DNA of 64,000 nucleotides, taken from Myxococcales bacterium (lineage in GTDB: Bacteria; Myxococcota_A; UBA9042). Under the pieces are notes generated by a model. That model did not search any database. It saw only the letters and a list, made by a program, of their open reading frames with translations, and was not told the origin of the DNA. How positions within the stretch are numbered: the stretch's first letter is position 1; each line of letters begins with the position of its first letter. Location: positions 1 to 64,000 of the forward strand of contig SHZF01000018.1 of NCBI GenBank assembly GCA_009692425.1. The letters run 5' to 3'. Position numbers and translations under genes: made by a program. Positions 1 to 64,000 of this stretch are shown here, one piece after another.

Positions 1-137
1 GCCTGGGTGACGTGCGCGATCGGGACGTCGGCGACGACGCAAGGCTCCGCCGCTGCGGCTCCGTGGGCCGGAATCAGCCCGAATGCGACCAACCCGACCG
101 CGGAACCGACGTGGCGCTTCAAGGTGCAGGACTGCAT
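1..137 (-). CDS. Secreted protein, N-terminal part only (cut by window edge)
   Basis: An ATG at 137 opens a frame that stays open to the window edge (45 codons). It begins MQSCTLKRHVGSAVGLVAFG and continues with a hydrophobic core and an Ala-rich stretch (HGAAAAEPC), which reads as a Sec signal peptide with cleavage near the Ala run. The mature part visible (about 15 residues) is too short to assign a family. A perfect sigma-54-type -24/-12 element lies 45 bp upstream on the same strand, so the gene is probably sigma-54 dependent. The signal peptide is seen directly; export and regulation are inferred. Confidence 0.6.
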   Translation of the reverse strand, partial: MQSCTLKRHVGSAVGLVAFGLIPAHGAAAAEPCVVADVPIAHVTQ

Positions 138-181
138 GGCGACTCCGGCGCCGGATGCGGCGCGTGCGTCCCCGAATGCCT

Positions 182-197
182 TGCAATCGCCGTGCCA
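182..197 (-). promoter_or_regulatory. Sigma-54 (-24/-12) promoter element
   Basis: On the minus strand this reads TGGCACGGCGATTGCA, an exact match to the sigma-54 consensus TGGCACG-N4-TTGC(A/T). The expected start is about 12 bp beyond the GC, near 171, leaving a leader of about 35 nt before the ATG at 137. The upstream side (about 199-260) is AT-rich compared with the rest of the window and could hold activator sites. Confidence 0.7.
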
Positions 198-353
198 TTT
201 GCCGTAAAACAGGATTGTGTTTGTTGATTCAATGGATTGTAACGAATTGGTCCCGCAGCGGATCGGACCGCACACGCCCATGTCGCGAGACTTCGGGTGA
301 GACTGTGACCGAGACGGCGACCGCGAAAGGGGTCGGCAACGGCCGCGCGTGGC

Positions 354-1706
354 TCAGGGCGCCGGGCAGCCCGCAGCCGAAGGTTGCGCGGCACAGATCG
401 GATTGCTTTTCGGCGACGCACCCTTGCGGACGATGATGCGACGCTCCAGCCAGTCCGTCCCGTTGCGGCCGTCGCGCACCACGACCCAGACGCGGACCAT
501 GCGCTCCACCTCGCCAGAGTCGAGGACCGGCGTGCGCAGCGAGGTGCGCGCCGAGGCGTCGGTCGAGCGTTGGCGGCCGAAGCGGCCGACGGTGGAGTAC
601 CACGAAAACACCAGCGTTTCCTGATCCGGCTTCGTCTTCTTCGGGTCAGCGCTTGGCCCGAGCGCCTCCACGTCGGCGGGGTCGAATTCCGGCAACAGGT
701 GCCACACGCTGTCGGGTGCCACGACGGGCGTCACGTCGGCGGGCCACGCCACTGTTGCCTTGCGCACTTCGGGGTCGGCCTTGAGCACCGTGAGTTGCTC
801 GCCCGCGACTTCTTGCACCTCAGCCACGCCGAAGCGCAAGCCCACCAGCGTCGGGTTGCGGTTGGCGCAAGCCCCAGCCGACCGGCGCGCAACCTGGGCC
901 GCGACGCGTTCGCAGTCGTTCCAGTAGGTCTTGCCATTGCAACCGCACACGAGCTTGCGCGCACATGAGCGCGCCGGCTTGCCGCAGGCCGGCTCCGCGC
1001 TCGCGTCGAACGGGCCGCAGGACTCCTCGAGCTCGAGGCCGAGGCGCTTGAATCCCGCGAGGCACCGCGTGCGGTCCGGGCAGGGCTGCGCGAGCATGGC
1101 GGCCGCGTCAATCGGGCACTTGCCGCCCCACGCCGCCGGGGTGCCGACCGTGAATAGCACGTACATTTCTGGCACATCGCTCAAACCTGCCCCACCCAGT
1201 GCGCCGCCGCCGAGGCCGCCAGCCGCATCGGGCGCCTTGCCGCCTGGGATGCATGCGAGGTCCGGTCCGGCGCCGGCGAGCCCGCCCGAGCGCGTCGGCT
1301 GGTCGAGGCCGAGCTTCTTGAAGACCTTGTCGGCATTCTTCATGGCCTGAAACACGTGGGCGACGCCGACGCTCGCCGTCGCCGCCGTGCCGAGGTCGAC
1401 CTGCACGTCGGGGTCGATGCACTTGAAGTTGCCGTCGCGCGACCAGGCGAACGGGCAGAACGCCCAGCCATAGCACAGCGCCTTGTCGGTGTCGGGACCG
1501 ACCACCAGGGGCCTCAGCGTCGAGGGTGCGTCGAAGCGGATGCCGGGCGCATCGGCGCGCACGCCCAACATCCTGAGTTTGTTTATCAACGATGGTGGAT
1601 CGAAGTCGGTCTGGCACCCGGCCAGCGCGAGGAGCGCCCCGCAGCAGGCCAACGCCCCGCAGCAGGCCCGCACCACGCGGCACGCCTGCGCCGCGCGGCC
1701 CTGCAT
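354..1706 (-). CDS. Lipoprotein with Kazal-like cysteine-rich domain
   Basis: About 450 residues. The N-terminus is a lipoprotein signal peptide ending in a lipobox (ALLALAGC), so the mature protein should be membrane anchored. The hydrophobic core is made by two 18-bp tandem repeats (1635-1670). The middle carries a Cys-rich unit around VCGCNGKTYWNDCE, the core pattern of Kazal-type protease-inhibitor domains, preceded and followed by further Cys residues. The rest matches nothing I know. ATG 1706 puts the hydrophobic core closest to the N-terminus; ATG 1751 is possible. It lies 55 bp after tonB in the same direction and is probably the last gene of the exbB-exbD-tonB operon, so a surface or receptor-related role is plausible. 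Protease inhibition is only inferred from the motif. Confidence 0.65.
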   Translation of the reverse strand: MQGRAAQACRVVRACCGALACCGALLALAGCQTDFDPPSLINKLRMLGVRADAPGIRFDAPSTLRPLVVGPDTDKALCYGWAFCPFAWSRDGNFKCIDPDVQVDLGTAATASVGVAHVFQAMKNADKVFKKLGLDQPTRSGGLAGAGPDLACIPGGKAPDAAGGLGGGALGGAGLSDVPEMYVLFTVGTPAAWGGKCPIDAAAMLAQPCPDRTRCLAGFKRLGLELEESCGPFDASAEPACGKPARSCARKLVCGCNGKTYWNDCERVAAQVARRSAGACANRNPTLVGLRFGVAEVQEVAGEQLTVLKADPEVRKATVAWPADVTPVVAPDSVWHLLPEFDPADVEALGPSADPKKTKPDQETLVFSWYSTVGRFGRQRSTDASARTSLRTPVLDSGEVERMVRVWVVVRDGRNGTDWLERRIIVRKGASPKSNPICAAQPSAAGCPAP

Positions 1707-1761
1707 CGCAAATCGGAGGAGCGTGGCCGGGCGCGCGGAACAATCGAGCATGGTCGCTCCG

Positions 1762-2565
1762 TCAGCCGCCCGAGGGCCGGAACTCGACGACGAAGGATAC
1801 GTGATCGGTGAACGGCTGCCCATCGCGCCGCCCCGGTTCCCAGCCGCAACTCTTCACGTGCGCCACTGCGGAGTCGTCGAACGGCTCGCCACCGCCGCGC
1901 AGGATGCGCACCCTGCGCACGCCGCCGTCGGGCCCGATGTCGAGGCCAAGCACCACCTCGATTACGCGGTTGCCGGTCTCCGCGCCTTCTGGCCACTGCA
2001 CATGGCGACACGCGGGGCGCGGCAGGGCCGACACGATCTCGACTTGGCGCGCCGCCGATTCGGCCGGCAATGGTGGCGGTGCGGCAACCGGCTCTTCGAT
2101 CGGGCGCCGGCGCACGTTCTTCTCATCGGCATCGACCTCGGGGTTACCGAATACGTCGTCGGGCGCCGTCTGCACCACCACGCCATCTCCGGCGCCGCCG
2201 TACGTTTGCGAGAGCGCGAACGGCTGCGGCCCGGCGGCGGCTGCGGTCGGTGTCTTGGCGCCAGGCTGCGGCGCCCGCGCCACCGGTCGGGGCGCGCGCG
2301 GCTGCGGGGCAGCGGCGGCCGGCTTGGGCGGCTCCGGCGGCGGCGGTTCGAGCTTGGCGGGAGGTGGCGGCGGCTTGGGCAACGCCACCGCCTCGCGCAC
2401 GGTGTGCACGAGTTGCCTGGGCGACGGCGGGATTGGCCGTGGAGCGCGCACGGCATGGGCGCCCCACACGGCCACGGCGGCGTGCAACACCACGGCGACG
2501 ACCAGCCCCACGACGAGGTCGCGCTCAGCCGGCAGGGGAGCCATCGTCGCCGCGTAAGCGCTCAT
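1762..2565 (-). CDS. tonB: TonB family energy-transducing protein
   Basis: 267 residues with the TonB layout: one N-terminal membrane helix (about residues 17-36), a long Pro/Lys/Glu-rich periplasmic spacer (runs such as PKPPPPPAKLEPPPPEPPKP), and a C-terminal TonB domain with the usual V-x-x-x-I-x-x-x-G-G-V-x-x-V-x-I start and a SCGWEPGRRDG turn. It should couple the proton-motive force harvested by ExbB-ExbD to outer-membrane transport or another envelope process. It follows exbD by 30 bp. In Myxococcota such proteins often serve gliding or outer-membrane functions as well as uptake, so the substrate is unknown. Confidence 0.85.
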   Translation of the reverse strand: MSAYAATMAPLPAERDLVVGLVVAVVLHAAVAVWGAHAVRAPRPIPPSPRQLVHTVREAVALPKPPPPPAKLEPPPPEPPKPAAAAPQPRAPRPVARAPQPGAKTPTAAAAGPQPFALSQTYGGAGDGVVVQTAPDDVFGNPEVDADEKNVRRRPIEEPVAAPPPLPAESAARQVEIVSALPRPACRHVQWPEGAETGNRVIEVVLGLDIGPDGGVRRVRILRGGGEPFDDSAVAHVKSCGWEPGRRDGQPFTDHVSFVVEFRPSGG

Positions 2566-2595
2566 ATTGTGGTGAGGTAGTTCATGAGGGGGAGC

Positions 2596-3021
2596 CTATT
2601 CGATGTCCTGTTCCTTCGTGTTGACCGCGATCTTCTCGATGCCGGAGAGCCGGATTGCGTCGATTACCCGCACGACGCTGCCGTGCAGCACGCGCCGATC
2701 CGCGCTGACGACCGCTTCGACGCCCGGCGCAGCGCGAGCCGCCGCCGTCACCAGCGTGCGCAGCACGGCTTCGCTCACCTGGGCGCCATTCAGCCACAGC
2801 ACGCCCTCTTTCGTGATGACGACACTGATGGGCTGCGCCGGCTTCTCCCGCGCGCTGGCCGCCTTGGGCAGATCGACCTCGATCGCAGGCTTCTTCATCT
2901 TCTCGCTGACCTCTTCGTTCGTCAGCATGAAGATGATCAGCAGCACGAGCATGATGTCGACGAGCGGGGTCACGTTGATGTCGGCGAGCACGTCGTCGCC
3001 GCCTTGTATCTTGCCGGCCAT
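2596..3021 (-). CDS. exbD: Biopolymer transport protein ExbD/TolR
   Basis: 141 residues, the normal length of ExbD/TolR. One membrane helix near residues 19-38 contains the essential Asp in the motif NVTPLVDIMLVLLIIFML, which conducts protons in this family. The remainder is the periplasmic domain. It begins 3 bp after the stop of exbB and is followed by tonB, the classical gene order, so ExbD rather than TolR is preferred. Confidence 0.9.
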   Translation of the reverse strand: MAGKIQGGDDVLADINVTPLVDIMLVLLIIFMLTNEEVSEKMKKPAIEVDLPKAASAREKPAQPISVVITKEGVLWLNGAQVSEAVLRTLVTAAARAAPGVEAVVSADRRVLHGSVVRVIDAIRLSGIEKIAVNTKEQDIE

Positions 3022-3024
3022 GCA

Positions 3025-3684
3025 TCACCCCTTGGCGGCCAGTGCGGCGGGCGCTGGCACCGTCTTGAGGTGCGCGAGCAGGATCGACGAGAGGGCCTCC
3101 GTGTCCGATTCCGCCCGTTTCACGCGGGTGCGGAACTGGTTGTAGGCGACCACCGCCGGGATCGCGACGAACAGGCCGACCGCCGTGGCGACGAGCGCTT
3201 CCGAGATGCTCCCCATGATCATGGCGGATCGCGACGAACCGACGGTATCGACCTGCACCTTGAGGTCTGCAAAAGCCCCCATGATCCCGATCACCGTGCC
3301 GAGCAGGCCGATGAAAGGGGCGTTGGCGCCCAGGGTGCCAAGAAAGTTCAGGAATCGGTCGTAACGCTTGCGCTCCGTCGCGATCACCGCCGCCATGATC
3401 TCGCCGACCGCAGCGGGCCCGCGGTGCATCTCGCTGACGCCGGCGTGCACGACGCGTGCCGCCATGCCCTGGTGGCCGGCCAACACCGCCAAGGCCGCTT
3501 GCGTGCCCTGATCGAGGGCCGCGAGAAGGCGCGGTTGCAGTGCGGCCACGGGCACCCGGTTGCGCCACAGGAAGACCGCGCGCTCGATGATCACGGCAAC
3601 TGACAATACGCTCAGGATGATGAGCAGGTAGAGCACCCAATCGACGCCCAACGAGTCGAGGAGCAAGGTGAGTTGATTCGTCAT
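3025..3684 (-). CDS. exbB: Biopolymer transport protein ExbB/TolQ (MotA family)
   Basis: 219 residues. Three hydrophobic segments are visible: an N-terminal helix (VLYLLIILSVLSVAVIIE) and two later ones around the conserved ExbB/TolQ stretch NAPFIGLLGTVIGIMGAF. It forms the pentameric stator that, with ExbD, drives TonB. The frame stays open further upstream, but ATG 3684 (MTNQLTLLLDSLG) gives the family's normal N-terminus and length. First gene of the exbB-exbD-tonB-lipoprotein operon, divergent from the (p)ppGpp synthetase. Confidence 0.9.
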   Translation of the reverse strand: MTNQLTLLLDSLGVDWVLYLLIILSVLSVAVIIERAVFLWRNRVPVAALQPRLLAALDQGTQAALAVLAGHQGMAARVVHAGVSEMHRGPAAVGEIMAAVIATERKRYDRFLNFLGTLGANAPFIGLLGTVIGIMGAFADLKVQVDTVGSSRSAMIMGSISEALVATAVGLFVAIPAVVAYNQFRTRVKRAESDTEALSSILLAHLKTVPAPAALAAKG

Positions 3685-3768
3685 GGTCGGGGCACGCGGA
3701 GGCGGCAGGAGTGCCGTCGGGACGAGCGGGAAAAGAGAGGGTAGGCCGGCGCGGGAGGGGTCGGTCCT

Positions 3769-3786
3769 TGCCCGGCGCGCCGGGCA
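3769..3786. promoter_or_regulatory. 18-bp perfect palindrome in the exbB/rel divergent region
   Basis: TGCCCGGCGCGCCGGGCA is a perfect 18-bp palindrome in the 206-bp region between the divergent exbB and rel genes, about 83 bp before exbB and 104 bp before rel. It has no following T run, so it is not an intrinsic terminator; an operator for a dimeric regulator is possible. In a GC-rich genome chance cannot be excluded. Confidence 0.3.
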
Positions 3787-3890
3787 GTGCAAAATGGTGA
3801 CAGCCGCGCACGCCCCGGGCAAGCTGGGAGTCGGCGTGGCGCCTGCCCTTGCCCGTTGAACCGCGGGTGCCGTCGCTTTCTTCCCCCGCC

Positions 3891-6134
3891 ATGACGGACG
3901 CCGTGGACCCGCACAACGCAGCCGCCGCCAGTGCCGCCGAGTGGACCGGCGACCCGCTCGAGGCGCCGATCGCCATCGACGGCGTCCCAACGATCGACGA
4001 ACTGCTCGCCACGCTGCGCAGCTACCTGCCCCACAGCGACCACCTGATGGTACGCCGGGCGTACGCGTTTGCTGCGCGCTGCCACGCGACGCAGACCCGC
4101 AAAAGTGGCGAGGCGTACTTCGCCCATCCCGTCACCGTCGCCTTTCTGCTGACCCGGCTGCGCCTCGATGGCGCGAGCATTTGCGCAGGCCTGCTGCACG
4201 ATGTCGCCGAAGACACGACGGTCAGCATTGCCGACATCGAAAAGCGCTTCAGTCCCGAGATCGCCGCGATCGTCGACGGCGTGACCAAGCTCGACAAGAT
4301 CAAATTCGCCAGCCGCGAGCACAAGCAAGCCGAGAACTTTCGCAAGATGCTCGTCGCGATGGCCAAGGACATCCGCGTGCTCATGATCAAGCTCGCGGAC
4401 CGGCTCCACAACATGCAGACGCTCGGCTCCATGAAGCCCGACAGCCAGCGCCGCATCGCGACGGAGACGCTCGAAATCTACGCGCCGCTGGCCAACCGCC
4501 TCGGCATCGGCTGGATGAAGGCGCAGCTCGAAGACCTGTGTTTCCGCCACCTCTACGCCGACGAGTACCGGCGACTGGTGCACGACGTCGGCCTGCGGCA
4601 AACGGAGCGTCAGGCCTACGTCGTCGCAGTGGTCGAAGACCTCAAGCGCATCCTGGCCAGCGAAGGCCTGCAGAACGCGACGGTGTACGGCAGGCCCAAG
4701 CACTTGTTCGGCATCTGGCGCAAGATGACGGCGCAGAACGTCGAATACGACGGCATCTACGACGCTCAGGGCTTTCGCGTGTTGGTCGACGACCTGCGCG
4801 AGTGCTACGCGGCGCTGGGCGCGGTGCACACGGCGTGGAAGCCGATTCCGGGGCGCTTCAAGGACTACATCGCGCTGCCCAAGGCGAACCGCTACCAGTC
4901 GCTGCACACGTCCGTGATCGGGCCGCGCTCGGAGCGCATCGAGGTGCAGATTCGCACCCACGACATGCACCGGGTGGCCGAGGAAGGCGTCGCGGCACAC
5001 TGGCGCTACAAGGAGCGCGGGGAGTCGATCGCAGTGCGCGACGAGGCCCGCTTCGCGTGGCTCAAGGAACTGCTCGAATGGCACGCGGGGGTCAAGGATT
5101 CCGACGAGTTCCTCGACTCGATGAAGGTCGATCTGTTCACGGACGAGGTCTACACCTTTACCCCCAAGGGCGACGTCACGGCGTTGCCGCGCGGGGCGAC
5201 GCCGATCGACTTTGCCTACGCGATCCACACGAAGGTCGGCGAACGCTGCGTGGGCGCCAAGGTCGATGGCGTGATGGTTCCGCTGAAGCATCCGCTCCGG
5301 AACGGCAACATCGTCGACATCCTGACGCGCGCCGATGCCCACCCTTCGCCGGACTGGCTCGAATACACAGTGACGGCGCGGGCGCGCACGAAAATCCGCA
5401 GCTACATCCATGCCGAACAGCGCAAGCGGGCGCTCGAGGTGGGCACCGATCTGCTCGAAAAGGCGTTCCGGCGCGTGCGGCATTCTGTCGCGCGGGCCCA
5501 GGGACACGAGCGGTTTGCCGGCCTGCTGCGCCATTTCGGGGTCAGTTCCTACGACGATCTGGCCATCCTTGTCGGCTACGGCAAGCTCGACGCCCAGAAC
5601 GTGGCCGAGTGGCTTCTGCCCGACGCAAAACCGCCCGAGCCGGAGCCCGACAAGGAGGTCAAGCGGCCGCGCAAAGGGGCGCCGAAGAAGTCGGGCGCGG
5701 CGATCTCGGTGAGCGGCTACGACGACGTGCTCGTGCGGTTCGGCAAGTGCTGTGCACCGGTGCCGGGCGATCCGGTGGTCGGCGTCGTCACGCGCGGGCG
5801 CGGCATCACGGTGCACACGCGCGGGTGCGCCCAGGCGCTGGCCGCTGACCCGCTGCGGCGGCTCGACTGCGAGTGGAACGGGCTGACGGGCGCCGCCACG
5901 AACGTGGTCGTGCGCGTCTTCACCGACAACCAGCCGGGGCTGCTGGCGGCGATGTCGGCGCGCTTCACCGAGGCCGGCATCGACATCCAGTCGGCGAACT
6001 GTCGGGTCTTCGAGGGACGCCGCGCCATCAACGACTTCGAGGTGCGGGTGACCGGCCTGGCCCAGTTGAGCGCGGTGATCGCGGCGCTGGCGAACCTGCG
6101 CGGGGTGACGCGGGTGGAACGGGTGCGCGGGTAG
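3891..6134 (+). CDS. rel: Bifunctional (p)ppGpp synthetase/hydrolase (RelA/SpoT, Rel)
   Basis: 747 residues, the long RSH type. Domains in order: HD hydrolase (about 55-180, with the His-Asp pair in LLHDVAEDT); synthetase (about 260-365) with the motif PGRFKDYIALPK, where RFKD marks the bifunctional Rel/SpoT class rather than synthetase-only RelA; TGS (about 412-475); a Cys-containing zinc-finger region (FGKCCAPVPGD, HTRGC); and a C-terminal ACT domain. It makes pppGpp/ppGpp from GTP/GDP and ATP under stress and degrades it otherwise. The ATG at 3891 gives the usual start; a TTG 42 bp upstream is in frame but less likely. Single gene, with no operon partner on its strand. Confidence 0.93.
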   Translation: MTDAVDPHNAAAASAAEWTGDPLEAPIAIDGVPTIDELLATLRSYLPHSDHLMVRRAYAFAARCHATQTRKSGEAYFAHPVTVAFLLTRLRLDGASICAGLLHDVAEDTTVSIADIEKRFSPEIAAIVDGVTKLDKIKFASREHKQAENFRKMLVAMAKDIRVLMIKLADRLHNMQTLGSMKPDSQRRIATETLEIYAPLANRLGIGWMKAQLEDLCFRHLYADEYRRLVHDVGLRQTERQAYVVAVVEDLKRILASEGLQNATVYGRPKHLFGIWRKMTAQNVEYDGIYDAQGFRVLVDDLRECYAALGAVHTAWKPIPGRFKDYIALPKANRYQSLHTSVIGPRSERIEVQIRTHDMHRVAEEGVAAHWRYKERGESIAVRDEARFAWLKELLEWHAGVKDSDEFLDSMKVDLFTDEVYTFTPKGDVTALPRGATPIDFAYAIHTKVGERCVGAKVDGVMVPLKHPLRNGNIVDILTRADAHPSPDWLEYTVTARARTKIRSYIHAEQRKRALEVGTDLLEKAFRRVRHSVARAQGHERFAGLLRHFGVSSYDDLAILVGYGKLDAQNVAEWLLPDAKPPEPEPDKEVKRPRKGAPKKSGAAISVSGYDDVLVRFGKCCAPVPGDPVVGVVTRGRGITVHTRGCAQALAADPLRRLDCEWNGLTGAATNVVVRVFTDNQPGLLAAMSARFTEAGIDIQSANCRVFEGRRAINDFEVRVTGLAQLSAVIAALANLRGVTRVERVRG

Positions 6135-6207
6135 CGGCCGGTTCAAATGTCTCTGCGCGGCGCGATCGCGCGGGCAAGCGGCGAAAGGTATGCCGGTGGG
6201 TCCTGGC

Positions 6208-7302
6208 TCACAGCGGTCCTTGCCGGTCCCGCCAGTCCCCCGGCAGTCTTGCCAGCACTTCGTCGCCAAACTGCTGCCGCACCGCCGCCTTCTCCCACTG
6301 CCAGCGCGCCCCCTTGAGCAGCCGCTCCCGGTAGCGCGCGCGCTCCTCCTGCATGGCACCCGCGCACGCATCGCGCCGCAGGGCCTGCTGGGCCTCCTTG
6401 TCGTCCAACCCACCGGTGCGCAAAGGCGCCCGCGCCACGGCGACGGCCACGCTCCACCCCCACGCGGTCGGCAGCGGACCCACGACGTCGCCCAGCCGCG
6501 CGGGCGCGAGTGCCGCGGCCAGCACCGGTTCGCCGGGTCGGAACGTGCCAGGCGGAAAGCCGTCGGCCGCTTCGAACCACGTATAGCGCCGCAGCCGCAG
6601 GCGGGGTTCGGTCGGGATGCGCGCGGCGACCGCCTCCTCGAACGTCGGGATGAAACCGGCGCGCAGCGGGCTCTCCTCGACATCGACCGCCGTCACGTCC
6701 GCCGCTGCTCCCAACGGAGGCAACCGCGCAAATGCCGTGCGCACTTGTTCAGCAAACGCAACGATGAGCGCCTTCGTCGCCTCCCGGCAGCGTGCGAGGT
6801 CGTCGGTCGGGCACTCGGCGCCGTCGTCGCAGCAGATCACCTGGGCGTCCCACACCGTGTGCGAGGGCGGATGCTTGTAGCGTGCGAGGTTTTCCAACCG
6901 CGCAAATCGCAGCCGTTTTTCGTCGAGGTCGCAGCCTCGATCGGGATTCCACACGGCGGCCAGGAACCGGTCCGACGCCTCTGCCATCTTCTCGCCCGGC
7001 CGCGGCTTCTGATCCAGCACGCCCGCCTCGCGCACCACGAGCAGGTCTGACGCCGCCCACAGGATTGACTCCGACGTGACCTGCAACTTGGAATCGCCGT
7101 GGATCACCTGGCGCAGGCGGGCGCGCACGTGCGACAGCCGCAGCGTCTCGAGATCGACCACGCCGAGCACCGGGTCGGGGTCGATCATAGCAATGGGGGC
7201 CGGCGGCGGCGGCGCAGTCGTTTCCTTGCACGCGCACAGCCCCGTCAGCACGACGGCGAGCAGGCCTCGCGTCACGGTGCCGTACCCGGCCATGCTCCCC
7301 AT
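6208..7302 (-). CDS. Lipoprotein with parvulin-like (PpiC) features
   Basis: 364 residues (361 from the second ATG at 7293). A lipobox (LLAVVLTGLCAC) follows a short charged start. The C-terminal half has the pattern of a parvulin-type peptidyl-prolyl isomerase: a stretch about gain and release (ALAPARLGDVVGPLPTAWGW) typical of the family's 'G-x-V-x-G-P-x-x-x-x-x-G-W' element, then a charged helix. The middle contains an unusual CC pair (VICCDDGAECPTDD). It would act as a folding factor at a membrane surface. It starts 6 bp after the ornithine carbamoyltransferase stop codon and is thus co-transcribed with it. The fold call is moderate; a degenerate or inactive isomerase is possible. Confidence 0.55.
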   Translation of the reverse strand: MGSMAGYGTVTRGLLAVVLTGLCACKETTAPPPPAPIAMIDPDPVLGVVDLETLRLSHVRARLRQVIHGDSKLQVTSESILWAASDLLVVREAGVLDQKPRPGEKMAEASDRFLAAVWNPDRGCDLDEKRLRFARLENLARYKHPPSHTVWDAQVICCDDGAECPTDDLARCREATKALIVAFAEQVRTAFARLPPLGAAADVTAVDVEESPLRAGFIPTFEEAVAARIPTEPRLRLRRYTWFEAADGFPPGTFRPGEPVLAAALAPARLGDVVGPLPTAWGWSVAVAVARAPLRTGGLDDKEAQQALRRDACAGAMQEERARYRERLLKGARWQWEKAAVRQQFGDEVLARLPGDWRDRQGPL

Positions 7303-7308
7303 CGCCGC

Positions 7309-8250
7309 TCAGCCCATCAACGTGACGAGGATCGCCTTCTGCACGTGCAGGCGGTTCTCCGCTTCGTCGAAGATGACCGACTGCGGGCCGTCGCACACTT
7401 CGGCGCTGACCTCCTCGCCGCGGTGGGCCGGCAGGCAGTGCAGGAACAGCGCCTCGGGATGGGCCCGCGCCATCATCGCCGCATCGACCTGGTAGCCGGC
7501 AAACGCGACCAGGCGCTGGGCATGCTCGTCTTCCTGCCCCATCGACGCCCAGACGTCGGTGTACAGCGCGTCGGCGCCACGCGGACCCTCTTGCAGGTCG
7601 TCGGTCACGGTCATCACCGCGCCCGTCTGCGCCCCCAGCAGCGTGGCGCGGGCGACGATGGCCGCGTCGGGCTGGTAGCCAACCGGCGCCACGATGGTGA
7701 CGTTCATGCCGAGCGCCGCACCGGTATCGAGCAGCGAATGCGCCATGTTGTTGCCGTCGCCGACGTAGCACAGCGTCTTGCCGCGCAGCACGCCGACGTC
7801 GAAGGTGCCGGGCGGGCTCCATTTCTCGACGAGCGTCGCCGCATCGCACAACGTCTGGCACGGGTGCTCGAGGTCGCACAGGCCATTGATGACGGGGACC
7901 GTCGCGTGCTCGGCCAGTTCTTCGATCGTGGCGTGGCCGTAGACGCGCGCCATGATGCCGTCGCAGTAGCGGCTGATCACCTTCGCGGTATCGGCGATCG
8001 TCTCGCCACGCCCGATCTGGATGTCGCTCGACCCCAGGAACAACGCGTGGCCGCCCAACTGGAACATGCCGACCTCGAACGACACCCGCGTCCGGGTCGA
8101 CTTCTTCTGGAAGATCATCGCCAGCGTCTGGCCGCGCAGCGCCTTGCGGTAGCGCTTCGGCTTGCGCTTGATCTTGTTGGCGAGTTCCAGCACGGCGCGG
8201 ATCTCGGCCGGGCTGAAGTCGGTGACGCTGCGAAAGTGACGGACGCTCAT
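7309..8250 (-). CDS. argF: Ornithine carbamoyltransferase
   Basis: 313 residues, the normal subunit length. It transfers the carbamoyl group between carbamoyl phosphate and ornithine/citrulline. Seen motifs: KKSTRTRVSFE (carbamoyl-phosphate binding), EHPCQTLCD, SMGQE and the ornithine loop FLHCLPAHRGEEV. It lies 36 bp downstream of a carbamate kinase gene on the same strand. In the arginine deiminase pathway this pair runs in the citrulline-breakdown direction to give ATP, so the gene could be the catabolic enzyme (arcB) rather than the biosynthetic argF. No arginine deiminase is in the window, so the direction is open. Confidence 0.93.
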   Translation of the reverse strand: MSVRHFRSVTDFSPAEIRAVLELANKIKRKPKRYRKALRGQTLAMIFQKKSTRTRVSFEVGMFQLGGHALFLGSSDIQIGRGETIADTAKVISRYCDGIMARVYGHATIEELAEHATVPVINGLCDLEHPCQTLCDAATLVEKWSPPGTFDVGVLRGKTLCYVGDGNNMAHSLLDTGAALGMNVTIVAPVGYQPDAAIVARATLLGAQTGAVMTVTDDLQEGPRGADALYTDVWASMGQEDEHAQRLVAFAGYQVDAAMMARAHPEALFLHCLPAHRGEEVSAEVCDGPQSVIFDEAENRLHVQKAILVTLMG

Positions 8251-8286
8251 GGGACACTCTCCAGTCGAGGGATACGCGCCCCCGGT

Positions 8287-9234
8287 TCAGGGCACGACCC
8301 GGGAGCCTGCACGGCCTTGCAACACCTGCCCGATGCTGTCGACGCTGCCGATCGCGGCGGTGCGGCCCGTCGCGCGGGCAAAATCGATGGCGGCCTCCAC
8401 CTTCGGCCCCATCGAGCCGGGGGGAAACTGGCCGTCGTGCAGGTGGCGCTCGGCCTCTTCGACCGTCAGCGAGTCCACCCGTCTCTCCGTCGCCTTGCCA
8501 AAGTCGAGGCTGATGTGCGGCACGGCCGTCAGGATCACCATCATGTGCGCGCCGAGCACCTGGCCCAACAGCGCCGCGGTGCGGTCCTTGTCGACCACCG
8601 CTTCGACCCCGTGCAGACGCCCGCGGCTGTCGCGCACGACGGGCACCCCGCCGCCGCCGCCCGCGATCACGACATCCATCCGCGACACTGCGGCCTCGAC
8701 GGCATCGACGTTGACGACGGTGCGCGGCCGCGGCGAGGCGACCACCTTGCGCCAGCCGCGCCCGGAATCTTCGACCATCGCCCACTTCTGGCGGCGCTGC
8801 AGTTCACGGCCACGAAACGCCGTGAAGAACGGGCCGATCGGCTTGGAAGGCGTGCCGAACGCCGGATCGTCGCGATCGACCTCGACCAGCGTCAGCACCG
8901 TGGCGACCCGCAACGTATGGCTCTGGTTGTACAGGGCGAGTTCCAGCAGGTAGCCCATCGTGCCCTGGGTCGAGGCGACGCACGCATCGAGCGGGACGAT
9001 TGGCAGCTTCGTCGAAGCCTCTTCGCTGCGGATCAGTTCCTGGCCGACCTGCGGGCCGTTGCCGTGCACCAGCAGGATGCGGTAGCCGCGCTTGGCAATG
9101 CCGTGCAGGACTTTCGCCGCCGCCTCCGCCCGCCTGGCTTGCGCCACCACGGAGCCGTCGTCGTCGGGTTGCATCAGCGCATTGCCGCCGATGGCGATGA
9201 CGACGAGCGGCCGACCGGTGCCGAACTGGCGCAC
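8287..9234 (-). CDS. arcC: Carbamate kinase
   Basis: 315 residues from the GTG at 9234 (VRQFGTGRPLVVIAIGGNAL), which matches the usual length of about 310. A TTG start 81 bp further upstream would add an Arg/Leu-rich extension unlike the family. Motifs: IAIGGNAL, LVHGNGPQVG, a QGTMGY substrate loop, and IAGGGGGVPVV, followed by DKDRTAALL. It makes ATP and carbamate from carbamoyl phosphate and ADP, or the reverse. Pairing with ornithine carbamoyltransferase downstream suggests citrulline catabolism. The bactofilin gene lies 94 bp upstream. Confidence 0.9.
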   Translation of the reverse strand: MRQFGTGRPLVVIAIGGNALMQPDDDGSVVAQARRAEAAAKVLHGIAKRGYRILLVHGNGPQVGQELIRSEEASTKLPIVPLDACVASTQGTMGYLLELALYNQSHTLRVATVLTLVEVDRDDPAFGTPSKPIGPFFTAFRGRELQRRQKWAMVEDSGRGWRKVVASPRPRTVVNVDAVEAAVSRMDVVIAGGGGGVPVVRDSRGRLHGVEAVVDKDRTAALLGQVLGAHMMVILTAVPHISLDFGKATERRVDSLTVEEAERHLHDGQFPPGSMGPKVEAAIDFARATGRTAAIGSVDSIGQVLQGRAGSRVVP

Positions 9235-9328
9235 GGCGGCACGGCGCAGCAGCGAGGGCTCGGGAAGGTGGGCCAACGGCAAGCGGAACGACCTCGGTGC
9301 GGAACCGGCCAACAATCCAAAGAAAACA

Positions 9329-9880
9329 CTAGAACTTGTGCGTCAGCTCGCCCGTCTGGCGTGTCGGCTCGGGCAAGAAGATGCCGGAGCCGGTCTGGCG
9401 CGTGCCGGCCGCCATCGCCGACGGCGCGGCGATGGCGCTGGGCGTAGCCATCTGGTGCGAGCCGGTCGTCTGGCCGAGCGGCCGCGGCGACGTGATGCGC
9501 GGCAGTTGGCTGGGCAGCGGCTGCGGCACGGTGGCCAGCGTGGGGCGCTCGGGCTTGCCCGACGTCATCTGGCACGCGCCGTCGAAGTAGACGCCCTTGT
9601 CGATGTGGAGCGCCGGGCTCGTGATGTTGCCGCGCAGTTCGGCGGGCGCGTGCAACTCGACCGCCTCGGTCGCCGTGACGTTGCCGGTCACGAGGCCCCA
9701 GACCTGCACGGCGGCAACGCGGATTTCGGCTTGGACTTCTGCACCTTCTCCGATGATCAGCACGCCGTCGGAAAAGATTTCGCCGGTGAAGCGGCCATCG
9801 ATGCGGACGGTGCCCTCGAAAGTGAGTTTTCCTTGGAATTCACTGCCTTTGCCCAGCAGCGCGTTGAGTTCGTTCGTCAT
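9329..9880 (-). CDS. Bactofilin (polymer-forming cytoskeletal protein)
   Basis: 183 residues. The central part (about 15-110) shows the right-handed beta-helix pattern of bactofilins: repeated short strands with G-x-I/V turns (FEGTVRIDGRFTGEIFSDG, GLVTGNVTATEAVELHAPAE). A disordered Pro/Thr/Ser tail follows, as in many myxobacterial bactofilins. Such proteins polymerise without nucleotide and position envelope or chromosome-segregation factors. The start ATG is in the typical short N-terminal sequence MTNELNALLGKGSEF. It is transcribed ahead of arcC-argF, though whether they share an operon is unclear. Confidence 0.85.
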   Translation of the reverse strand: MTNELNALLGKGSEFQGKLTFEGTVRIDGRFTGEIFSDGVLIIGEGAEVQAEIRVAAVQVWGLVTGNVTATEAVELHAPAELRGNITSPALHIDKGVYFDGACQMTSGKPERPTLATVPQPLPSQLPRITSPRPLGQTTGSHQMATPSAIAAPSAMAAGTRQTGSGIFLPEPTRQTGELTHKF

Positions 9881-10143
9881 GATCGTGCTCGCGTTCGTCA
9901 GGGTTGCGGAGGGGCTGGGAGCCTACTGCAAGGGCGCGATCTTGACCAGTGCGATTTCTCGGACGGCCCGGTCGGCGGGGATGGGGCCCGTGCAAAAACA
10001 AGTCGATCGCCTTCGCGTCGCCGTGAGTCGGCTTCAGCCGCGAACTTGGCGGCTCAACCAGCGACACGGGACCGTGCCGAATGACTCTCACGATCCAACT
10101 CGCAGAAGGGCAGTCGATTCGGTAATTCTTGCACACGCCCTTA
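9881..10143. other. Intergenic region, no gene recognised
   Basis: 263 bp between the bactofilin start and the IS5-like remnant. No gene-like frame with recognisable family features was found on either strand. A short plus-strand frame from ATG 10081 (MTLTIQLAEGQSIR) stops after 14 codons. Confidence 0.4.
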
Positions 10144-10408
10144 GAGGGTGTTTACGTTAGAACGGTCGTCGGGGCCACTGCCTGTGAAATGGCAACCAGG
10201 TGCTCGAGGACGTAAGCAACCAGGCGGAACTCCTCCTCCGGCGTGAGCGTAGGGGGCCGCCCGCACTTGCCGGCGGCGCACGATCGGCGGCGACGGGGCG
10301 GGGCCGAGGACGTACTCCCAGGTGGGCTGGTGGACTCGACTGGCATGGATGATCGCCTGCAATTACGCGGAGATTAGCATGCACCGGTCTGCAATGTAAA
10401 CACCGCTC
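10144..10408. mobile_element. IS5-family remnant / MITE-like element, 265 bp
   Basis: The ends are imperfect inverted repeats: GAGGGTGTTTACGTT at the left and, on the other strand at the right, GAGCGGTGTTTACATTGC. Both sides are flanked by TTA (10141-10143 and 10409-10411), consistent with a 3-bp target duplication. Inside, the minus strand encodes, in two frames separated by a frameshift, HQPTWEYVLGPAPSPP and then CGRPPTLTPEEEFRLVAYVL, resembling the N-terminal part of IS5-family transposases (Trp near the start, then G-R-P-P-x-L-(S/T)-x-E-(E/D)). The catalytic DDE region is gone. The insertion lies exactly at the stop codon of the glycosyltransferase gene, whose TAA is one copy of the duplicated TTA. 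Confidence 0.6.
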
Positions 10409-11143
10409 TTAGCGGCGCCGCGCCATCCGCTCGCGTTCGAGCCGCAGCCACCACACGTTGCGCATCGCTTCCCACACGATGCCGCCGGTCATCTTCGACT
10501 CGCCACGCGTGCGGTCGGGGAACTGGATCGGCACCTCGCCGATCGTGAATCCCAACTGCACTGCGCGCCACGTCAGCTCGATCTGGAACACGTAGCCGTT
10601 CGACACCACATCGTCGAGCGGCAGCGCTTCGAGCACGCGACGGTGGAAGCACTTGAAGCCGCCGGTCAGGTCTTTTTGCGGCAGCCCCAGCAGCGCTTGG
10701 GCGTAGCCATTGCCCGCGCGCGAGACCAGCCGCCGCTGCCATGTCCAGTCGTCGGTTCCGCCGCCCGGCATGTAGCGCGACCCCAGCACCAGGTCGAAGT
10801 GCCTGGACTGGTCGATGAACGCGGGCAGGTAGAGCGGCTGGTGCGAGAAATCGCAGTCCATCTCGAACACGAGTTCGTAGTCCCGCGCCAACGCCCACGC
10901 GAACCCGGCGATGTAGGCGCGGCCGAGACCCTGCTTCTTGGCGCGGTGGAGCACGTGGATGCGCGCATCGCCGGCCGCGAGGTTGTCGGCCAATTGCCCG
11001 GTACCGTCCGGAGAATTGTCATCGATCACGAGCAAGTGCACAGCGGGCACGACGGCGTGGACGGCCTGCACCAACAAGGGCAGGTTTTCGCGCTCGTTGT
11101 ACGTCGGCAGGCAGAGGAGGGTGGCGAGCGTCGTCAAGCACAA
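10409..11143 (-). CDS. Polyprenol-phosphate mannosyltransferase-like glycosyltransferase (GT2)
   Basis: 244 residues, the length of single-domain DPM1-type enzymes without membrane helices. Motifs: CLPTYNERENL at the N-terminus, VIDDNSPDGTGQLA (nucleotide-sugar binding), KKQGLGRAYIAGF, EMDCDFSHQP (metal-binding Asp-x-Asp type), LGSRYMPGGGT and TGGFKCFHR. It likely moves a hexose, commonly mannose from GDP-mannose, to polyprenyl phosphate at the inner membrane for envelope glycans or protein glycosylation. It starts with TTG 4 bp after the acyl-CoA ligase stop, with no ATG or GTG nearby. Its TAA stop abuts the IS5-like remnant. Confidence 0.85.
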   Translation of the reverse strand: MCLTTLATLLCLPTYNERENLPLLVQAVHAVVPAVHLLVIDDNSPDGTGQLADNLAAGDARIHVLHRAKKQGLGRAYIAGFAWALARDYELVFEMDCDFSHQPLYLPAFIDQSRHFDLVLGSRYMPGGGTDDWTWQRRLVSRAGNGYAQALLGLPQKDLTGGFKCFHRRVLEALPLDDVVSNGYVFQIELTWRAVQLGFTIGEVPIQFPDRTRGESKMTGGIVWEAMRNVWWLRLERERMARRR

Positions 11144-11147
11144 CCCA

Positions 11148-12998
11148 TCAATAGTGCTCAGAATAGAAGGAGTCGAGCAGGGCCTGATGCAGCCGCGTCA
11201 CTTCGCGCCGGCGCAGTTTGAGCGAGGGTGTCAACTCGCCGGCCTCGACAGTCAGGTCGCGCTCCAGGATCGCAAACTTCTTGATCGTCTCGTAGCTCGC
11301 CAGCGTCCGGTTGCGTTCGGTGACCACGCCATCGACGAGCTTCCACACGTCGGCGTGCTGGGTCAGTTCCGCGTAGTTGCCGAACGCCACGCCATGGGCG
11401 CGCGCCCATTGCACGATGGCATCCTCGTCGAGCGTGACGAGCGCCGTCAGGAACTTGCGGCGATCGCCGTACACCAGCACCTGGCTCAGGTACGCCGACG
11501 TCTTCAAGTGCGCCTCGATGTTCTGGGGCGCGATGTTCTTGCCGCCGGCGGTCACGATCAGGTCCTTCTTGCGATCGGTGATGAACAGGAAGCCTTCGGC
11601 ATCGATCACGCCGACGTCGCCGGTATGCAACCAGCCGTCGCCGTCGATGGCCTCCGCAGTCGCCGCCTCGTTCTGCCAGTAGCCGGTCATCAGGCAGCGG
11701 CCCTTGATCAGCACCTCGCCGTCGTCGGCAACGCGCACCTGGACGCCGTCAATTGGCGTGCCGACCGAGCCGAACTTGAAGCGGTCCGGGCGGTTGACGG
11801 TCGCTGCCGCACAGTTCTCGGTCATGCCGTAGCCTTCAAGGATCAGCAGGCCGATCGCGTGGAAGAACTCCGCAAGTTCGCGATTGAGCGGTGCCCCGCC
11901 CGAGATGAAGCCGCGCACACGGCCACCGAACACCGCGTGAATCTTGGAGAACACCACCCGGTTGGCCAGTTCCCAGCGCAGGCTCAGCAGGCCGCGCGGC
12001 TCGCGGCCCTTCTGACGCAGCTTCGACACCTCGCGACCCGTGGCCAGGGCGGCATCGAACAGGCGACGCTTGATCGGGCCGGCCGCCTCGAGACTAGTGC
12101 GGATCTTCGCGTGCACCTTCTCAAAGACGCGCGGCACGGCGGGCAGCACGGTCGGGCGCGCTTCGGCCATGTCCTGCAAAAGCGTCGGAATGCCTTGCGG
12201 AAACACCAGTTCGGTCCGCACCATCACGCACACGAAGTACACGATCTTGGCGAAGCTGTGGGCGAGCGGCAGGAACAGCATGACGGAGTCGTCGGAGCGC
12301 ACGTCCATCGAGCGCGTGGCGGCCTCGACCTCGAACACGAACGCGTCATGGCTGAGCGCGACGCCCTTGGGCCGGCCGGTCGTGCCCGACGTGTAGACGA
12401 TCGTGCACGGCTGTTGGGGATCGATGCCGGCGCGCCGCTCGGCCAGCACGCCGTCGGCAACGGAGCGCCCGCGATCGGCGAGATCGGCGATGCCGCTGAC
12501 CTGGGCGTGACCGGCCGGCAGCACGTCGTGCAGTTTCACCACCCGGCGCGCTTTTGCGTCCGGCTGGTCGAGGTGGGCGACGTCGTCGAACCAGACGATC
12601 GCGGCGAGGGCGGGCAACTGGTCGAGTACGCCGAGCACTTTTTCGATTTGCGTCGGGTCCTGCACGAACACGGCGCGCGCACCCGAATTCGACAGGACCC
12701 ACAGCACCTCGTCGGCCGGCGCGGTCGGGTACACCGGCACGGTGACGGCCCCGGCCAGCAGGATGCCCATGTCGGCAACGACCCAGTCGCGGCACGTGGT
12801 CGACAGGATCGCCACGCGGTCGCCCGGTTCGATGCCGAGCGCGACGAGCCCGCGCGCCCACGCCCCCGACATCGAGTGCCACTGGGCGAACGTCGTCGCC
12901 GCCCACGCGCCGCGGGCCTTGGCGCGCAGCATCGCCTTGTCGGGGCGCGCGGCGACGGCCTGCTCGAAGACATCGACGACGGTGCGGACGGCGCTCAT
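11148..12998 (-). CDS. fadD: Long-chain fatty acid-CoA ligase (AMP-forming)
   Basis: 616 residues, typical of the long (FadD15-like) acyl-CoA synthetases. It activates fatty acids with ATP and CoA. Motifs: TIVYTSGTTGRPKGVALSH (AMP binding), FISGGAPLNREL, EGYGMTENCAA, GWLHTGDVG and the hinge TDRKKDLIVTAGGKNIAPQ. The ATG at 12998 (MSAVRTVVDVFEQ) is the natural start; the longer upstream frame lacks family features. A promoter is seen 74-102 bp upstream. It precedes the glycosyltransferase by 4 bp, so the two are co-transcribed. Confidence 0.93.
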   Translation of the reverse strand: MSAVRTVVDVFEQAVAARPDKAMLRAKARGAWAATTFAQWHSMSGAWARGLVALGIEPGDRVAILSTTCRDWVVADMGILLAGAVTVPVYPTAPADEVLWVLSNSGARAVFVQDPTQIEKVLGVLDQLPALAAIVWFDDVAHLDQPDAKARRVVKLHDVLPAGHAQVSGIADLADRGRSVADGVLAERRAGIDPQQPCTIVYTSGTTGRPKGVALSHDAFVFEVEAATRSMDVRSDDSVMLFLPLAHSFAKIVYFVCVMVRTELVFPQGIPTLLQDMAEARPTVLPAVPRVFEKVHAKIRTSLEAAGPIKRRLFDAALATGREVSKLRQKGREPRGLLSLRWELANRVVFSKIHAVFGGRVRGFISGGAPLNRELAEFFHAIGLLILEGYGMTENCAAATVNRPDRFKFGSVGTPIDGVQVRVADDGEVLIKGRCLMTGYWQNEAATAEAIDGDGWLHTGDVGVIDAEGFLFITDRKKDLIVTAGGKNIAPQNIEAHLKTSAYLSQVLVYGDRRKFLTALVTLDEDAIVQWARAHGVAFGNYAELTQHADVWKLVDGVVTERNRTLASYETIKKFAILERDLTVEAGELTPSLKLRRREVTRLHQALLDSFYSEHY

Positions 12999-13071
12999 GG
13001 TGTGCTCCGCGCGGTGCGGCCGCGGGCCCAGGCGCCCGCACAGGTCGGCGGGGCCAAAAACCGGCGGCGAG

Positions 13072-13100
13072 ATTGTGGGCCTGCCGCTACGGCCATGCAA
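13072..13100 (-). promoter_or_regulatory. Sigma-70-type promoter for the fadD operon
   Basis: On the minus strand: -35 TTGCAT, 17-bp spacer, -10 CACAAT (4 of 6 consensus). It sits 3 bp from an oppositely directed promoter, so fadD and the small lipoprotein gene are divergently transcribed from a compact control region. Confidence 0.4.
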
Positions 13101-13103
13101 GGG

Positions 13104-13132
13104 TTGCCGCCCGGCGCAAGCCCTCTTACACT
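13104..13132 (+). promoter_or_regulatory. Sigma-70-type promoter for the small lipoprotein gene
   Basis: -35 TTGCCG, 17-bp spacer, -10 TACACT. The start should fall near 13139, about 30 nt before the ATG at 13169. Confidence 0.5.
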
Positions 13133-13168
13133 GCATCGACCCGTGCCACCGGGCCGGACCCGAAGTCG

Positions 13169-13573
13169 ATGCGTTATCGCCCTTTCCGCCAACGCTTTTC
13201 GTCCGCCGTTGCGTGCGCCCTTTCGTGCGCGGGTCTGCTGGCTTGCTTGCCCGCCTGCTCGGGCGAGAGTGCCCGCCCGGACCAACTCGTCGAGGTCGAT
13301 GACCGCGACCGCAACACGGTCGAGGTGGCGACGAACCGCCAGATGCAGATCGGCTACCAGATCGCTTCCGTGGCGAATTCGGAGAACGCGCTCGACCTGT
13401 GTTTCGAGATGTGCAATCGGTCGAGCGAGTCGTGCCACCTCTCGGCCGACGTCTGCAACGTGTCGAAGCGCTACCCAAAGGTGATGGCGCTCAAGGCCCG
13501 CTGCGACGTGACCCGCGAACGCTGCCGGGTGCACCGGACGAAGGTGCCGCGGCAGTGCCCTTGTGATGACTGA
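13169..13573 (+). CDS. Small Cys-rich lipoprotein, unknown function
   Basis: 134 residues. The signal peptide ends in a lipobox (LLACLPAC) and the mature part contains eight Cys residues, several in a regular C-x3-C spacing (LCFEMCNRSSESCHLSADVC), and ends CPCDD. Regular disulfide-forming Cys suggest a periplasmic or surface domain. ATG 13169 follows a good promoter; the frame is open upstream but has no signal peptide there. Not a family I recognise. It converges on the 530-residue lipoprotein gene, 17 bp apart. Confidence 0.65.
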   Translation: MRYRPFRQRFSSAVACALSCAGLLACLPACSGESARPDQLVEVDDRDRNTVEVATNRQMQIGYQIASVANSENALDLCFEMCNRSSESCHLSADVCNVSKRYPKVMALKARCDVTRERCRVHRTKVPRQCPCDD

Positions 13574-13590
13574 CGGGAACCCGCGCGTCC

Positions 13591-15183
13591 CTACCGGCAA
13601 GTCCCCGTAAACACAGGCGCCGCCCGCGGAGCCTTGCACTCCCCTTCTTCGCCGCCGCAGCCGAGCGCCACGCCGTTGAGCGCTTCGAGCCACTGCGCGT
13701 ACGTGGCCGTTTCGGGCAGCACGACCGCGACCGAGCCCTGCTGCGAGCCCGCCCAGCCATCGAGTCGGGCGCCCTCGCCGTGTGGCGGTGCGCTGTGCAA
13801 GCTCGACATCGTGCCGTCGGGCGACAGCTTGCCCGCGTGCACCTGGTCGCCCGCATGGTAGACCGCAGCGAGAAAGCCCTTGGCGACGAGCGCGTCCTTG
13901 CCGATCACGCCCCACGCGGTGCACGCCAGCGCCTTGCCGCCCGGCGCCTTCAGCTTGAACGGCACGACCTTGTCGGCGGCGAGCAGCGTTAATGTGAAGC
14001 CCGCGCGCCGGTTCGTGCCGTCTTCGCGGCGGCGGCCAGCCAGCACCACCGTCGGCCACTGCATGGCGTGCTCCCCGACGATCGTGGCGCGCAGCACGGG
14101 TTCCAGCCAGCGCAAGGGAACCGCGGCGTGCGGCACGACCGTGATGGGCGACTGGTTGTACTGCGACATCGTCGTGCTGCGGACGTCTTCGGCGAGCTTC
14201 GACACCGCCGGGATCAGTGATGTGTCGGCGGCCCAGTCCGGCTGCCAGGCCGGCCCCGGTTTGTCGGCCACCAGGGGCTTGCCGGGCGCGCGCAGCACGT
14301 TGTCCATCAGCATGACGCCCTGCTCGGTTGCCGACAGCACGGCGTTGCCCATCACCGGCGCCGGCCACGTCGAGCGGATCGGCGGCAGCACGGGGAACTC
14401 GTCGACTTTCGGCACGTCGGCAATCTTGGCGCGGAACACCTTGCCGATGCGCTCGGCGAACGGCACCCACGGGCTCTGCGGGTAGGTCTCCTTGAACGCG
14501 TCGGCCTGCTTGCCGACGCCTTCGAGGTAGGGGCGCATGATCTGGAAGACCCGGTCTTCCATGGGCAAATCCTTGCAGAAGGAGCCCAGCTTGTCGGCGC
14601 ACAGGCGGTTGACCTCGTCTTCGAGGATGCCGGTCTTGGGGACGAAGTCGAAAATCGGCTTCCAGAACGTGAAGAACCGGATCACCTTGTCGTCGCGCTT
14701 GTCGGTCGTGAGTACGCCCCAGTTGTTCGCCAGGCGGTGGGCGTGGAAAAAGAGGGCCATGAACTGGACATCGGCCTCGTAGGACTTGCCCTTGCCGACG
14801 CGCTCGGCGCCTTTTTGCGCGGCGAGCATGTCGTTCGGTTCGGAATTCTCCTTGAGGTAGTAATCCTTTTGGGCCTCGAACCACTTTGCCAGGGTCTCGG
14901 CCTCGTCTTCGACCGGCGTGCCGGCACCCGTCAGCGCGGCCTGGCGCAGGTCGGCCACGGGCACTGCCGGCGTGATGCGCTTGCCCCACGCCAGCCACGG
15001 GTGTTCGTCGTCGCCTGGCACGTCGTCTTGCGGCACCTGGGCCGAGATCGTGCGGCGGCGGGCGTCCATGATGGCGCCGACCGACTGCATGGCGGCTTCT
15101 TGGCGGGCCTCGGCCTTTTTCTTGGGCGGCGCGCAGGCTACGAGCAGGGCAGCTGTCACGGTCAGCAGGAGGGTTAGGCGCAT
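13591..15183 (-). CDS. Large lipoprotein, unknown function
   Basis: 530 residues from ATG 15183. The signal peptide MRLTLLLTVTAALLVACAPP has a clear lipobox. The mature protein is hydrophilic, with an early Gln/Ala/Lys-rich helix (KKKAEARQEAAMQSVGAIMD), then alpha-helical and mixed regions and only a few Cys. No catalytic motif was recognised. It is the last gene after the ATP synthase operon, 44 bp behind the TPR lipoprotein, so it could be read through from atpC. Confidence 0.65.
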   Translation of the reverse strand: MRLTLLLTVTAALLVACAPPKKKAEARQEAAMQSVGAIMDARRRTISAQVPQDDVPGDDEHPWLAWGKRITPAVPVADLRQAALTGAGTPVEDEAETLAKWFEAQKDYYLKENSEPNDMLAAQKGAERVGKGKSYEADVQFMALFFHAHRLANNWGVLTTDKRDDKVIRFFTFWKPIFDFVPKTGILEDEVNRLCADKLGSFCKDLPMEDRVFQIMRPYLEGVGKQADAFKETYPQSPWVPFAERIGKVFRAKIADVPKVDEFPVLPPIRSTWPAPVMGNAVLSATEQGVMLMDNVLRAPGKPLVADKPGPAWQPDWAADTSLIPAVSKLAEDVRSTTMSQYNQSPITVVPHAAVPLRWLEPVLRATIVGEHAMQWPTVVLAGRRREDGTNRRAGFTLTLLAADKVVPFKLKAPGGKALACTAWGVIGKDALVAKGFLAAVYHAGDQVHAGKLSPDGTMSSLHSAPPHGEGARLDGWAGSQQGSVAVVLPETATYAQWLEALNGVALGCGGEEGECKAPRAAPVFTGTCR

Positions 15184-15227
15184 AAGATTCCTTGGCCGAG
15201 AGGGCTGGACGAGCGAAGCGGGCGACG

Positions 15228-16247
15228 CTAGGGCGCAATGCCGGCGCGCGCAAGCACGGCGAGGTTGGTGCGCGGCGCTGCACAGGTCGGACAGCGGCGC
15301 GTGGCCGTGGCAAACGCCTGGGCCGCGCCTGCCAGGTCTCCGCTGCGGAACCGCGCGATGCCGAGGTGGTGGGGCACGCTCCAGTCGGCGCTGCCCGCCG
15401 CGAGCCCGGTCAACAAATCGCGGGCCTGCCCGACCTCGCCCTGCTGCAGCAACGCGAGCGCCTGCAGTTCTTGCAGCCACGCGTCGCCGGGTGCCCGCTG
15501 TGCGGCGGCATGCGCCCACGTCCGTGCTTCGGTGGGTCGGTCCAAGTGCAGCGCGGCCTCGGCGCGCAAGCCCAACACGAGCGGCGTCACGTCGTCTCCT
15601 TCGAGGCCGGCCAACGCTGCCAACTCCTGCTCCCAGGCACGCCCGTCGCGGGCCGTGACCGCCGCCAGCAAGGCGCCACCCGAACCTGCGCTGGCTGGCG
15701 GAGCAACGTCGTTGCCGAGCCCCGCATTCCAGCGCAGCGTCGCGGCCCACAGCGGCGGCAGTGCGGCGGCCGTGGCCGTGGCGGGCAACTCGGCTGCAGC
15801 CTGCTGGGTATGCCCGGTGGCCGCCAGCACAGCGATGCGCGCGCCGACAAGCGCCGACCGGGCCTCTCCAGCATCTTCGGGTCTTAAGGGCCGCGCGGCG
15901 TCGAGTCGGGCCCGCGCGAGCCTGGCGTCGCCGGCACACAGGGCAAAGCGCGCGCCGAACGCGGCGACCTCGGGCTCGGCGCCCGCGGACTTGAGCACCT
16001 TGTCGAGCGTCTCGTCGGCTTCCTTGCGCCGGTCGGGCTGCACCGCCAGCAGGCGCACGCGATTGAGCGCCGCACCGTACAGCCGACTGTTGCGCCGCAC
16101 CGCCTCGTCGTAGCGCACGGCCGCGAGCCCGGGTTCGCCGGCCGCTTCGAGCCGCCAGCCGTCGTGCCACGCCAGCACTGCACGCGACGTAGTGCAGCCC
16201 GCGAACGCCACGACCGCAGCCCCGATCGCCAGCAGGCGCGCCTTCAC
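15228..16247 (-). CDS. TPR lipoprotein
   Basis: 339 residues. The signal peptide MKARLLAIGAAVVAFAGC ends in a lipobox. The remainder is Ala-rich helix pairs with tetratricopeptide spacing (for example RYDEAVRRNSRLYGAALNR and the C-terminal GIARFRSGDLAGAAQAFATA), closing with a CPTC pair. Such repeats bind other proteins. It starts 6 bp after the atpC stop, so it is probably expressed with ATP synthase; a functional link is not known. Confidence 0.7.
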   Translation of the reverse strand: MKARLLAIGAAVVAFAGCTTSRAVLAWHDGWRLEAAGEPGLAAVRYDEAVRRNSRLYGAALNRVRLLAVQPDRRKEADETLDKVLKSAGAEPEVAAFGARFALCAGDARLARARLDAARPLRPEDAGEARSALVGARIAVLAATGHTQQAAAELPATATAAALPPLWAATLRWNAGLGNDVAPPASAGSGGALLAAVTARDGRAWEQELAALAGLEGDDVTPLVLGLRAEAALHLDRPTEARTWAHAAAQRAPGDAWLQELQALALLQQGEVGQARDLLTGLAAGSADWSVPHHLGIARFRSGDLAGAAQAFATATRRCPTCAAPRTNLAVLARAGIAP

Positions 16248-16253
16248 TGCGGG

Positions 16254-16664
16254 CTACGGGCGGGCGCCGGCCACGCGGATGCGGGTCTCGGCCAGGTCGA
16301 CGTCATGCTTCTTGGCCTGCCACGCTTGCGAGGTCGTCGCGTCTTTCGAGCCCAACAGCGCGATGGTGGCCGTCTCCAGCGCCGCGCGGGCCGCATCGAC
16401 GTTGACTTCCTGCCACGCTTCACACAGTTCCGTCGCGATCGTCACCTGGCCCGCTTCGGTGACGTGCAGGTAGCCTCCATCGACGACGAGCGGCTGCGGC
16501 TCGTTGCCGGGCACGTGGACGGTGCAGACGCCGGTGCGCAGGCCCGCGAGAATCGGCTCGTGGTTGGCCAGAATGCCGAGGTCGCCGAGCAGCCCCGGCG
16601 CCACGATCTGCGACGCCTCGCCGGCAAATTTGACGCCGACCGGCGTGACGATTTCGACCTTCAC
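16254..16664 (-). CDS. atpC: ATP synthase F1 epsilon subunit
   Basis: 136 residues. The N-terminal beta-sandwich opens MKVEIVTPVGVKFAGEASQI and carries the family signature GDLGILANHEPILAGLRTG. A C-terminal helical part follows. It regulates ATP hydrolysis and connects the rotor stalk. It lies 30 bp after atpD, the usual last position of the operon. Confidence 0.93.
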   Translation of the reverse strand: MKVEIVTPVGVKFAGEASQIVAPGLLGDLGILANHEPILAGLRTGVCTVHVPGNEPQPLVVDGGYLHVTEAGQVTIATELCEAWQEVNVDAARAALETATIALLGSKDATTSQAWQAKKHDVDLAETRIRVAGARP

Positions 16665-16694
16665 GGCTGCCTCCCCGAACCTGACCAGGCTACG

Positions 16695-19015
<2,321 letters not shown>

Positions 19016-19034
19016 GGTCGGTCCTCCTCCTGAT

Positions 19035-20618
<1,584 letters not shown>

Positions 20619-20733
20619 CGTGCTCTCCTCGTTCTCGGGTCCGGGCGGCATCGCGCGCCGGGCGGCTGTCTTCTGCTTGCGTGTGCGGAATCTTGGCTGT
20701 CGCCGGTGGGCAAAAACATCGCGGCGCGCGCCG

Positions 20734-21282
20734 CTAGTCGTGGACGAGTTGGTGGCGCAGGCGGTTGAGGTGATTGCGAACCGAAGCGTCGTACACGGTA
20801 TTGCCGACGCGCACGACGAGCCCGCCGATGAGATCGACGTCGCTGCTCGCGCTGAGTTGCACTTCCTTGCCGAGCAAGCGCTCCAGCACGCCCTTGAGGC
20901 GCTCGACTGCGGCGTCGCCGAGCGCCGTGGCGGCCGTGACGTGGGCGTGCACGCGGCCCGTGCGCGCGTCGAGCAGGCTCGCGAACGCGCTCTCGATGGC
21001 CGGCAGGTCGCTGACGCGGTGCTTGTCGGTCAACACCATCACGAACGCGCGCGCCGTTCCGCCGATGCCCAGCCCGTCGAGCGCGCGCACCACGGCCGTG
21101 CGGCGCGTCTCGGCGGGAACCGTCGGGTCGGCCAGGAACGCGAGCGCCTCCGGTTCGCCACGCAGCACGCGGGCCAGGTTGCCAAGGGCCAGCGCCACCG
21201 CCGCCGCGTCGCCGCGCTCGTCGCACAACAGAGCGAGCGCGCGCGCATAGCGCCGGGCGACCTTGGACGACGTGGACTTCAT
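20734..21282 (-). CDS. atpH: ATP synthase F1 delta subunit
   Basis: 182 residues. The N-terminal helical domain contains the family pattern [15 protein letters not shown], and the C-terminus has [20 protein letters not shown], the conserved end of delta/OSCP, which fixes the peripheral stalk to F1. ATG 21282 gives a normal length. Tandem 30-bp repeats lie between it and the b' gene. Confidence 0.92.
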
Positions 21283-21298
21283 GCTCCGCTCCACTGCA

Positions 21299-21358
21299 AA
21301 TTTGCGCCGCCCGCGGCGACGGCCTGCCAATTTGCGCCGCCCGCGGCGACGGCTGGCA
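21299..21358. repeat. Two tandem 30-bp direct repeats between atpF (b') and atpH
   Basis: The 30-bp unit occurs at 21299-21328 and 21329-21358 with only a few mismatches at its end. It lies just upstream of the delta subunit start, inside the atp operon. It contains GCCGCCCGCGGCGACGGC and could form alternate RNA structures near the atpH ribosome binding region. Confidence 0.5.
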
Positions 21359-21370
21359 AAAGCTCCGCCC

Positions 21371-21988
21371 TCACGCGGCGGGCCGGCTGCCCGCGGGCAG
21401 TTCACTGAGTTCGCCGAGCGCCCGATCGACGAGGTGGGCGTGGCCGCTTGCATCGAGCCGCTCCCGCACGATGCGCTCAGCGAGTTGCAAGGCCAACGCT
21501 GCCGCCTCGCGCTCCAACTGGTCGCGCAATTTCTTTGACTCCTGTTCGAGCCGCTGCCGCTCTTCGGCGTTGACCCGCGCCACCTGGGTGCGGGCGTCGT
21601 GCAGGATACGGTCCATCTCGACCTGCGTGCCGGCACGGGCATCGGCGAGCAACCGCTCCAACTCGTCTTGCAGGCGAGCGATGCGCTGGCGGTATTCGTG
21701 TAGGCGCGCCTCGGCGGCGGCTTTCAATTCCTGGGCGGCCTGGATGTCCTTGGCGACATCCTGGTGGCGTTTGTCGAGCATCGCGGCGATCGGCCGGCGC
21801 CCGACATAGATCATGCCGCCGAAGAACACCACGAAGTCCAGGATGAAAAACCCTTGTACTTCAAGGCAGAAATGTGCGGGGTCGCAGGTCCCGGCGCCGC
21901 TGTCGCTACTGGCCAGGGCAGCGTGCGCGAGGCCCCACAGCGCGAGCGCCAGCGCGGAAACGAGGACAGTGCGCGTGGTGGGTCGCAT
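21371..21988 (-). CDS. atpF: ATP synthase F0 b' (b-type) subunit with signal-peptide-like N-terminus
   Basis: 205 residues from ATG 21988. Two hydrophobic segments are present: an N-terminal one resembling a signal peptide (TVLVSALALALWGLAHAALA) and the b-type anchor (FFILDFVVFFGGMIYVGRRP) followed by a long charged coiled coil to the end. Between them is CDPAHFC, two closely spaced Cys. Normal b subunits have only the second helix. It starts 4 bp after the other b-type gene. Peripheral stalk dimer with it. Confidence 0.85.
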   Translation of the reverse strand: MRPTTRTVLVSALALALWGLAHAALASSDSGAGTCDPAHFCLEVQGFFILDFVVFFGGMIYVGRRPIAAMLDKRHQDVAKDIQAAQELKAAAEARLHEYRQRIARLQDELERLLADARAGTQVEMDRILHDARTQVARVNAEERQRLEQESKKLRDQLEREAAALALQLAERIVRERLDASGHAHLVDRALGELSELPAGSRPAA

Positions 21989-21992
21989 GAGC

Positions 21993-22529
21993 CTAGCCCT
22001 CCACGAGCTTGGTCGCGATCTGGCGCGCCAGGCCGTCGGCATCCCGCTGCAACTCGACGCGTGCGACTTCGGCCTGGGCGCGCTGGAGCGCCAGACCCTG
22101 ATCGATGCGCTCGGTGGTCTCGGCGCGCGCCGTCGCGAGGAGGTCGGCGGCCATTTTCATGGTGGCGACCCGGGTCTCGGCGCGTTCCTGCAGCGCCTTG
22201 CGCTTCTGGGCAGCGATGGCCGTCTCATACTGCGCAACTTGATCGTCGGCGAGGTGGCGCATCGCCTTGGCGTCTGCGCGCGCGCCGTCGGTGCGGGCCT
22301 CGCGCTGCTCGATGCGGGCGAGCATGGGGTTGAAGATCAGGCCCGGCAGCACGAGCACGAGCAGGGCGAAGAGCCCGAACTGGATGAAGATCGTGCCATC
22401 GAGGTCGACGAGGCCCGCTTGCGCGACGTGGTCGGCGAGGCGGGCGGACCACTGGAGGACAGGGTCGCCCGCAGTGTCGGGCACGTGGTCGAGGCTCACC
22501 GGAAGCGGGACGGCAGTCAGGAGCGACAT
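21993..22529 (-). CDS. atpF: ATP synthase F0 b subunit
   Basis: 178 residues from ATG 22529 (MSLLTAVPLPVSL). One membrane helix (FIQFGLFALLVLVLPGLIF) followed by PMLARIEQREAR and a long Ala/Glu/Arg coiled coil, the b-subunit layout. First gene of the operon. A GTG start further upstream would add a Pro-rich leader with no support. Subunits a and c (atpB, atpE) are not adjacent and must lie elsewhere. Confidence 0.88.
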   Translation of the reverse strand: MSLLTAVPLPVSLDHVPDTAGDPVLQWSARLADHVAQAGLVDLDGTIFIQFGLFALLVLVLPGLIFNPMLARIEQREARTDGARADAKAMRHLADDQVAQYETAIAAQKRKALQERAETRVATMKMAADLLATARAETTERIDQGLALQRAQAEVARVELQRDADGLARQIATKLVEG

Positions 22530-22658
22530 CGCGTTCTCCGCGGGTGCGGCGGGTGCGGCCACCGACTGCGCCCGGGGCTTGGGCGGGTCGCGGGCCGCAG
22601 GCCGCACGACGACAGGCAAGGGCCGCCGGTCCACCGAAGAGTCCTGGCGGCGGCGCGC

Positions 22659-22687
22659 GGTGTACCGGAAAGCGCTGGTGGCGTCAA
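22659..22687 (-). promoter_or_regulatory. Sigma-70-type promoter of the atp operon
   Basis: On the minus strand: -35 TTGACG (5 of 6), 17-bp spacer, -10 TACACC (3 of 6). Transcription would start near 22652, about 123 nt before atpF. A dispersed repeat element begins about 12 bp upstream of the -35. Confidence 0.5.
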
Positions 22688-22698
22688 TGCGCCGGGCT

Positions 22699-22843
22699 GC
22701 CCCCGATCCGCCGCCTTCGGCGCAGTTCGTCGTTGCCGTCGTCGGTTGGCGGTTCGACGTACCCGAGGTACGCCTTCACTGCCAACCTCCTAGTCGCCTA
22801 GAACTGCATCCGAATTCGGCGGCCAGGGAGGGTCAGTCGGTGG
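22699..22843 (+). repeat. Dispersed intergenic repeat, copy A (about 145 bp)
   Basis: Shares long identical blocks with the region at 52810-52985 (opposite strand): one end CCCCCGATCCGCCGCCTTCGG, with GTACC and TACG blocks in the middle, and the other end TGCATCCGAATTCGGCGGCC, each well conserved over a divergent, length-variable middle (copy A is shorter by about 25-30 bp). Non-coding position, next to the atp promoter. No transposase. The two ends share an imperfect inverted GCCGCC...TTCGG core. Confidence 0.65.
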
Positions 22844-23140
22844 GTCCTGGCCGTGCCGCCTGCGCCTTTGCCGTGAGCACGCACCATCAACGCCGCCACC
22901 ATCGCCGTGGTAACCCTGCCGCCATGCCCGACCCCGCGCGCTGCTGGGGGCCTTTGGCGCGCGCACCGGCGTTTCCGCGCAATCCGTCGTGGCCGATGCC
23001 GCTTCGGCCGATGGAACACTAGCTGTTTTAAAGAGTTACGGTCGACGCATCGCGCATCGAAGTGGCAACGGGCCTGCGCCACACCTAGGCCTGGATCGCG
23101 ATGCAGCTTGAGCGTGAGATTGCGGGCGAGCCACGGGCGT
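22844..23140. other. Intergenic remainder, no gene recognised
   Basis: About 300 bp between the dispersed repeat and the rluF-like stop codon. No open frame with family features on either strand. A short AT-richer stretch occurs around 23020-23040 (tgttttaaagagttac), without a convincing promoter pair. Confidence 0.4.
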
Positions 23141-23905
23141 TCAAAACCGCTCGCCCTCCTGCAAGAACCGCCAGCGTCCCTCTTCGAGCCCGCCCAGCAT
23201 GACGCCGCCGACCCGCACGCGCTTGAGCCCGACCACGTGCAGGCCAACCGCTTCGCACATGCGCCGGATCTGGCGCTTGCGGCCTTCTCGCAGCACGAAG
23301 CGCAACTGGTCCGCGTTCTGCCACACCACCTCGCACGGCAGCAGCGGGCGATCGTCGAACACGAGGCCGTGGCGCAACCGCTGCAGGCCGGCCGGCGAGA
23401 GCTGGCCCTCGACGCGCACGAGGTACTCCTTATCGACGTCGTGGTCTGCGCCGACGAGCTGCTTCGCGACGCGGCCGTCCTGTGTGAACACCAGCAGCCC
23501 CTTGGAATCGATGTCGAGCCGGCCGGCGACCGCGAGGCCCTTGAAGTGCTCGGAGCGCAGCGGCGGGCCCGGCCAGCGGCGGTCACGGTTTGCTTCGATG
23601 ATCAGAACGATCGCGGGCTCGTAGCCGTGCTCAGGCTGGCCGGAGACGAAGCCGATCGGCTTGTTCAGCAGCACGGTGACCTGGTCGGCCTGGTGGCGAT
23701 CGGCCGCCGCGTCAAGGCGCACGTCGGCGTCAGCGCGTACCTTCTGACCCAGCACCGCGCGCTGGCCATCGACGGTCACGAGGCCGCGCTGCAAGAAATC
23801 GTCGGCCTCGCGCCGTGAACACAGGCCGAGTTCGGCCATGCGCTTGTTGAGGCGAACGAGGTCCGTGGCGGGCACCGCGGGAGGTGGGGCAGGACGGCGG
23901 ATCAC
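23141..23905 (-). CDS. rluF: 23S rRNA pseudouridine synthase, RluB/E/F family (RluF-like)
   Basis: 254 residues from a GTG at 23905 that overlaps the rapZ stop codon as GTGA. An N-terminal S4 RNA-binding domain ([20 protein letters not shown]) is followed by the catalytic domain with [19 protein letters not shown], whose Asp is the nucleophile, and the end motif [15 protein letters not shown]. The stretch [16 protein letters not shown] resembles RluF more than RluB. It modifies a uridine in large-subunit rRNA. The exact target base cannot be told from sequence alone. Confidence 0.85.
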
Positions 23906-24798
23906 GGTTCGGCGCTCGCTGGACCCACGCGGCAGTCGCGGTGCTCGACGTAGACCCGACCGAGCCGGAGCACGCGCAGGTGGTTTGCCATCGCCTCGGC
24001 CAGCGTGACGCTGCGGTGCTGGCCGCCGGTGCATCCCAGCGCAATCGTCACGAGCGCGCGCCCCTCTTGGGCGTGCAGCGGCAGCACATGATCGCACAGC
24101 CCCGCCATCTTGCTGAGCGCGTCCATGCCACCGTGGCCCAGCACCCAGTCCGACACCGCAGCGTCGAGGCCGGTCAGCGGCGACAGCGCCGGCACGAAGT
24201 ACGGATTGTCGAGGTAGCGCACGTCGAACACGTAGTCGGCATCGCGCGGCAGGCCATGCTTGTAGCCGAAGCTGACCAGCGCGACCGTCAGCCGCATCCC
24301 GGCCGAGTGCTCCGGGTCGAACACGCGCTGCACCTGGCGCTTCAGTTGGTGCACGTTCAAGTCGGTCGTTTCGAGCCGTAGCGTCGTGTGCTCCCGGATG
24401 GCCAGCATCGCCGCCCGCTCGGCCGCGATCGCCTCCGTCACGGTGCCGGCCTGCCAGATCGGATGCTTCCGCCGCGTCTCGGCAAAGCGCCGGATCAGCA
24501 CGTCGTCGGCGCAGTCGAGGAAGAGGACCTCGGGCAGCACGCCTGCGTCGCGCAGCTTGTTCAGCGCCACGTCGAGGTCGCCCAGTAGCTGGCCGGCGCG
24601 CGCATCGATGCCGACGGCGATCGGCATGGTCGCCATGCGCTCGGCCAGCGTGTCATGCAACTCCAGCAACAGGCCCGACGGCAGGTTGTCGACGCAGAAA
24701 AAGCCGACGTCCTCAAGCGCGCGCAGGCACGTCGAGCGGCCGGACCCGCTCATGCCGGTCACGATGACGAAACGCGTGCTGCCTCGGGTGCTGGACAT
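23902..24798 (-). CDS. rapZ: RapZ-type P-loop nucleotide-binding protein
   Basis: 298 residues. Walker [17 protein letters not shown] near the N-terminus, the DNLP motif ([10 protein letters not shown]), and the C-terminal signature [26 protein letters not shown] plus [10 protein letters not shown]. RapZ homologues control glucosamine-6-phosphate supply by adapting RNase E to sRNA in enterobacteria; the mechanism elsewhere is less clear. Its start overlaps the rpoN stop by one base and its stop overlaps the rluF start, forming a tight operon. The usual neighbours hpf and ptsN are absent. Confidence 0.93.
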
Positions 24799-26507
24799 CA
24801 GAACACCTTGCGCCGCCGCGACGACGGCTCGATGTCCATGGCCTCGCGGTACTTCGCCACCGTGCGGCGCGCGATCGTGATCGGTTGGCTGGGGCGCAAC
24901 GCGTCGACCTGGGCGTCAGTGCATTCCAGGCGCGCCAGCACCCTGCCGCGGTCGAGGTGGCCGGCGAGGATGTCGGCGATCTCCTGGTCCGACAGCGGCG
25001 CCGACGGCAGTTCCTTGTCGATCAGGCGCTTGATCCAGCCGCGCACGGCCTCGGCCGCCATGTCGTCGCCGCCGCCCGTCGCGGCGATGCGGCTGTTGAA
25101 GAAGAACTTCAGTTCGTAGATGCCCTGCGGCGTGTGCACATACTTTGCCGTGGTGACGCGGCTCACTGTCGATTCGTGCAGCCCCACGTCTTCGGCCACG
25201 TCGCGCAGCACGAGCGGCCGCAGCTTGTCGACGCCAAGATCGAGAAACGGCCGCTGAAACTTCATGATCGACTCAGTCACGCGCTGGATCGTCGATTGGC
25301 GCTGCTGGATCGAGCGGATCATCCACTGCGCCGCGCGCATCTTGTCGGCGAGGTACTCCTTGGCGGAGTCGTCGCCCTGGCCGGTGAGCGCGTCCTGGTA
25401 GTATTTCGAGACGCGCAGCCGCGGCAGGCCGTCTTCGTTGAGCACGACCACGTACTCCTCGCCCAGCTTGACCACGTAGACGTCGGGCGTGATGTAGCGC
25501 GCGGACTCGCCGTTGTAGAGGCGTCCAGGTCGCGGCTCCAGGGCGCCGAGCAGCCCCATCAGGCGCTCCAGTTCGTCAGGCGTGCAGCGCAGATCGCGGC
25601 GGATGGCTTCGCGGTTGCGTGCCTCGATGTCGGGCAGGTGGAATTCGATCAGCTTGAGCAGGCGTCGCTCGCGCGGATGCTCCTGGCGCGCTTGCACGAG
25701 TAGGCAATCGCGCAGGTCGCGCGCCGCCACGCCAGGCGGATCGAGGCTGCGCACGGCGTCGAGCACGGCATGCACCTCGGCCGGCGTTGCGCCATGCAGG
25801 GCCGCGATCGCACGCGTTGAGTTCGCCGCAAACACCTCCGTCTGGCAGCCGCGCGCCTCCGCCTCGACCTGCCACAGCTCGAGTTCTTTGTCGGCGAGCC
25901 AGAACAGGGAGAAGCCAAAGTGCCCGACCTCGACCTCCAGGCCTTGCGTGCGCGCGCGTCCAAGCAACATGGCGCGCACGGGCTCCGGCCCGGCCGAGAT
26001 GGTCAACCGGCTCGGGCGAAAGTATCCGTCGTCGTCCAGGTTGCCGATCAAATCGAGCGCGATCTCGCGTTGCAGGGGCGTCAGCGCCGTCGTGCCAAGT
26101 TGTTCCTCCATGACCTCGCCGAGCGATGCGGCCCGCGTCAGCGTCTGGGCGAGCGCGGGTCGCTCCTCGTCCTGATCGCGGTAGCTGCCGATGCCCTCCG
26201 TGGGGCCTTGTGCCAGGTCGGCGAAGTAGCTCTGCCAGTCGATCTCGGTGCGTTCGCGCGTCGCGGCCGGCCCTTCGATGCTCTGAACCACTCCCTCGCC
26301 GCCCGTGATCTGGTTCGACATCGCACCGTCGTTCGCGACCGGCGGAGCCTCTTCGAGCAGCGGGTTCTCGGCGAGCGCCTCCGAAATCGAATCGACGAGT
26401 TCGGTGCGCGACAGTTGCAGCAAGCGGATCGCCTGCTGCAACTGGTGGGTCATCACCAGCCGCTGCTCGAGGCGCTGCCCGACATGCATGCCGGTCCGAA
26501 TCTCCAT
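24798..26507 (-). CDS. rpoN: RNA polymerase sigma-54 factor with insertion in core-binding region
   Basis: 569 residues, longer than the usual about 480-500. Region I (Gln-rich MHVGQRLEQRLVMTHQLQQA), acidic linker, core-binding region, HTH region and the RpoN box ARRTVAKYRE (about 546-555) are all present. Between the conserved DGYF (about 160) and the helix beginning TRAIAALHG (about 231) there is an extra stretch of roughly 65-70 residues (including WLADKELELWQVEAEARG) not found in typical RpoN. ATG 26507 is the start. It initiates at TGGCAC-N5-TTGC promoters with AAA+ activators. One such promoter lies upstream, suggesting autoregulation. Confidence 0.93.
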   Translation of the reverse strand: MEIRTGMHVGQRLEQRLVMTHQLQQAIRLLQLSRTELVDSISEALAENPLLEEAPPVANDGAMSNQITGGEGVVQSIEGPAATRERTEIDWQSYFADLAQGPTEGIGSYRDQDEERPALAQTLTRAASLGEVMEEQLGTTALTPLQREIALDLIGNLDDDGYFRPSRLTISAGPEPVRAMLLGRARTQGLEVEVGHFGFSLFWLADKELELWQVEAEARGCQTEVFAANSTRAIAALHGATPAEVHAVLDAVRSLDPPGVAARDLRDCLLVQARQEHPRERRLLKLIEFHLPDIEARNREAIRRDLRCTPDELERLMGLLGALEPRPGRLYNGESARYITPDVYVVKLGEEYVVVLNEDGLPRLRVSKYYQDALTGQGDDSAKEYLADKMRAAQWMIRSIQQRQSTIQRVTESIMKFQRPFLDLGVDKLRPLVLRDVAEDVGLHESTVSRVTTAKYVHTPQGIYELKFFFNSRIAATGGGDDMAAEAVRGWIKRLIDKELPSAPLSDQEIADILAGHLDRGRVLARLECTDAQVDALRPSQPITIARRTVAKYREAMDIEPSSRRRKVF

Positions 26508-26568
26508 GCTCCGCCTGCGGCCCCACGCGGAGGCCTTCGACCGCACCGGGCCCGCCGGTGTCGCCCGC

Positions 26569-26598
26569 AGTGTACGCGTGCAGTGCATTTGCAGGCAA
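26569..26598 (-). promoter_or_regulatory. Sigma-70-type promoter in front of rpoN, overlapping the sigma-54 site
   Basis: On the minus strand: -35 TTGCCT, 18-bp spacer, -10 TACACT. The -35 shares bases with the -12 part of the sigma-54 element, so the two polymerase forms could compete. Start expected near 26562. Confidence 0.4.
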
Positions 26599-26610
26599 GA
26601 ATCGTGCCAA
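26595..26610 (-). promoter_or_regulatory. Sigma-54 (-24/-12) promoter upstream of rpoN
   Basis: The minus strand reads TTGGCACGATTCTTGC, an exact match to TTGGCACG-N4-TTGC. It points at rpoN, with the start expected near 26584 and a leader of about 77 nt. It implies that sigma-54 controls its own gene, as reported for some bacteria. Confidence 0.7.
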
Positions 26611-26634
26611 GGCGGGAAATCTCGACGTGTCCCC

Positions 26635-26663
26635 TTGACAACCGTGCGACGCGGGCCTTGTCT
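26635..26663 (+). promoter_or_regulatory. Sigma-70-type promoter of dnaJ
   Basis: A perfect -35 TTGACA at 26635-26640, 17-bp spacer, weak -10 TTGTCT. About 59 bp before the dnaJ ATG and directed towards it. Confidence 0.4.
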
Positions 26664-26721
26664 GGCGCGCCGGCGTGGTTCCCGAGGAAGGGCGGCCGAG
26701 CCAGACCGCTGCGGGGAGGCC

Positions 26722-27789
26722 ATGGCCAAGCGCGACTATTACGAGGTCCTGGGGGTCGCGCGCGATGTCGGCGAGACCGACATCAAGAAGGCGTTCCGCA
26801 AGGCAGCCATCCAGTACCATCCCGACAAGAATCCCGGCGACAGCGGCGCAGAGGAGATGTTCAAGCAGTGCGCTGAGGCGTACGACGTGCTGTCCGACGG
26901 GCAGAAACGCGCGCGCTACGACCGGTTTGGCCACGCCGCGTTTGAGACGGGTGGCGGCCCGGCAACGGCGCAGTACACGAACATGGACGACCTGTTCAGC
27001 CACTTTGGCGACATCTTCGGCGACATGTTCGGCGGGCGTGGCCGTGGCGGGCGCGGGCGGCCGGCGCGAGCGAGCGACCTGCGCTTCGACCTGACCGTCA
27101 CGCTCGAAGAAGCTTGCCTCGGCACCCGCAAGGAACTCGTGATCCCGCGCGTCGATGCCTGCGGCACCTGCCGGGGCTCCGGGTGCAAGCCGGGTACCCA
27201 GCCCGACGCGTGCTCGCAGTGCCAGGGGCGCGGGCAGGTCGGCCACCAGCAGGGCCCATTTGTCTTCACGGTGACGTGCCCGGCGTGCCAGGGGCAGGGC
27301 CGCCGGGTGCCCAACCAGAACCGCTGCGCCGACTGCAGCGGCGCCGGCCACGTGCGCGCGGAGAAGAAGGTGACCGTCAAGGTCCCGCCGGGCATCGACA
27401 CCGGCACGCGACTGCGCGTGGCGGGCGAAGGCGAGCGCGGCGACACGGGCCAGCAGGCGGGCGATCTCTACGTGGTGTTGTCGGTTGCGCCGCACGAGGT
27501 GTTCCAGCGCGATGGCGACGACCTGCATTGCGAGATTGGCATCGATGTGGTGCGCGCCGTGCTCGGCGGCGTCGTCGACGTGCCGACGGTCGAGGGCGCG
27601 GCCGAGAAGGTGAAGCTGCCGGGCGGCATCCAGCCGGGCGAGAAGGTGCGCATTCGCGGGCGCGGTGTGCCGCACCTCAACGGCTCCGGTCGCGGCGACC
27701 AGTTTGCCCACGTCAAGGTCGTGGTGCCGCGCAAGCTCAGCGACAAGCAGCGAGAATTGTACGAGCGTCTGGCCGCCGGGGCAGAGTAG
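26722..27789 (+). CDS. dnaJ: DnaJ co-chaperone
   Basis: 355 residues from ATG 26722. J domain at the N-terminus (RDYYEVLGVARDVGE, HPD in YHPDKNPGD), Gly-rich GGRGRGGRGR region, then four CxxCxGxG zinc motifs (CGTCRGSG, CSQCQGRG, CPACQGQG, CADCSGAG) and the C-terminal substrate-binding domain. All four zinc motifs are intact. It stimulates the DnaK ATPase. The frame is open further upstream, but this is the normal start. No dnaK or grpE nearby. Confidence 0.96.
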   Translation: MAKRDYYEVLGVARDVGETDIKKAFRKAAIQYHPDKNPGDSGAEEMFKQCAEAYDVLSDGQKRARYDRFGHAAFETGGGPATAQYTNMDDLFSHFGDIFGDMFGGRGRGGRGRPARASDLRFDLTVTLEEACLGTRKELVIPRVDACGTCRGSGCKPGTQPDACSQCQGRGQVGHQQGPFVFTVTCPACQGQGRRVPNQNRCADCSGAGHVRAEKKVTVKVPPGIDTGTRLRVAGEGERGDTGQQAGDLYVVLSVAPHEVFQRDGDDLHCEIGIDVVRAVLGGVVDVPTVEGAAEKVKLPGGIQPGEKVRIRGRGVPHLNGSGRGDQFAHVKVVVPRKLSDKQRELYERLAAGAE

Positions 27790-27875
27790 TACCCACGCCA
27801 GCTTGCCGTCTGACGCTGCTTCGGGGAAAGTTCGCGTCGCCGCCCCGCTGAGCCTAGGGCGGTTGAGGTGCCGCC

Positions 27876-29486
<1,611 letters not shown>

Positions 29487-29501
29487 CGGTGGCCTGGGCG
29501 G

Positions 29502-30254
29502 CTACTTGTCTGCCGGCCCCGGCCACCGCGCCGCTAGGCCATCGATATCGAACCGCGCCGCCAGGCCCTGCACTTGGAACCGCACTGGCCAGCCGCGTCT
29601 GGCTTGCTCCGGCAGGTTGGCCAGATCGACCTGCACGGCGCGCAACGCGATGCCCTCACCGTGGGACCACGACAGGCCGCCGTACAGGTCGTCGCCCACG
29701 ATCGGACACCCTGCCGCAGCCAGATGCACGCGCAACTGGTGCGAGCGCCCCGTCAGCGGCAACAACCGCCACGCTTGCAGTGGACCACCCGCCGTCGCGA
29801 TGGGCCCGAGCCACACTGCGACCGTCTCTGCCGGTTTGCCGTGCGGTGCCTCGAACGCGCGCTTCTTGCCCTTGGCGAGCCGCGAACGCCAGGTGACCGG
29901 CACGCCCGCCGCCATGCCGGTGGGGGCGTCGGCGGTCCACGCCTCGTAGGTCTTGCCGATCAGGCGGCTGGCAAAGCCGTCGTTCAGCGCCCGGTGTGCC
30001 GCGGCGTCGAGAGCGAACAACAGCAACCCGCTCACGGGCACGTCGAGGCGATGCACGGGCAGCACCGGCGTTGCCAGCGCGGCCTGCAGCCAGTGGCCGG
30101 CGACGGGGCGCACGTCGGCTGCGCCCTGGCGCCCCGGGATGGCCAGCCAACCCGGCGGCTTATCCAGCGCGACGAGCCCGCCGCCCTGCCAGACGATGCG
30201 CGGCGCTGTGTGCAGCGGCAGTTCGCTCTTGACGCCGATGGAGTTGCGATCCAA
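29502..30254 (-). CDS. RluA-family pseudouridine synthase
   Basis: 250 residues. Catalytic-domain motifs: LVALDKPPGWLAIPG, the nucleophile Asp in PVHRLDVPVSGLLLFA, and PLTGRSHQLRVHLAAAGCPI. No N-terminal S4 domain, as in short RluA/TruC-type enzymes. Start taken as TTG 30254, with no ATG or GTG nearby. Modifies uridines in rRNA or tRNA; target unknown. Convergent with the kinase gene and divergent from rplU. Confidence 0.8.
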   Translation of the reverse strand: MDRNSIGVKSELPLHTAPRIVWQGGGLVALDKPPGWLAIPGRQGAADVRPVAGHWLQAALATPVLPVHRLDVPVSGLLLFALDAAAHRALNDGFASRLIGKTYEAWTADAPTGMAAGVPVTWRSRLAKGKKRAFEAPHGKPAETVAVWLGPIATAGGPLQAWRLLPLTGRSHQLRVHLAAAGCPIVGDDLYGGLSWSHGEGIALRAVQVDLANLPEQARRGWPVRFQVQGLAARFDIDGLAARWPGPADK

Positions 30255-30255
30255 A

Positions 30256-30285
30256 CTGCCGCCCCTTCGCGCGAGCCGGTATACA
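30256..30285 (+). promoter_or_regulatory. Promoter of rplU-rpmA
   Basis: -35 CTGCCG, 18-bp spacer, -10 TATACA. Start expected near 30292, giving a short leader of about 22 nt before rplU with a GAGG ribosome binding site. Confidence 0.4.
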
Positions 30286-30313
30286 GGCCTGCCGCAACGA
30301 CCCTGAGGACGCC

Positions 30314-30631
30314 ATGAGCATCTACGCCATCATCCGCACCGGCGGCAAGCAATACCGCGCTGAACCCGGCGCCCAGTTGACGATCGAGAAGCTCGAAGCC
30401 GACTGCGGGGCCGAAGTCCTGTTCGAGGACGTGCTGCTTGTCGGCGGCGACGGTGCCACCCTCATCGGCACGCCCATGGTGCAAGGTGCGCGCGTCAAGG
30501 CGACCGTCGTCGAGCAGACGCGCGACACGAAGGTCCTGATCCACAAGTACCGCAAGCGCAAGAACAGCCGCAAGACGCAGGGCCACCGCCAGTCGATCAC
30601 GCGGGTCCGCATCCAGGCCATCGAGGTCTAG
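30314..30631 (+). CDS. rplU: 50S ribosomal protein L21
   Basis: 105 residues, normal length. Starts [20 protein letters not shown]; the C-terminal signature [20 protein letters not shown] is present. It binds 23S rRNA. Followed by rpmA after a repeat-bearing spacer of 121 bp, the usual rplU-rpmA pairing. An obg gene, common after rpmA, does not follow here. Confidence 0.97.
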
Positions 30632-30712
30632 CGGATCGAGTTCCGGCCCGATCGATGTCCGGCTGGATCGACGTCCGGCCGGACCGACTCCGACCCGATC
30701 GACGTCCAAGCA
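30632..30712. repeat. Imperfect tandem repeats (about 16 bp x 5) between rplU and rpmA
   Basis: Five consecutive units of 15-17 bp based on GATCGACGTCCGGCC, with slips and substitutions, lie in the spacer between two ribosomal protein genes. Too irregular for a regulatory element of known type. Confidence 0.5.
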
Positions 30713-30752
30713 CCCGGCGCCCGTCCTTCCGCTCCCCCTCACGAGGTTCCCG

Positions 30753-31007
30753 ATGGCTCACAAGAAAGGTCAAGGCTCGTCGCGCAACGGCCGCGACTCC
30801 AACCCGCAGTATCGCGGCATCAAGGTGTACGGCGGCCAGACCGTGACGGCCGGCGCGATCCTCGTGCGGCAGGTCGGCTCCGTGTTCCACGCCGGCCGCA
30901 ACGTGGGCACGGGCAAGGACTTCACGCTGTTTGCGATGGCTGAGGGCAAGGTCGAGTACGCCAAGTCGAAGGGCCGCCGCTGCGTGATGGTCGTTCCCGC
31001 AGCGTAG
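30753..31007 (+). CDS. rpmA: 50S ribosomal protein L27
   Basis: 84 residues. Begins [20 protein letters not shown], the L27 pattern; the mature N-terminus reaches the peptidyl transferase centre. Ends with a strong intrinsic terminator 28 bp later. Confidence 0.97.
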
Positions 31008-31034
31008 CTGGGCCGTTGCGGCGGTCTTCGGCTG

Positions 31035-31066
31035 GGACCCTCCCGCGGGAGGGTCCTCGTGTTTTT
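31035..31066 (+). terminator. Intrinsic terminator after rpmA
   Basis: A perfect 10-bp stem (GGACCCTCCC / GGGAGGGTCC) around a GC dinucleotide, followed by TCGTGTTTTT, is a classic rho-independent terminator for the rplU-rpmA operon. Confidence 0.85.
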
Positions 31067-31117
31067 GCCTGCCGCGAGCAGCGGGCGGCGACTCCGTGGC
31101 ACTAGCTGCGGTGAAAA

Positions 31118-31146
31118 TTGGCGGCGCGGCGAAGGTGTGCTAGACC
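31118..31146 (+). promoter_or_regulatory. Promoter of the FHA/TPR gene
   Basis: -35 TTGGCG, 17-bp spacer, -10 TAGACC (3 of 6). Plausible but weak. Confidence 0.3.
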
Positions 31147-31225
31147 CATCGCCGCGTCCGGTCTGCAAGTCGAACGAACCTGCGGGCTCGCCTCGCACGA
31201 CGAAGTAGGGATTCCCGAGGTCATC

Positions 31226-33319
31226 ATGGGCAACGAGGATCGCCGGGGCGGCATCGGCTTCGGCAACCAGCGCAGGGTCGATACGGGTTTCCGTCAGGCT
31301 GCGCCGGAGGATGAAGTCGAGTCCACGCGCGCGATGGACGTCGAGGACTTCCAGCCGGCGGCCACGGAGTTCGTCCGTTCGCCGGCACCGCCGCCGCCGC
31401 CTGCCCGCGCGGCTCCGGCCCGCCCTGCGCTCGGCGTGGCCCCACGCCCGCCGGCCCGCCCTGTGCCACCCGAACAGGAAGAAGAAGCCGCGACGCGCAT
31501 GCTCGAGGCGATGGACTATGACCCCAACGACCCCGCTGGCGGCGGTGACGAGCCGCAGGCCCAGTTGCGCATCATCGAATTGCGCGTCGTGCAGGGGCCG
31601 GATCGCGGCAAGGTCCACAAGATTCCCGCCGGCACCCACCTTGTCGGCCGCGGCCTCGACTGCCAGATCGTGTTGGCCGACCCGGCCGTGTCGCGCAAGC
31701 ACTTCAAGATCGAGCGCGAGGGCGAAGACGCCGTGATGGTCGATCTCGGCGGCGCCAACGGCACGAACGTCAACGGTGGCCGCACCGCGCGCAAGACGCT
31801 GGAGACGGGCGACACGATCGAAATCGGCACCTCGGTGCTCGAAGTCCACGTCGAAGGCCAGGCCACGCGCCACCGCGATCGGCCCAAGTCGGCCGCGCAC
31901 GCATCCGAGCCGCCGATGAAGCTTGTCGGCAAGGAGTCCGAAGAGTCCGGGCCCGGCGGCGCGGCCAAGCAAGGTGGGCCCGGCATGGTCATCGGCATGG
32001 TCGCACTGAGCGTGGTCGTGTTGATCGGCGGTGCTGTCGGTGCCTGGGTCGTGTTCAAGGGCGGCGATGACCCGGCCAGCAAGCAAGGCGCGGCCGGCGG
32101 CGGGGCCGAAGCCGGCGAGAGCGCGGTCGGCGGCGAGGAGGGCGAGAAGCTCAAGAAGCTGATCGCCGATGCGAAGTCCAAACTGGGCGACAACGACTTC
32201 TCCGGCGCGCTCGAGACGCTGAAGGCTGCACGCAAGATCGACAAGGCGAACGCTCAGGTGAAGGAACTGACGAAGACGGTGCAGACCGAGATCGACAACC
32301 AGGACGCGATCGACGAGGCGAAGGCTGCACTCAAGGACGGCAAGTTCGAAGCGGCGATGCAGCGGGTGGCCGACATCGACAAGGCGTCGGCCGTGCACGC
32401 AGACGCCCAAGAAGTGCTGAACGAGGCCAAGGACGGTCTCGTCAATGCGCGCCGGGCCGATGCGAAGAAGGCGATGGACAGCGGGGACAATGCGGCGGCG
32501 CTGCAGGCCCTCGAAGCCATCCTCAAGGTGGACCCGCAAAACGCGAACGCCAAGGTGATGAAGCAGCAATTGGAAGGGGGCGGCGCCGCGCCGTCGCCCG
32601 GGGACAAGCCGGCGGGTGACAAAGGCGGGCCGGCAGACAAGGGCGTTGGCGGCGCCAAAGGTGTCGGCGGCGAGAAAGGGGTCGCTGCGGGATTGCCCGC
32701 TGAGCCGGCGGTCGGTGCCGGGCCGCCGAAGAAGGTCGATTTCGCCAGTGCGCTCAACGCCTACCACGCCCGCAAGTGGTCCGAGGCGGCCCAGGCGCTG
32801 CAAGCGATCAGCACCGGGCCGTTTCCCAAGGGCGACAAGGCGAAGGCGACCGCGTACCTGACTTCGGTGCGCCAGGTCGAGGCAGCCATCAACGAGGCGG
32901 GAGCGGCGGGCACAAACGCGCGCAAGGCCACGACATCGTACAAGAATGCCTACAACGCAGACAAACTCATCGATGGGCACCACGGCGCCTACCTGACGGG
33001 CAAGATCGCGGAGGCGTACCTGCTCGTTGCGAAGACGGCTCTCGCCGCGAAGAACTACGGCGACGCGGTGGAGGCCGTACGCGAGGGCATGAACTACGAC
33101 GAGAAGCCTGAGATGAAGACCATCGAGGACAAGTGCATCGCGCAGGCCTCGGTGATGCTCAAGGAGGCGAAGGACCACTTCGCCAAGAAGAACTACGCGA
33201 TGGCCCGCGATCTCGCCGGTCAGGTCGTGCGCATCGTGTCGTCGATGGACCCCCGCGCCGGCGAAGCGCAGGAGATCCGCAAGAAGGCGACCGAGGCGTT
33301 CAGCAAGGACGAGGACTAG
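31226..33319 (+). CDS. FHA-domain membrane protein with TPR-like periplasmic part
   Basis: 697 residues from ATG 31226 with a GAGG site just upstream. Pro-rich cytoplasmic start, FHA domain (about 100-205) with the phosphothreonine-binding pattern VGRGLDCQIVLADPAVSRKH and GGANGTNVNGG, a single membrane helix (about 251-274; IGMVALSVVVLIGGAVGAWVVF), then a Lys/Ala-rich set of TPR-like helix pairs. It can read phosphothreonine made by Ser/Thr kinases, such as the kinase 3.4 kb upstream, and pass this through the membrane. Followed 5 bp later by a response regulator. Confidence 0.85.
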   Translation: MGNEDRRGGIGFGNQRRVDTGFRQAAPEDEVESTRAMDVEDFQPAATEFVRSPAPPPPPARAAPARPALGVAPRPPARPVPPEQEEEAATRMLEAMDYDPNDPAGGGDEPQAQLRIIELRVVQGPDRGKVHKIPAGTHLVGRGLDCQIVLADPAVSRKHFKIEREGEDAVMVDLGGANGTNVNGGRTARKTLETGDTIEIGTSVLEVHVEGQATRHRDRPKSAAHASEPPMKLVGKESEESGPGGAAKQGGPGMVIGMVALSVVVLIGGAVGAWVVFKGGDDPASKQGAAGGGAEAGESAVGGEEGEKLKKLIADAKSKLGDNDFSGALETLKAARKIDKANAQVKELTKTVQTEIDNQDAIDEAKAALKDGKFEAAMQRVADIDKASAVHADAQEVLNEAKDGLVNARRADAKKAMDSGDNAAALQALEAILKVDPQNANAKVMKQQLEGGGAAPSPGDKPAGDKGGPADKGVGGAKGVGGEKGVAAGLPAEPAVGAGPPKKVDFASALNAYHARKWSEAAQALQAISTGPFPKGDKAKATAYLTSVRQVEAAINEAGAAGTNARKATTSYKNAYNADKLIDGHHGAYLTGKIAEAYLLVAKTALAAKNYGDAVEAVREGMNYDEKPEMKTIEDKCIAQASVMLKEAKDHFAKKNYAMARDLAGQVVRIVSSMDPRAGEAQEIRKKATEAFSKDED

Positions 33320-33324
33320 TCGAC

Positions 33325-33738
33325 ATGGGCAAGGACAACGGCATCTCTGTGCTCATCGCCGAGGACGACCTCGAGATAGCTGGCGTGCTCCGCAAGGCCC
33401 TGACGGGCGCCGGCTATCGGATCGCGCTGGCCACCGATGGCGAAGAGGCGCTGCGCTCGGCGCTGGCGCAGCGGCCCGACCTGATCGTCCTCGACGTGAT
33501 GATGCCGCAGATGAATGGGTGGGAAGTGTGCAAAGCCCTGCGGGCGCGGCCGGAATTCGACGCGACCGGCATCCTGATGCTGACGGCGATCGGACCGAAC
33601 CTCAACGAGATGACGGCGCCGCTGTATGGGGCGGACGACCACCTCGACAAGCCGTTCCTCATCGACGAGTTGCTCGAGCGGGTGGGTCGGCTGGCACGCG
33701 CGAAACGTGACGGCGGCTCGGAAGTGGCCGGCATCTGA
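33325..33738 (+). CDS. Single-domain response regulator
   Basis: 137 residues from ATG 33325. One receiver domain: acidic pair AEDD, phosphoacceptor Asp in LIVLDVMMPQMNG, Thr in MLTA, Lys in HLDKPF. No output domain, so it acts by protein contact (CheY-like). Only 5 bp after the FHA gene, so co-translated; a partner kinase is not in the window. Confidence 0.9.
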   Translation: MGKDNGISVLIAEDDLEIAGVLRKALTGAGYRIALATDGEEALRSALAQRPDLIVLDVMMPQMNGWEVCKALRARPEFDATGILMLTAIGPNLNEMTAPLYGADDHLDKPFLIDELLERVGRLARAKRDGGSEVAGI

Positions 33739-33863
33739 GCCCGCCCGGTCGCCGCACGGCGAGGTGCGCCCCGTAATTCGTCGTCGTCCCAGCAACCCCT
33801 TGTCGTCCCCGGCGTTGCCACCCTGCCGTTGCGCGCACTGCGTGCGGACGGCACTCTGGACCC

Positions 33864-35063
33864 ATGCGCATGTCCCGCCCGCACCCGCACCCCCGCCCCC
33901 GTCATCCGGTCGGTCTGGGCCGCGGACTCCGGGTCAGCGTGCTGCTTGGCGTGCTCGCGTCGACCCAGTCGTGTGGCCAGACGTCACAGGCGGGCGAGGT
34001 CGGGGCCGTGGCACCCAACGACGCCGCGGCGACGGGCGACAGCTTTGCGCCAGGCGATGGCGCGGCTTCCGCAGACGCCGCCCCCGTCGATACGAATGCG
34101 CCTTTGCTCGCAGCAGGCGAATCTGTCGAACTCGTCACGAACAGCGCGTACCTTTCGCGCGCCCTCGACGTGATCCACACGGCCCAGACGCGCCTCGACA
34201 TCGTGCAGTTCGAGTACAAGCCGGGCACGGTCACCGACATCCTCGTCGAAGCGATCAAGAAGGCCCGCAAGCGCGGGGTCAAGGTCCGCGTGCTGGTCGA
34301 TGACGAGATCACGGAAAACGCCAAACTGGTCGCTGCCCTGCGCGCGGCCGACGTGTCGTCGCGGCTCGACGACAGCAGCATCCGCACTCACGCCAAGCTC
34401 ATCTACAGCGATCAGGCCTTCCTTGTGGGCTCGACGAACTGGTCGACGACGTCGATCACGAACAACAACGAAACCAACGTGCTGGTGCGCGACCCGGGCG
34501 CACGCCTGGCGATGGGCGGTTGGATCGAGGCCGTCTGGAAGAACGCCAACGCCGCTGTGCCAATCTCTGCAAGTGCAGCAAAAGATACCGCATGTTATGG
34601 AGACGGCGGCTTCGCCGACGCGGCCGCCGCCATCCTCGATGGTGCGAAAAAGCGGCTCGACGTGATCACGTACGCGATGACCTACGATCCGAAGTTCACC
34701 ACCGGACCGCTGACGGCAAGCCTTGATCGGCTCAAGAAGGCGGTCGCGCGCGGCGTCACCGTGCGCGTCCTGCTCGACCAGTCGCCGCCGGGGTGGTCGG
34801 TCGAAGGGGGGGCCGCCGCGAACTTCGAGGCGGCCAAGTACTTGAAGTCGATTGGAGTCCAGGTTCGCATGGACAAACTGGACACGATTACCCACGCCAA
34901 GGTCGTCGTCACCGATGCGGCGCTCGTGGTCGGCACCAACAACTGGGGTTACTACGGCATGGCCGTCAACCACGAGATCGGGGTGCGTTCGACTCACCCT
35001 GGCGCGGTGACGGCGCTGCAGAAGTACTTCGACGGGCTGTGGGCGCAGGGTGTGGTGCCGTAG
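33864..35063 (+). CDS. Phospholipase D-family lipoprotein
   Basis: 399 residues. Signal peptide ends in a lipobox (VLASTQSC), then an Asp/Ala-rich linker, then two PLD domains each with the complete HxK(x)4D motif (THAKLIYSDQAFLVGSTNWS and THAKVVVTDAALVVGTNNWG). Both catalytic His are intact, so a phosphodiesterase acting on phospholipid or nucleic acid outside the cytoplasm is likely. Possible substrates cannot be separated from sequence. Confidence 0.85.
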   Translation: MRMSRPHPHPRPRHPVGLGRGLRVSVLLGVLASTQSCGQTSQAGEVGAVAPNDAAATGDSFAPGDGAASADAAPVDTNAPLLAAGESVELVTNSAYLSRALDVIHTAQTRLDIVQFEYKPGTVTDILVEAIKKARKRGVKVRVLVDDEITENAKLVAALRAADVSSRLDDSSIRTHAKLIYSDQAFLVGSTNWSTTSITNNNETNVLVRDPGARLAMGGWIEAVWKNANAAVPISASAAKDTACYGDGGFADAAAAILDGAKKRLDVITYAMTYDPKFTTGPLTASLDRLKKAVARGVTVRVLLDQSPPGWSVEGGAAANFEAAKYLKSIGVQVRMDKLDTITHAKVVVTDAALVVGTNNWGYYGMAVNHEIGVRSTHPGAVTALQKYFDGLWAQGVVP

Positions 35064-35164
35064 CCGGTTTGCGTTGGCGGCGTTCTCGACAAGCCCTGCC
35101 GAGTGGAGGCAGACTGCGCGCCTCGGTCCATGGCCCCACATCCACCTACCATCAGGAGCCGCGT

Positions 35165-36403
35165 GTGAGCCGTCCTCGCCTGCAAGTGACTGCTGTCGTG
35201 TGCCTGCTCGGTCTGGCGGGCACCTTGACCGCACCCGCCGCGCGCGCACAGGACGTGATCCACACGACGCTTTTCGATCTCAGCGCAGACGATGCCGCCG
35301 CCCGCGAGATCGCGTTTGACGTGAGCCGGGCCTTGCGCAAGTCCAAGCAGGTGCGGTTTCGCGACCTCGACGAGTCGCTCAACGTCGGCGGCGAAGAGAT
35401 GCAGGTGAGTTCCGTCAAGTCGGGCGACGGGCTGGTGAAGTCCGGGCGGGCACGGCTCGACAAGAAGGAATTCGTCGATGCGGCCGACGACTTCGACAAC
35501 GCCGTGGCGAGCTACCTGACCGCCTACGCCCACCTGGTCGATCTCACCGTCGTGCCGCGCGCATTGGCGCTGCACGGTGCGGCGCTGCTGCTGGGTGGCG
35601 AGGCCAAGGCGGGCGCGGCGGCGATGTTGCGGGCGGTCCAGGCGGACCCGAAAGCGGAAATCGACCTCGCCGAATTCCCCGCCAAGGTCCAGCAGGTGTT
35701 CGACGACGCGAAGAAGAAGGCCGCAGGGCTGAGCAAGGTCGATTTCGAGGTCGTGTCGACGCCGCCGAACGCCAAGGTGTACGTCAACGGTCGCTACGCC
35801 GGGCTGACCCCCACCTACGTGAACTCGGTGGTAGGCGAGCAGTTCATCGCGCTCGGCAAGCAGGGCTGGACCCGCAAGGCTCTCGTGCAGTCCGTCACGC
35901 AGCCCGGCCAGCAGGTCGTCGCGACGCTCGAGCCCGCACGGCGCAAGCCGGTATACGACGGGTCGCGCGAGCGATTGCTGGAGATTTTCGACGGAGCGGT
36001 CGAGGGCGACGATTTGACGCAGGCCCAGGGCCTGTGTTCGACGCCGTACGCGGTCGCGCTGCGGGCGTCGGGCTCGCGCGAGAAGATGAAGGTCGAACTC
36101 GCGCTGGCCAACCTCTCCAGCCGCCAGGTCGTGCAGCGCGTGGTGCGCGAGTTGCCGTGGATGAAGCGCGACCGCGACGCGATCGACAAGATGGTCGAAG
36201 ACCTTCTCAAGCCGCCTGAGGTGAAGATCGAGACCGGTGTCCAGAAGGTAGAGACGAAAAGCATCCTGAAGACGTGGTGGTTCTGGACGATCCTGGGCGC
36301 GATCGGCGTCGGGTCGGCCGTCGCGTACAAGCTGGCCACGGCGGAGCCTCCCGTGACGCCGAAGTACCCGCCGGGCCATGGCGGCCTGCTCATCGAATTC
36401 TGA
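35165..36403 (+). CDS. PEGA-domain protein with signal peptide and C-terminal membrane helix
   Basis: 412 residues from a GTG at 35165, six bases after AGGAG. Sec signal peptide ending PAARAQ, a TPR-like helical region, one PEGA domain (VVSTPPNAKVYVNGRYAGLT), helical C-terminus and a membrane helix (about 378-397; WWFWTILGAIGVGSAVAYKL) near the end. PEGA proteins sit in the periplasm or at the surface, often next to kinases. Function unknown. Confidence 0.75.
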   Translation: MSRPRLQVTAVVCLLGLAGTLTAPAARAQDVIHTTLFDLSADDAAAREIAFDVSRALRKSKQVRFRDLDESLNVGGEEMQVSSVKSGDGLVKSGRARLDKKEFVDAADDFDNAVASYLTAYAHLVDLTVVPRALALHGAALLLGGEAKAGAAAMLRAVQADPKAEIDLAEFPAKVQQVFDDAKKKAAGLSKVDFEVVSTPPNAKVYVNGRYAGLTPTYVNSVVGEQFIALGKQGWTRKALVQSVTQPGQQVVATLEPARRKPVYDGSRERLLEIFDGAVEGDDLTQAQGLCSTPYAVALRASGSREKMKVELALANLSSRQVVQRVVRELPWMKRDRDAIDKMVEDLLKPPEVKIETGVQKVETKSILKTWWFWTILGAIGVGSAVAYKLATAEPPVTPKYPPGHGGLLIEF

Positions 36404-36451
36404 GCATCTTGACGGGGTGCCAGCCGTCCCCACGCTGGCCTCGCCCCCGGC

Positions 36452-37381
36452 TCAACGGGGCGCGACCGTGCCCAGCAACAGTTCTCCACGCACGGCCACG
36501 GCGGCAGCGGCGCGGTCCTCGAAGTGCTTGGCGCGCAGCAGCCAACGCGGAAAATCGGCTGCGATCTGCATGATGCCGCGCGCATCGGGCGTCTTTGCGC
36601 GGCCCTCGGCGTCGGCGTATTGCAGTGCGGTCCAGTCGAGGTCCTTGGGGAGTGCGGGGTCCTTCGGGTCGATGCCGGCAGCGCGCAGGCGCACGTCGAG
36701 CGGCGGCCAGGCGAAATCGACCTCGGGCGGCGGCAAGTCGTGCTCGAAATAGGCCTCGCCCACGAGCCGGACGCCGCCTGGGATCGCCTCGCTGCCCGTG
36801 ATGACGACCAGGCGTTCAACTCGAGTGGGCAGGAGATTCACGAACTGCGCGACATCTTGCGGTCGCCCCAGCAGGGCCAGGTGCAGCGTCAGGGTTCGGC
36901 GCAGGTCGGCCAGTTCTGGTTCCCAACTCACACCCGGGATCAGGCGCGGCCGCGGCGGCGGTGGGCGCGGCGGGTCGAGGTCGCGGGCCTCGAAGGCGGC
37001 CACCGTCAGCATGCGGTCGGTGGCCAGCGCGCGCAGGTGGCTGTCGAGCGTGTCGACCGCGGTGCCCATCGGCACCCGCCGAAAATACCCACGCGACTGG
37101 AGCTTGCCGTTCAGCGCGCCGAGCGCCCGCGCCGTCGCCGTGGCCGTCTCCAGCACGCTATCCAGCGCAGCAACCTCGTGGCGCACGTCGGCCAGCACGG
37201 CCGCCAGTGGCTTGCGCGCGATCGCCGGCGCGGCAGTGCCCCTGGGCACGGCGGCAGGCACCCCGGTGGCAGGCGCGGTCGACGGTGAGGCGGTCGGCGG
37301 TACGGTGCACGCCAACGCACAGAACGCAACGAGTGCGATCGGCGGCCCGAAGCACGCCGAACGAGACGGTTTGGGCAACAT
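36452..37381 (-). CDS. Lipoprotein, weakly PilO-like
   Basis: 309 residues from ATG 37381 (a GTG 9 bp upstream is also possible). Lipobox VAFCALAC. Two halves separated by Pro-rich PPRPPPPRPR; the second starts with TLTLHLALLGRPQDVAQFVNLLPTRV, whose pattern (beta strand, then 'G-x-x-x-x-V-x-x-F-x-x-x-L') recalls the ferredoxin-like domain of PilO/GspM-type proteins. The N-terminal part has a helix (DVRHEVAALDSVLETATATA) that could be the coiled coil. Weak similarity; unknown otherwise. Convergent with the PEGA gene. Confidence 0.5.
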   Translation of the reverse strand: MLPKPSRSACFGPPIALVAFCALACTVPPTASPSTAPATGVPAAVPRGTAAPAIARKPLAAVLADVRHEVAALDSVLETATATARALGALNGKLQSRGYFRRVPMGTAVDTLDSHLRALATDRMLTVAAFEARDLDPPRPPPPRPRLIPGVSWEPELADLRRTLTLHLALLGRPQDVAQFVNLLPTRVERLVVITGSEAIPGGVRLVGEAYFEHDLPPPEVDFAWPPLDVRLRAAGIDPKDPALPKDLDWTALQYADAEGRAKTPDARGIMQIAADFPRWLLRAKHFEDRAAAAVAVRGELLLGTVAPR

Positions 37382-37490
37382 CGACGGCACGCGACCTCAC
37401 AAGTGGGCCGTCCGTACCGACCCGAGTGGCGACAAGCTAGGGTGTCGCCTGCCGCACGTCCAGCGCCCGCATGAGGGCGTGCCAAATGCC

Positions 37491-37519
37491 TTGCCCGCCA
37501 CCATCCCGCATTCTATCCT
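37491..37519 (+). promoter_or_regulatory. Sigma-70-type promoter of the phosphomannomutase gene
   Basis: -35 TTGCCC, 17-bp spacer, -10 TATCCT (4 of 6). Start expected near 37526, about 50 nt before the ATG at 37577. Downstream gatCAB may be included. Confidence 0.5.
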
Positions 37520-37576
37520 GCCGCCGCGCCGCCGCCGGGTACCCGCGTCGCTCCCCTCGAACCCCGTGAGACCCTC

Positions 37577-38971
37577 ATGAATCCGCACATTTTTCGCGCC
37601 TACGACATCCGTGGGGTGGCCGACCGCGACCTCGGCGACGACGTGGCGCGCGCGATCGGTCGGGCCACGGGGCTGCTGACGTTGCAGCGCGGCGTCGCTC
37701 CGGTGCTGGCGGTCGGGCGCGATGCACGCTTGTCGAGTCCGCGCCTGCGCGATGCGCTCGTCGAAGGCTTGACCTCGGTCGGTGTCCACGTCGTCGATGT
37801 CGGCGTGTGCGCGACACCCATGCTCTACTTTGCGGCCCACACGTTCGATGTCGGCGGCGGCGTCATGGTGACGGGTTCGCACAACCCGGCCGGCGACAAC
37901 GGGTTCAAGATCGTGCTCGACAAGGCGAGCCTGCACGGCGACGACATCCAGTTGCTGGGTCAGATGGCGCGCGGCAACGGAGCCTCGCCCGAAGCGGATG
38001 CAAACGCCAGCCCCGGCGCAGTGTTGCACGCCGACGTCCACACGCCGTACACGGCCTGGCTGTGCGAACACCTCGAACTCGGGCCGCGCAAGCTCAAGGT
38101 CGTTGTCGATGCCGGCAACGGGCCGACCGGGCCGGTGGCGCCCGGCATCCTGCGGCGGCTCGGCTGCGAGGTGTGGGAACTTTTCACGGACCTGGACGGT
38201 CGCTTCCCGAACCACCACCCCGACCCGACGGTGGCGGCCAACCTCGTCGACCTGCAGCGCAAGGTGGCCGAGGTCGGTGCCGACGTGGGCATCGCGTACG
38301 ACGGCGACGGCGACCGCATCGGCGTCACCGACGAGCAGGGCGGCATCCTGTGGGGCGATCGGCTGATGGTCATCCTGGCGCGCGACGTGCTGCGGGTCGA
38401 GCCGGGCGCGGCGATCGTGGGCGAGGTGAAGTGCTCGCAGACCCTGTTCGACGACATCGCGCGCCACGGCGGGCGGCCGATCATGTCGCGCGTCGGCCAC
38501 TCGCTCATCAAGGACCGCATGAAGCAGGAGGGCGCGCTGCTCGGTGGCGAGATGAGCGGCCACATCTTCTACAAGCATCGCTACTTTGGTTACGACGACG
38601 CGATGTACGCCACCGGCCGGTTGCTGGAGGTGCTCTCGCGCGAAGCCCGCCCGCTGTCCGCTCTGCTGGTCGACTTGCCGCCGACGTTCGCAACGCCGGA
38701 GGTGCGCGTGCACTGCGACGACGACATCAAGTTCGCCGTCGTCGATGCCGTGACGCGGCACTTCAAGACGCTGCACACGGTCATCGACATCGACGGTGCG
38801 CGTGTCGTGTTTCCCGATGGCTGGGGGCTCGTGCGCGCTTCGAACACGGGACCTGTGCTCGTGCTGCGCTGCGAGGCCGCGTCGGCAGAAGCCTGCGAGC
38901 GCATCCGGCTCGAACTGACGCGCGCGATCGAGGCGGCCCACGGTGGCCCCGTCGGTGCTGCAGCGCACTGA
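37577..38971 (+). CDS. manB: Phosphomannomutase/phosphoglucomutase
   Basis: 464 residues, normal length of the bifunctional AlgC/ManB type. Active-site Ser in VMVTGSHNPAGDNG, metal-binding DGDGDR, sugar-binding GEMSGHIFY, and a C-terminal phosphate loop (RASNTGP). Converts mannose or glucose 6-phosphate and 1-phosphate, supplying GDP-mannose and UDP-glucose for surface polysaccharides. The window also holds a mannosyltransferase-like gene. 53 bp before gatC. Confidence 0.93.
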   Translation: MNPHIFRAYDIRGVADRDLGDDVARAIGRATGLLTLQRGVAPVLAVGRDARLSSPRLRDALVEGLTSVGVHVVDVGVCATPMLYFAAHTFDVGGGVMVTGSHNPAGDNGFKIVLDKASLHGDDIQLLGQMARGNGASPEADANASPGAVLHADVHTPYTAWLCEHLELGPRKLKVVVDAGNGPTGPVAPGILRRLGCEVWELFTDLDGRFPNHHPDPTVAANLVDLQRKVAEVGADVGIAYDGDGDRIGVTDEQGGILWGDRLMVILARDVLRVEPGAAIVGEVKCSQTLFDDIARHGGRPIMSRVGHSLIKDRMKQEGALLGGEMSGHIFYKHRYFGYDDAMYATGRLLEVLSREARPLSALLVDLPPTFATPEVRVHCDDDIKFAVVDAVTRHFKTLHTVIDIDGARVVFPDGWGLVRASNTGPVLVLRCEAASAEACERIRLELTRAIEAAHGGPVGAAAH

Positions 38972-39023
38972 ACGTACCCGCAACGTCCGCCCCGTCGCGG
39001 GCGAGCTTGTGCCAATGATTCCT

Positions 39024-39365
39024 ATGGAATACCTCTCAATCGACTCAGTCTTGCATGGGCCCTTCCAGGCGCCGTCCCAAGCTTCCACTGCCGACCGCGT
39101 GGCGCATGTCGCCCGCCTCGCCCGCATCGAATTGCGCCCCGAGGAGGCCGCCATGCTCGGCCACGACCTCGACCGCATCCTCGCTTACGTCGAAGAGTTG
39201 CGGGCGGTCGATACCGACGCAGTGGAGCCGATGATCCACGCGGGCGATCGGGGACTCGTGCTGCGGCAGGACGTCGAACGCGACGGGCTGGGCGCCGCCA
39301 TGGCAACGGCTGGGGCGCCCGCGACCGAGGGCGGCGCGTTTGTCGTGCCGCGGGTCATCGGGTAG
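39024..39365 (+). CDS. gatC: Asp/Glu-tRNA amidotransferase subunit C
   Basis: 113 residues from ATG 39024 (ATG 39015 also in frame). Conserved stretches DRVAHVARLARIELRPEEAA and ILAYVEELRAVDTDAVEP are those of GatC, the small protein that links A and B. N-terminus is longer than usual by about 15-20 residues, so the true start may lie inside. First gene of gatCAB. Confidence 0.9.
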   Translation: MEYLSIDSVLHGPFQAPSQASTADRVAHVARLARIELRPEEAAMLGHDLDRILAYVEELRAVDTDAVEPMIHAGDRGLVLRQDVERDGLGAAMATAGAPATEGGAFVVPRVIG

Positions 39366-39377
39366 GGCGTCGTCGCC

Positions 39378-40898
39378 ATGTTGCACGCTGCACTGTCGCT
39401 CCCAGGCGCACCTGCGGTCATGGGCGTTGTCGAAACGGCCCACGCGATCGCGGCCGGCGCCGTGCGGGCCTCCGACGTCGCCGCGGCTGCTCTGGCGCGC
39501 ATCGACGCCTTCGAAGGCGACCTCCACGCATTCCTGCATGTCGACCGGACAGGTGCCCTGGCTGCGGCTGAACGCGTCGATGCGGACCGCCGCGCGGGCT
39601 TGCCGTTGGGCCCGCTCGCGGGCGTCCCCGTGCACATCAAGGACATGATCGCCGTCGCGGGCATGCCGCTGACCGCCGGTTCGAAGATGCTCGCAGGCTG
39701 GACCCCGCCGTTGGACGCCACCGTCGTCGCGCGGTTGCGGGCGGCAGGCGCCGTGCTGATCGGCAAGACCAACCAGGACGAGTTTGCGATGGGCTCGTCG
39801 AACGAGAACTCTGCATTCGGCCCGAGCCGCAATCCGTGGGACCGGACGCGCGTCGCTGGCGGTTCGTCGGGCGGCGCGGCGGCGGCCACGGCGGCGGGTC
39901 TCGGCTGCGGCGGCCTCGGCACCGACACGGGCGGGTCCGTGCGCCAACCGGCGGCACTGTGCGGGGTCGTCGGCTTCAAGCCCACGTGGGGGCGTGTGTC
40001 GCGGGCGGGCGTGGTGGCATTTGCGTCGTCGCTCGATCAGGTCGGCACCCTGACGCGCTCCGTGGCCGATGCGGCCGCGCTGTACACCGCGATCGCGGGG
40101 TCCGACCCGTTGGATGCGACCAGCGATCCGCGCCCGGTGGCGGACTGCGCCGCGGACCTCACCGAAGCGAAAGACCTGCGCGGCGTGCGCCTTGGAGTGC
40201 CGATCGAGTACCTCGACGCAGCCGATGGGCTCGATGCCGGGGTGCGCCAGCGCATCGAGGAGGCCCTGGCCACGCTCGCGCAACGTGGCGCCGACGTGCG
40301 ACGCGTGTCGCTGCCCCACGTGCGCTTCGGCATCGCGGCCTACTACCTTGTGTGCACCGCGGAGGCCTCGGCCAACCTGCAACGCTACGACGGCGTCCGA
40401 TTCGGCCATCGGGCGGCGCTGGCTCCCGGCGCAACGCTCGACAGCCTGTATGCGACCAGCCGCGGCGAGGGCTTCGGCCCGGAAGTGAAGCGGCGCATCC
40501 TGCTCGGCACGTTTGCGCTGTCGGCCGGTTTTCACGACGCGTACTACCGCAAGGCGTGCCAGGTGCGTCGCCTGGTCCACGACGACTTTGCGCGCGCGCT
40601 GCGTGACTGCGACGCGCTGGTCGGGCCGACGAGCCCAGTGTGCGCGTGGCCACTCGGCGCGCACGCCCACGACCCGCTGGCCATGTACCTGATGGACATC
40701 TTCACCGTGAGCGCAAACCTGGCCGGCCTGCCCGCGCTGTCGGTGCCGGCCGCGCCGCATCCGGCCAGCGCGCTGCCCGTCGGTTTGCAGTTCGTCGGGC
40801 GGGCCTTCGACGAGGCCAGCTTGCTGCGCGTCGCGCACGCATTTGAGGCGGCGCGCGGCCCATGCGCGTGGCCCGCACCAGCCGCCAGGTCGGAGTAG
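39378..40898 (+). CDS. gatA: Asp/Glu-tRNA amidotransferase subunit A
   Basis: 506 residues. Amidase signature with the catalytic Lys in VPVHIKDMIAVAGMPLTAG and the Ser pair in RVAGGSSGGAAAATAAG; further GTDTGGSVRQPAALCGVVG. It releases ammonia from glutamine for transamidation of Glu-tRNA(Gln) or Asp-tRNA(Asn). ATG 39420 is an alternative start. 12 bp after gatC. Confidence 0.95.
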   Translation: MLHAALSLPGAPAVMGVVETAHAIAAGAVRASDVAAAALARIDAFEGDLHAFLHVDRTGALAAAERVDADRRAGLPLGPLAGVPVHIKDMIAVAGMPLTAGSKMLAGWTPPLDATVVARLRAAGAVLIGKTNQDEFAMGSSNENSAFGPSRNPWDRTRVAGGSSGGAAAATAAGLGCGGLGTDTGGSVRQPAALCGVVGFKPTWGRVSRAGVVAFASSLDQVGTLTRSVADAAALYTAIAGSDPLDATSDPRPVADCAADLTEAKDLRGVRLGVPIEYLDAADGLDAGVRQRIEEALATLAQRGADVRRVSLPHVRFGIAAYYLVCTAEASANLQRYDGVRFGHRAALAPGATLDSLYATSRGEGFGPEVKRRILLGTFALSAGFHDAYYRKACQVRRLVHDDFARALRDCDALVGPTSPVCAWPLGAHAHDPLAMYLMDIFTVSANLAGLPALSVPAAPHPASALPVGLQFVGRAFDEASLLRVAHAFEAARGPCAWPAPAARSE

Positions 40899-40901
40899 TC
40901 G

Positions 40902-42347
40902 ATGGCGTGGCAAGGCGTGATCGGTCTCGAAGTCCACGCCCAGTTGCGGACGCGTTCGAAGATTTTCTGTGCGTGTCCGACCACGTTCGGCGCCGCTCCG
41001 AATGCGCACACGTGCCCGGTCTGCCTGGGCCATCCGGGTGCGCTGCCGGTGCTCAACGAGCGTGCGGTGCGACTGGCGGTCGTCGCGGGGCTGGCCCTGG
41101 ACTGTGCCATCGCGACCCGGTCCCGGTTCGACCGCAAGAACTACTTCTACCCGGACCTGCCCAAGGGCTATCAAATCACGCAGGTCACCGCGCCGCTCTG
41201 CACCGGCGGCCACCTGGACGTGGCGACAGCGGCGGGCGTGGTGCGCGGCCGCATCCACCACATCCACCTGGAAGAAGACGCGGGCAAGTCGATCCACGAC
41301 GCCAGCCCGGCCGGCACGCTCGTCGACCTGAACCGTGCCGGCACGCCGCTCATCGAAATCGTCGGCGAACCCGACCTGCGCAGCGCGGACGACGCGGTGG
41401 CGTGGCTGCGCGAATTGCGGGCGATCCTGCGCCACACCGGCGTGTGCGACGGCAACATGGAAGAGGGCTCCTTGCGCTGCGACGCGAATGTCAGCGTGCA
41501 CCGGCCAAATGCTCCGTTCGGCACGCGCTGCGAGATCAAGAACCTCAACAGCTTCAGGGCGGTGCGCGATGCCATCGCCCACGAGATCGAGCGGCAGCAG
41601 GCTGTGATCGACGCGGGCGGCGTTGTTCTGCAACAGACGCGGCTGTGGGATGCCGAACGCAGCCGCACGCTGCCCATGCGTTCAAAAGAAGAGGCCCACG
41701 ACTATCGGTACTTTCCCGAACCTGACCTCCTCCCTCTACACGTGGCACCCGAACTCGTCGCCGAACTCCGCGCCGCCTTGCCCGAACTGCCCGCCGCCCG
41801 GCGCGCGCGCTGGAGTGCCGCATGGGGCGTACCGGCTGCCGCTGCGGCGGTGCTGTGCGACGAACCCGTCCGCGCCGACGCCTTCGAGCGCGCCCTGGGT
41901 GCGGGGCCTGCCGCGGACCTGGCGGCGGCCTTCGCGCTGTTCGTGACGGGGCAGGTCCAGGCCGCCCACCAACGTTCGGCGCGCACCGATGCCGACGTCG
42001 ACGCCGCGTTGCCGGTGCTGCTCGACGTATGCGCCCGCTGGGTACAAGGGCGCTTGACCAACAAGATGCTCGCCGACGTGCTGCAGTCGGCATTCGGCGG
42101 GGACGCTGCGCTGGGAGCGGAGTTGGAGCGGGCGCTCGCCCAAGTCGGCGCCGTGGTGACCGACGCGGGCGCGTTGGCCCCGACCGTCGATGCCGTACTC
42201 GCCGAACACGCGGACCAGGCGGCACGCTACCGCGCGGGGCACACACCGGTGCTTGGCTTCTTCGTCGGTCAGGTCATGCGCCGCCTCGGGGGCCGCGGCG
42301 ATGCCCAGGCGGTGCAGCGCCTGCTTCAGCAGCGCCTGGACCAGTAG
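40902..42347 (+). CDS. gatB: Asp/Glu-tRNA amidotransferase subunit B
   Basis: 481 residues. Begins MAWQGVIGLEVHAQL; conserved KNYFYPDLPKGYQITQ, LEEDAGKSIHD and a tail with the YqeY-like domain (KMLADVL). Binds tRNA and moves the amide group. 3 bp after gatA. Presence of gatCAB suggests indirect glutaminylation and/or asparaginylation in this organism. Confidence 0.96.
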   Translation: MAWQGVIGLEVHAQLRTRSKIFCACPTTFGAAPNAHTCPVCLGHPGALPVLNERAVRLAVVAGLALDCAIATRSRFDRKNYFYPDLPKGYQITQVTAPLCTGGHLDVATAAGVVRGRIHHIHLEEDAGKSIHDASPAGTLVDLNRAGTPLIEIVGEPDLRSADDAVAWLRELRAILRHTGVCDGNMEEGSLRCDANVSVHRPNAPFGTRCEIKNLNSFRAVRDAIAHEIERQQAVIDAGGVVLQQTRLWDAERSRTLPMRSKEEAHDYRYFPEPDLLPLHVAPELVAELRAALPELPAARRARWSAAWGVPAAAAAVLCDEPVRADAFERALGAGPAADLAAAFALFVTGQVQAAHQRSARTDADVDAALPVLLDVCARWVQGRLTNKMLADVLQSAFGGDAALGAELERALAQVGAVVTDAGALAPTVDAVLAEHADQAARYRAGHTPVLGFFVGQVMRRLGGRGDAQAVQRLLQQRLDQ

Positions 42348-42530
42348 CCGGGCAAGGAGTCCCCGCGCACCCTGGACCTCGCCGACCACCTGCAGCGCGA
42401 GCGGGTGGCGCTCGGCGAAACGCTCAAGCGACTCGAAGACATGAAGGTCGCACTCGACCAGGCGGCAATCGTCGCGACCACCGAGCGACGTGTTTTCAAG
42501 TCAATGACATTTCATCTGTTGTCAGGAATT
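42348..42530 (+). pseudogene. Fragment of a PAS-domain sensor protein
   Basis: Right after the gatB stop, and in the same frame, a gene-like stretch reads RERVALGETLKRLEDMKVAL and DQAAIVATTERR, resembling the linker and first strand of PAS domains (usual form ALDQAAIVAITDRRG-x-I-T-Y-V-N-D). It then breaks off. In another frame QVNDISSVV follows, close to the next PAS block, so a frameshift is likely. No start codon context and no remaining kinase. Called a decayed remnant. Confidence 0.35.
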
Positions 42531-42642
42531 CCGCGCAGCCGCAGGTGCCGCCGCCGGGGCCAATGTTGCGCCCCTGGGGTCGCCGGATGAGGAAAACTCC
42601 GCACGTCGGTCCGCTGTGGCGCATGCCGGCAACTGCGCGCCG

Positions 42643-42930
42643 TCATTCCGTTGATGCAGGTCCGCGCGGCGTCCAGGTCGCGTCGTCGGAAGCCGCGACG
42701 AGCAGGGTGTCGGGCCCGACATTGAGCATGTCGCACAGGCGCATGAGCGTAGGAAAGCTCGGCAAGGACAGGCCTCGTTCGATGCGGGCATAGGCCTCGG
42801 ACGTCACCCCGATGCGCTCGCTGAGTTGGTCCTGCGTCCAGTGCAGGCTCAGGCGGATTGCGCGCAGGCGGCTGCCGAGACGGCGCGCGATGCGGCCTGC
42901 CTCGACGCGGTCCTCGGGGCGGCGGGGCAT
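42643..42930 (-). CDS. XRE-family transcriptional regulator
   Basis: 95 residues from ATG 42930. Helix-turn-helix of the Cro/C1 type (LSLHWTQDQLSERIGVTSEAYARIERG, in which the recognition helix is VTSEAYARIE). Little else, so it is a single DNA-binding domain. Lies 22 bp after the small helical protein and may be the last gene of the CotH/transglutaminase directon, whose regulator it could be. Confidence 0.85.
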   Translation of the reverse strand: MPRRPEDRVEAGRIARRLGSRLRAIRLSLHWTQDQLSERIGVTSEAYARIERGLSLPSFPTLMRLCDMLNVGPDTLLVAASDDATWTPRGPASTE

Positions 42931-42952
42931 GATGCTCCTGACGAAATCACCG

Positions 42953-43189
42953 TCACGTCTTCGGCTTTGCAGCTTGTGCGGCCGGCTGCGGGTGTTTGGG
43001 ATCGCGCCCCACGGCGCCCGCCGCCTTGCCGATCGTGCCGTCAACCGCAGAGTTGAAACGCTTCGACGCGGCTGACTTGGCGCGATGCTCCAGACCCATC
43101 ATCTTGGACTTCGCCTGGATGTGGACCGAATCAATCCGACCCCGCACCAGCCGCATGAAAAAATCAACGATCGCATCGATGAGGCTCAT
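42953..43189 (-). CDS. Small charged protein, unknown function
   Basis: 78 residues from ATG 43189. An amphipathic N-terminus (MSLIDAIVDFFMRLVRGRID) followed by Lys/Arg-rich helix and an Ala/Pro/Lys tail. No signal peptide. Unrecognised family. Sits 32 bp after the pseudo-transglutaminase gene and 22 bp before the XRE regulator gene, on the same strand. Confidence 0.55.
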   Translation of the reverse strand: MSLIDAIVDFFMRLVRGRIDSVHIQAKSKMMGLEHRAKSAASKRFNSAVDGTIGKAAGAVGRDPKHPQPAAQAAKPKT

Positions 43190-43221
43190 GCGGCCATGCT
43201 GCGTCACCAACGGGTCCGGCG

Positions 43222-46200
43222 TCAACGCTCGATGCGCACCGCGTCGGCAGCATCGACTCCGCGCAGCGCGGCGGCGAATGCTGGGTAGTCTGCGGGTGCG
43301 ACGACGGTTGGCTCTGCCGCGATCGTCTTTTCGAAGCGAGCGGTCGCGCCTTCGGTTGTCGCTGTGCACGTGTGGCGCAAGGGTCCTGCAGCGTGTGCGG
43401 CCGGTGCAGCGCGCGTGTGCGGCGGGCGGCCGAGGCTGGTGATGCGGACTTCGACACGCGTGTCGAGCGTATGGGCAAAAAGCAACGGCGTCTTGCGATC
43501 GGCCAACGCGCAATACGCCGGACCGAGCGCATCGGGGTAGAGCGCGAGGTCAAGCGCATCGACACGGCTCGCCGCGGCAGGTGCTGTGATGCGATAGCGC
43601 ACGGCGATCGCCCCATCGGCCTGGCCGAGTTCATCGATGGCGACAAACGCAACGTCGAGGCCCGGAAAACTCGCTCCCGCCAACTCCTGGAGCAACTGGC
43701 GCCGGCCTTGGTCCGTGGCGCCCCGCAGCCAACTGCGCACAAGGGCGGCGAGCGCCCCGCGCAGTTCGTCGCGCGCCTCGCCGTCGATCGCACCGTCCGC
43801 GTGCCAGCGCAACGTGACCGTCACGCGGCGCGGGTCGCGTCCGGCGCCAAGCGCGGGCACTGTCACCAGCGGACTTTGCGCGGCCGCCGCGCACCCAATC
43901 AGCAGTCCCTGCCGGCCGCGCAGTCCGGCGCGCACATGGTTGACGAGCCCGCCTTCGAGGCCCGGGTCGATCCAGAGATCGTCGAACTGCCCCGGCGTCG
44001 CGGTCGACGGGATCTGCAGCCGCACCAGGCTGATGCTCCAGTCGTCTGGGTCGGGCGGGGCCGCCGTCGGCAACCGGGACAGTGGCGCCACGCGCACGAG
44101 GCACCCGTCCGTGTCGGTGTGGCGCGCCAATGCCCACAGAAGTGCCGCGCGGTCCCCCTTCTGGTTGCCGAGTGCCGATTCTGGGCGACCCGGAGCGCCG
44201 CCGTCGTGCTGCTGCTCGACCAGGCGCGCAACCTCACCAGCCACTGCGCCCCACCGCGCCGCGCCGGGAGGCGTCTGCTTCGCCAGCGCGACCAGGCGAT
44301 CGAATTCCGGGTGGCGCACGCCGACTCCGGCCAGCAGCGAGTCTGCCCACGGCTCCATGACGGCCGGCCAACCCGGCGAGAGCGCGACGCGGACCGACGC
44401 CTGCGTCCGCTCGGGTCGGACGGCCCGGGGCTCGACGCGATACCGTGGGGCGTCTTCGCGCCGGAAGACCCATGCGCGCCAGCCGCCCAATTCGCGCACT
44501 TCGGGCGCCGGCGCCGTGGGCGAGGCCTCGAACGCCGGGGTCACGTCGTGCGGCGCCAGTACGACGTATTCCGACAGCCGAATCGGGCCATCCGAGGCCG
44601 CGAACAAGAAAGGCCCGAGCCGCGTCGCGCCAGTCGCCGGGTCATCGGGCGCCACGTACACGACCTGGGCGAATTCGATGGACGTACCGGCGGCGACGGC
44701 GCGCAGCGACACGGTTTCCTTGTCGGCGGTCTCGGCTGGCCAGACGACGGTGCCATCGGGCAGCAACGTGCGCGCGAATTCGAGCACGCCGCCGTCGGCG
44801 ACCCGCACCTCGCCGACGGTTTCGGCCGCCGTGTCGTCGAGTACGCGCAACACCTGGTGTACGCGCCGAATCGCGCCACCTCCCGGCAGCAGTACATCGA
44901 CTTCTTGGTCGAGCACCCACGCCGTCGTCGCGCCCGCGACCTGCGTCGGATCGTCCGGGATGCGGGCCAGCGCCTGACCGTCGCGCGCAAACTCCGCCCA
45001 CGGCGCCGTCGCCCCCGCTTCGAGCGCGCGCTGGCGCATGTCGAGGGAGTGGCCCGGGCCGACGAGGATTTCGCGCAGGCTGGCTGCCAGACGGGCGCCG
45101 TCGCCATCGAATGCGCCGGCCTGCGCGGTCAACCACTGGCGCTGCGTTGCCCAAGCCGGCGATCGGGCGAGCAGTCGCTCGCACGCGGAACCGGCCGGTG
45201 GGTCCCGTGGCGCGTCGGCCTCGGCTTGTGCCGCGGCCCATATGCGACAGTTTGTCACGGAAAGCGACGCCGCGCCAACACCGCCTGTCGTCGTCGCTGC
45301 GGGAGTCGTCTCGACGCCGCTGAGCAGGTGGGCCCGTCGCACGAGACTGGATGTGACGTTGCACGCCGGCGCAGCGCTCGCCAGCAGTCGGCGCACGGCC
45401 GCCCGTTGCAGCGTGTCCGTGGCGTGCTCCAGCGCGCGCCGCCACACGGCACAATCGCCAGGTTGGGCAACGACGGCGGCCTCGAACGCCCGGGTTGCCG
45501 CATCGGTTACCCCTAACGCCGCCAACTGCTCGGCCCGCTCGACCCAGAGATCAGCCCGCCGCGCGAGGCCAACCGGCGGCGCGGCAGGTGCACCGATCTG
45601 GCGCTCGCCGCCGCCCGGGTCGGCGGAATCCACGGCGCGCCGGGAGCCCGAACTTGCCGCCGGCCAGGAAAACGGGTCGCCCCGCAATGGCCCAAGCATG
45701 TCGCGCGCCAGTTCCGGATTGCCGGCGTCGCGCACGCGTGCGGCGCGATCGATGCGGGCATCTACGTGGTCGGGCAACGCGTCGAGCACGCGGTCGAGGT
45801 CGTCGAATTCGGCCTTGCCCGCACTGTCGAGACTGGCCGAGCGCTCGATCTCGACCAAGGCGCGCAGGATGCCGCGCCCGACCGGTACCTGCGCCCTGCT
45901 GGCCCCGAACGCGGCCACGACGTCGCGCAGCACACCTGGCCACGTTGGCGGCAAGGACTCCGCCGCCGGGCCCGGCACGATCGCCACTTCGAGCACATCG
46001 CCGTCCGCAGCCGTCGGCACGAGCAGGTGCAGCGTGTGGGTCCCTCCGGCGAGATCGCCCTGGCCGTCGCAGCGCGGCGAGAGCGGCAGCGTCCCGCAGG
46101 ATGGCGGCGCCCACAGGACACCGTCGAGCCAGGCCCGCACGCCGCGCGGTGCGGCGAGGTGGAGCCAGACAGAGCCGGGCTGAGAAGTCTCGAACGTGAC

Positions 46201-47025
46201 GCGCACGGCGTACAGGCCGGGGCGTTCCACCGCAAGGCCGAATCGCCCGTCACGCACACAACCTGCGCGGAACTCTGGCGCAGCGCAGGCGTCGTCGAGA
46301 TCGACGAGACCTGCCGCATCGCCGAACACCCCGTCGAAGTCCGCGGCCTGCCACTCGGCCACGCCAATGTGCATGCGTGCGCGCACCCGGTCGAGGCGCT
46401 GCGTGACGGTCAAGGGTAGGCCTACCGTGTTTGGCAGGGCGACAGACTGCCCCGCCGTCGCCGCGGCCCACAGGCCGCACGCCGCCGGGAGCGCCAGGCA
46501 GCGTCTCCAACGCCCTTCGGCTGACCCTGCCGTCCACACCTGCGGCGCAAGCTCGGCCCGGGCGGCCAGGGCCCGGTCCACCGCGGCGCGGTCGCGCACG
46601 GCCAGCCGTTCCAGTTGCAGTGCGGCCGCCGTGGCGAGTGCCTCGGCCGGCGCCGGCGCGCCCGGGACGCCGAGACCTACGAGAACCGCGTCGAACCAGG
46701 CGGACGCGCGGGCGCCCACGTCGGCAGTCCCGGCCGCCGCCAACGCCCGCAAGAGCGTGCCGGCGGCCAGATCCTCTCCCGTCGCTTCGGCCCCGCGCGC
46801 GCGCAATTCACCGCACGCACGGCCGTAGAGCAGACAACTCCACGCCAGCGCGTGGGCGCCCGCCGCCCGCGTCGCCGGTGTGGTCCACTGGGCGCGCGCG
46901 TCGGCCTCCAAGCGTCCCGGATCGACACCGGGATCGAACACGCGCAGCGGAGCTCCACATGCGGCAAGTCCCAGGCAGCACAGCCACCACGCGAGACGCT
47001 GGCGGACCGAGGTCTTTCGTTCCAT
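43222..47025 (-). CDS. Large DUF3857-type lipoprotein with inactivated transglutaminase-like domain
   Basis: 1267 residues from ATG 47025, whose signal peptide (RQRLAWWLCCLGLAAC) has a lipobox; a GTG at 47058 overlaps the upstream stop codon as GTGA and is an alternative. Architecture parallels the upstream protein: N-terminal helical part, a beta-sandwich with a lectin/PA14-like feature (RAWLDGVLWAPPS), TPR-like region, DUF3857 domain (about 650-870) and a transglutaminase-like C-terminal part. At the position of the catalytic Cys (GDCKDK in the neighbour) this protein has GNQKGDRAALL (Gln 955); the His is also missing, while the Asp region (LWIDPGLEGG) remains. Hence a catalytically dead paralogue. 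Confidence 0.75.
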   Translation of the reverse strand: MERKTSVRQRLAWWLCCLGLAACGAPLRVFDPGVDPGRLEADARAQWTTPATRAAGAHALAWSCLLYGRACGELRARGAEATGEDLAAGTLLRALAAAGTADVGARASAWFDAVLVGLGVPGAPAPAEALATAAALQLERLAVRDRAAVDRALAARAELAPQVWTAGSAEGRWRRCLALPAACGLWAAATAGQSVALPNTVGLPLTVTQRLDRVRARMHIGVAEWQAADFDGVFGDAAGLVDLDDACAAPEFRAGCVRDGRFGLAVERPGLYAVRVTFETSQPGSVWLHLAAPRGVRAWLDGVLWAPPSCGTLPLSPRCDGQGDLAGGTHTLHLLVPTAADGDVLEVAIVPGPAAESLPPTWPGVLRDVVAAFGASRAQVPVGRGILRALVEIERSASLDSAGKAEFDDLDRVLDALPDHVDARIDRAARVRDAGNPELARDMLGPLRGDPFSWPAASSGSRRAVDSADPGGGERQIGAPAAPPVGLARRADLWVERAEQLAALGVTDAATRAFEAAVVAQPGDCAVWRRALEHATDTLQRAAVRRLLASAAPACNVTSSLVRRAHLLSGVETTPAATTTGGVGAASLSVTNCRIWAAAQAEADAPRDPPAGSACERLLARSPAWATQRQWLTAQAGAFDGDGARLAASLREILVGPGHSLDMRQRALEAGATAPWAEFARDGQALARIPDDPTQVAGATTAWVLDQEVDVLLPGGGAIRRVHQVLRVLDDTAAETVGEVRVADGGVLEFARTLLPDGTVVWPAETADKETVSLRAVAAGTSIEFAQVVYVAPDDPATGATRLGPFLFAASDGPIRLSEYVVLAPHDVTPAFEASPTAPAPEVRELGGWRAWVFRREDAPRYRVEPRAVRPERTQASVRVALSPGWPAVMEPWADSLLAGVGVRHPEFDRLVALAKQTPPGAARWGAVAGEVARLVEQQHDGGAPGRPESALGNQKGDRAALLWALARHTDTDGCLVRVAPLSRLPTAAPPDPDDWSISLVRLQIPSTATPGQFDDLWIDPGLEGGLVNHVRAGLRGRQGLLIGCAAAAQSPLVTVPALGAGRDPRRVTVTLRWHADGAIDGEARDELRGALAALVRSWLRGATDQGRRQLLQELAGASFPGLDVAFVAIDELGQADGAIAVRYRITAPAAASRVDALDLALYPDALGPAYCALADRKTPLLFAHTLDTRVEVRITSLGRPPHTRAAPAAHAAGPLRHTCTATTEGATARFEKTIAAEPTVVAPADYPAFAAALRGVDAADAVRIER

Positions 47026-47054
47026 GCCCTTGCAGGCGGCTGCCGAAACTGCGT

Positions 47055-50000
47055 TCACGGCGCCTCCGGGCAGGCCACGGCCTCGGACCGCAACGCTCCA
47101 TCGACCGCCGCCAGCCACACGCGCAGGTCGCGGTATCCTCCGACGGGCAACTGGCGTTCGCGGAGCTCGAGTGTCGACTCCACGAGGAGGGCGCGCTCCT
47201 CCTCGTCCACGTCGAGTTGAAAATGGCCATGTTCGAATGCCACTTCGGCATCACCTGGCGTGCGCGCCCAGACGTGACCGGCAGGGGGTAGCAGCCGCAA
47301 GCGTGTGTACTCGCGAAAGGCTCGTGCCAGCACGATGTCGTGGCTCCGCACCTCGCGGTTGGCCAACGACTGTACGTACGCCTCCGGTGGCCGCAGCGGC
47401 GCCACGGCGAGCCCGTCCGGTCGCATGATCGCCCAGCCGGGCACGGTCGCGGTGAACTCGATCTCGACGTCATCCTGCGGCGGATCGAGCCCACGCACGC
47501 TGACGCGCTCCGCCTTCAAGCCCGGAAAGCGGGTGGCCCAATGCTGCTCGACACGTTCGAGGCGCTTCTCGGCTGCCACGAAGCGGGCGCGGGCCTCGGC
47601 GGCGGGCGAACCGCGCAATCGTTGCACCACAGTCAAGTGCAGCGTGCCGTCGGCTTGCAAGGCGCCGTCGAGGCGCTCATCGACCAGGTTGTGCGCCGCG
47701 CCAGGCACCGGCAGCCGCACCGGCGCAGTCGCCGCCTCGCGCACCGCCGCATCGTCGGCCACACCCGTCGCCGCCGGCACCGGAATGTGCAGTGCCGTCG
47801 CCCCGGCGTCCGCGTCGGGCAACTCGAGCGGGCCATGGTGTTGGGCGGTCGCGTCGAGGTACCAGCCCAGCGCAGGCACGTGTGCGATCGCGTGGTTGAA
47901 CACGCCGAGCGAAGCCACCTCGTCGTGCAGGCGCCCTTGATCCACTGAACGGACCAGTACGACTTGTGCATCGATGCCGACTTCGCCGAGCAGGGCCACG
48001 ATCAGCGTCGCCTTGTCCTTGCAATCGCCGAAGCGCCGCTGAATGACCTCGCGCACCGCGTGCGGCTTCAGGCTGTGGATGCCGAACTCGAGCCCGACGT
48101 AGCGCACCTGTTGCGCGGCGTAGGCGTACACGGAACGCACCTTCTGCTCGAGCGAGTCGGCCCCGTGGACGAGTCGCGCGGCGAGGTCGCGCACGAGCGG
48201 GTCCTGGCCGCGCACCGGCAGCGCCGCAGCCATCAGGCCCTCGTACCACGTTGCCGCGGCCGCCCACGACGCAAACGAACTGACGTGCAGGTAGGGCAGC
48301 ACGTCGGTGCCCGCCGGCATGCGCTCCTCCGCTTCGATGCCGGCGAGGTCGTACGCGCGCAGCCGCCACTCGTCCCATCCGGCGCCGTCGCCCGCGCGTT
48401 GCACCATCGAAAGCCCGGCCGGCAGTGCGCCGCGCGCGTCGCCCACCGACCAGTGCAGTGCCGTGCCCGTCGGCACCTGCACGACTGCGTCGACCTCCTT
48501 GACGGGATTTTCGTCGCCCAGCGGCAGCAGTTCGCCGAAGACGAGACCGAACGGTGTCGGGCCGTTGTCGCGCACCACCCATTCTGCCACGACCGTGTCC
48601 CCGGGGCGCAGGTTCTTGAAGCGCAAGGTGATGCGCTCGAGATCGAAATACATCCCGCCCGCGTCGTCTCCGAGTCGGTCGGTCTCTTGGGCGGTGGAAC
48701 GATCGGTGCGGCCATCGGCCCGGATGACCACCGCCTGCAACACGTCGCAGTGACTCAGCGATGGCGCGTATTCGATTTCGAGGGCGTGAACTGGCGGGCC
48801 GTCCTTGCCGATGGCGATCACTTCGGCGTCGTACCGTGCCTGCTGGCCGTTGCCGACGACGCGCAGCACGGTCTGGCGCAAGCGCACTTCCAGAGGGTGC
48901 CGGCGCGCCGCCTTTGCCTCGCGGCGGGCCAGACCTGCCAGGTCGCGTCGAAGCGGTGCAAAAAAGTCGTCGCCCGGCTTCAGCAATTGGCGCCGCGCAC
49001 GCAGGTCGGCACGGGCCGGCGCGAGCGCGATCGCGGCATCGAGCCATGCCAGGGCGTCGGCCGTCTGGCCCCGTGCGAGAGCCAGTCGCGCGCGCAGGTC
49101 GAGATCGAGGGTGCGTGCAGGCGCATCGACGGCGCTGGCGTCGCGGGCCAGCGCCGCGGCCGCCGCGGCAGGCTGGTCGTCGGCGAGCAGGCCGAATGCC
49201 AACGTGCGGAACGGGCGCGCTCGCACACCAAAGAGGGTCGCCTCCGCGGCAGCCAGCCCGGCAGCGCGATCGAGGTCGCCCCGGTCGAGCGCGGTCTGCA
49301 GCACGGCATCATGGCGCGCGACCACGCCTGGTTCTTGTTCGACAAGGCTGCGCTGTAGCTCATCGACTTCGGCGAGCCTGTCGCGCGCCTGACGGTTGCG
49401 CACGGCGGCGTCGAACAGGTCGGGAGCGAGCGGCCAGCGCGCCACGCAGCGGTCGAGCGCGCGCGTCGCCAGGCGGTCGGCACCCAGGCGGGCCCACAGC
49501 GCAGCGCGCAGGGCACACGCGCGGGCAGACTGCTCTTCGAGCGGCGGGTGCGACGGCCGGTGCCACACGGACCAGAGTCGGTGGGCCTCGGGCGCCTTGC
49601 CGAGTTCGTCGAGCACATTCGCTTCGGCGAGGTGCAGGCCGATGGCATCGGGCAGGCGGTCGCTCCATGTGCGCAGGCGGTCCAAGCGGTCGCCGGATTC
49701 GTCGGGAAGCATCGCATGGGCCAGCGCGGCCCGGGCGTCGCGCGGCAGCCCACGCGGGTCGGCCACGACCACCCGCGCGAGAAGCGGTGCCGGCAGGGGC
49801 CAGCCGTGCCATGCCAGCGCCACCAGGCCGGCGAGCGTGGCAGGCGAAGGCCGCGCCCGGTCGGGCCAGTGAAGTCCTGCACACGCATCTTCGACCGCTC
49901 GCGCCGCTGCCGGGGTCGCCGTGTCTGGCAGCGCCACCCGAGCCGGGGCGTCGGGCAGATGCTCGGCGCGCGCGCGAATCGGCGCCGGCAAGCCGTCGCG

Positions 50001-50942
50001 GCCGAACGCGCGTGCTGCCAGGCGAATGCGGCCGGCCGTCGGACTCAGCTTGATCAGCAAGCGGTGCCAGCCGGCCGATAGGTCTACTGGAATCTCGTGT
50101 ACTTCTGGCAGATCCGGTACGCTCCGCGCCATGCCGTTGCGCGCCTGCAAGACGGGGAGCGCTGCGACCAGACGCCCGTCGAGCCACAGTCGCGCCGCAC
50201 TGTCCGTGCCGACCCGCAGCAAGTGCGCTCCGGGTCGAACCGCCGCCAACCAGACCTGCGCGTACAGCAGCGCATCGTCGGGTCGATCGACCAGTTCATC
50301 GAGTTGTACGCGGCCACCGGGCAGGATGCGTTCGGGCTGCAGCGTGCGCCACACCACCTGGCCTTCGCGGCCGGGCCAGGCCGCACGCATCGGGTTGCCG
50401 ACAACCGCTACCTCGGCCTCGACGGCGCCGGAGCGGTCGAGCGCCGACCCGTGCTCGTCGCCAAAGGGACCTAGCCAAGCCCAGGTGCGCACCGACCCCG
50501 TTGGGTCGTCGAACGCGCCGATAGCGGCAGTGTCTCCGGCGCGCCTGGCGGCCTCGACGAGCCATGCCCGCAGCACGCGTCCGGCCGGCGACCACGCCGA
50601 CGCGGGCCGCGCCAACCATGCTGCGGCGGGGGTACGCAAGGCGTGGACGAGATGGGCGGGAGGGACGGAGCCGAACAGGCGGCCGATTTCGAGCACGTCG
50701 ACGAGCGCGGCGGCGCCCGTCGTCCCCGACAGGCCGCGGGCCAGTTCATCGAGGCGCGCGCGGTCCGCATCGACGTGACCAGCAACCTGAGATTGTGGGG
50801 GCGGCGTGGCCCGGGAGCGGCCCACTGCGGGCGCCGCATCGGCGAGCAGGACGCCGGCGCACGCCAAGACTGCAGCGCCAAACGCTGGGCCCGGTCGTGC
50901 CACCCGCGCTCCACTGTGTAGCGTGCCGCGCGCAACCTTCAC
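47055..50942 (-). CDS. DUF3857/transglutaminase-like secreted protein
   Basis: 1295 residues from the GTG at 50942, overlapping the cotH stop (GTGA). Signal peptide (AFGAAVLACAGVLLADAAPA), lectin-like sandwich (RLWLDGRLVAALP), TPR-rich middle, DUF3857 (about 650-850), and a papain-like transglutaminase core with the catalytic Cys 974 in RRFGDCKDKATLIVALLGE, His in VFNHAIAHVPALGW and Asp in YLDATAQ. The triad is complete, so it may crosslink or cleave amide bonds outside the cytoplasm. Second gene of the cotH operon. A role in cross-linking surface or spore-coat proteins is inferred by analogy. Confidence 0.85.
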   Translation of the reverse strand: MKVARGTLHSGARVARPGPAFGAAVLACAGVLLADAAPAVGRSRATPPPQSQVAGHVDADRARLDELARGLSGTTGAAALVDVLEIGRLFGSVPPAHLVHALRTPAAAWLARPASAWSPAGRVLRAWLVEAARRAGDTAAIGAFDDPTGSVRTWAWLGPFGDEHGSALDRSGAVEAEVAVVGNPMRAAWPGREGQVVWRTLQPERILPGGRVQLDELVDRPDDALLYAQVWLAAVRPGAHLLRVGTDSAARLWLDGRLVAALPVLQARNGMARSVPDLPEVHEIPVDLSAGWHRLLIKLSPTAGRIRLAARAFGRDGLPAPIRARAEHLPDAPARVALPDTATPAAARAVEDACAGLHWPDRARPSPATLAGLVALAWHGWPLPAPLLARVVVADPRGLPRDARAALAHAMLPDESGDRLDRLRTWSDRLPDAIGLHLAEANVLDELGKAPEAHRLWSVWHRPSHPPLEEQSARACALRAALWARLGADRLATRALDRCVARWPLAPDLFDAAVRNRQARDRLAEVDELQRSLVEQEPGVVARHDAVLQTALDRGDLDRAAGLAAAEATLFGVRARPFRTLAFGLLADDQPAAAAAALARDASAVDAPARTLDLDLRARLALARGQTADALAWLDAAIALAPARADLRARRQLLKPGDDFFAPLRRDLAGLARREAKAARRHPLEVRLRQTVLRVVGNGQQARYDAEVIAIGKDGPPVHALEIEYAPSLSHCDVLQAVVIRADGRTDRSTAQETDRLGDDAGGMYFDLERITLRFKNLRPGDTVVAEWVVRDNGPTPFGLVFGELLPLGDENPVKEVDAVVQVPTGTALHWSVGDARGALPAGLSMVQRAGDGAGWDEWRLRAYDLAGIEAEERMPAGTDVLPYLHVSSFASWAAAATWYEGLMAAALPVRGQDPLVRDLAARLVHGADSLEQKVRSVYAYAAQQVRYVGLEFGIHSLKPHAVREVIQRRFGDCKDKATLIVALLGEVGIDAQVVLVRSVDQGRLHDEVASLGVFNHAIAHVPALGWYLDATAQHHGPLELPDADAGATALHIPVPAATGVADDAAVREAATAPVRLPVPGAAHNLVDERLDGALQADGTLHLTVVQRLRGSPAAEARARFVAAEKRLERVEQHWATRFPGLKAERVSVRGLDPPQDDVEIEFTATVPGWAIMRPDGLAVAPLRPPEAYVQSLANREVRSHDIVLARAFREYTRLRLLPPAGHVWARTPGDAEVAFEHGHFQLDVDEEERALLVESTLELRERQLPVGGYRDLRVWLAAVDGALRSEAVACPEAP

Positions 50943-52720
50943 GGCCCGCCCGCGGACTGCTGCACGAATGCGCGGCGCGCTTTCGCGAACGCCCGGATTT
51001 CTTCGACACGTTCCAGGTATTCGGCGTTCGTCGCGCGCTTGCGCGTATCGGCCAGCAGATCGAGCCGCACCCGGCAAACCGCCCACGCCAGGCGCGCGTC
51101 GAGCCAGCCCGTGCCGTAGGCGCCGCCAGCGATGCCCTGGGCGTACGTTGCGAATGCTTGCTTCCACTTGGGCACCGACAGGGCACGCCACAGCCGATTC
51201 GTCAGCGCCGGCACCAGCTTTTCGTTCCCCGTCCACAGGGACAGGTCTGTGACGATGGCCTCGGACAGCGTGTCGTCCGTCTCGGTCCACAGGTGGCCCA
51301 GCGTCAGTTCGAGGTCCCAGGGCAACATCTCGAAGCGTGGGTCGCTCCCCACCGGATCGCGGTACAGGTAGTAGTTCTTGCGCAGGTGGTCCGTCGACTG
51401 CAGCACCGCGATGGCCGCCGCATACGTGAGGAAATCGTGCACCTTGACCGCGCCATCGAGCGCATTGGCCAGGGCCGCGTCCGGTAGCGTCAGCGTCTGC
51501 TCGATCAGGGCCCGCAGGTCGGCATTGTCGCCCGCCGCGCCCGCGTGTTTTGTGTACGCCACCGCATACAGGCTCGGATCTACCAGCGGCGTCAGGTTCG
51601 CTCCGCTCGGCAGCGGGGCGGTGCTGGGCGGGTCGGCCTCGTAGAGGTTGCCGTCCGGGTTGCGGCCGTGCAGCTCGAGGAAGTCGCCACCGATGCGCTG
51701 GACCTCGTGCATCAGCCCGTAAAACTCGCCGTTCCAGCGCAAGTGAACGAAGTCGGACTGCGGCGCAGGCAGCCAGGTAAAGCTGCGGAACAACTGAAGG
51801 CTCAACCAATTCCGCAGCATCGTCTTGTCGTTCCACTCCGCTCGCAAGACCAGCTTGCGCCTGCCGTCCGCGAGCTTGTCGCCTTTCTTCAAGTCGATCC
51901 GCAGCGACTTCTTCGGGTAGCCCTTCGACGTGCCACCGTGGATGCGGATCTGGGCGCCCGTGAACTTCTTGGCGCCGACCTCGAGCGTGCAGGGGTAGAA
52001 CGTCTTGGCGCTCGATGTGTGCAGCGCGGCGAAGGCATCTGCTGTCGTCGTCAGGCGCCAGACCGCGAGCGGCGTAGCATAGGCGAGGTGCTGGGCCGTG
52101 GCGCTGCGGCCGTCGGGCCACTGTACCGTCAGGGTGCGCAGGCCGGGCTGGGCAAACCGAACCTTGGCGACGAAGCTCCCCGGCTCAGCGCCACTGCCCA
52201 CCGAGACGATCTGCGTCGCCGCATCCGCCTTGAGGGTCGGTACAGGAGCCGCAGGATCGGTCACGGTCGAGCCCTTCTGGAGCGCGCGGATTGCAACGAC
52301 CTCGTCTTCGCCCACCGCGCGCAACGGCCGGAACGGCTCGAACGCGGCGTCGCCCGTCGGTGTGGCGGGCAATGGCGGCAGGAAGGCACCGGCTTCCGGT
52401 ACGCAGGCGGGCTCGAGCGCTGGCGGAATGGACGGGAATGGGCGAACCGCATCCCAGCCGGTGTCGCCGGCGGGCCCAAGACCCAGGTCGAGCGGCACAT
52501 CGATCGCGGGGCCATCGGGAGCGGTCGCGGTCGAGTCGGTGTCCGGCGGGGGCACCAACCATGCCGCAACGTCTGGGGCATCCTGCGCGGCATCGACCGA
52601 CGTCACGCTTGGCTCGCCCGTGCACGCCGCACTCGCGCAAACGAGCAGGGCAACCAGGGGGCGCTGGAAAAGCCGGGCGAGCCGACCGGACACCGCTACG
52701 GGGCAGGTGGAGACGCGCAT
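50939..52720 (-). CDS. CotH-family secreted kinase-like lipoprotein
   Basis: 593 residues from ATG 52720. The signal peptide ends in a lipobox (LVCASAAC), an Asp/Pro-rich linker follows, then the CotH-type kinase fold: QIRIHGGTSKGYPKKSLRID, NWLSLQLFR, FVHLRWNGEFYGLM, HLRKNYYLYRD, and LPWDLELTLGH with the metal-binding Asp. CotH proteins are atypical kinases that phosphorylate spore-coat and other extracellular proteins in Bacillus. First gene of the directon. Its stop overlaps the transglutaminase start by 4 bp, suggesting coupled translation. Confidence 0.85.
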   Translation of the reverse strand: MRVSTCPVAVSGRLARLFQRPLVALLVCASAACTGEPSVTSVDAAQDAPDVAAWLVPPPDTDSTATAPDGPAIDVPLDLGLGPAGDTGWDAVRPFPSIPPALEPACVPEAGAFLPPLPATPTGDAAFEPFRPLRAVGEDEVVAIRALQKGSTVTDPAAPVPTLKADAATQIVSVGSGAEPGSFVAKVRFAQPGLRTLTVQWPDGRSATAQHLAYATPLAVWRLTTTADAFAALHTSSAKTFYPCTLEVGAKKFTGAQIRIHGGTSKGYPKKSLRIDLKKGDKLADGRRKLVLRAEWNDKTMLRNWLSLQLFRSFTWLPAPQSDFVHLRWNGEFYGLMHEVQRIGGDFLELHGRNPDGNLYEADPPSTAPLPSGANLTPLVDPSLYAVAYTKHAGAAGDNADLRALIEQTLTLPDAALANALDGAVKVHDFLTYAAAIAVLQSTDHLRKNYYLYRDPVGSDPRFEMLPWDLELTLGHLWTETDDTLSEAIVTDLSLWTGNEKLVPALTNRLWRALSVPKWKQAFATYAQGIAGGAYGTGWLDARLAWAVCRVRLDLLADTRKRATNAEYLERVEEIRAFAKARRAFVQQSAGGP

Positions 52721-52758
52721 CGGCGGGCGGGGTCCACGGCATCGCGCCGGCAGTCGGC

Positions 52759-52786
52759 ACGCTACAGGAACCGCCCCGATCGTCAA
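52759..52786 (-). promoter_or_regulatory. Sigma-70-type promoter of the cotH operon
   Basis: On the minus strand: -35 TTGACG (5 of 6), 16-bp spacer, -10 TAGCGT. Start expected near 52752, about 32 nt before the cotH ATG. Located between the gene and the dispersed repeat copy B. Confidence 0.45.
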
Positions 52787-52809
52787 TGCGGGCTCAGGAC
52801 CAGGAGCCA

Positions 52810-52985
52810 CCACCGAGTCCCATCCCCGGCCGCCGAATTCGGATGCACGTTGCCGGTTGGCTCGCTTGCGCTCGACAAGGCGGAGCAAGGAATCGGCGAG
52901 AAGACGTACACCCGGTACTTCGAACGCCGATTCCGCAGCGACAACGCAGAGCTGTGCCGAAGGCGGCGGATCGGGGGGACAACCC
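52810..52985 (-). repeat. Dispersed intergenic repeat, copy B (about 175 bp)
   Basis: Same element as copy A at 22699-22843, in opposite orientation. Shared blocks at both ends (CCCCCGATCCGCCGCCTTCGG and TGCATCCGAATTCGGCGGCC) and several internal ones (GTTCGA, GTACC, TACG, CTTC). It fills most of the 322-bp region between cotH and the OB-fold lipoprotein gene. Copy B has about 25-30 bp extra in the right part. Confidence 0.65.
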
Positions 52986-53042
52986 GCCCGTGCTGCGCTA
53001 GGCTGCGCGCGCCGAAGCCGTGCGCCCGGCGCCCGGAGCCCC

Positions 53043-53648
53043 ATGCTGTCGAATCCCCAAGCCCCGACCCGTCGAGGTGTCCGGCGGACGCGCGCGGTGT
53101 GTGTCCTGCTGCTCGTCGCCAGCGGGGTGGCATGCAAGCGCGAAGAGCCCGCCGTCGACCCGCAGCCCGCGCTGGCCGAAGCGGTCGCGCCGCCCACGCC
53201 ACTCGCGACCGACCCGTCGCGGAGTGCGGTGCCGGCCGGCTTGCAGGTGCCGTCCACCGTGCTGGGGAGCCTGCCGCCTGGCCACCCGCCGGTCGGCGCC
53301 GGCAACCCGCACCCCGCCGTCCCCGCCGCCAATGACGTCACGATCGGGACGGTCGCGCCGGCCGACCTCGCCATCGCCGACCTGCGGGCCCACCGGGCAG
53401 CCAATGCGGGTGCAGTCGTCGCGGTGCGCGGCCGGGTGTGGAAGGTGAGCCGGGGCATCCTCGGTCGCAACTGGCTGCACTTGCGCGACAACGACGGCGG
53501 CGAAGACCTCGTCGTCACGTCGCTCCAAGACGCGCAGCCTGGCCAGGTCGTGTTGGCCAATGGCAAAGTTGCCGTCGACCGCGACCTCGGGATGGGCTAC
53601 CAGTACGACGTGTTGCTCGAAGACGCGACGCTGGTGGTCGAGCCGTGA
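53043..53648 (+). CDS. OB-fold lipoprotein
   Basis: 201 residues from ATG 53043. Lipobox VASGVAC, Pro-rich linker, then a compact beta domain whose pattern (VVAVRGRVWKVSRGILGRNW, LHLRDNDGGEDLVV, GQVVLANGKVAVDRDLGMGY) is that of OB-fold domains found in other bacterial lipoproteins. No catalytic residues known. 19 bp before gshB; probably co-transcribed with it. Confidence 0.7.
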   Translation: MLSNPQAPTRRGVRRTRAVCVLLLVASGVACKREEPAVDPQPALAEAVAPPTPLATDPSRSAVPAGLQVPSTVLGSLPPGHPPVGAGNPHPAVPAANDVTIGTVAPADLAIADLRAHRAANAGAVVAVRGRVWKVSRGILGRNWLHLRDNDGGEDLVVTSLQDAQPGQVVLANGKVAVDRDLGMGYQYDVLLEDATLVVEP

Positions 53649-53667
53649 ACCCGGTGGCAGGCAAGTC

Positions 53668-54603
53668 ATGACCCAGCACCTTTTCGTCGCCGACCCGCCC
53701 GAGCGCTACCAGGTGGCGAAGGACTCGACGTTCGCGCTCATGCTTGCCGCCCAACAGCGTGGTCACGGCGTGTGGTGGTGCGACACCGACGGATTGAGCG
53801 CCGATTCGGGCGCGGCGCGGGCGCGATGTCGACCGATCCGTGTGCAGAGAGTGCAAGGCGACCACGCGACATTCGGTGAGGTGGCCGTGCGCGACCTGAC
53901 CGATTTCGATGCCGTGTGGATGCGCAAGGACCCGCCGTTCGACCTCGACTACATCGCCGCGACCTACGTGCTCGACCTCGCGCCCGACCGCGTCTGGTCA
54001 CGGCCCGAGTCGCTGCGCTCATGGAACGAGAAGACCAGCCTGCTGCGATTTCCCGATCTTGCCCCACCGACCCTGTTGGCGCGCGACATGGCGACGATCC
54101 GCGCGTTCCAGGCGGCAGTCGGCGGGTCGATCGTGCTCAAGCCGCTGCAATTCTCGGGCGGTGCGGGCATCGTCGCGCTGCACCCTGGCGACCTGAACAC
54201 GCGCTCCTTGCTCGAGATGTCGACCCACGAGGGGCGCCGCTTCGTCGTCGCCCAACAGTACCTGCCCGCTGTGGTCGAGGGCGACAAGCGCGTGATCTTC
54301 GTCGATGGCGTGGCGCGCGCCGGGTTGCTGCGGATCCCGCCTCCAGACGACCTGCGCGGCAACATCCACATCGGCGCCCGGGTCGAGTTGGCACCCTTGA
54401 CCGCAGCCGAACGTGTCCTGTGTGAACGGCTCGGCCCCAGTTTGCGCGCCGCCGGCCACCTGTTCGTCGGCATCGACCTGATCGGCGCTCGCCTGACCGA
54501 GATCAACGTGACGAGCCCGACGGGAATTCAGGAAATCCGCGACCTCGGTGGACCAGACCTTGCCGAGGAACTGATCGACGCGGCGCTGGCCCGACTCGGG
54601 TAG
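53668..54603 (+). CDS. gshB: Glutathione synthetase
   Basis: 311 residues, normal GshB length. ATP-grasp motifs: VWMRKDPPFDLDY, WNEKTSL, IVLKPLQFSGGAGI, VVAQQYLPAVVEGDKRV, and the metal-binding LTEINVTSPTGIQE. Joins gamma-glutamylcysteine and glycine. No gshA is seen in the window. The ATG at 53668 is the standard start. Confidence 0.94.
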   Translation: MTQHLFVADPPERYQVAKDSTFALMLAAQQRGHGVWWCDTDGLSADSGAARARCRPIRVQRVQGDHATFGEVAVRDLTDFDAVWMRKDPPFDLDYIAATYVLDLAPDRVWSRPESLRSWNEKTSLLRFPDLAPPTLLARDMATIRAFQAAVGGSIVLKPLQFSGGAGIVALHPGDLNTRSLLEMSTHEGRRFVVAQQYLPAVVEGDKRVIFVDGVARAGLLRIPPPDDLRGNIHIGARVELAPLTAAERVLCERLGPSLRAAGHLFVGIDLIGARLTEINVTSPTGIQEIRDLGGPDLAEELIDAALARLG

Positions 54604-54646
54604 TTCACCCGGCGCGACCCCCTAGTTCACCTGGCACGCTCCACGG

Positions 54647-56119
54647 CTAGCTGTCGAGCAGTTGGCTCAAGCCACGCAGCGACCGCGCGGCGTCCTGGGC
54701 AATGCGCGCCTTGGCGTCGAGTTGCGCCTCCAGCCCCGTCTCGCGGTTGCGGCCCGCCTCCACCTCGGCGCGCAAGTGGGCCAGTTCCGCCTGCTGCGCC
54801 AGTTCGCGCTGCTCGGCCCTCATGCGCGCTTCGACTGCGACATCGCGGGCCCGCTCCGCCCCGTCGAGGCGTACCGCAAGTTCGTGGACGCGCGCTTGGG
54901 CCTGCTTGATCTCGGCCTCCATCTCGGGCCGAACCGAACGTGCCAGACTCTCGACGTCGTGGCGCAGCGCGTCGTTTTCGGCTTCGAGGCGGTCGACGTG
55001 GTTCGAGGCCTCCTGCAATCGTTCGATGAACCCAGACAGGTCGCCGAGCGCTGCAAACGCCCCAGACTGCGGGCGGCTCGCGCGCGATTCGGCAGGGGCG
55101 GCCGCGGCCGTGGGCAGCGAAACCGGCACAGGCTCCCGTGTCGACGCGGGTTCGGCGGCGGGCGTGGCCTCTGCGGCGGCGACCGGCGCGTCGTCCATCA
55201 TGACGTCGTCGGCTCCGATCTCCTCGACATCGTCTGCATCCAACATGTCGTCTGCTAGCGCGGCATCGACGGCATGGACTGCAGCGACCGCGGCGTGCGT
55301 CACGTTCTCGCTGATCAGTTCGTCGGACGGAATCTCCTCGATGAGTTCTTCGGCCACGATCTCGTCTTCGATCAGTTCCTCGCCTGCATCGGCGACCGCC
55401 GCGGCCGGCAGTTCCTCGAGCGACGCCTCTTCGATGGCGGCCTCTTCGAAGATCTCGATCGCATCGACCTCCATCGTCGTTTCGACCGGGAGCGAATTCG
55501 ACAGACGGGCGTTTGCCTGGTTCGGCACGACGTGATCCGCGCTGGCTTGTAGCCGATCAGCGGCCGCGCGGTCGGCGCCCCCTTGCATGGGCGGCAGCAC
55601 GTCCATCTCCTGCGAGATGACGTCCTGCAATTCGATCGACTCGACCGGGATTTCCTCCAGGCCCTCGTCCTCCTCGTCCGCCGTCCGGCCAGGCATGCCC
55701 GCGGCGCGGGGCAGCACACTGCCGCTGGGCTGGGCACCGGCCGCGGCACCCGGCAGTGCGGCGGCCTGCCACTGTTCGGTGGCCACCGGACCGAGTTCCT
55801 TGGCAATCCGCGACAGCGCGACATAGCCGTCGGCCACGACCTTGCCGCGCTGGTGGCGCTTGACCTCATCGCGCTGGTCGTCGCGGTACACCACCAGCAA
55901 CCTGGGCCAGGTCTGGCCCTCGCGGCGCAGCGTCGCCACCATTGCCAGCGCGCGCCGCAGCGTCGGTCCGAGCACGACGAGCCCGACCGGGCGCTCGCCC
56001 ATGATCTTGGCGGCCTCTTCGATGGTGCCGACGACCGCAAGTTCGACGGGCAGCGTCGTCTGCAGCGCGCGCTCCAGGATCTTGGTGCCGCCGGCGAGCA
56101 GGGCGATGGGCTGGGTCAT
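54647..56119 (-). CDS. Pseudo-receiver plus coiled-coil protein (AglZ/FrzS-like layout)
   Basis: 490 residues. N-terminal receiver-like fold (about 1-110), degenerate: where active receivers have Asp it has LVVLGPTLRRA, so no phosphorylation expected. It keeps the C-terminal VVADGYVALSR pattern. A very acidic middle (EEAAIEEASLEELPAAA and Asp/Glu runs) follows, then a C-terminal coiled coil (about 370-485). This arrangement matches myxobacterial motility proteins AglZ and FrzS. Clear promoter upstream. Function in this organism inferred only. Confidence 0.6.
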   Translation of the reverse strand: MTQPIALLAGGTKILERALQTTLPVELAVVGTIEEAAKIMGERPVGLVVLGPTLRRALAMVATLRREGQTWPRLLVVYRDDQRDEVKRHQRGKVVADGYVALSRIAKELGPVATEQWQAAALPGAAAGAQPSGSVLPRAAGMPGRTADEEDEGLEEIPVESIELQDVISQEMDVLPPMQGGADRAAADRLQASADHVVPNQANARLSNSLPVETTMEVDAIEIFEEAAIEEASLEELPAAAVADAGEELIEDEIVAEELIEEIPSDELISENVTHAAVAAVHAVDAALADDMLDADDVEEIGADDVMMDDAPVAAAEATPAAEPASTREPVPVSLPTAAAAPAESRASRPQSGAFAALGDLSGFIERLQEASNHVDRLEAENDALRHDVESLARSVRPEMEAEIKQAQARVHELAVRLDGAERARDVAVEARMRAEQRELAQQAELAHLRAEVEAGRNRETGLEAQLDAKARIAQDAARSLRGLSQLLDS

Positions 56120-56159
56120 GGGGCCTCGAGCGCCCGGCGGTCACGCGCGGGGCGGCGGG

Positions 56160-56188
56160 ATTGCATGCTGAAATGCCGCCCACGTCAA
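56160..56188 (-). promoter_or_regulatory. Sigma-70-type promoter of the AglZ-like gene
   Basis: On the minus strand: -35 TTGACG, 17-bp spacer, -10 TGCAAT (4 of 6). About 41 bp before the start codon at 56119. Confidence 0.5.
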
Positions 56189-56239
56189 CTGTGGTCACCC
56201 GACCGCGTTGCGCCATTCGGCTGGCGGTTGGCCCGCGGC

Positions 56240-57361
56240 CTATGCGTCGCCCAGGCAGATGCCGACGGCGCGCGTGTGGCGCACCAACTGTCCATCGGGG
56301 TCCACGCGATGCGGCCGACGCACGGTTTCTTCGATCGGCACGGACGCAATGTCGGTGCCGCGCAGGCAGACCATGCGGTTCCAGCGGCCGTGGGCAGCGA
56401 GCGCGACGGCCTCGGCCCCGAAACGCACGGACAGCACGCGATCGAACGCGCACGGGCTGCCGCCGCGCTGCAGGTGGCCCAGCACCGTCGTGCGCACTTC
56501 TGGCGCCGCGCCCGACCAGGTGTTGGCCTCGGCAAACGCGCCATCGAGCGCCGAGGCCAGGGCGATGCCCGCCCCACCCACGCGCGGCACGCTGCCTGGC
56601 CGACCCGGCGCGACATGCAGGGGCGCGCTGCCCGCTTCGTGCGCCCCCTCGGCGACCACGATCAGCGTGAAGTGGCGGCGCCCTTGGGCCCAGTGCCGAC
56701 GGATGCGCTGCAGCACCACATCGAGGCGATACGGCAACTCCGGCACCAAGACGAAATGCGCGCCCCCCGACAGCCCGGCGTGCAACGCGATCCAGCCGGC
56801 GTAGCGGCCCATCACCTCCAGGATCATGACGCGGTCGTGCGACTCACCGGTCGTCTTGAGGCGGTCGAGCGCCTCCATCGCGGTGCCGACGGCCGTGGAA
56901 AACCCGAAGGTCGAATCCGTCGCCGACAGGTCGTTGTCGATCGTCTTCGGAACACCGACCACCTTGAGGCCGCGGCTGGCCAGTTCCTGGCTGATGTTGA
57001 GCGTGCCGTCGCCGCCGATCGCGATCAGGCCATCGAGCCCGAGGCGCGCGACGTTGTCGATCACCGTCTGCGAGCGGTCCTCGTAGCACGTCGTGCCGTC
57101 GGCTCCTTGCACGGCGTAGCGGAACGGATTGCCCCGGTTCGTCGAACCCAGCACCGTGCCGCCCTGGCCGAGGATCTGGCGCACGTCGCCGGGCCGCAGC
57201 GCGCGAACGGACGGCTTGGCGTGGCACAGGCCGTCGTAGCCGTCTTCGATGCCGACGATGCGGATGCCTTGCTGATCTGCGGCGCGCACCACGGCCCACA
57301 GCACCGCGTTGAGGCCCGGGCAATCGCCGCCGCCGGTCAAGAGGCCCAGTTTGCTTACCAT
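56240..57361 (-). CDS. pfkA: 6-phosphofructokinase
   Basis: 373 residues from ATG 57361. GGGDCPGLNAV (nucleotide site), AIGGDGTLNISQELA, VPKTIDNDLSATDSTFGF (catalytic Asp), MGRYAGWIALHAG, and LGHLQRGGSPCAFDR. The Gly in GGDGT marks ATP use; PPi-dependent enzymes have Asp there. The Lys in PKTIDND is the form seen in PPi-type and some actinomycete ATP-type enzymes. So ATP-dependent is preferred but not certain. Phosphorylates fructose 6-phosphate. A promoter was not clear; the gene is divergent from glmM. Confidence 0.9.
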   Translation of the reverse strand: MVSKLGLLTGGGDCPGLNAVLWAVVRAADQQGIRIVGIEDGYDGLCHAKPSVRALRPGDVRQILGQGGTVLGSTNRGNPFRYAVQGADGTTCYEDRSQTVIDNVARLGLDGLIAIGGDGTLNISQELASRGLKVVGVPKTIDNDLSATDSTFGFSTAVGTAMEALDRLKTTGESHDRVMILEVMGRYAGWIALHAGLSGGAHFVLVPELPYRLDVVLQRIRRHWAQGRRHFTLIVVAEGAHEAGSAPLHVAPGRPGSVPRVGGAGIALASALDGAFAEANTWSGAAPEVRTTVLGHLQRGGSPCAFDRVLSVRFGAEAVALAAHGRWNRMVCLRGTDIASVPIEETVRRPHRVDPDGQLVRHTRAVGICLGDA

Positions 57362-57679
57362 CGGCAGGCTCCCGTGTCCCACGTCGCCACCAGGACGCGG
57401 ACAGGATCGTCGCGACCTGGGCCGATTGTCGAGGGCACCTACCCCGGACCCACCCCGGACCCGCCGTCTTGGGCCCATCGGCGTCGTTGTCGCGGCGGCG
57501 TTGGTGCTCAACGCACCCAAGTGCGTCTTTGCCACAACCACTTGTTGCGACTAGCATATGGACCCAATTGGGCGTCCCGCGAAGGTCTTGGGGTGGTGGA
57601 TTTGGGCTACCCTCACGCGCCGCGACCGCCTACCATCGCACGCCTTGCGGGCGACGTGCCCGGCCGGTCAGGAGCACGC
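57362..57679. other. Divergent intergenic region between pfkA and glmM
   Basis: 318 bp. Holds the glmM promoter at 57529-57557 and some Pro-codon-like CCCCGGACCC repeats (about 57440-57470). No gene seen. Confidence 0.4.
57529..57557 (+). promoter_or_regulatory. Sigma-70-type promoter of glmM
   Basis: -35 TTGCCA (5 of 6), 17-bp spacer, -10 TAGCAT (4 of 6). Start expected near 57564, about 116 nt before the glmM ATG. Confidence 0.5.
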
Positions 57680-59047
57680 ATGGCCTCGACACCGCCCAAG
57701 CTTTTCGGCACCGATGGCATCCGCGGCGAGGCCAACGCCGGCGTGATGACGGTCGAGAACGCCTTGCAGATCGGCCGCGCGCTGGGCTACCTCGCGGTGT
57801 CGCGTCACGAGCACGCCCGCATCCTGATCGGCAAGGATACCCGGCGCTCGGGTTACCTGTTCGAGAACGCGCTCGTGGCCGGCCTGTGCTCGGTCGGGGC
57901 GGAGCCGTATCTCGTGGGGCCCTTGCCGACACCGGGCATCGCGTTCATGACACTGGGGCAGCGGGCGGACGCCGGGGTCGTGATCTCCGCCTCGCACAAT
58001 CCGTTCCACGACAATGGGATCAAGGTGTTCGGCTCCAACGGCTTCAAGCTGGCCGACGAGATGGAGCGCCAGATCGAAGCGCTCGTCCACGATCCGCGGC
58101 CGCTGCACAACGCGCTGGCGCGCGGCGCCAACGTCGGGCGCGCCCACCGCATCGACGAGGCGTGGGGGCGCTACGTCGTGAAGCTCAAGTTCAGTTTCCC
58201 GGCCGACCTGACGCTCGATGGGCTGAAGATCGCGGTCGACTGCGCGCACGGGGCCGCCTACAAGGTGGCGCCCGCGGTGTTCGAGGAACTTGGCGCCGAA
58301 GTGGTCGCGCTGGGCTGCCAGCCCAACGGCCTGAACATCAACGACGGCTGCGGCGCGCTGCACCCGGCGGCGCTGGCCCAGGCCGTCGTCGCGCACGGCT
58401 GCCACGTGGGCGTCGCGCTCGATGGCGATGCCGATCGCTTGATCCTGGTCGACGAAAAGGGCGCGATCCTCGACGGCGACCAACTGCTCGCCCTGTGCGC
58501 CACCCGGATGCTGGCGGCCGGCACGCTGAACCGCGCTACGCTCGTCGTCACCGTGATGTCGAATTACGGCCTCGAACTCGCGATGCGTGACCGCGGCGTC
58601 CGCCTCGTGCGCACTGATGTCGGGGACCGCCACGTTGTCGAGGCCATGCGCACGGGCGGCTTCAACCTCGGCGGCGAGCAGTCGGGGCACCTCGTGTTCC
58701 TCGACCACGCGACGACCGGCGACGGCGTGTTGGCTGCCCTGCAGGTGTTGGCGATCGCCGTGCGCGAGGGCAGGCCGGTCAGCGAACTGGTGCAGGTGAT
58801 GAAGCGCGTGCCGCAGGTGCTGCACTCGGTCAAGGTCCGTGAAAAGCCGCCGATCTCGTCGCTGCAGCCGGTCCAAGCCGCCATCGAACACGCCGAACGC
58901 GAACTGGCCGGGCGCGGCCGCGTGCTTGTGCGCTACTCGGGCACTGAGAACAAGTGCCGGGTGATGGTCGAAGGCGTCGACGCGGCGCCGGTCGAGGCCC
59001 ACGCGAGTTGGATCACCGAAGCCGTGCTGGGTGCGATTGGCCTGTGA
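57680..59047 (+). CDS. glmM: Phosphoglucosamine mutase
   Basis: 455 residues from ATG 57680, with GGAGC just upstream. Starts with KLFGTDGIRGEAN, active-site Ser in GVVISASHNPFHDNGIK, metal site LDGDADRLIL, sugar loop GGEQSGHLV, phosphate loop RYSGTENKCRVMV. Converts glucosamine 6-phosphate to the 1-phosphate for peptidoglycan. RapZ, which controls glucosamine 6-phosphate supply in other bacteria, is in the same window. A much longer upstream frame is open but not coding. Confidence 0.96.
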   Translation: MASTPPKLFGTDGIRGEANAGVMTVENALQIGRALGYLAVSRHEHARILIGKDTRRSGYLFENALVAGLCSVGAEPYLVGPLPTPGIAFMTLGQRADAGVVISASHNPFHDNGIKVFGSNGFKLADEMERQIEALVHDPRPLHNALARGANVGRAHRIDEAWGRYVVKLKFSFPADLTLDGLKIAVDCAHGAAYKVAPAVFEELGAEVVALGCQPNGLNINDGCGALHPAALAQAVVAHGCHVGVALDGDADRLILVDEKGAILDGDQLLALCATRMLAAGTLNRATLVVTVMSNYGLELAMRDRGVRLVRTDVGDRHVVEAMRTGGFNLGGEQSGHLVFLDHATTGDGVLAALQVLAIAVREGRPVSELVQVMKRVPQVLHSVKVREKPPISSLQPVQAAIEHAERELAGRGRVLVRYSGTENKCRVMVEGVDAAPVEAHASWITEAVLGAIGL

Positions 59048-59093
59048 TCGGGCGCAGATTCCGTCCTGGTCGAGATCGTCGTCGCAGTTCCGG

Positions 59094-60890
59094 TCAGCCC
59101 TCGACGATGTCTTCTTCGCGATCGCGCTCCAGGTAGCGGTACACGGTGCGCACGTCGACATCGAGGTCTTTCGCCGTCTGCGAGCGGTTGCCGCCGTTCA
59201 GATCCAGCACTCGCTGCACGTAGCCGCGCGCAAAGCGCTCCTTGGCTTCGTTGAGCGACTCGACCTTGCCGCCGTCGAGCAGCGCATCGAGTTCGAGGTC
59301 GACCGCCGTGACGGTGCCGGTGTCGCAGAACAACACGGCCTTCTTCACCCGGTTGTCGAGTTCGCGGATGTTGCCGGGCCAGCGGTGCAGGTGGAGCGCG
59401 CGCTCGGCGTCCTGAGCGAACCCCTTGACCGCGACCTGCAATTCTTCGGCGTGGCGCTTCAGGAAATAGCGCGCCAGTACGCCGATGTCTTCGCCGCGCT
59501 CGCGCAGGGGCGGCAGCGTCAGGTTCACGATGTTGAGGCGGTAGTAGAGGTCTTCGCGAAAGCGGCCGCCCCGGACCTCGTCAACCAGGTGCCGGTTCGT
59601 CGCTGCCACCACGCGGATGTCGACGTCCTTGCCGTGGGATTCGCCCACGCGGACCACCCGTCGCTCTTCGAGCACGCGCAACAGTTTGACTTGTAGGATC
59701 AACGGCATTTCGCCGATCTCATCGAGAAACAGCGTGCCCCCGTGGGCGGCCTGGAACTTGCCATCGCGGTTCTGCACGGCACCAGTGAACGCGCCGCGCA
59801 CGTGACCGAAAAGCTCGGACTCCAACAGGTTCTCTGGGATCGCCCCGCAATTCACCGCGACGAACGGCCCATTCTTGCGACTGCTGCGCCGGTGCAGTTC
59901 CGATGCCACGAGTTCTTTGCCGGTGCCGGTCTCGCCCTCGACGAGCACGCCGACGTCGGCCGGCGCGACCTTCTCGATGCGCTTGAACAACTCCTTCATC
60001 GAACTGCAGGCGCCGACGAGGCTGCCGAAGTTCATCCGCTGGATCTGCTGGGTCAGGTGCGCGTTCGACAACTGGAGTTCGCGGATCGTGAACGCGTCGC
60101 GCAGCACCAGCGCCGCCTGCGCTGCGAACACCGTCGCCAGGTCGCGGGCGTGGTCGCTGAACAGGTTCACGACGTTGTCGTTGCCCAGGTAGATGGCGCC
60201 GAGCAGGTCGCCGCGCACGAGCAATGGGACGCACAGCACCGAGCAGATCTTGAAGTCCATGACGGACTGCGCGCTGTTGAACTCGCGATCCGACAGCGCA
60301 TCGGACACAACGACCGGTTGGCGCGTCTTGAGCACGCGCTCCACGATGCTGTCGGAGATGGCGAGTTCCCGGTCCTTCTCGCCGCGCGCCGACTTGCGCG
60401 TGCGCACTTGCGGCTTGCCCTCGTGGAGCAGCAGCACGACACCGCGGGCCGCATGCGTGATGCGCACCATCGACTCGAGCATCGCTTCGAGGAGCGTGTC
60501 GACGTCGTAGCTCTGGGCGACGGTTTCCGCAAAGCCCGCGAGTTCGGTCAGCAGTTCGGACTCGCCCGGGCGCAGGCCCGACTGGCTGCGCGCGCGACCG
60601 ACGTGAAAGCGCAGGCGCACTGAGCCGATGTCGACCAGGTCGCCCGCCTGCAGCACGTGCGAGTCGGTGCGGCGCCCGTTGATGACGAGCCGGCCGGAAC
60701 CGACAGACTCGATCTGGATGCCCTTCGCGGTCGTGCGCACCGTCGCATGGACCTCGGCGATGCCCTTGCCGCGCAGTTGGATGTCGGTGTGCGTGTCGGT
60801 GCCGAGGCTGCAGGCGAGCTTGTCGATCGGGTGCGTCGCCTTGACGGTGTCGCCCGGCCCGAGTTCTTGCAGGCTCGCTTCGACGGACAT
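59094..60890 (-). CDS. Sigma-54-dependent regulator, FHA-GAF-AAA+-Fis
   Basis: 598 residues from ATG 60890, preceded by AGGAGGG. FHA domain (about 25-95; conserved [12 protein letters not shown] and HATVR), GAF domain (about 130-270), AAA+ ATPase with GETGTGKE Walker A, the sigma-54 contact motif [19 protein letters not shown] Walker B, R-finger region and a Fis-type HTH ([21 protein letters not shown]). It activates sigma-54 promoters after a phosphothreonine or small-ligand signal. The FHA in place of a receiver links it to Ser/Thr kinases. Two sigma-54 promoters were found in the window. Confidence 0.93.
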
Positions 60891-61040
60891 GGGCGACTCC
60901 CTCCTGACGCGCCAGAACCGCGCAGCAGGATGGCGGCAACGGGCCGCATTGGCAATCGCGCCGCGGTGCCCACGCTCGCTGCCCACCCGCACGCCCGTGC
61001 CTCGAACTGCGGCCGGTCCCTCCGCGCCGGTGCCCAAGCG

Positions 61041-61073
61041 CTTGGCAACCGCACCGATTGCTGGGTTGCCAAG
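61041..61073. other. Inverted repeat (10-bp arms, 13-bp loop) upstream of the regulator
   Basis: CTTGGCAACC and GGTTGCCAAG form a perfect 10-bp inverted repeat. It lies between the Cys-rich lipoprotein end (61135) and the FHA regulator start (60890), both on the minus strand. No T run follows, so it could be an operator or a processing hairpin rather than an intrinsic terminator. Confidence 0.35.
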
Positions 61074-61134
61074 CTCGCGGGTGACGCCGACTCGCGGCAA
61101 CGGCAAAAGGATCGACTTGTTTCTGTCGCCGTCC

Positions 61135-62838
61135 TTACTGGCAGCGCGGACCCGTCGCCGCCATTCCGCACGTCATCCCGACCGCCTTGCAGTCGAATGC
61201 GGCGGGCGCCTTGGCTTCGCAGAACCAGACCTCGCTCCCGGTGCACTTGGCGACCGAGGTACACGGGACGCCTTCGGTGCAGCGTGCGACCGTACACGCT
61301 TGGCCGTCGGGGCACGCGGGATGCAACAGGCCGAAGCCGTCTTCCAATGCGCACGCGGTGGCGGGTGGGCACGTTGTCGTCGTCGTCGCACTGGCCAGAC
61401 AGTTCACCGCCTTGCCGGCCGCGCACGACGCGAGGAACTCCTTGGCGGCACACGGCGTCACCACGGCGCCCGCACAGGCCTGCGCCAAGCTCGCTGCACC
61501 CGCGACGCACGCCTTGCCCGTCGGGCCGCAGTCGCGGATCTGGCCCAGTACCGCGGGCCCCACCGCCGTGCACAGTTTTGCTTGCGCGCCACTGCACGCG
61601 ACCGGCGCCGCTGCGGCACACGCGGCAGGGGCCAGGCACACGGCGTCGCCTCCGATCGCCGCACATTGCATGCCGTAGCCCTTGCAGTTGACGGCCAGCG
61701 CCTTGGCGTCGGTGCCGCACGCCCACGCGAGGTCGCCGTCGCAGCCGGATTTCTGCGGCCCCACGCACTTCGGTGCGGCGAAGTAGTACAGGCACTCCGC
61801 CAGCGCGCCGCACGTCTTGGCCGCCGCCGCACACGCTGCGACGCCGTGGAGTTCGCTGAGCGCGAGATCGACCACCTTGCGCGGTTCGCCGTTGGCGGCG
61901 CCCTGCAGGAACGGCCCCGGGTACACGTTGGCGTGCACGCAGTGCTCGTGGCTGGCAGCGGGCGCGAAACACTTCAAGTAGCGGGCACACGCCGCGTTCA
62001 GTGCAACGAGCTTGGCCGGCGGCATCCCGCATGTCGTCAGGATGCCGCCGCCGGCAGAAAACGTCGCCGAACAGAGACCGAAACCGCAGTGCTGCAGGCC
62101 GGTCCAGGCGCCATTGATGCACTCCACGCGCAACTTGCCGTCGGCCGAACATGCGGTCTGTCCCTCTTTGCCCGGGCATCCGGAGCCGGGCGCACCGCCT
62201 GCCGGAGGAGCCCACGGTGCGGCATCGGCGCCATCGGCAGCCACAGCATCTCCAGCCGCGACGGATGCATCAAGGGGCGGAGAGGCCCCGTCGCCCTTGC
62301 CCGCATCGGAGTCGCCGCTGGCGCTACCGACGTCCCCCGCGTCGCCGTCACTGGCGTCCGGGGCGGTGTCGGCCAAGCTGGCGGCGTCTGGACTCGCCGG
62401 CGCCCCATCGACCACAGTCGCCATGTCTGCCGCCCGAGTGGCGTCCGCGTTGCCCGTCTCGGCGTCCGCGTTGCCCGTCTCGGCGTCCGCCAGCGTGGCG
62501 GCCGTGGCATCTGGCTCGGCGGTGTCTCCTGCGCTGGCGGCGGCGGCGTCCGTGGGGTCCCGGGCCGCATCGAGCGCCGCTCTCGGCGCGGCGTCTCCCT
62601 GACCAGAGGCGTCGGCAGCGTCCAACAAGCCGCCGTCAGCCGCTGCGACCGCATCGAACTGCAGCGGGAACACGCCGGTGCTGCCGCCGCTTGGAGCCGG
62701 CGCCGCCGTGCAAGCGCCAATCAGGACCAAAATGGGCTCCAGCACAGCGACAGTGCCCTTCGATCGGGCCGGCGGCGCCGTCCGCGCTGACCGTGCCGTC
62801 CGCGCCGACCGTGCCAAAAGGGGAAGTCGTCGGATCAA
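61135..62838 (-). CDS. Cys-rich lipoprotein with Asp/Ala-rich linker
   Basis: 567 residues from a TTG at 62838. Arg/Ala-rich leader built from an 18-bp tandem repeat (62780-62815), then a short hydrophobic stretch and lipobox (LVLIGAC). A long Asp/Ala/Gly linker (about 60-220) contains an exact 21-bp tandem repeat (62441-62482, ADAETGN). The rest has over 30 Cys arranged in repeated small modules (for example CSADGKLRVEC, CGPTGKACVAG). Myxococcota have many such surface lipoproteins; function unknown. A GTG inside is another possible start. It begins 3 bp after the cytochrome gene. Confidence 0.7.
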   Translation of the reverse strand: MIRRLPLLARSARTARSARTAPPARSKGTVAVLEPILVLIGACTAAPAPSGGSTGVFPLQFDAVAAADGGLLDAADASGQGDAAPRAALDAARDPTDAAAASAGDTAEPDATAATLADAETGNADAETGNADATRAADMATVVDGAPASPDAASLADTAPDASDGDAGDVGSASGDSDAGKGDGASPPLDASVAAGDAVAADGADAAPWAPPAGGAPGSGCPGKEGQTACSADGKLRVECINGAWTGLQHCGFGLCSATFSAGGGILTTCGMPPAKLVALNAACARYLKCFAPAASHEHCVHANVYPGPFLQGAANGEPRKVVDLALSELHGVAACAAAAKTCGALAECLYYFAAPKCVGPQKSGCDGDLAWACGTDAKALAVNCKGYGMQCAAIGGDAVCLAPAACAAAAPVACSGAQAKLCTAVGPAVLGQIRDCGPTGKACVAGAASLAQACAGAVVTPCAAKEFLASCAAGKAVNCLASATTTTTCPPATACALEDGFGLLHPACPDGQACTVARCTEGVPCTSVAKCTGSEVWFCEAKAPAAFDCKAVGMTCGMAATGPRCQ

Positions 62839-62841
62839 GCG

Positions 62842-64000
62842 CTACAGCGTCTGGAGGTATGCCACGAGGCTGTCGAGTTGCCCCGCGCTCAAGTGGGCCG
62901 TCTTGCCCATCGTCGACGCCGTCTTCTTCAGCGCGTCTTGCAGCGTGGCCGCACTGCCGTCGTGCAGGTAGGGCGCCGAGTGGAACAGGCCGCGCAGGCT
63001 CGGCGTGTTGTACACCAGCTTTGTCGACTTGCCGGTCACGCTCGCCACCTGGACTTCGACGTCGGTCGCGGTACCGACATCGTGCTGTGCGCCGTCGGTC
63101 AGCGCGCCGGGCACGTGGCAGGTCGCACACGCCGCTTCGGCACTCTCGAAGATCAACTTGCCCGCCAACTGCTGTGGCGTCAGGCCGGTCGCCGCGACGT
63201 TCGGGTTGGGCGGAGCCTTGAGGCCTTCGAGCAGGAACTTCATGAGACCTTCCAACTCTGCTGGCAGCAGGCCAGAGCCGCCCATGCGCGCGGTGGTGCC
63301 GACGATGTTGTCGGCCAGCGTGAACTTCGAGCCCATCCAGTTGTAGGGCGCGGTGTCGGCCAGGCGCTCGGCGAGCACGGGTGTCTGGCGCGGGCCCTCG
63401 GCGATGAACCACACCTGCTTGTCTTCGGTGCCGTCGAGGTGGCAGGTGGCGCACGCGAAGCGATTCGACACCGAAAGGCGCGCGTTGTTGGCGTAGTGGA
63501 ACACCTTGCGGCCGATGCGCGCCGCCGGCGACAGTGGGTCCTGGGCGTAGGCGGTCGACTTGGCGGCGGCGAGGTACAGCGGCTTCATCTTCGGCAGGTC
63601 CGCCGGATTTGCCTCCACGCCGAGCGCGCCCTCGGCAAATGCGGCCAGGGGTGCCAGGTCCGTCACGCTGATCGTGAAGCCAGTCGCCTCCAAGGTGTAC
63701 AGCGTCTTGCCGTCGGGCGCGATCGCGAGCGCCTTGGGGCCGTCGCCCACCTTGACGTCGGCCACCGGCCACATCATCGGGTCGGGCGCCGCCGTGTTGA
63801 GCACCGCCACGTTGTTCGAGCCGCGTGCCGCCACGAACGCCAACGACAGCGTCGGGTGCAGCACGATGTCCATGGGCTGGTCGTAGCGCGCGTACCAGGA
63901 GCGCCCCGACGCGTCGTCCTTGATGGGCGCCTCGGCGACGGTCGGCTTGAGTGAGCCGTTCGGGCCAATCCACGACACGGAGACCTCGTACGGGCGCACC
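62842..64000 (-). CDS. Di-heme c-type cytochrome with beta-propeller part (partial)
   Basis: C-terminal about 385 residues; the start is beyond the right edge. N-terminal visible part has YVTN/propeller-like repeats (AFVAARGSNNVAVLNTAAPD, PDGKTLYTLEATGFTISV), then two heme-binding motifs CATCH (FACATCHLDG, ACATCHVPG) in a MauG/di-heme peroxidase-like domain ending LSAGQLDSLVAYLQTL. Exported redox protein; substrate unknown. Followed 3 bp later by the Cys-rich lipoprotein, suggesting one operon. Confidence 0.85.
   Translation of the reverse strand, partial: VRPYEVSVSWIGPNGSLKPTVAEAPIKDDASGRSWYARYDQPMDIVLHPTLSLAFVAARGSNNVAVLNTAAPDPMMWPVADVKVGDGPKALAIAPDGKTLYTLEATGFTISVTDLAPLAAFAEGALGVEANPADLPKMKPLYLAAAKSTAYAQDPLSPAARIGRKVFHYANNARLSVSNRFACATCHLDGTEDKQVWFIAEGPRQTPVLAERLADTAPYNWMGSKFTLADNIVGTTARMGGSGLLPAELEGLMKFLLEGLKAPPNPNVAATGLTPQQLAGKLIFESAEAACATCHVPGALTDGAQHDVGTATDVEVQVASVTGKSTKLVYNTPSLRGLFHSAPYLHDGSAATLQDALKKTASTMGKTAHLSAGQLDSLVAYLQTL

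Follow-up and report, generated by a model that had tools for sequence, protein, structure and literature searches.

The gene for sigma-54 (rpoN) of a Myxococcales bacterium is preceded by an exact sigma-54 core site that lies over a conserved housekeeping promoter. We read this arrangement, with somewhat better than even confidence, as a device for negative autoregulation of rpoN, possibly combined with activator-driven firing from the same site. The window analyzed here is a stretch of 64,000 nucleotides (contig SHZF01000018.1, assembly GCA_009692425.1), and its gene content, too, suggests a Myxococcota-like lineage. A sequence-only reading of it had proposed that the two promoter elements overlap, and they do; both elements also look real. 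The sigma-70 promoter is conserved, and the sigma-54 site lies on or beside its -35 hexamer in the window's genus and in the sister genus g8.

The features discussed below are the following.

183-197, minus strand: second exact sigma-54 site (window motif scan)
24798-26507, minus strand: rpoN, sigma-54, 569 aa (Pfam Sigma54_AID, CBD and DBD; start codon agrees with relatives)
24891-24962, minus strand: codons of a 24-residue insert ahead of the RpoN box (alignment, profile search, model)
26569-26574, minus strand: sigma-70 -10 hexamer TACACT (sequence, conservation in relatives, shuffles)
26593-26598, minus strand: sigma-70 -35 hexamer TTGCCT (sequence, conservation in relatives, shuffles)
26595-26610, minus strand: sigma-54 -24/-12 element TTGGCACGATTCTTGC (core match and shuffles); TGGCACGATTCTTGC covers 26595-26609, and 26610 adds the leading T
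26635-26663, plus strand: probable dnaJ promoter TTGACA-17-TTGTCT, facing away from the rpoN promoters
26722-27789, plus strand: divergent dnaJ (Pfam; divergent neighbor of rpoN in most family members)
59094-60890, minus strand: enhancer-binding protein with FHA, GAF and sigma-54 activator domains (Pfam)

The rpoN locus

The gene downstream of both elements is indeed rpoN. Its product, translated from the ATG at 26507, matches Sigma54_AID, CBD and DBD in Pfam and belongs to the sigma-54 protein family by its activator-interacting, core-binding and DNA-binding domains together with an intact RpoN box (ARRTVAKYR). The gap between this ATG and that of dnaJ (26722) measures 214 bp, and the -35 of the dnaJ promoter (CTTGACA) recurs in relatives.

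The sigma-54 site

The core of the site matches exactly at 26595-26610 on the minus strand, as had been claimed, with GG and GC ten bases apart inside TGGCACR-N4-TTGC by motif inspection and 87 bp between the core and the rpoN ATG. The description as an exact consensus holds for this core but not for its flank, because a C follows TTGC where A or T is usual. Based on the usual spacing of 12 bases from the -12 C, the predicted sigma-54 start lies at about 26583. The 16-mer is the sole match in the window with up to three mismatches allowed. Dinucleotide shuffling of the 214-bp intergenic region, repeated 2000 times, never reached its score of 11/11 in the rpoN direction, and neither did any of 1874 background 300-bp windows drawn from rpoN loci.

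Across the 4.94-Mb genome we found 31 exact TGGCACGN4TTGC sites, against three for the backwards pattern. A pyrimidine precedes TGG at 24 of the 29 distinct sites of this genome, and A or T follows TTGC at 22 of them; in sequence, the flanks of these sites are canonical. Genes 3' of sigma-54 sites were picked by third-position GC, and a Pfam search covered six of them as well as the activator of the window. It recognized ComM, RadC, an N-methyl pilin-like protein and a Kazal-domain protein; another of the six products resembles T2SS protein C with a score below Pfam's cut-off, and the remaining one had no Pfam match. The second exact site of the window (183-197) points off the contig end, so that its target cannot be seen.

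That the consensus before rpoN is matched by chance is conceivable, since the backwards control yields its three exact matches per genome and, among the 31 sites, several have no clear downstream gene and some lie in probable coding sequence. We consider it very improbable for the rpoN site, given the shuffles, an expectation of about 6e-5 matches in 214 bp on one strand at the control rate (by arithmetic), and the recurrence of the site in a sister genus.

The housekeeping promoter

The hexamers TTGCCT and TACACT are separated by 18 bp, and TTGC (26595-26598) is common to the -35 and the sigma-54 -12 region, as the overlap claimed earlier implied. The predicted sigma-70 start lies at about 26562. 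Taken alone the pair is weak (8/12), and a promoter scan at a threshold of 9/12 found no sigma-70 match for rpoN; the support for this weak-looking pair comes from its conservation in relatives. In shuffles, TTGCCT-18-TACACT has P = 0.0024. A pair of at least 7/12, in which the -35 had to contain TT and the -10 to read TA...T, with the 16-18 bp spacing of a sigma-70-type promoter, precedes rpoN in 19 of the 20 family genomes (shuffles: mean 1.1, maximum 7), most commonly as TTGTSG-17-TASACT. A stricter form is found in 18 of the 20 (shuffle mean 0.2, maximum 3). These criteria were set after the sequences were viewed, which somewhat flatters the contrast with the shuffles. Neither the sigma-54 site nor the sigma-70 pair looks like chance, and rpoN looks to be transcribed from a housekeeping sigma-70-type promoter that is conserved through the family.

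Distribution and origin of the site

The upstream regions of rpoN were compared in 20 of 22 family genomes, leaving out G050, whose rpoN is cut at a contig edge, and G051, in which none was found; the region of G006 comprises 186 bp only. Overall, 48 rpoN upstream loci were considered; three were excluded, L088 and L101 because they meet a contig edge and L100 because its start is misplaced. Strong sense sites (10-11/11) occur in six of the 20 genomes (G000, G007, G010, G014, G017 and G049); shuffles average 0.116 and never exceed three. The other 14 have no strong sense site, with a weak 9/11 site in G002. The carriers are the window's genus and g8, which form one clade on the RpoN tree (support 87/91), and a single gain is therefore the simplest reading. 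Judged from this distribution, the sigma-54 site is younger than the family-wide sigma-70 promoter.

All six examined members of the clade of g1 and g8 kept the site, although its spacing from the ATG and the gene next to it upstream changed. In G007, G014, G017 and G049, the 1.5-1.8 kb available upstream of rpoN yielded no dnaJ, and the g8 carriers G007, G014 and G049 have another reading frame in its place. Since the divergent gene in these three is not dnaJ, the site follows rpoN rather than dnaJ.

In four of six carriers the -12 TTGC meets the -35, overlapping it in G000 and standing directly before it in G007, G014 and G049. The overlap is not universal among carriers: the -35 of G017 begins 21 bases past the sigma-54 site, and G010 has none that satisfies the criterion. 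In the non-carriers of g6 and g4, the letters immediately ahead of the -35 are mostly TTCGC or TTTGC, which suggests that the -24 box may have been the sole missing part.

Outside the family, scores of at least 9 were found in five of 25 regions and a score of 10 in one (G038), using the full 300 bp upstream; 53 and nine of the 1874 background windows, respectively, have the same scores. Among 25 named, distant relatives, one has an exact site before rpoN, namely Halomonas fontilapidosi (L047), in which TGGCACGATTGTTGCA lies 88 bp before the rpoN start in the same orientation as in the window.

Proposed regulation of rpoN

By sequence, the sigma-54 site falls inside the footprint of a predicted -10/-35 promoter. 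We propose that the ancestor shared by the window's genus and g8 gained the site on top of the -35 region, and that sigma-54 holoenzyme would bind there as a stable closed complex, unable to open without an enhancer-binding protein. Such a complex would block the housekeeping polymerase, and rpoN output would fall as sigma-54 accumulates. With a suitable activator the same complex may fire and produce another transcript that is slightly longer. We observe the sequences, their non-randomness, conservation and clade distribution, and infer binding, occlusion and the direction of regulation. Sigma-54 holoenzyme does not melt DNA without an AAA+ activator (PMC7057263), and in vitro sigma-54 represses the sigma-70 promoters of Escherichia coli that it overlaps in this way (PMC4551910). 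As the closed complex would cover the -35, and given the repression at the E. coli overlaps, negative autoregulation is favored, with activator-driven transcription as its main rival or as a second mode. The earlier reading had left repression and activation open; the anatomy of the region appears to favor repression. The genome-wide excess of exact sites, the matches to the activator AAA+ domain, the restriction of strong sites to one clade and the conserved sigma-70 pair also speak for this model. Against it stand the 14 of 20 family members that do without a strong sense site, and the carriers G017 and G010, which do not show the overlap.

The site could also be a productive second promoter that raises rpoN in some condition, with the sigma-70 promoter providing basal transcription only. 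Its perfect core and its normal distance of 87 bp to the gene are consistent with such positive autoregulation, as is the finding of rpoN inside its own regulon in other classes (PMC12316311). Activators also appear plentiful in the genome, which encodes sigma-54 and enhancer-binding proteins by Pfam. The sigma-54 activator AAA+ domain (PF00158) has 16 matches, a number that may include other AAA+ proteins because the same profile matches all 14 control genomes. The window's own activator (59094-60890) is clear and is a possible activator of sites like that before rpoN. We nevertheless regard positive autoregulation as rather unlikely, since the site lies over the housekeeping -35 in four of six carriers and no shared upstream activator site was found: the regions upstream of five carriers have no activator-type repeat in common, and the sole word shared by these five sequences is the dnaJ -35. 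With so few sequences, the lack of a common activator site is weak evidence, whether used here or in favor of repression.

In a further reading, sigma-54 binds the site with little effect on rpoN, which makes it a neutral or very weak regulatory gain. The 14 of 20 family members that have no strong site would fit, as would the many inactive sigma-54 sites of E. coli (PMC4591121), but retention in all six examined g1 and g8 members, despite the changed ATG distance and neighbor, makes this improbable.

Both rpoN autoregulation and competition between sigma-54 and sigma-70 are already in print (PMC12316311, PMC4551910). The available part of PMC12316311 counts rpoN among the genes under sigma-54 control in several classes, regards this as not significant in other phyla, and cites Geobacter sulfurreducens and Dokdonia MED134 for rpoN in its own regulon. 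These cases likewise have a sigma-54 motif before rpoN, taken there as autoregulation; unlike for the rpoN of the window, no overlap with a conserved sigma-70 promoter is described in that part of the paper. The rpoN of Rhizobium leguminosarum is negatively autoregulated (PMC3538637, citing others), the same sign as predicted here, on experimental grounds there. The genes argT, chaC, mdfA and patA of E. coli likewise have a sigma-54 site overlapping a -10/-35 footprint (PMC4551910, available part). In contrast to these, the target in the window is the sigma-54 gene itself, which closes the loop, and the overlap is common to a clade. We found no description of this arrangement in this group among titles and abstract openings, a search that lay mostly outside subscription journals. 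The circuit is thus of a known type, here in a little-studied bacterial lineage that is a useful evolutionary setting.

Explanations of how a sigma-54 regulon is controlled usually look to the activators and take the level of sigma-54 as steady. If negative autoregulation is true, coupling this level to the housekeeping promoter of rpoN would put an upper limit on the regulon as a whole, and a clade-limited gain over a conserved promoter would provide a natural before-and-after comparison.

An insert in the DNA-binding domain of RpoN

All 20 family RpoN proteins contain the 24-residue insert, located between SDQxI..L and the RpoN box in the helix-turn-helix (HTH) of the domain that binds the -24 element. 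It is absent from all ten aligned class relatives and from all 20 named RpoN proteins of other groups. Among 377 phylum genomes, a profile of the region retrieved those 20 only at E 1e-12, a search that would miss a more diverged insert. In an AlphaFold2 model that covers the C-terminal 190 residues (pLDDT 89.5; alignment of 21 sequences, with the insert absent from all others in it), the insert is predicted to form two short helices between the HTH helices. The rest of the model fits DNA-bound sigma-54 (8f1k; Z 15.7, 165 residues, 1.8 A) and the RpoN domain on a -24 element (2o8k; Z 7.7, 63 residues, 2.0 A). A single-sequence model of the whole RpoN was discarded (pLDDT 38).

The -24 element is read by the RpoN box (PMC7057263), and RpoN carries the insert, yet the promoter flanks in this genome are canonical. 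A fixed insert next to an unchanged promoter consensus raises the question of what the HTH turn can tolerate or recruit. The available parts of PMC7057263 and PMC2725144 do not describe such an insert, which is perhaps more novel than the autoregulatory site. A more specific proposal, which we put forward tentatively and with less than even confidence, combines both observations: the site would be an autorepressor and not a promoter, formed over the ancestral -35 by adding a -24 box beside the TTCGC or TTTGC that sister genera already have next to this hexamer, and read by a lineage-specific, insert-bearing sigma-54.

Other elements in the rpoN-dnaJ gaps

Two antisense elements were kept out of the carrier count. 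The first, TTGGCGCGAAATRTGCA (9/11), is directed towards dnaJ and conserved in all five g6 species, with a 10/11 site in G003 (L060-L064, L104). Its -24 variant is about threefold commoner than the backwards control in the 22 family genomes (138 against 43), and it may therefore be a weak sigma-54 site towards dnaJ. The second, TTGGTCCG-N5-TGCA, lies just past the rpoN -10 in g9 and g10, with a related form in g7, and fits the GG-N10-GC spacing. It was rejected as a sigma-54 site since it is not clearly enriched in the 22 genomes (27 matches against 17), and four of the 27 are the rpoN sites themselves. Downstream of the rpoN -10, a block TGCA-N6-GGACCAA is conserved in g9, g10 and g7 (L069-L072; related form in L068) and is perhaps the operator of some regulator.

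Follow-up and report, generated by a model that had tools for sequence, protein, structure and literature searches.

A predicted transglutaminase-fold enzyme and its lipoprotein pseudoenzyme paralogue form a conserved gene pair in Myxococcota, preceded in one family by a CotH-type kinase gene

Pseudo-transglutaminases are known from the Pseudomonas rlo operon (PMC12239564) and from polymorphic toxins (PMC3482391), with architectures and partners other than those described here. RloB, the inactive transglutaminase of the rlo operon, is an envelope protein fused to seven transmembrane helices. It is encoded in one operon with an exported protease and is functionally tied to it, its partners being an aspartic protease and an ATP-grasp protein (PMC12239564). 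In polymorphic toxins, inactive transglutaminase domains have lost triad residues, are exported and have been suggested to act as peptide binders on the surface; there they constitute the N-terminal anchor of Rhs-repeat toxins (PMC3482391). As to kinases, CotH of Bacillus (structure 5jd9) is inactive as a D228Q mutant (PMC7821199). Full-text literature searches returned no paper linking DUF3857 with transglutaminases, and nothing on the gene pair presented below; the sole paper that we found to mention DUF3857 deals with lolA of Xanthomonas.

Here we analyse a stretch of 64,000 nucleotides (the window) from a Myxococcales bacterium, positions 1 to 64,000 of contig SHZF01000018.1 (assembly GCA_009692425.1). 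It is part of a 70.6-kb contig, in an assembly of 4.9 Mb distributed over 137 contigs. The organism belongs to a little-studied Myxococcota family, labelled f1. The features of the locus are as follows.

50939..52720, minus strand: predicted CotH-type lipoprotein kinase of 593 aa, lipobox ASAAC (Pfam PF08757, 5jd9 alignment, orthologue alignment).
50939..50942, minus strand: GTGA stop/start overlap of the CotH and TG1 genes (sequence; orthologous junctions).
47055..50942, minus strand: TG1, predicted secreted PA14-like/TPR/DUF3857/transglutaminase-core protein of 1295 aa; GTG start at 50942; Cys974-His1017-Asp1030.
43222..47025, minus strand: TG2, predicted lipoprotein pseudo-transglutaminase paralogue of 1267 aa; ATG start at 47025; lipobox GLAAC.
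42953..43189, minus strand: gene of a 78-aa protein (tblastn homologue in genome G001).
42643..42930, minus strand: XRE-family HTH protein of 95 aa (Pfam HTH_3).

The sequence confirms the layout given in an earlier note on this DNA: five genes on one strand, the first two overlapping as GTGA, which is consistent with translational coupling of CotH and TG1. Start sites are pattern-based, and an alternative GTG start of TG2 at 47058 would yield 1278 aa and a second GTGA overlap, with TG1. Chance open reading frames are ruled out, since long homologous reading frames occur in 20 of the 22 genomes of the order. The five genes had also been taken for one unit. We dropped this five-gene operon: at related loci the XRE and 78-aa genes show no linkage to the pair and have no conserved place beside TG2. 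No relative of the XRE gene occurs at the related loci compared. By its homologue in another genus (G001; 50% identity, tblastn E 1e-18), the 78-aa protein is real; that homologue lies at a different place and on the opposite strand, and the gene is no conserved member of the unit.

TG1 passes the Pfam cut-offs of PF12969 (DUF3857, 52.0 bits) and PF01841 (Transglut_core, 36.3 bits). No other transglutaminase family in Pfam matches it above cut-off, including the Bacillus Tgl type, and nothing among the neighbouring genes points to sporulation. The Cys-His-Asp set described earlier as intact is in place: C974, H1017 and D1030 are invariant in 58 aligned TG1 sequences. A pattern scan additionally finds a signal peptide. 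Proteases, amidases and transglutaminases all use the transglutaminase fold; the best reading of TG1 is a predicted soluble cysteine enzyme of this fold.

The relation of TG2 to TG1 escapes a plain BLAST comparison, which is nearly blank (E 0.035), and requires profiles: hhalign aligns the C-terminal half end to end over 586 columns, with a probability of 100 and an E value of 4.9e-63. In Pfam, DUF3857 stays below threshold in TG2 (20.2 bits vs 24.6) and Transglut_core has no match. Where TG1 reads FGDCKDKATLI, the profile alignment places KG---DRAALL of TG2: the three residues Asp-Cys-Lys are deleted, and a Gly-x-Arg motif (G957, R959) occupies the former active-site position. In larger alignments the Gly of this motif is invariant across TG2, and the Arg nearly so. 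The protein of the window has also lost the His, and kept the Asp (D1020). The earlier note had the catalytic Cys replaced by Gln955 and the His lost; both absences stand, but the substitution had to be abandoned in favour of the three-residue deletion, Gln955 itself showing no conservation. The profile match, with Cys and His absent, supports the previous identification of TG2 as a true pseudoenzyme paralogue of TG1. The motif Cys is found in 0 of about 60 TG2 examined; the His survives only in one group (L114, L130 and L146), and f1, along with some others, retains the Asp. As the Cys is missing from every TG2 examined while His or Asp is kept in some, the Cys loss probably came first and preceded the split of the lineages.

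The setting of TG2 resembles that of RloB (PMC12239564). However, TG2 combines a lipid anchor with TPR and DUF3857, and its partner is its own active paralogue; in a Pfam scan it has no RloB-type seven-transmembrane fusion, with a lipoprotein N-terminus and a soluble fold throughout. Triad loss and export are common to TG2 and the inactive domains of polymorphic toxins (PMC3482391), but TG2 has no Rhs or toxin domain.

AlphaFold models of TG1 (residues 96-1295) and TG2 (residues 68-1267) reach mean pLDDT values of 89.6 and 86.2, respectively. The best Foldseek match is 3kd4 for both (E 1.9e-26 for TG1, 2.8e-19 for TG2), and for TG2 it is the sole match below 0.001; profile searches recover it as well. 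AlphaFold, Foldseek and profiles thus concur in predicting a transglutaminase-type fold for the C-terminal half of TG2, a point on which the earlier note had asked for a check. Both models contain a TPR superhelix. There are weak resemblances to PA14 and to the M1-aminopeptidase N-domain (E 0.001 to 0.02); for TG2, Foldseek gives a weak match to a PA14-like carbohydrate-binding domain.

Protein 3kd4 (BDI_1141 of Parabacteroides distasonis, a 'putative protease') has DUF3857, a transglutaminase-type fold and a C-terminal domain as in TG1 and TG2. It differs in its size of about 500 aa, in lacking the TPR or PA14-like half and in coming from another phylum. By alignment, not coordinates, its AYGTPLEIA faces FGDCKDKA of TG1: the Cys motif is missing, and 3kd4 may be a pseudoenzyme too. 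This apparent loss of the Cys questions the 'putative protease' label of the one solved DUF3857 structure.

With two pattern scans combined, about 46 of 54 TG2 have a lipobox, against at most 4 of 69 TG1, the calls of signal peptides and lipoboxes being pattern-based. Because the lipobox is common in TG2 and rare in TG1, a soluble enzyme TG1 with an anchored dead paralogue TG2, either periplasmic or at the outer face of the envelope, is the most likely arrangement.

We now propose an ancient two-gene envelope system, to which we give an even chance: an enzyme, TG1, and a lipid-anchored pseudoenzyme, TG2, docking it or presenting substrate, with CotH as an accessory kinase in f1. What was computed is the pairing, the mirror-image trees, triad retention versus loss, the folds and the export signals; from these we infer that TG1 and TG2 interact, that TG2 docks TG1 or presents substrate, what chemistry TG1 performs and what CotH does. 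TG1 would be a cysteine enzyme of the transglutaminase fold, soluble and exported by Sec, that also has a TPR superhelix and a PA14-like domain. TG2 would have lost its catalytic Cys before Myxococcota diversified, and would have been kept since then as a binding protein. It would anchor TG1 at the outer membrane, its TPRs and dead active-site groove holding or presenting a shared peptide or protein substrate; TG1 would carry out a Cys-dependent cleavage or acyl transfer. In f1, the CotH lipoprotein kinase would probably phosphorylate the same envelope substrate, or TG1/TG2. With TPRs in each and an overall architecture in common, the two proteins may also act on different substrates of the same process. 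A more specific form of the proposal is tentative and less likely than not: an undescribed two-component envelope machine of Myxococcota whose TG1 needs a lipid-anchored pseudoenzyme derived from its own duplicate, and which in one family a secretory-type CotH gates by phosphorylating TG2 or the substrate.

Alternatively, TG1 could be a processing protease or amidase, with TG2 as a decoy or inhibitor until a signal, CotH phosphorylation in f1, releases TG1. We consider this rather unlikely. It would suit this reading that an active and a dead paralogue share an operon and have been conserved jointly, that TG2 keeps the substrate-groove fold and that some lineages have CotH. However, docking, presentation and inhibition by TG2 are indistinguishable from sequence, and the difference in anchoring between TG1 and TG2 is no less compatible with a receptor.

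The enzyme-pseudoenzyme system draws on the distribution of the two genes. In our sample of the order, 22 genomes all of f1, TG1 and TG2 each occur in 20, as neighbours wherever the contig allows. Scanning the TG1 alignment against 84,980 species genomes yielded 570 relatives, of which we fetched the best 80. These include Nannocystis, Enhygromyxa, Plesiocystis, Sandaracinus, Anaeromyxobacter and Myxococcus, many Myxococcota MAGs and several MAGs titled Acidobacteria, an assignment taken from record titles on which five such MAGs agree. With relatives thus spread, the idea of a pair limited to f1 was dropped. A locus counted as testable if its contig runs on for 2.5 kb or more after TG1. Among the best 80 of 570, a TG2 relative lies directly after TG1 on the same strand at 62 of 68 testable loci (11 of 11 in f1, 51 of 57 in the others); adjacency may be lower among remoter relatives, and the genomes compared are mostly MAGs. 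A 4-base overlap of TG1 and TG2 is common at these loci.

Most of the exceptions to adjacency are Myxococcaceae-like. The Myxococcus genome tested has its TG2 on another contig, where it is unlinked to TG1 and also lacks the Cys; a loss of TG2 in Myxococcus was dropped, the gene being elsewhere in the genome. Since the two genes are unlinked there, co-translation is not essential. Matches to the TG2 profile at E <1e-30 occur in 117 of 237 Myxococcota genomes, a count of the pair family rather than of TG2 alone, as the profile also detects TG1. In a joint tree, TG1 and TG2 form two reciprocal clades (100/100) whose inner branching matches: such mirror images are as expected from one old duplication followed by joint inheritance.

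It is doubtful that TG1 and TG2 are mere neighbours by descent, TG2 having an unrelated structural job, for example outer-membrane peptide or glycan binding, and CotH being a chance neighbour kept by synteny. The unlinked genes of Myxococcus and the weak PA14-like carbohydrate-binding match of TG2 would agree with it, as would the variable flanks: outside f1 these show no functional theme, with UbiA, sigma factor, anthranilate synthase and radical SAM genes varying by lineage. Nevertheless, adjacency and frequent 4-base overlap in two phyla are hard to explain without a shared function.

In the system of enzyme and anchored pseudoenzyme, CotH remains to be placed. It matches PF08757 with an E value of 5.4e-41 (141.6 bits against a Pfam cut-off of 23.8) and aligns with Bacillus CotH, 5jd9, at E 1.2e-13. 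D444 and D469 face the catalytic-site Asp pair of Bacillus CotH, D228 and the Asp of a WD 23 residues on, D228 being equated with the aligned Asp from the spacing in the 5jd9 sequence. The Pfam score, the lipobox and the aligned Asp pair agree with the CotH-type lipoprotein kinase proposed before. A Glu replaces D444 in 5 of the 12 CotH orthologues aligned; given this, the putative kinase activity may vary. At the sequence level, the CotH of the window shares with Bacillus CotH (5jd9; PMC7821199) the kinase fold as well as both Asp positions of the catalytic site. In contrast, the CotH described here is a lipoprotein of a Gram-negative lineage with a different N-terminal domain, and neither coat substrates nor a sporulation context were found.

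The suggested search for co-occurrence of CotH and DUF3857-transglutaminase genes in related genomes was run, and they do co-occur in f1. Across the 22 genomes of the order, the specific orthologue scores 297-460 bits and is distinct from many weaker CotH paralogues. It is found immediately upstream of TG1 on the same strand in six f1 genomes (G000, G008, G012, G013, G015, G017). In G020 and G021 a single gene separates it from TG1, an arrangement that G018 fits with a 1.5-kb space. In G009, G011 and G019 the orthologue is present, with contig ends or another location preventing its placement relative to TG1. At least 9 of the 22 f1 genomes, keeping the pair or part of it, miss CotH (G001-G007, G010, G016). 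The glutathione-synthetase gene gshB is directly beside TG1 in G001 and G002 and one small gene away in G010; in the window it is on the far side of CotH. With gshB adjoining TG1 where CotH is missing and lying beyond CotH in the window, these are one and the same locus, of which CotH is the variable element. In the neighbourhoods of the fetched loci outside f1, no CotH of this type stands beside the pair. CotH in front of the pair is an addition of f1 only, and with these absences its standing as an essential member is not supported. A chance neighbour is unlikely too: the same orthologue group, not other paralogues, precedes TG1 in three genera.

That a kinase and a cross-linker are at work as in the Bacillus coat, TG1 cross-linking surface or spore proteins, TG2 serving as structural substrate or scaffold and CotH phosphorylating them, is decidedly improbable, for although the CotH-TG1-TG2 order is conserved in several genera of f1 and TG1 has the triad, CotH is absent from all loci outside f1 and from many f1 genomes, TG1 is of the DUF3857 type and matches no other transglutaminase family in Pfam, its nearest relative of solved structure is named a putative protease, no sporulation genes are near and a transglutaminase fold does not imply cross-linking. 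The spore-coat analogy of the earlier note has only the CotH name behind it.

Enzyme/pseudoenzyme pairs preserved over such deep time are rare in bacteria, and about half of the Myxococcota genomes sampled carry the TG1-TG2 pair family. As a Myxococcus genome has both genes, their function is testable in a standard laboratory organism. With TG1 and TG2, the question of why an inactive paralogue persists can be put to a clean system.

The active-site loss seen in TG2, the lipoprotein pseudo-transglutaminase paralogue of TG1, differs in extent between loci: TG2 of L114, L130 and L146 retains the His and lacks the Cys, and this group possibly represents an intermediate stage of decay. 3kd4, the solved DUF3857 structure annotated as a putative protease, also appears to be missing the catalytic Cys, judging from its alignment with A6 and A7.

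The surroundings of the TG1/TG2 pair comprise the following genes in the window and in related loci:

Window 42953-43189, minus strand: 78-aa protein
L071:3827-4048, minus strand: homologue of the 78-aa protein, 50% identical
Window 53097-54603, plus strand: gshB (glutathione synthetase; PF02951/PF02955) with a small gene
Window 53097-53648, plus strand: small lipoprotein-like gene accompanying gshB
L079:1952-3400, L081:5145-6548 and L088:659-2068: 460-480-aa protein of genus g10

The homologue of the 78-aa protein belongs to another genus and occupies a differing position. In many genomes of the family, including genomes that lack CotH, gshB is divergent to CotH or TG1, with the small lipoprotein-like gene as its frequent companion; examples are the window and the orthologous loci L071, L078, L082, L083, L084 and L088. 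Two clearly myxobacterial versions of the locus come from records whose titles look wrong: Klebsiella pneumoniae for L095 (CAMDBH010000104.1) and Comamonas sp. for L159 (BNCN01000002.1).

Genus g4 has no CotH at the locus; in several of its genomes (loci L066, L068 and L069) a 69-aa PAAR-motif protein is encoded immediately upstream of TG1, preceded by a PEGA-domain protein. In genus g10, the gene for the 460-480-aa protein, which gave no Pfam match in the copy scanned, is placed between CotH and TG1. The same genus carries 5 to 9 CotH-like genes per genome (G019, G020 and G021), which is a marked expansion.
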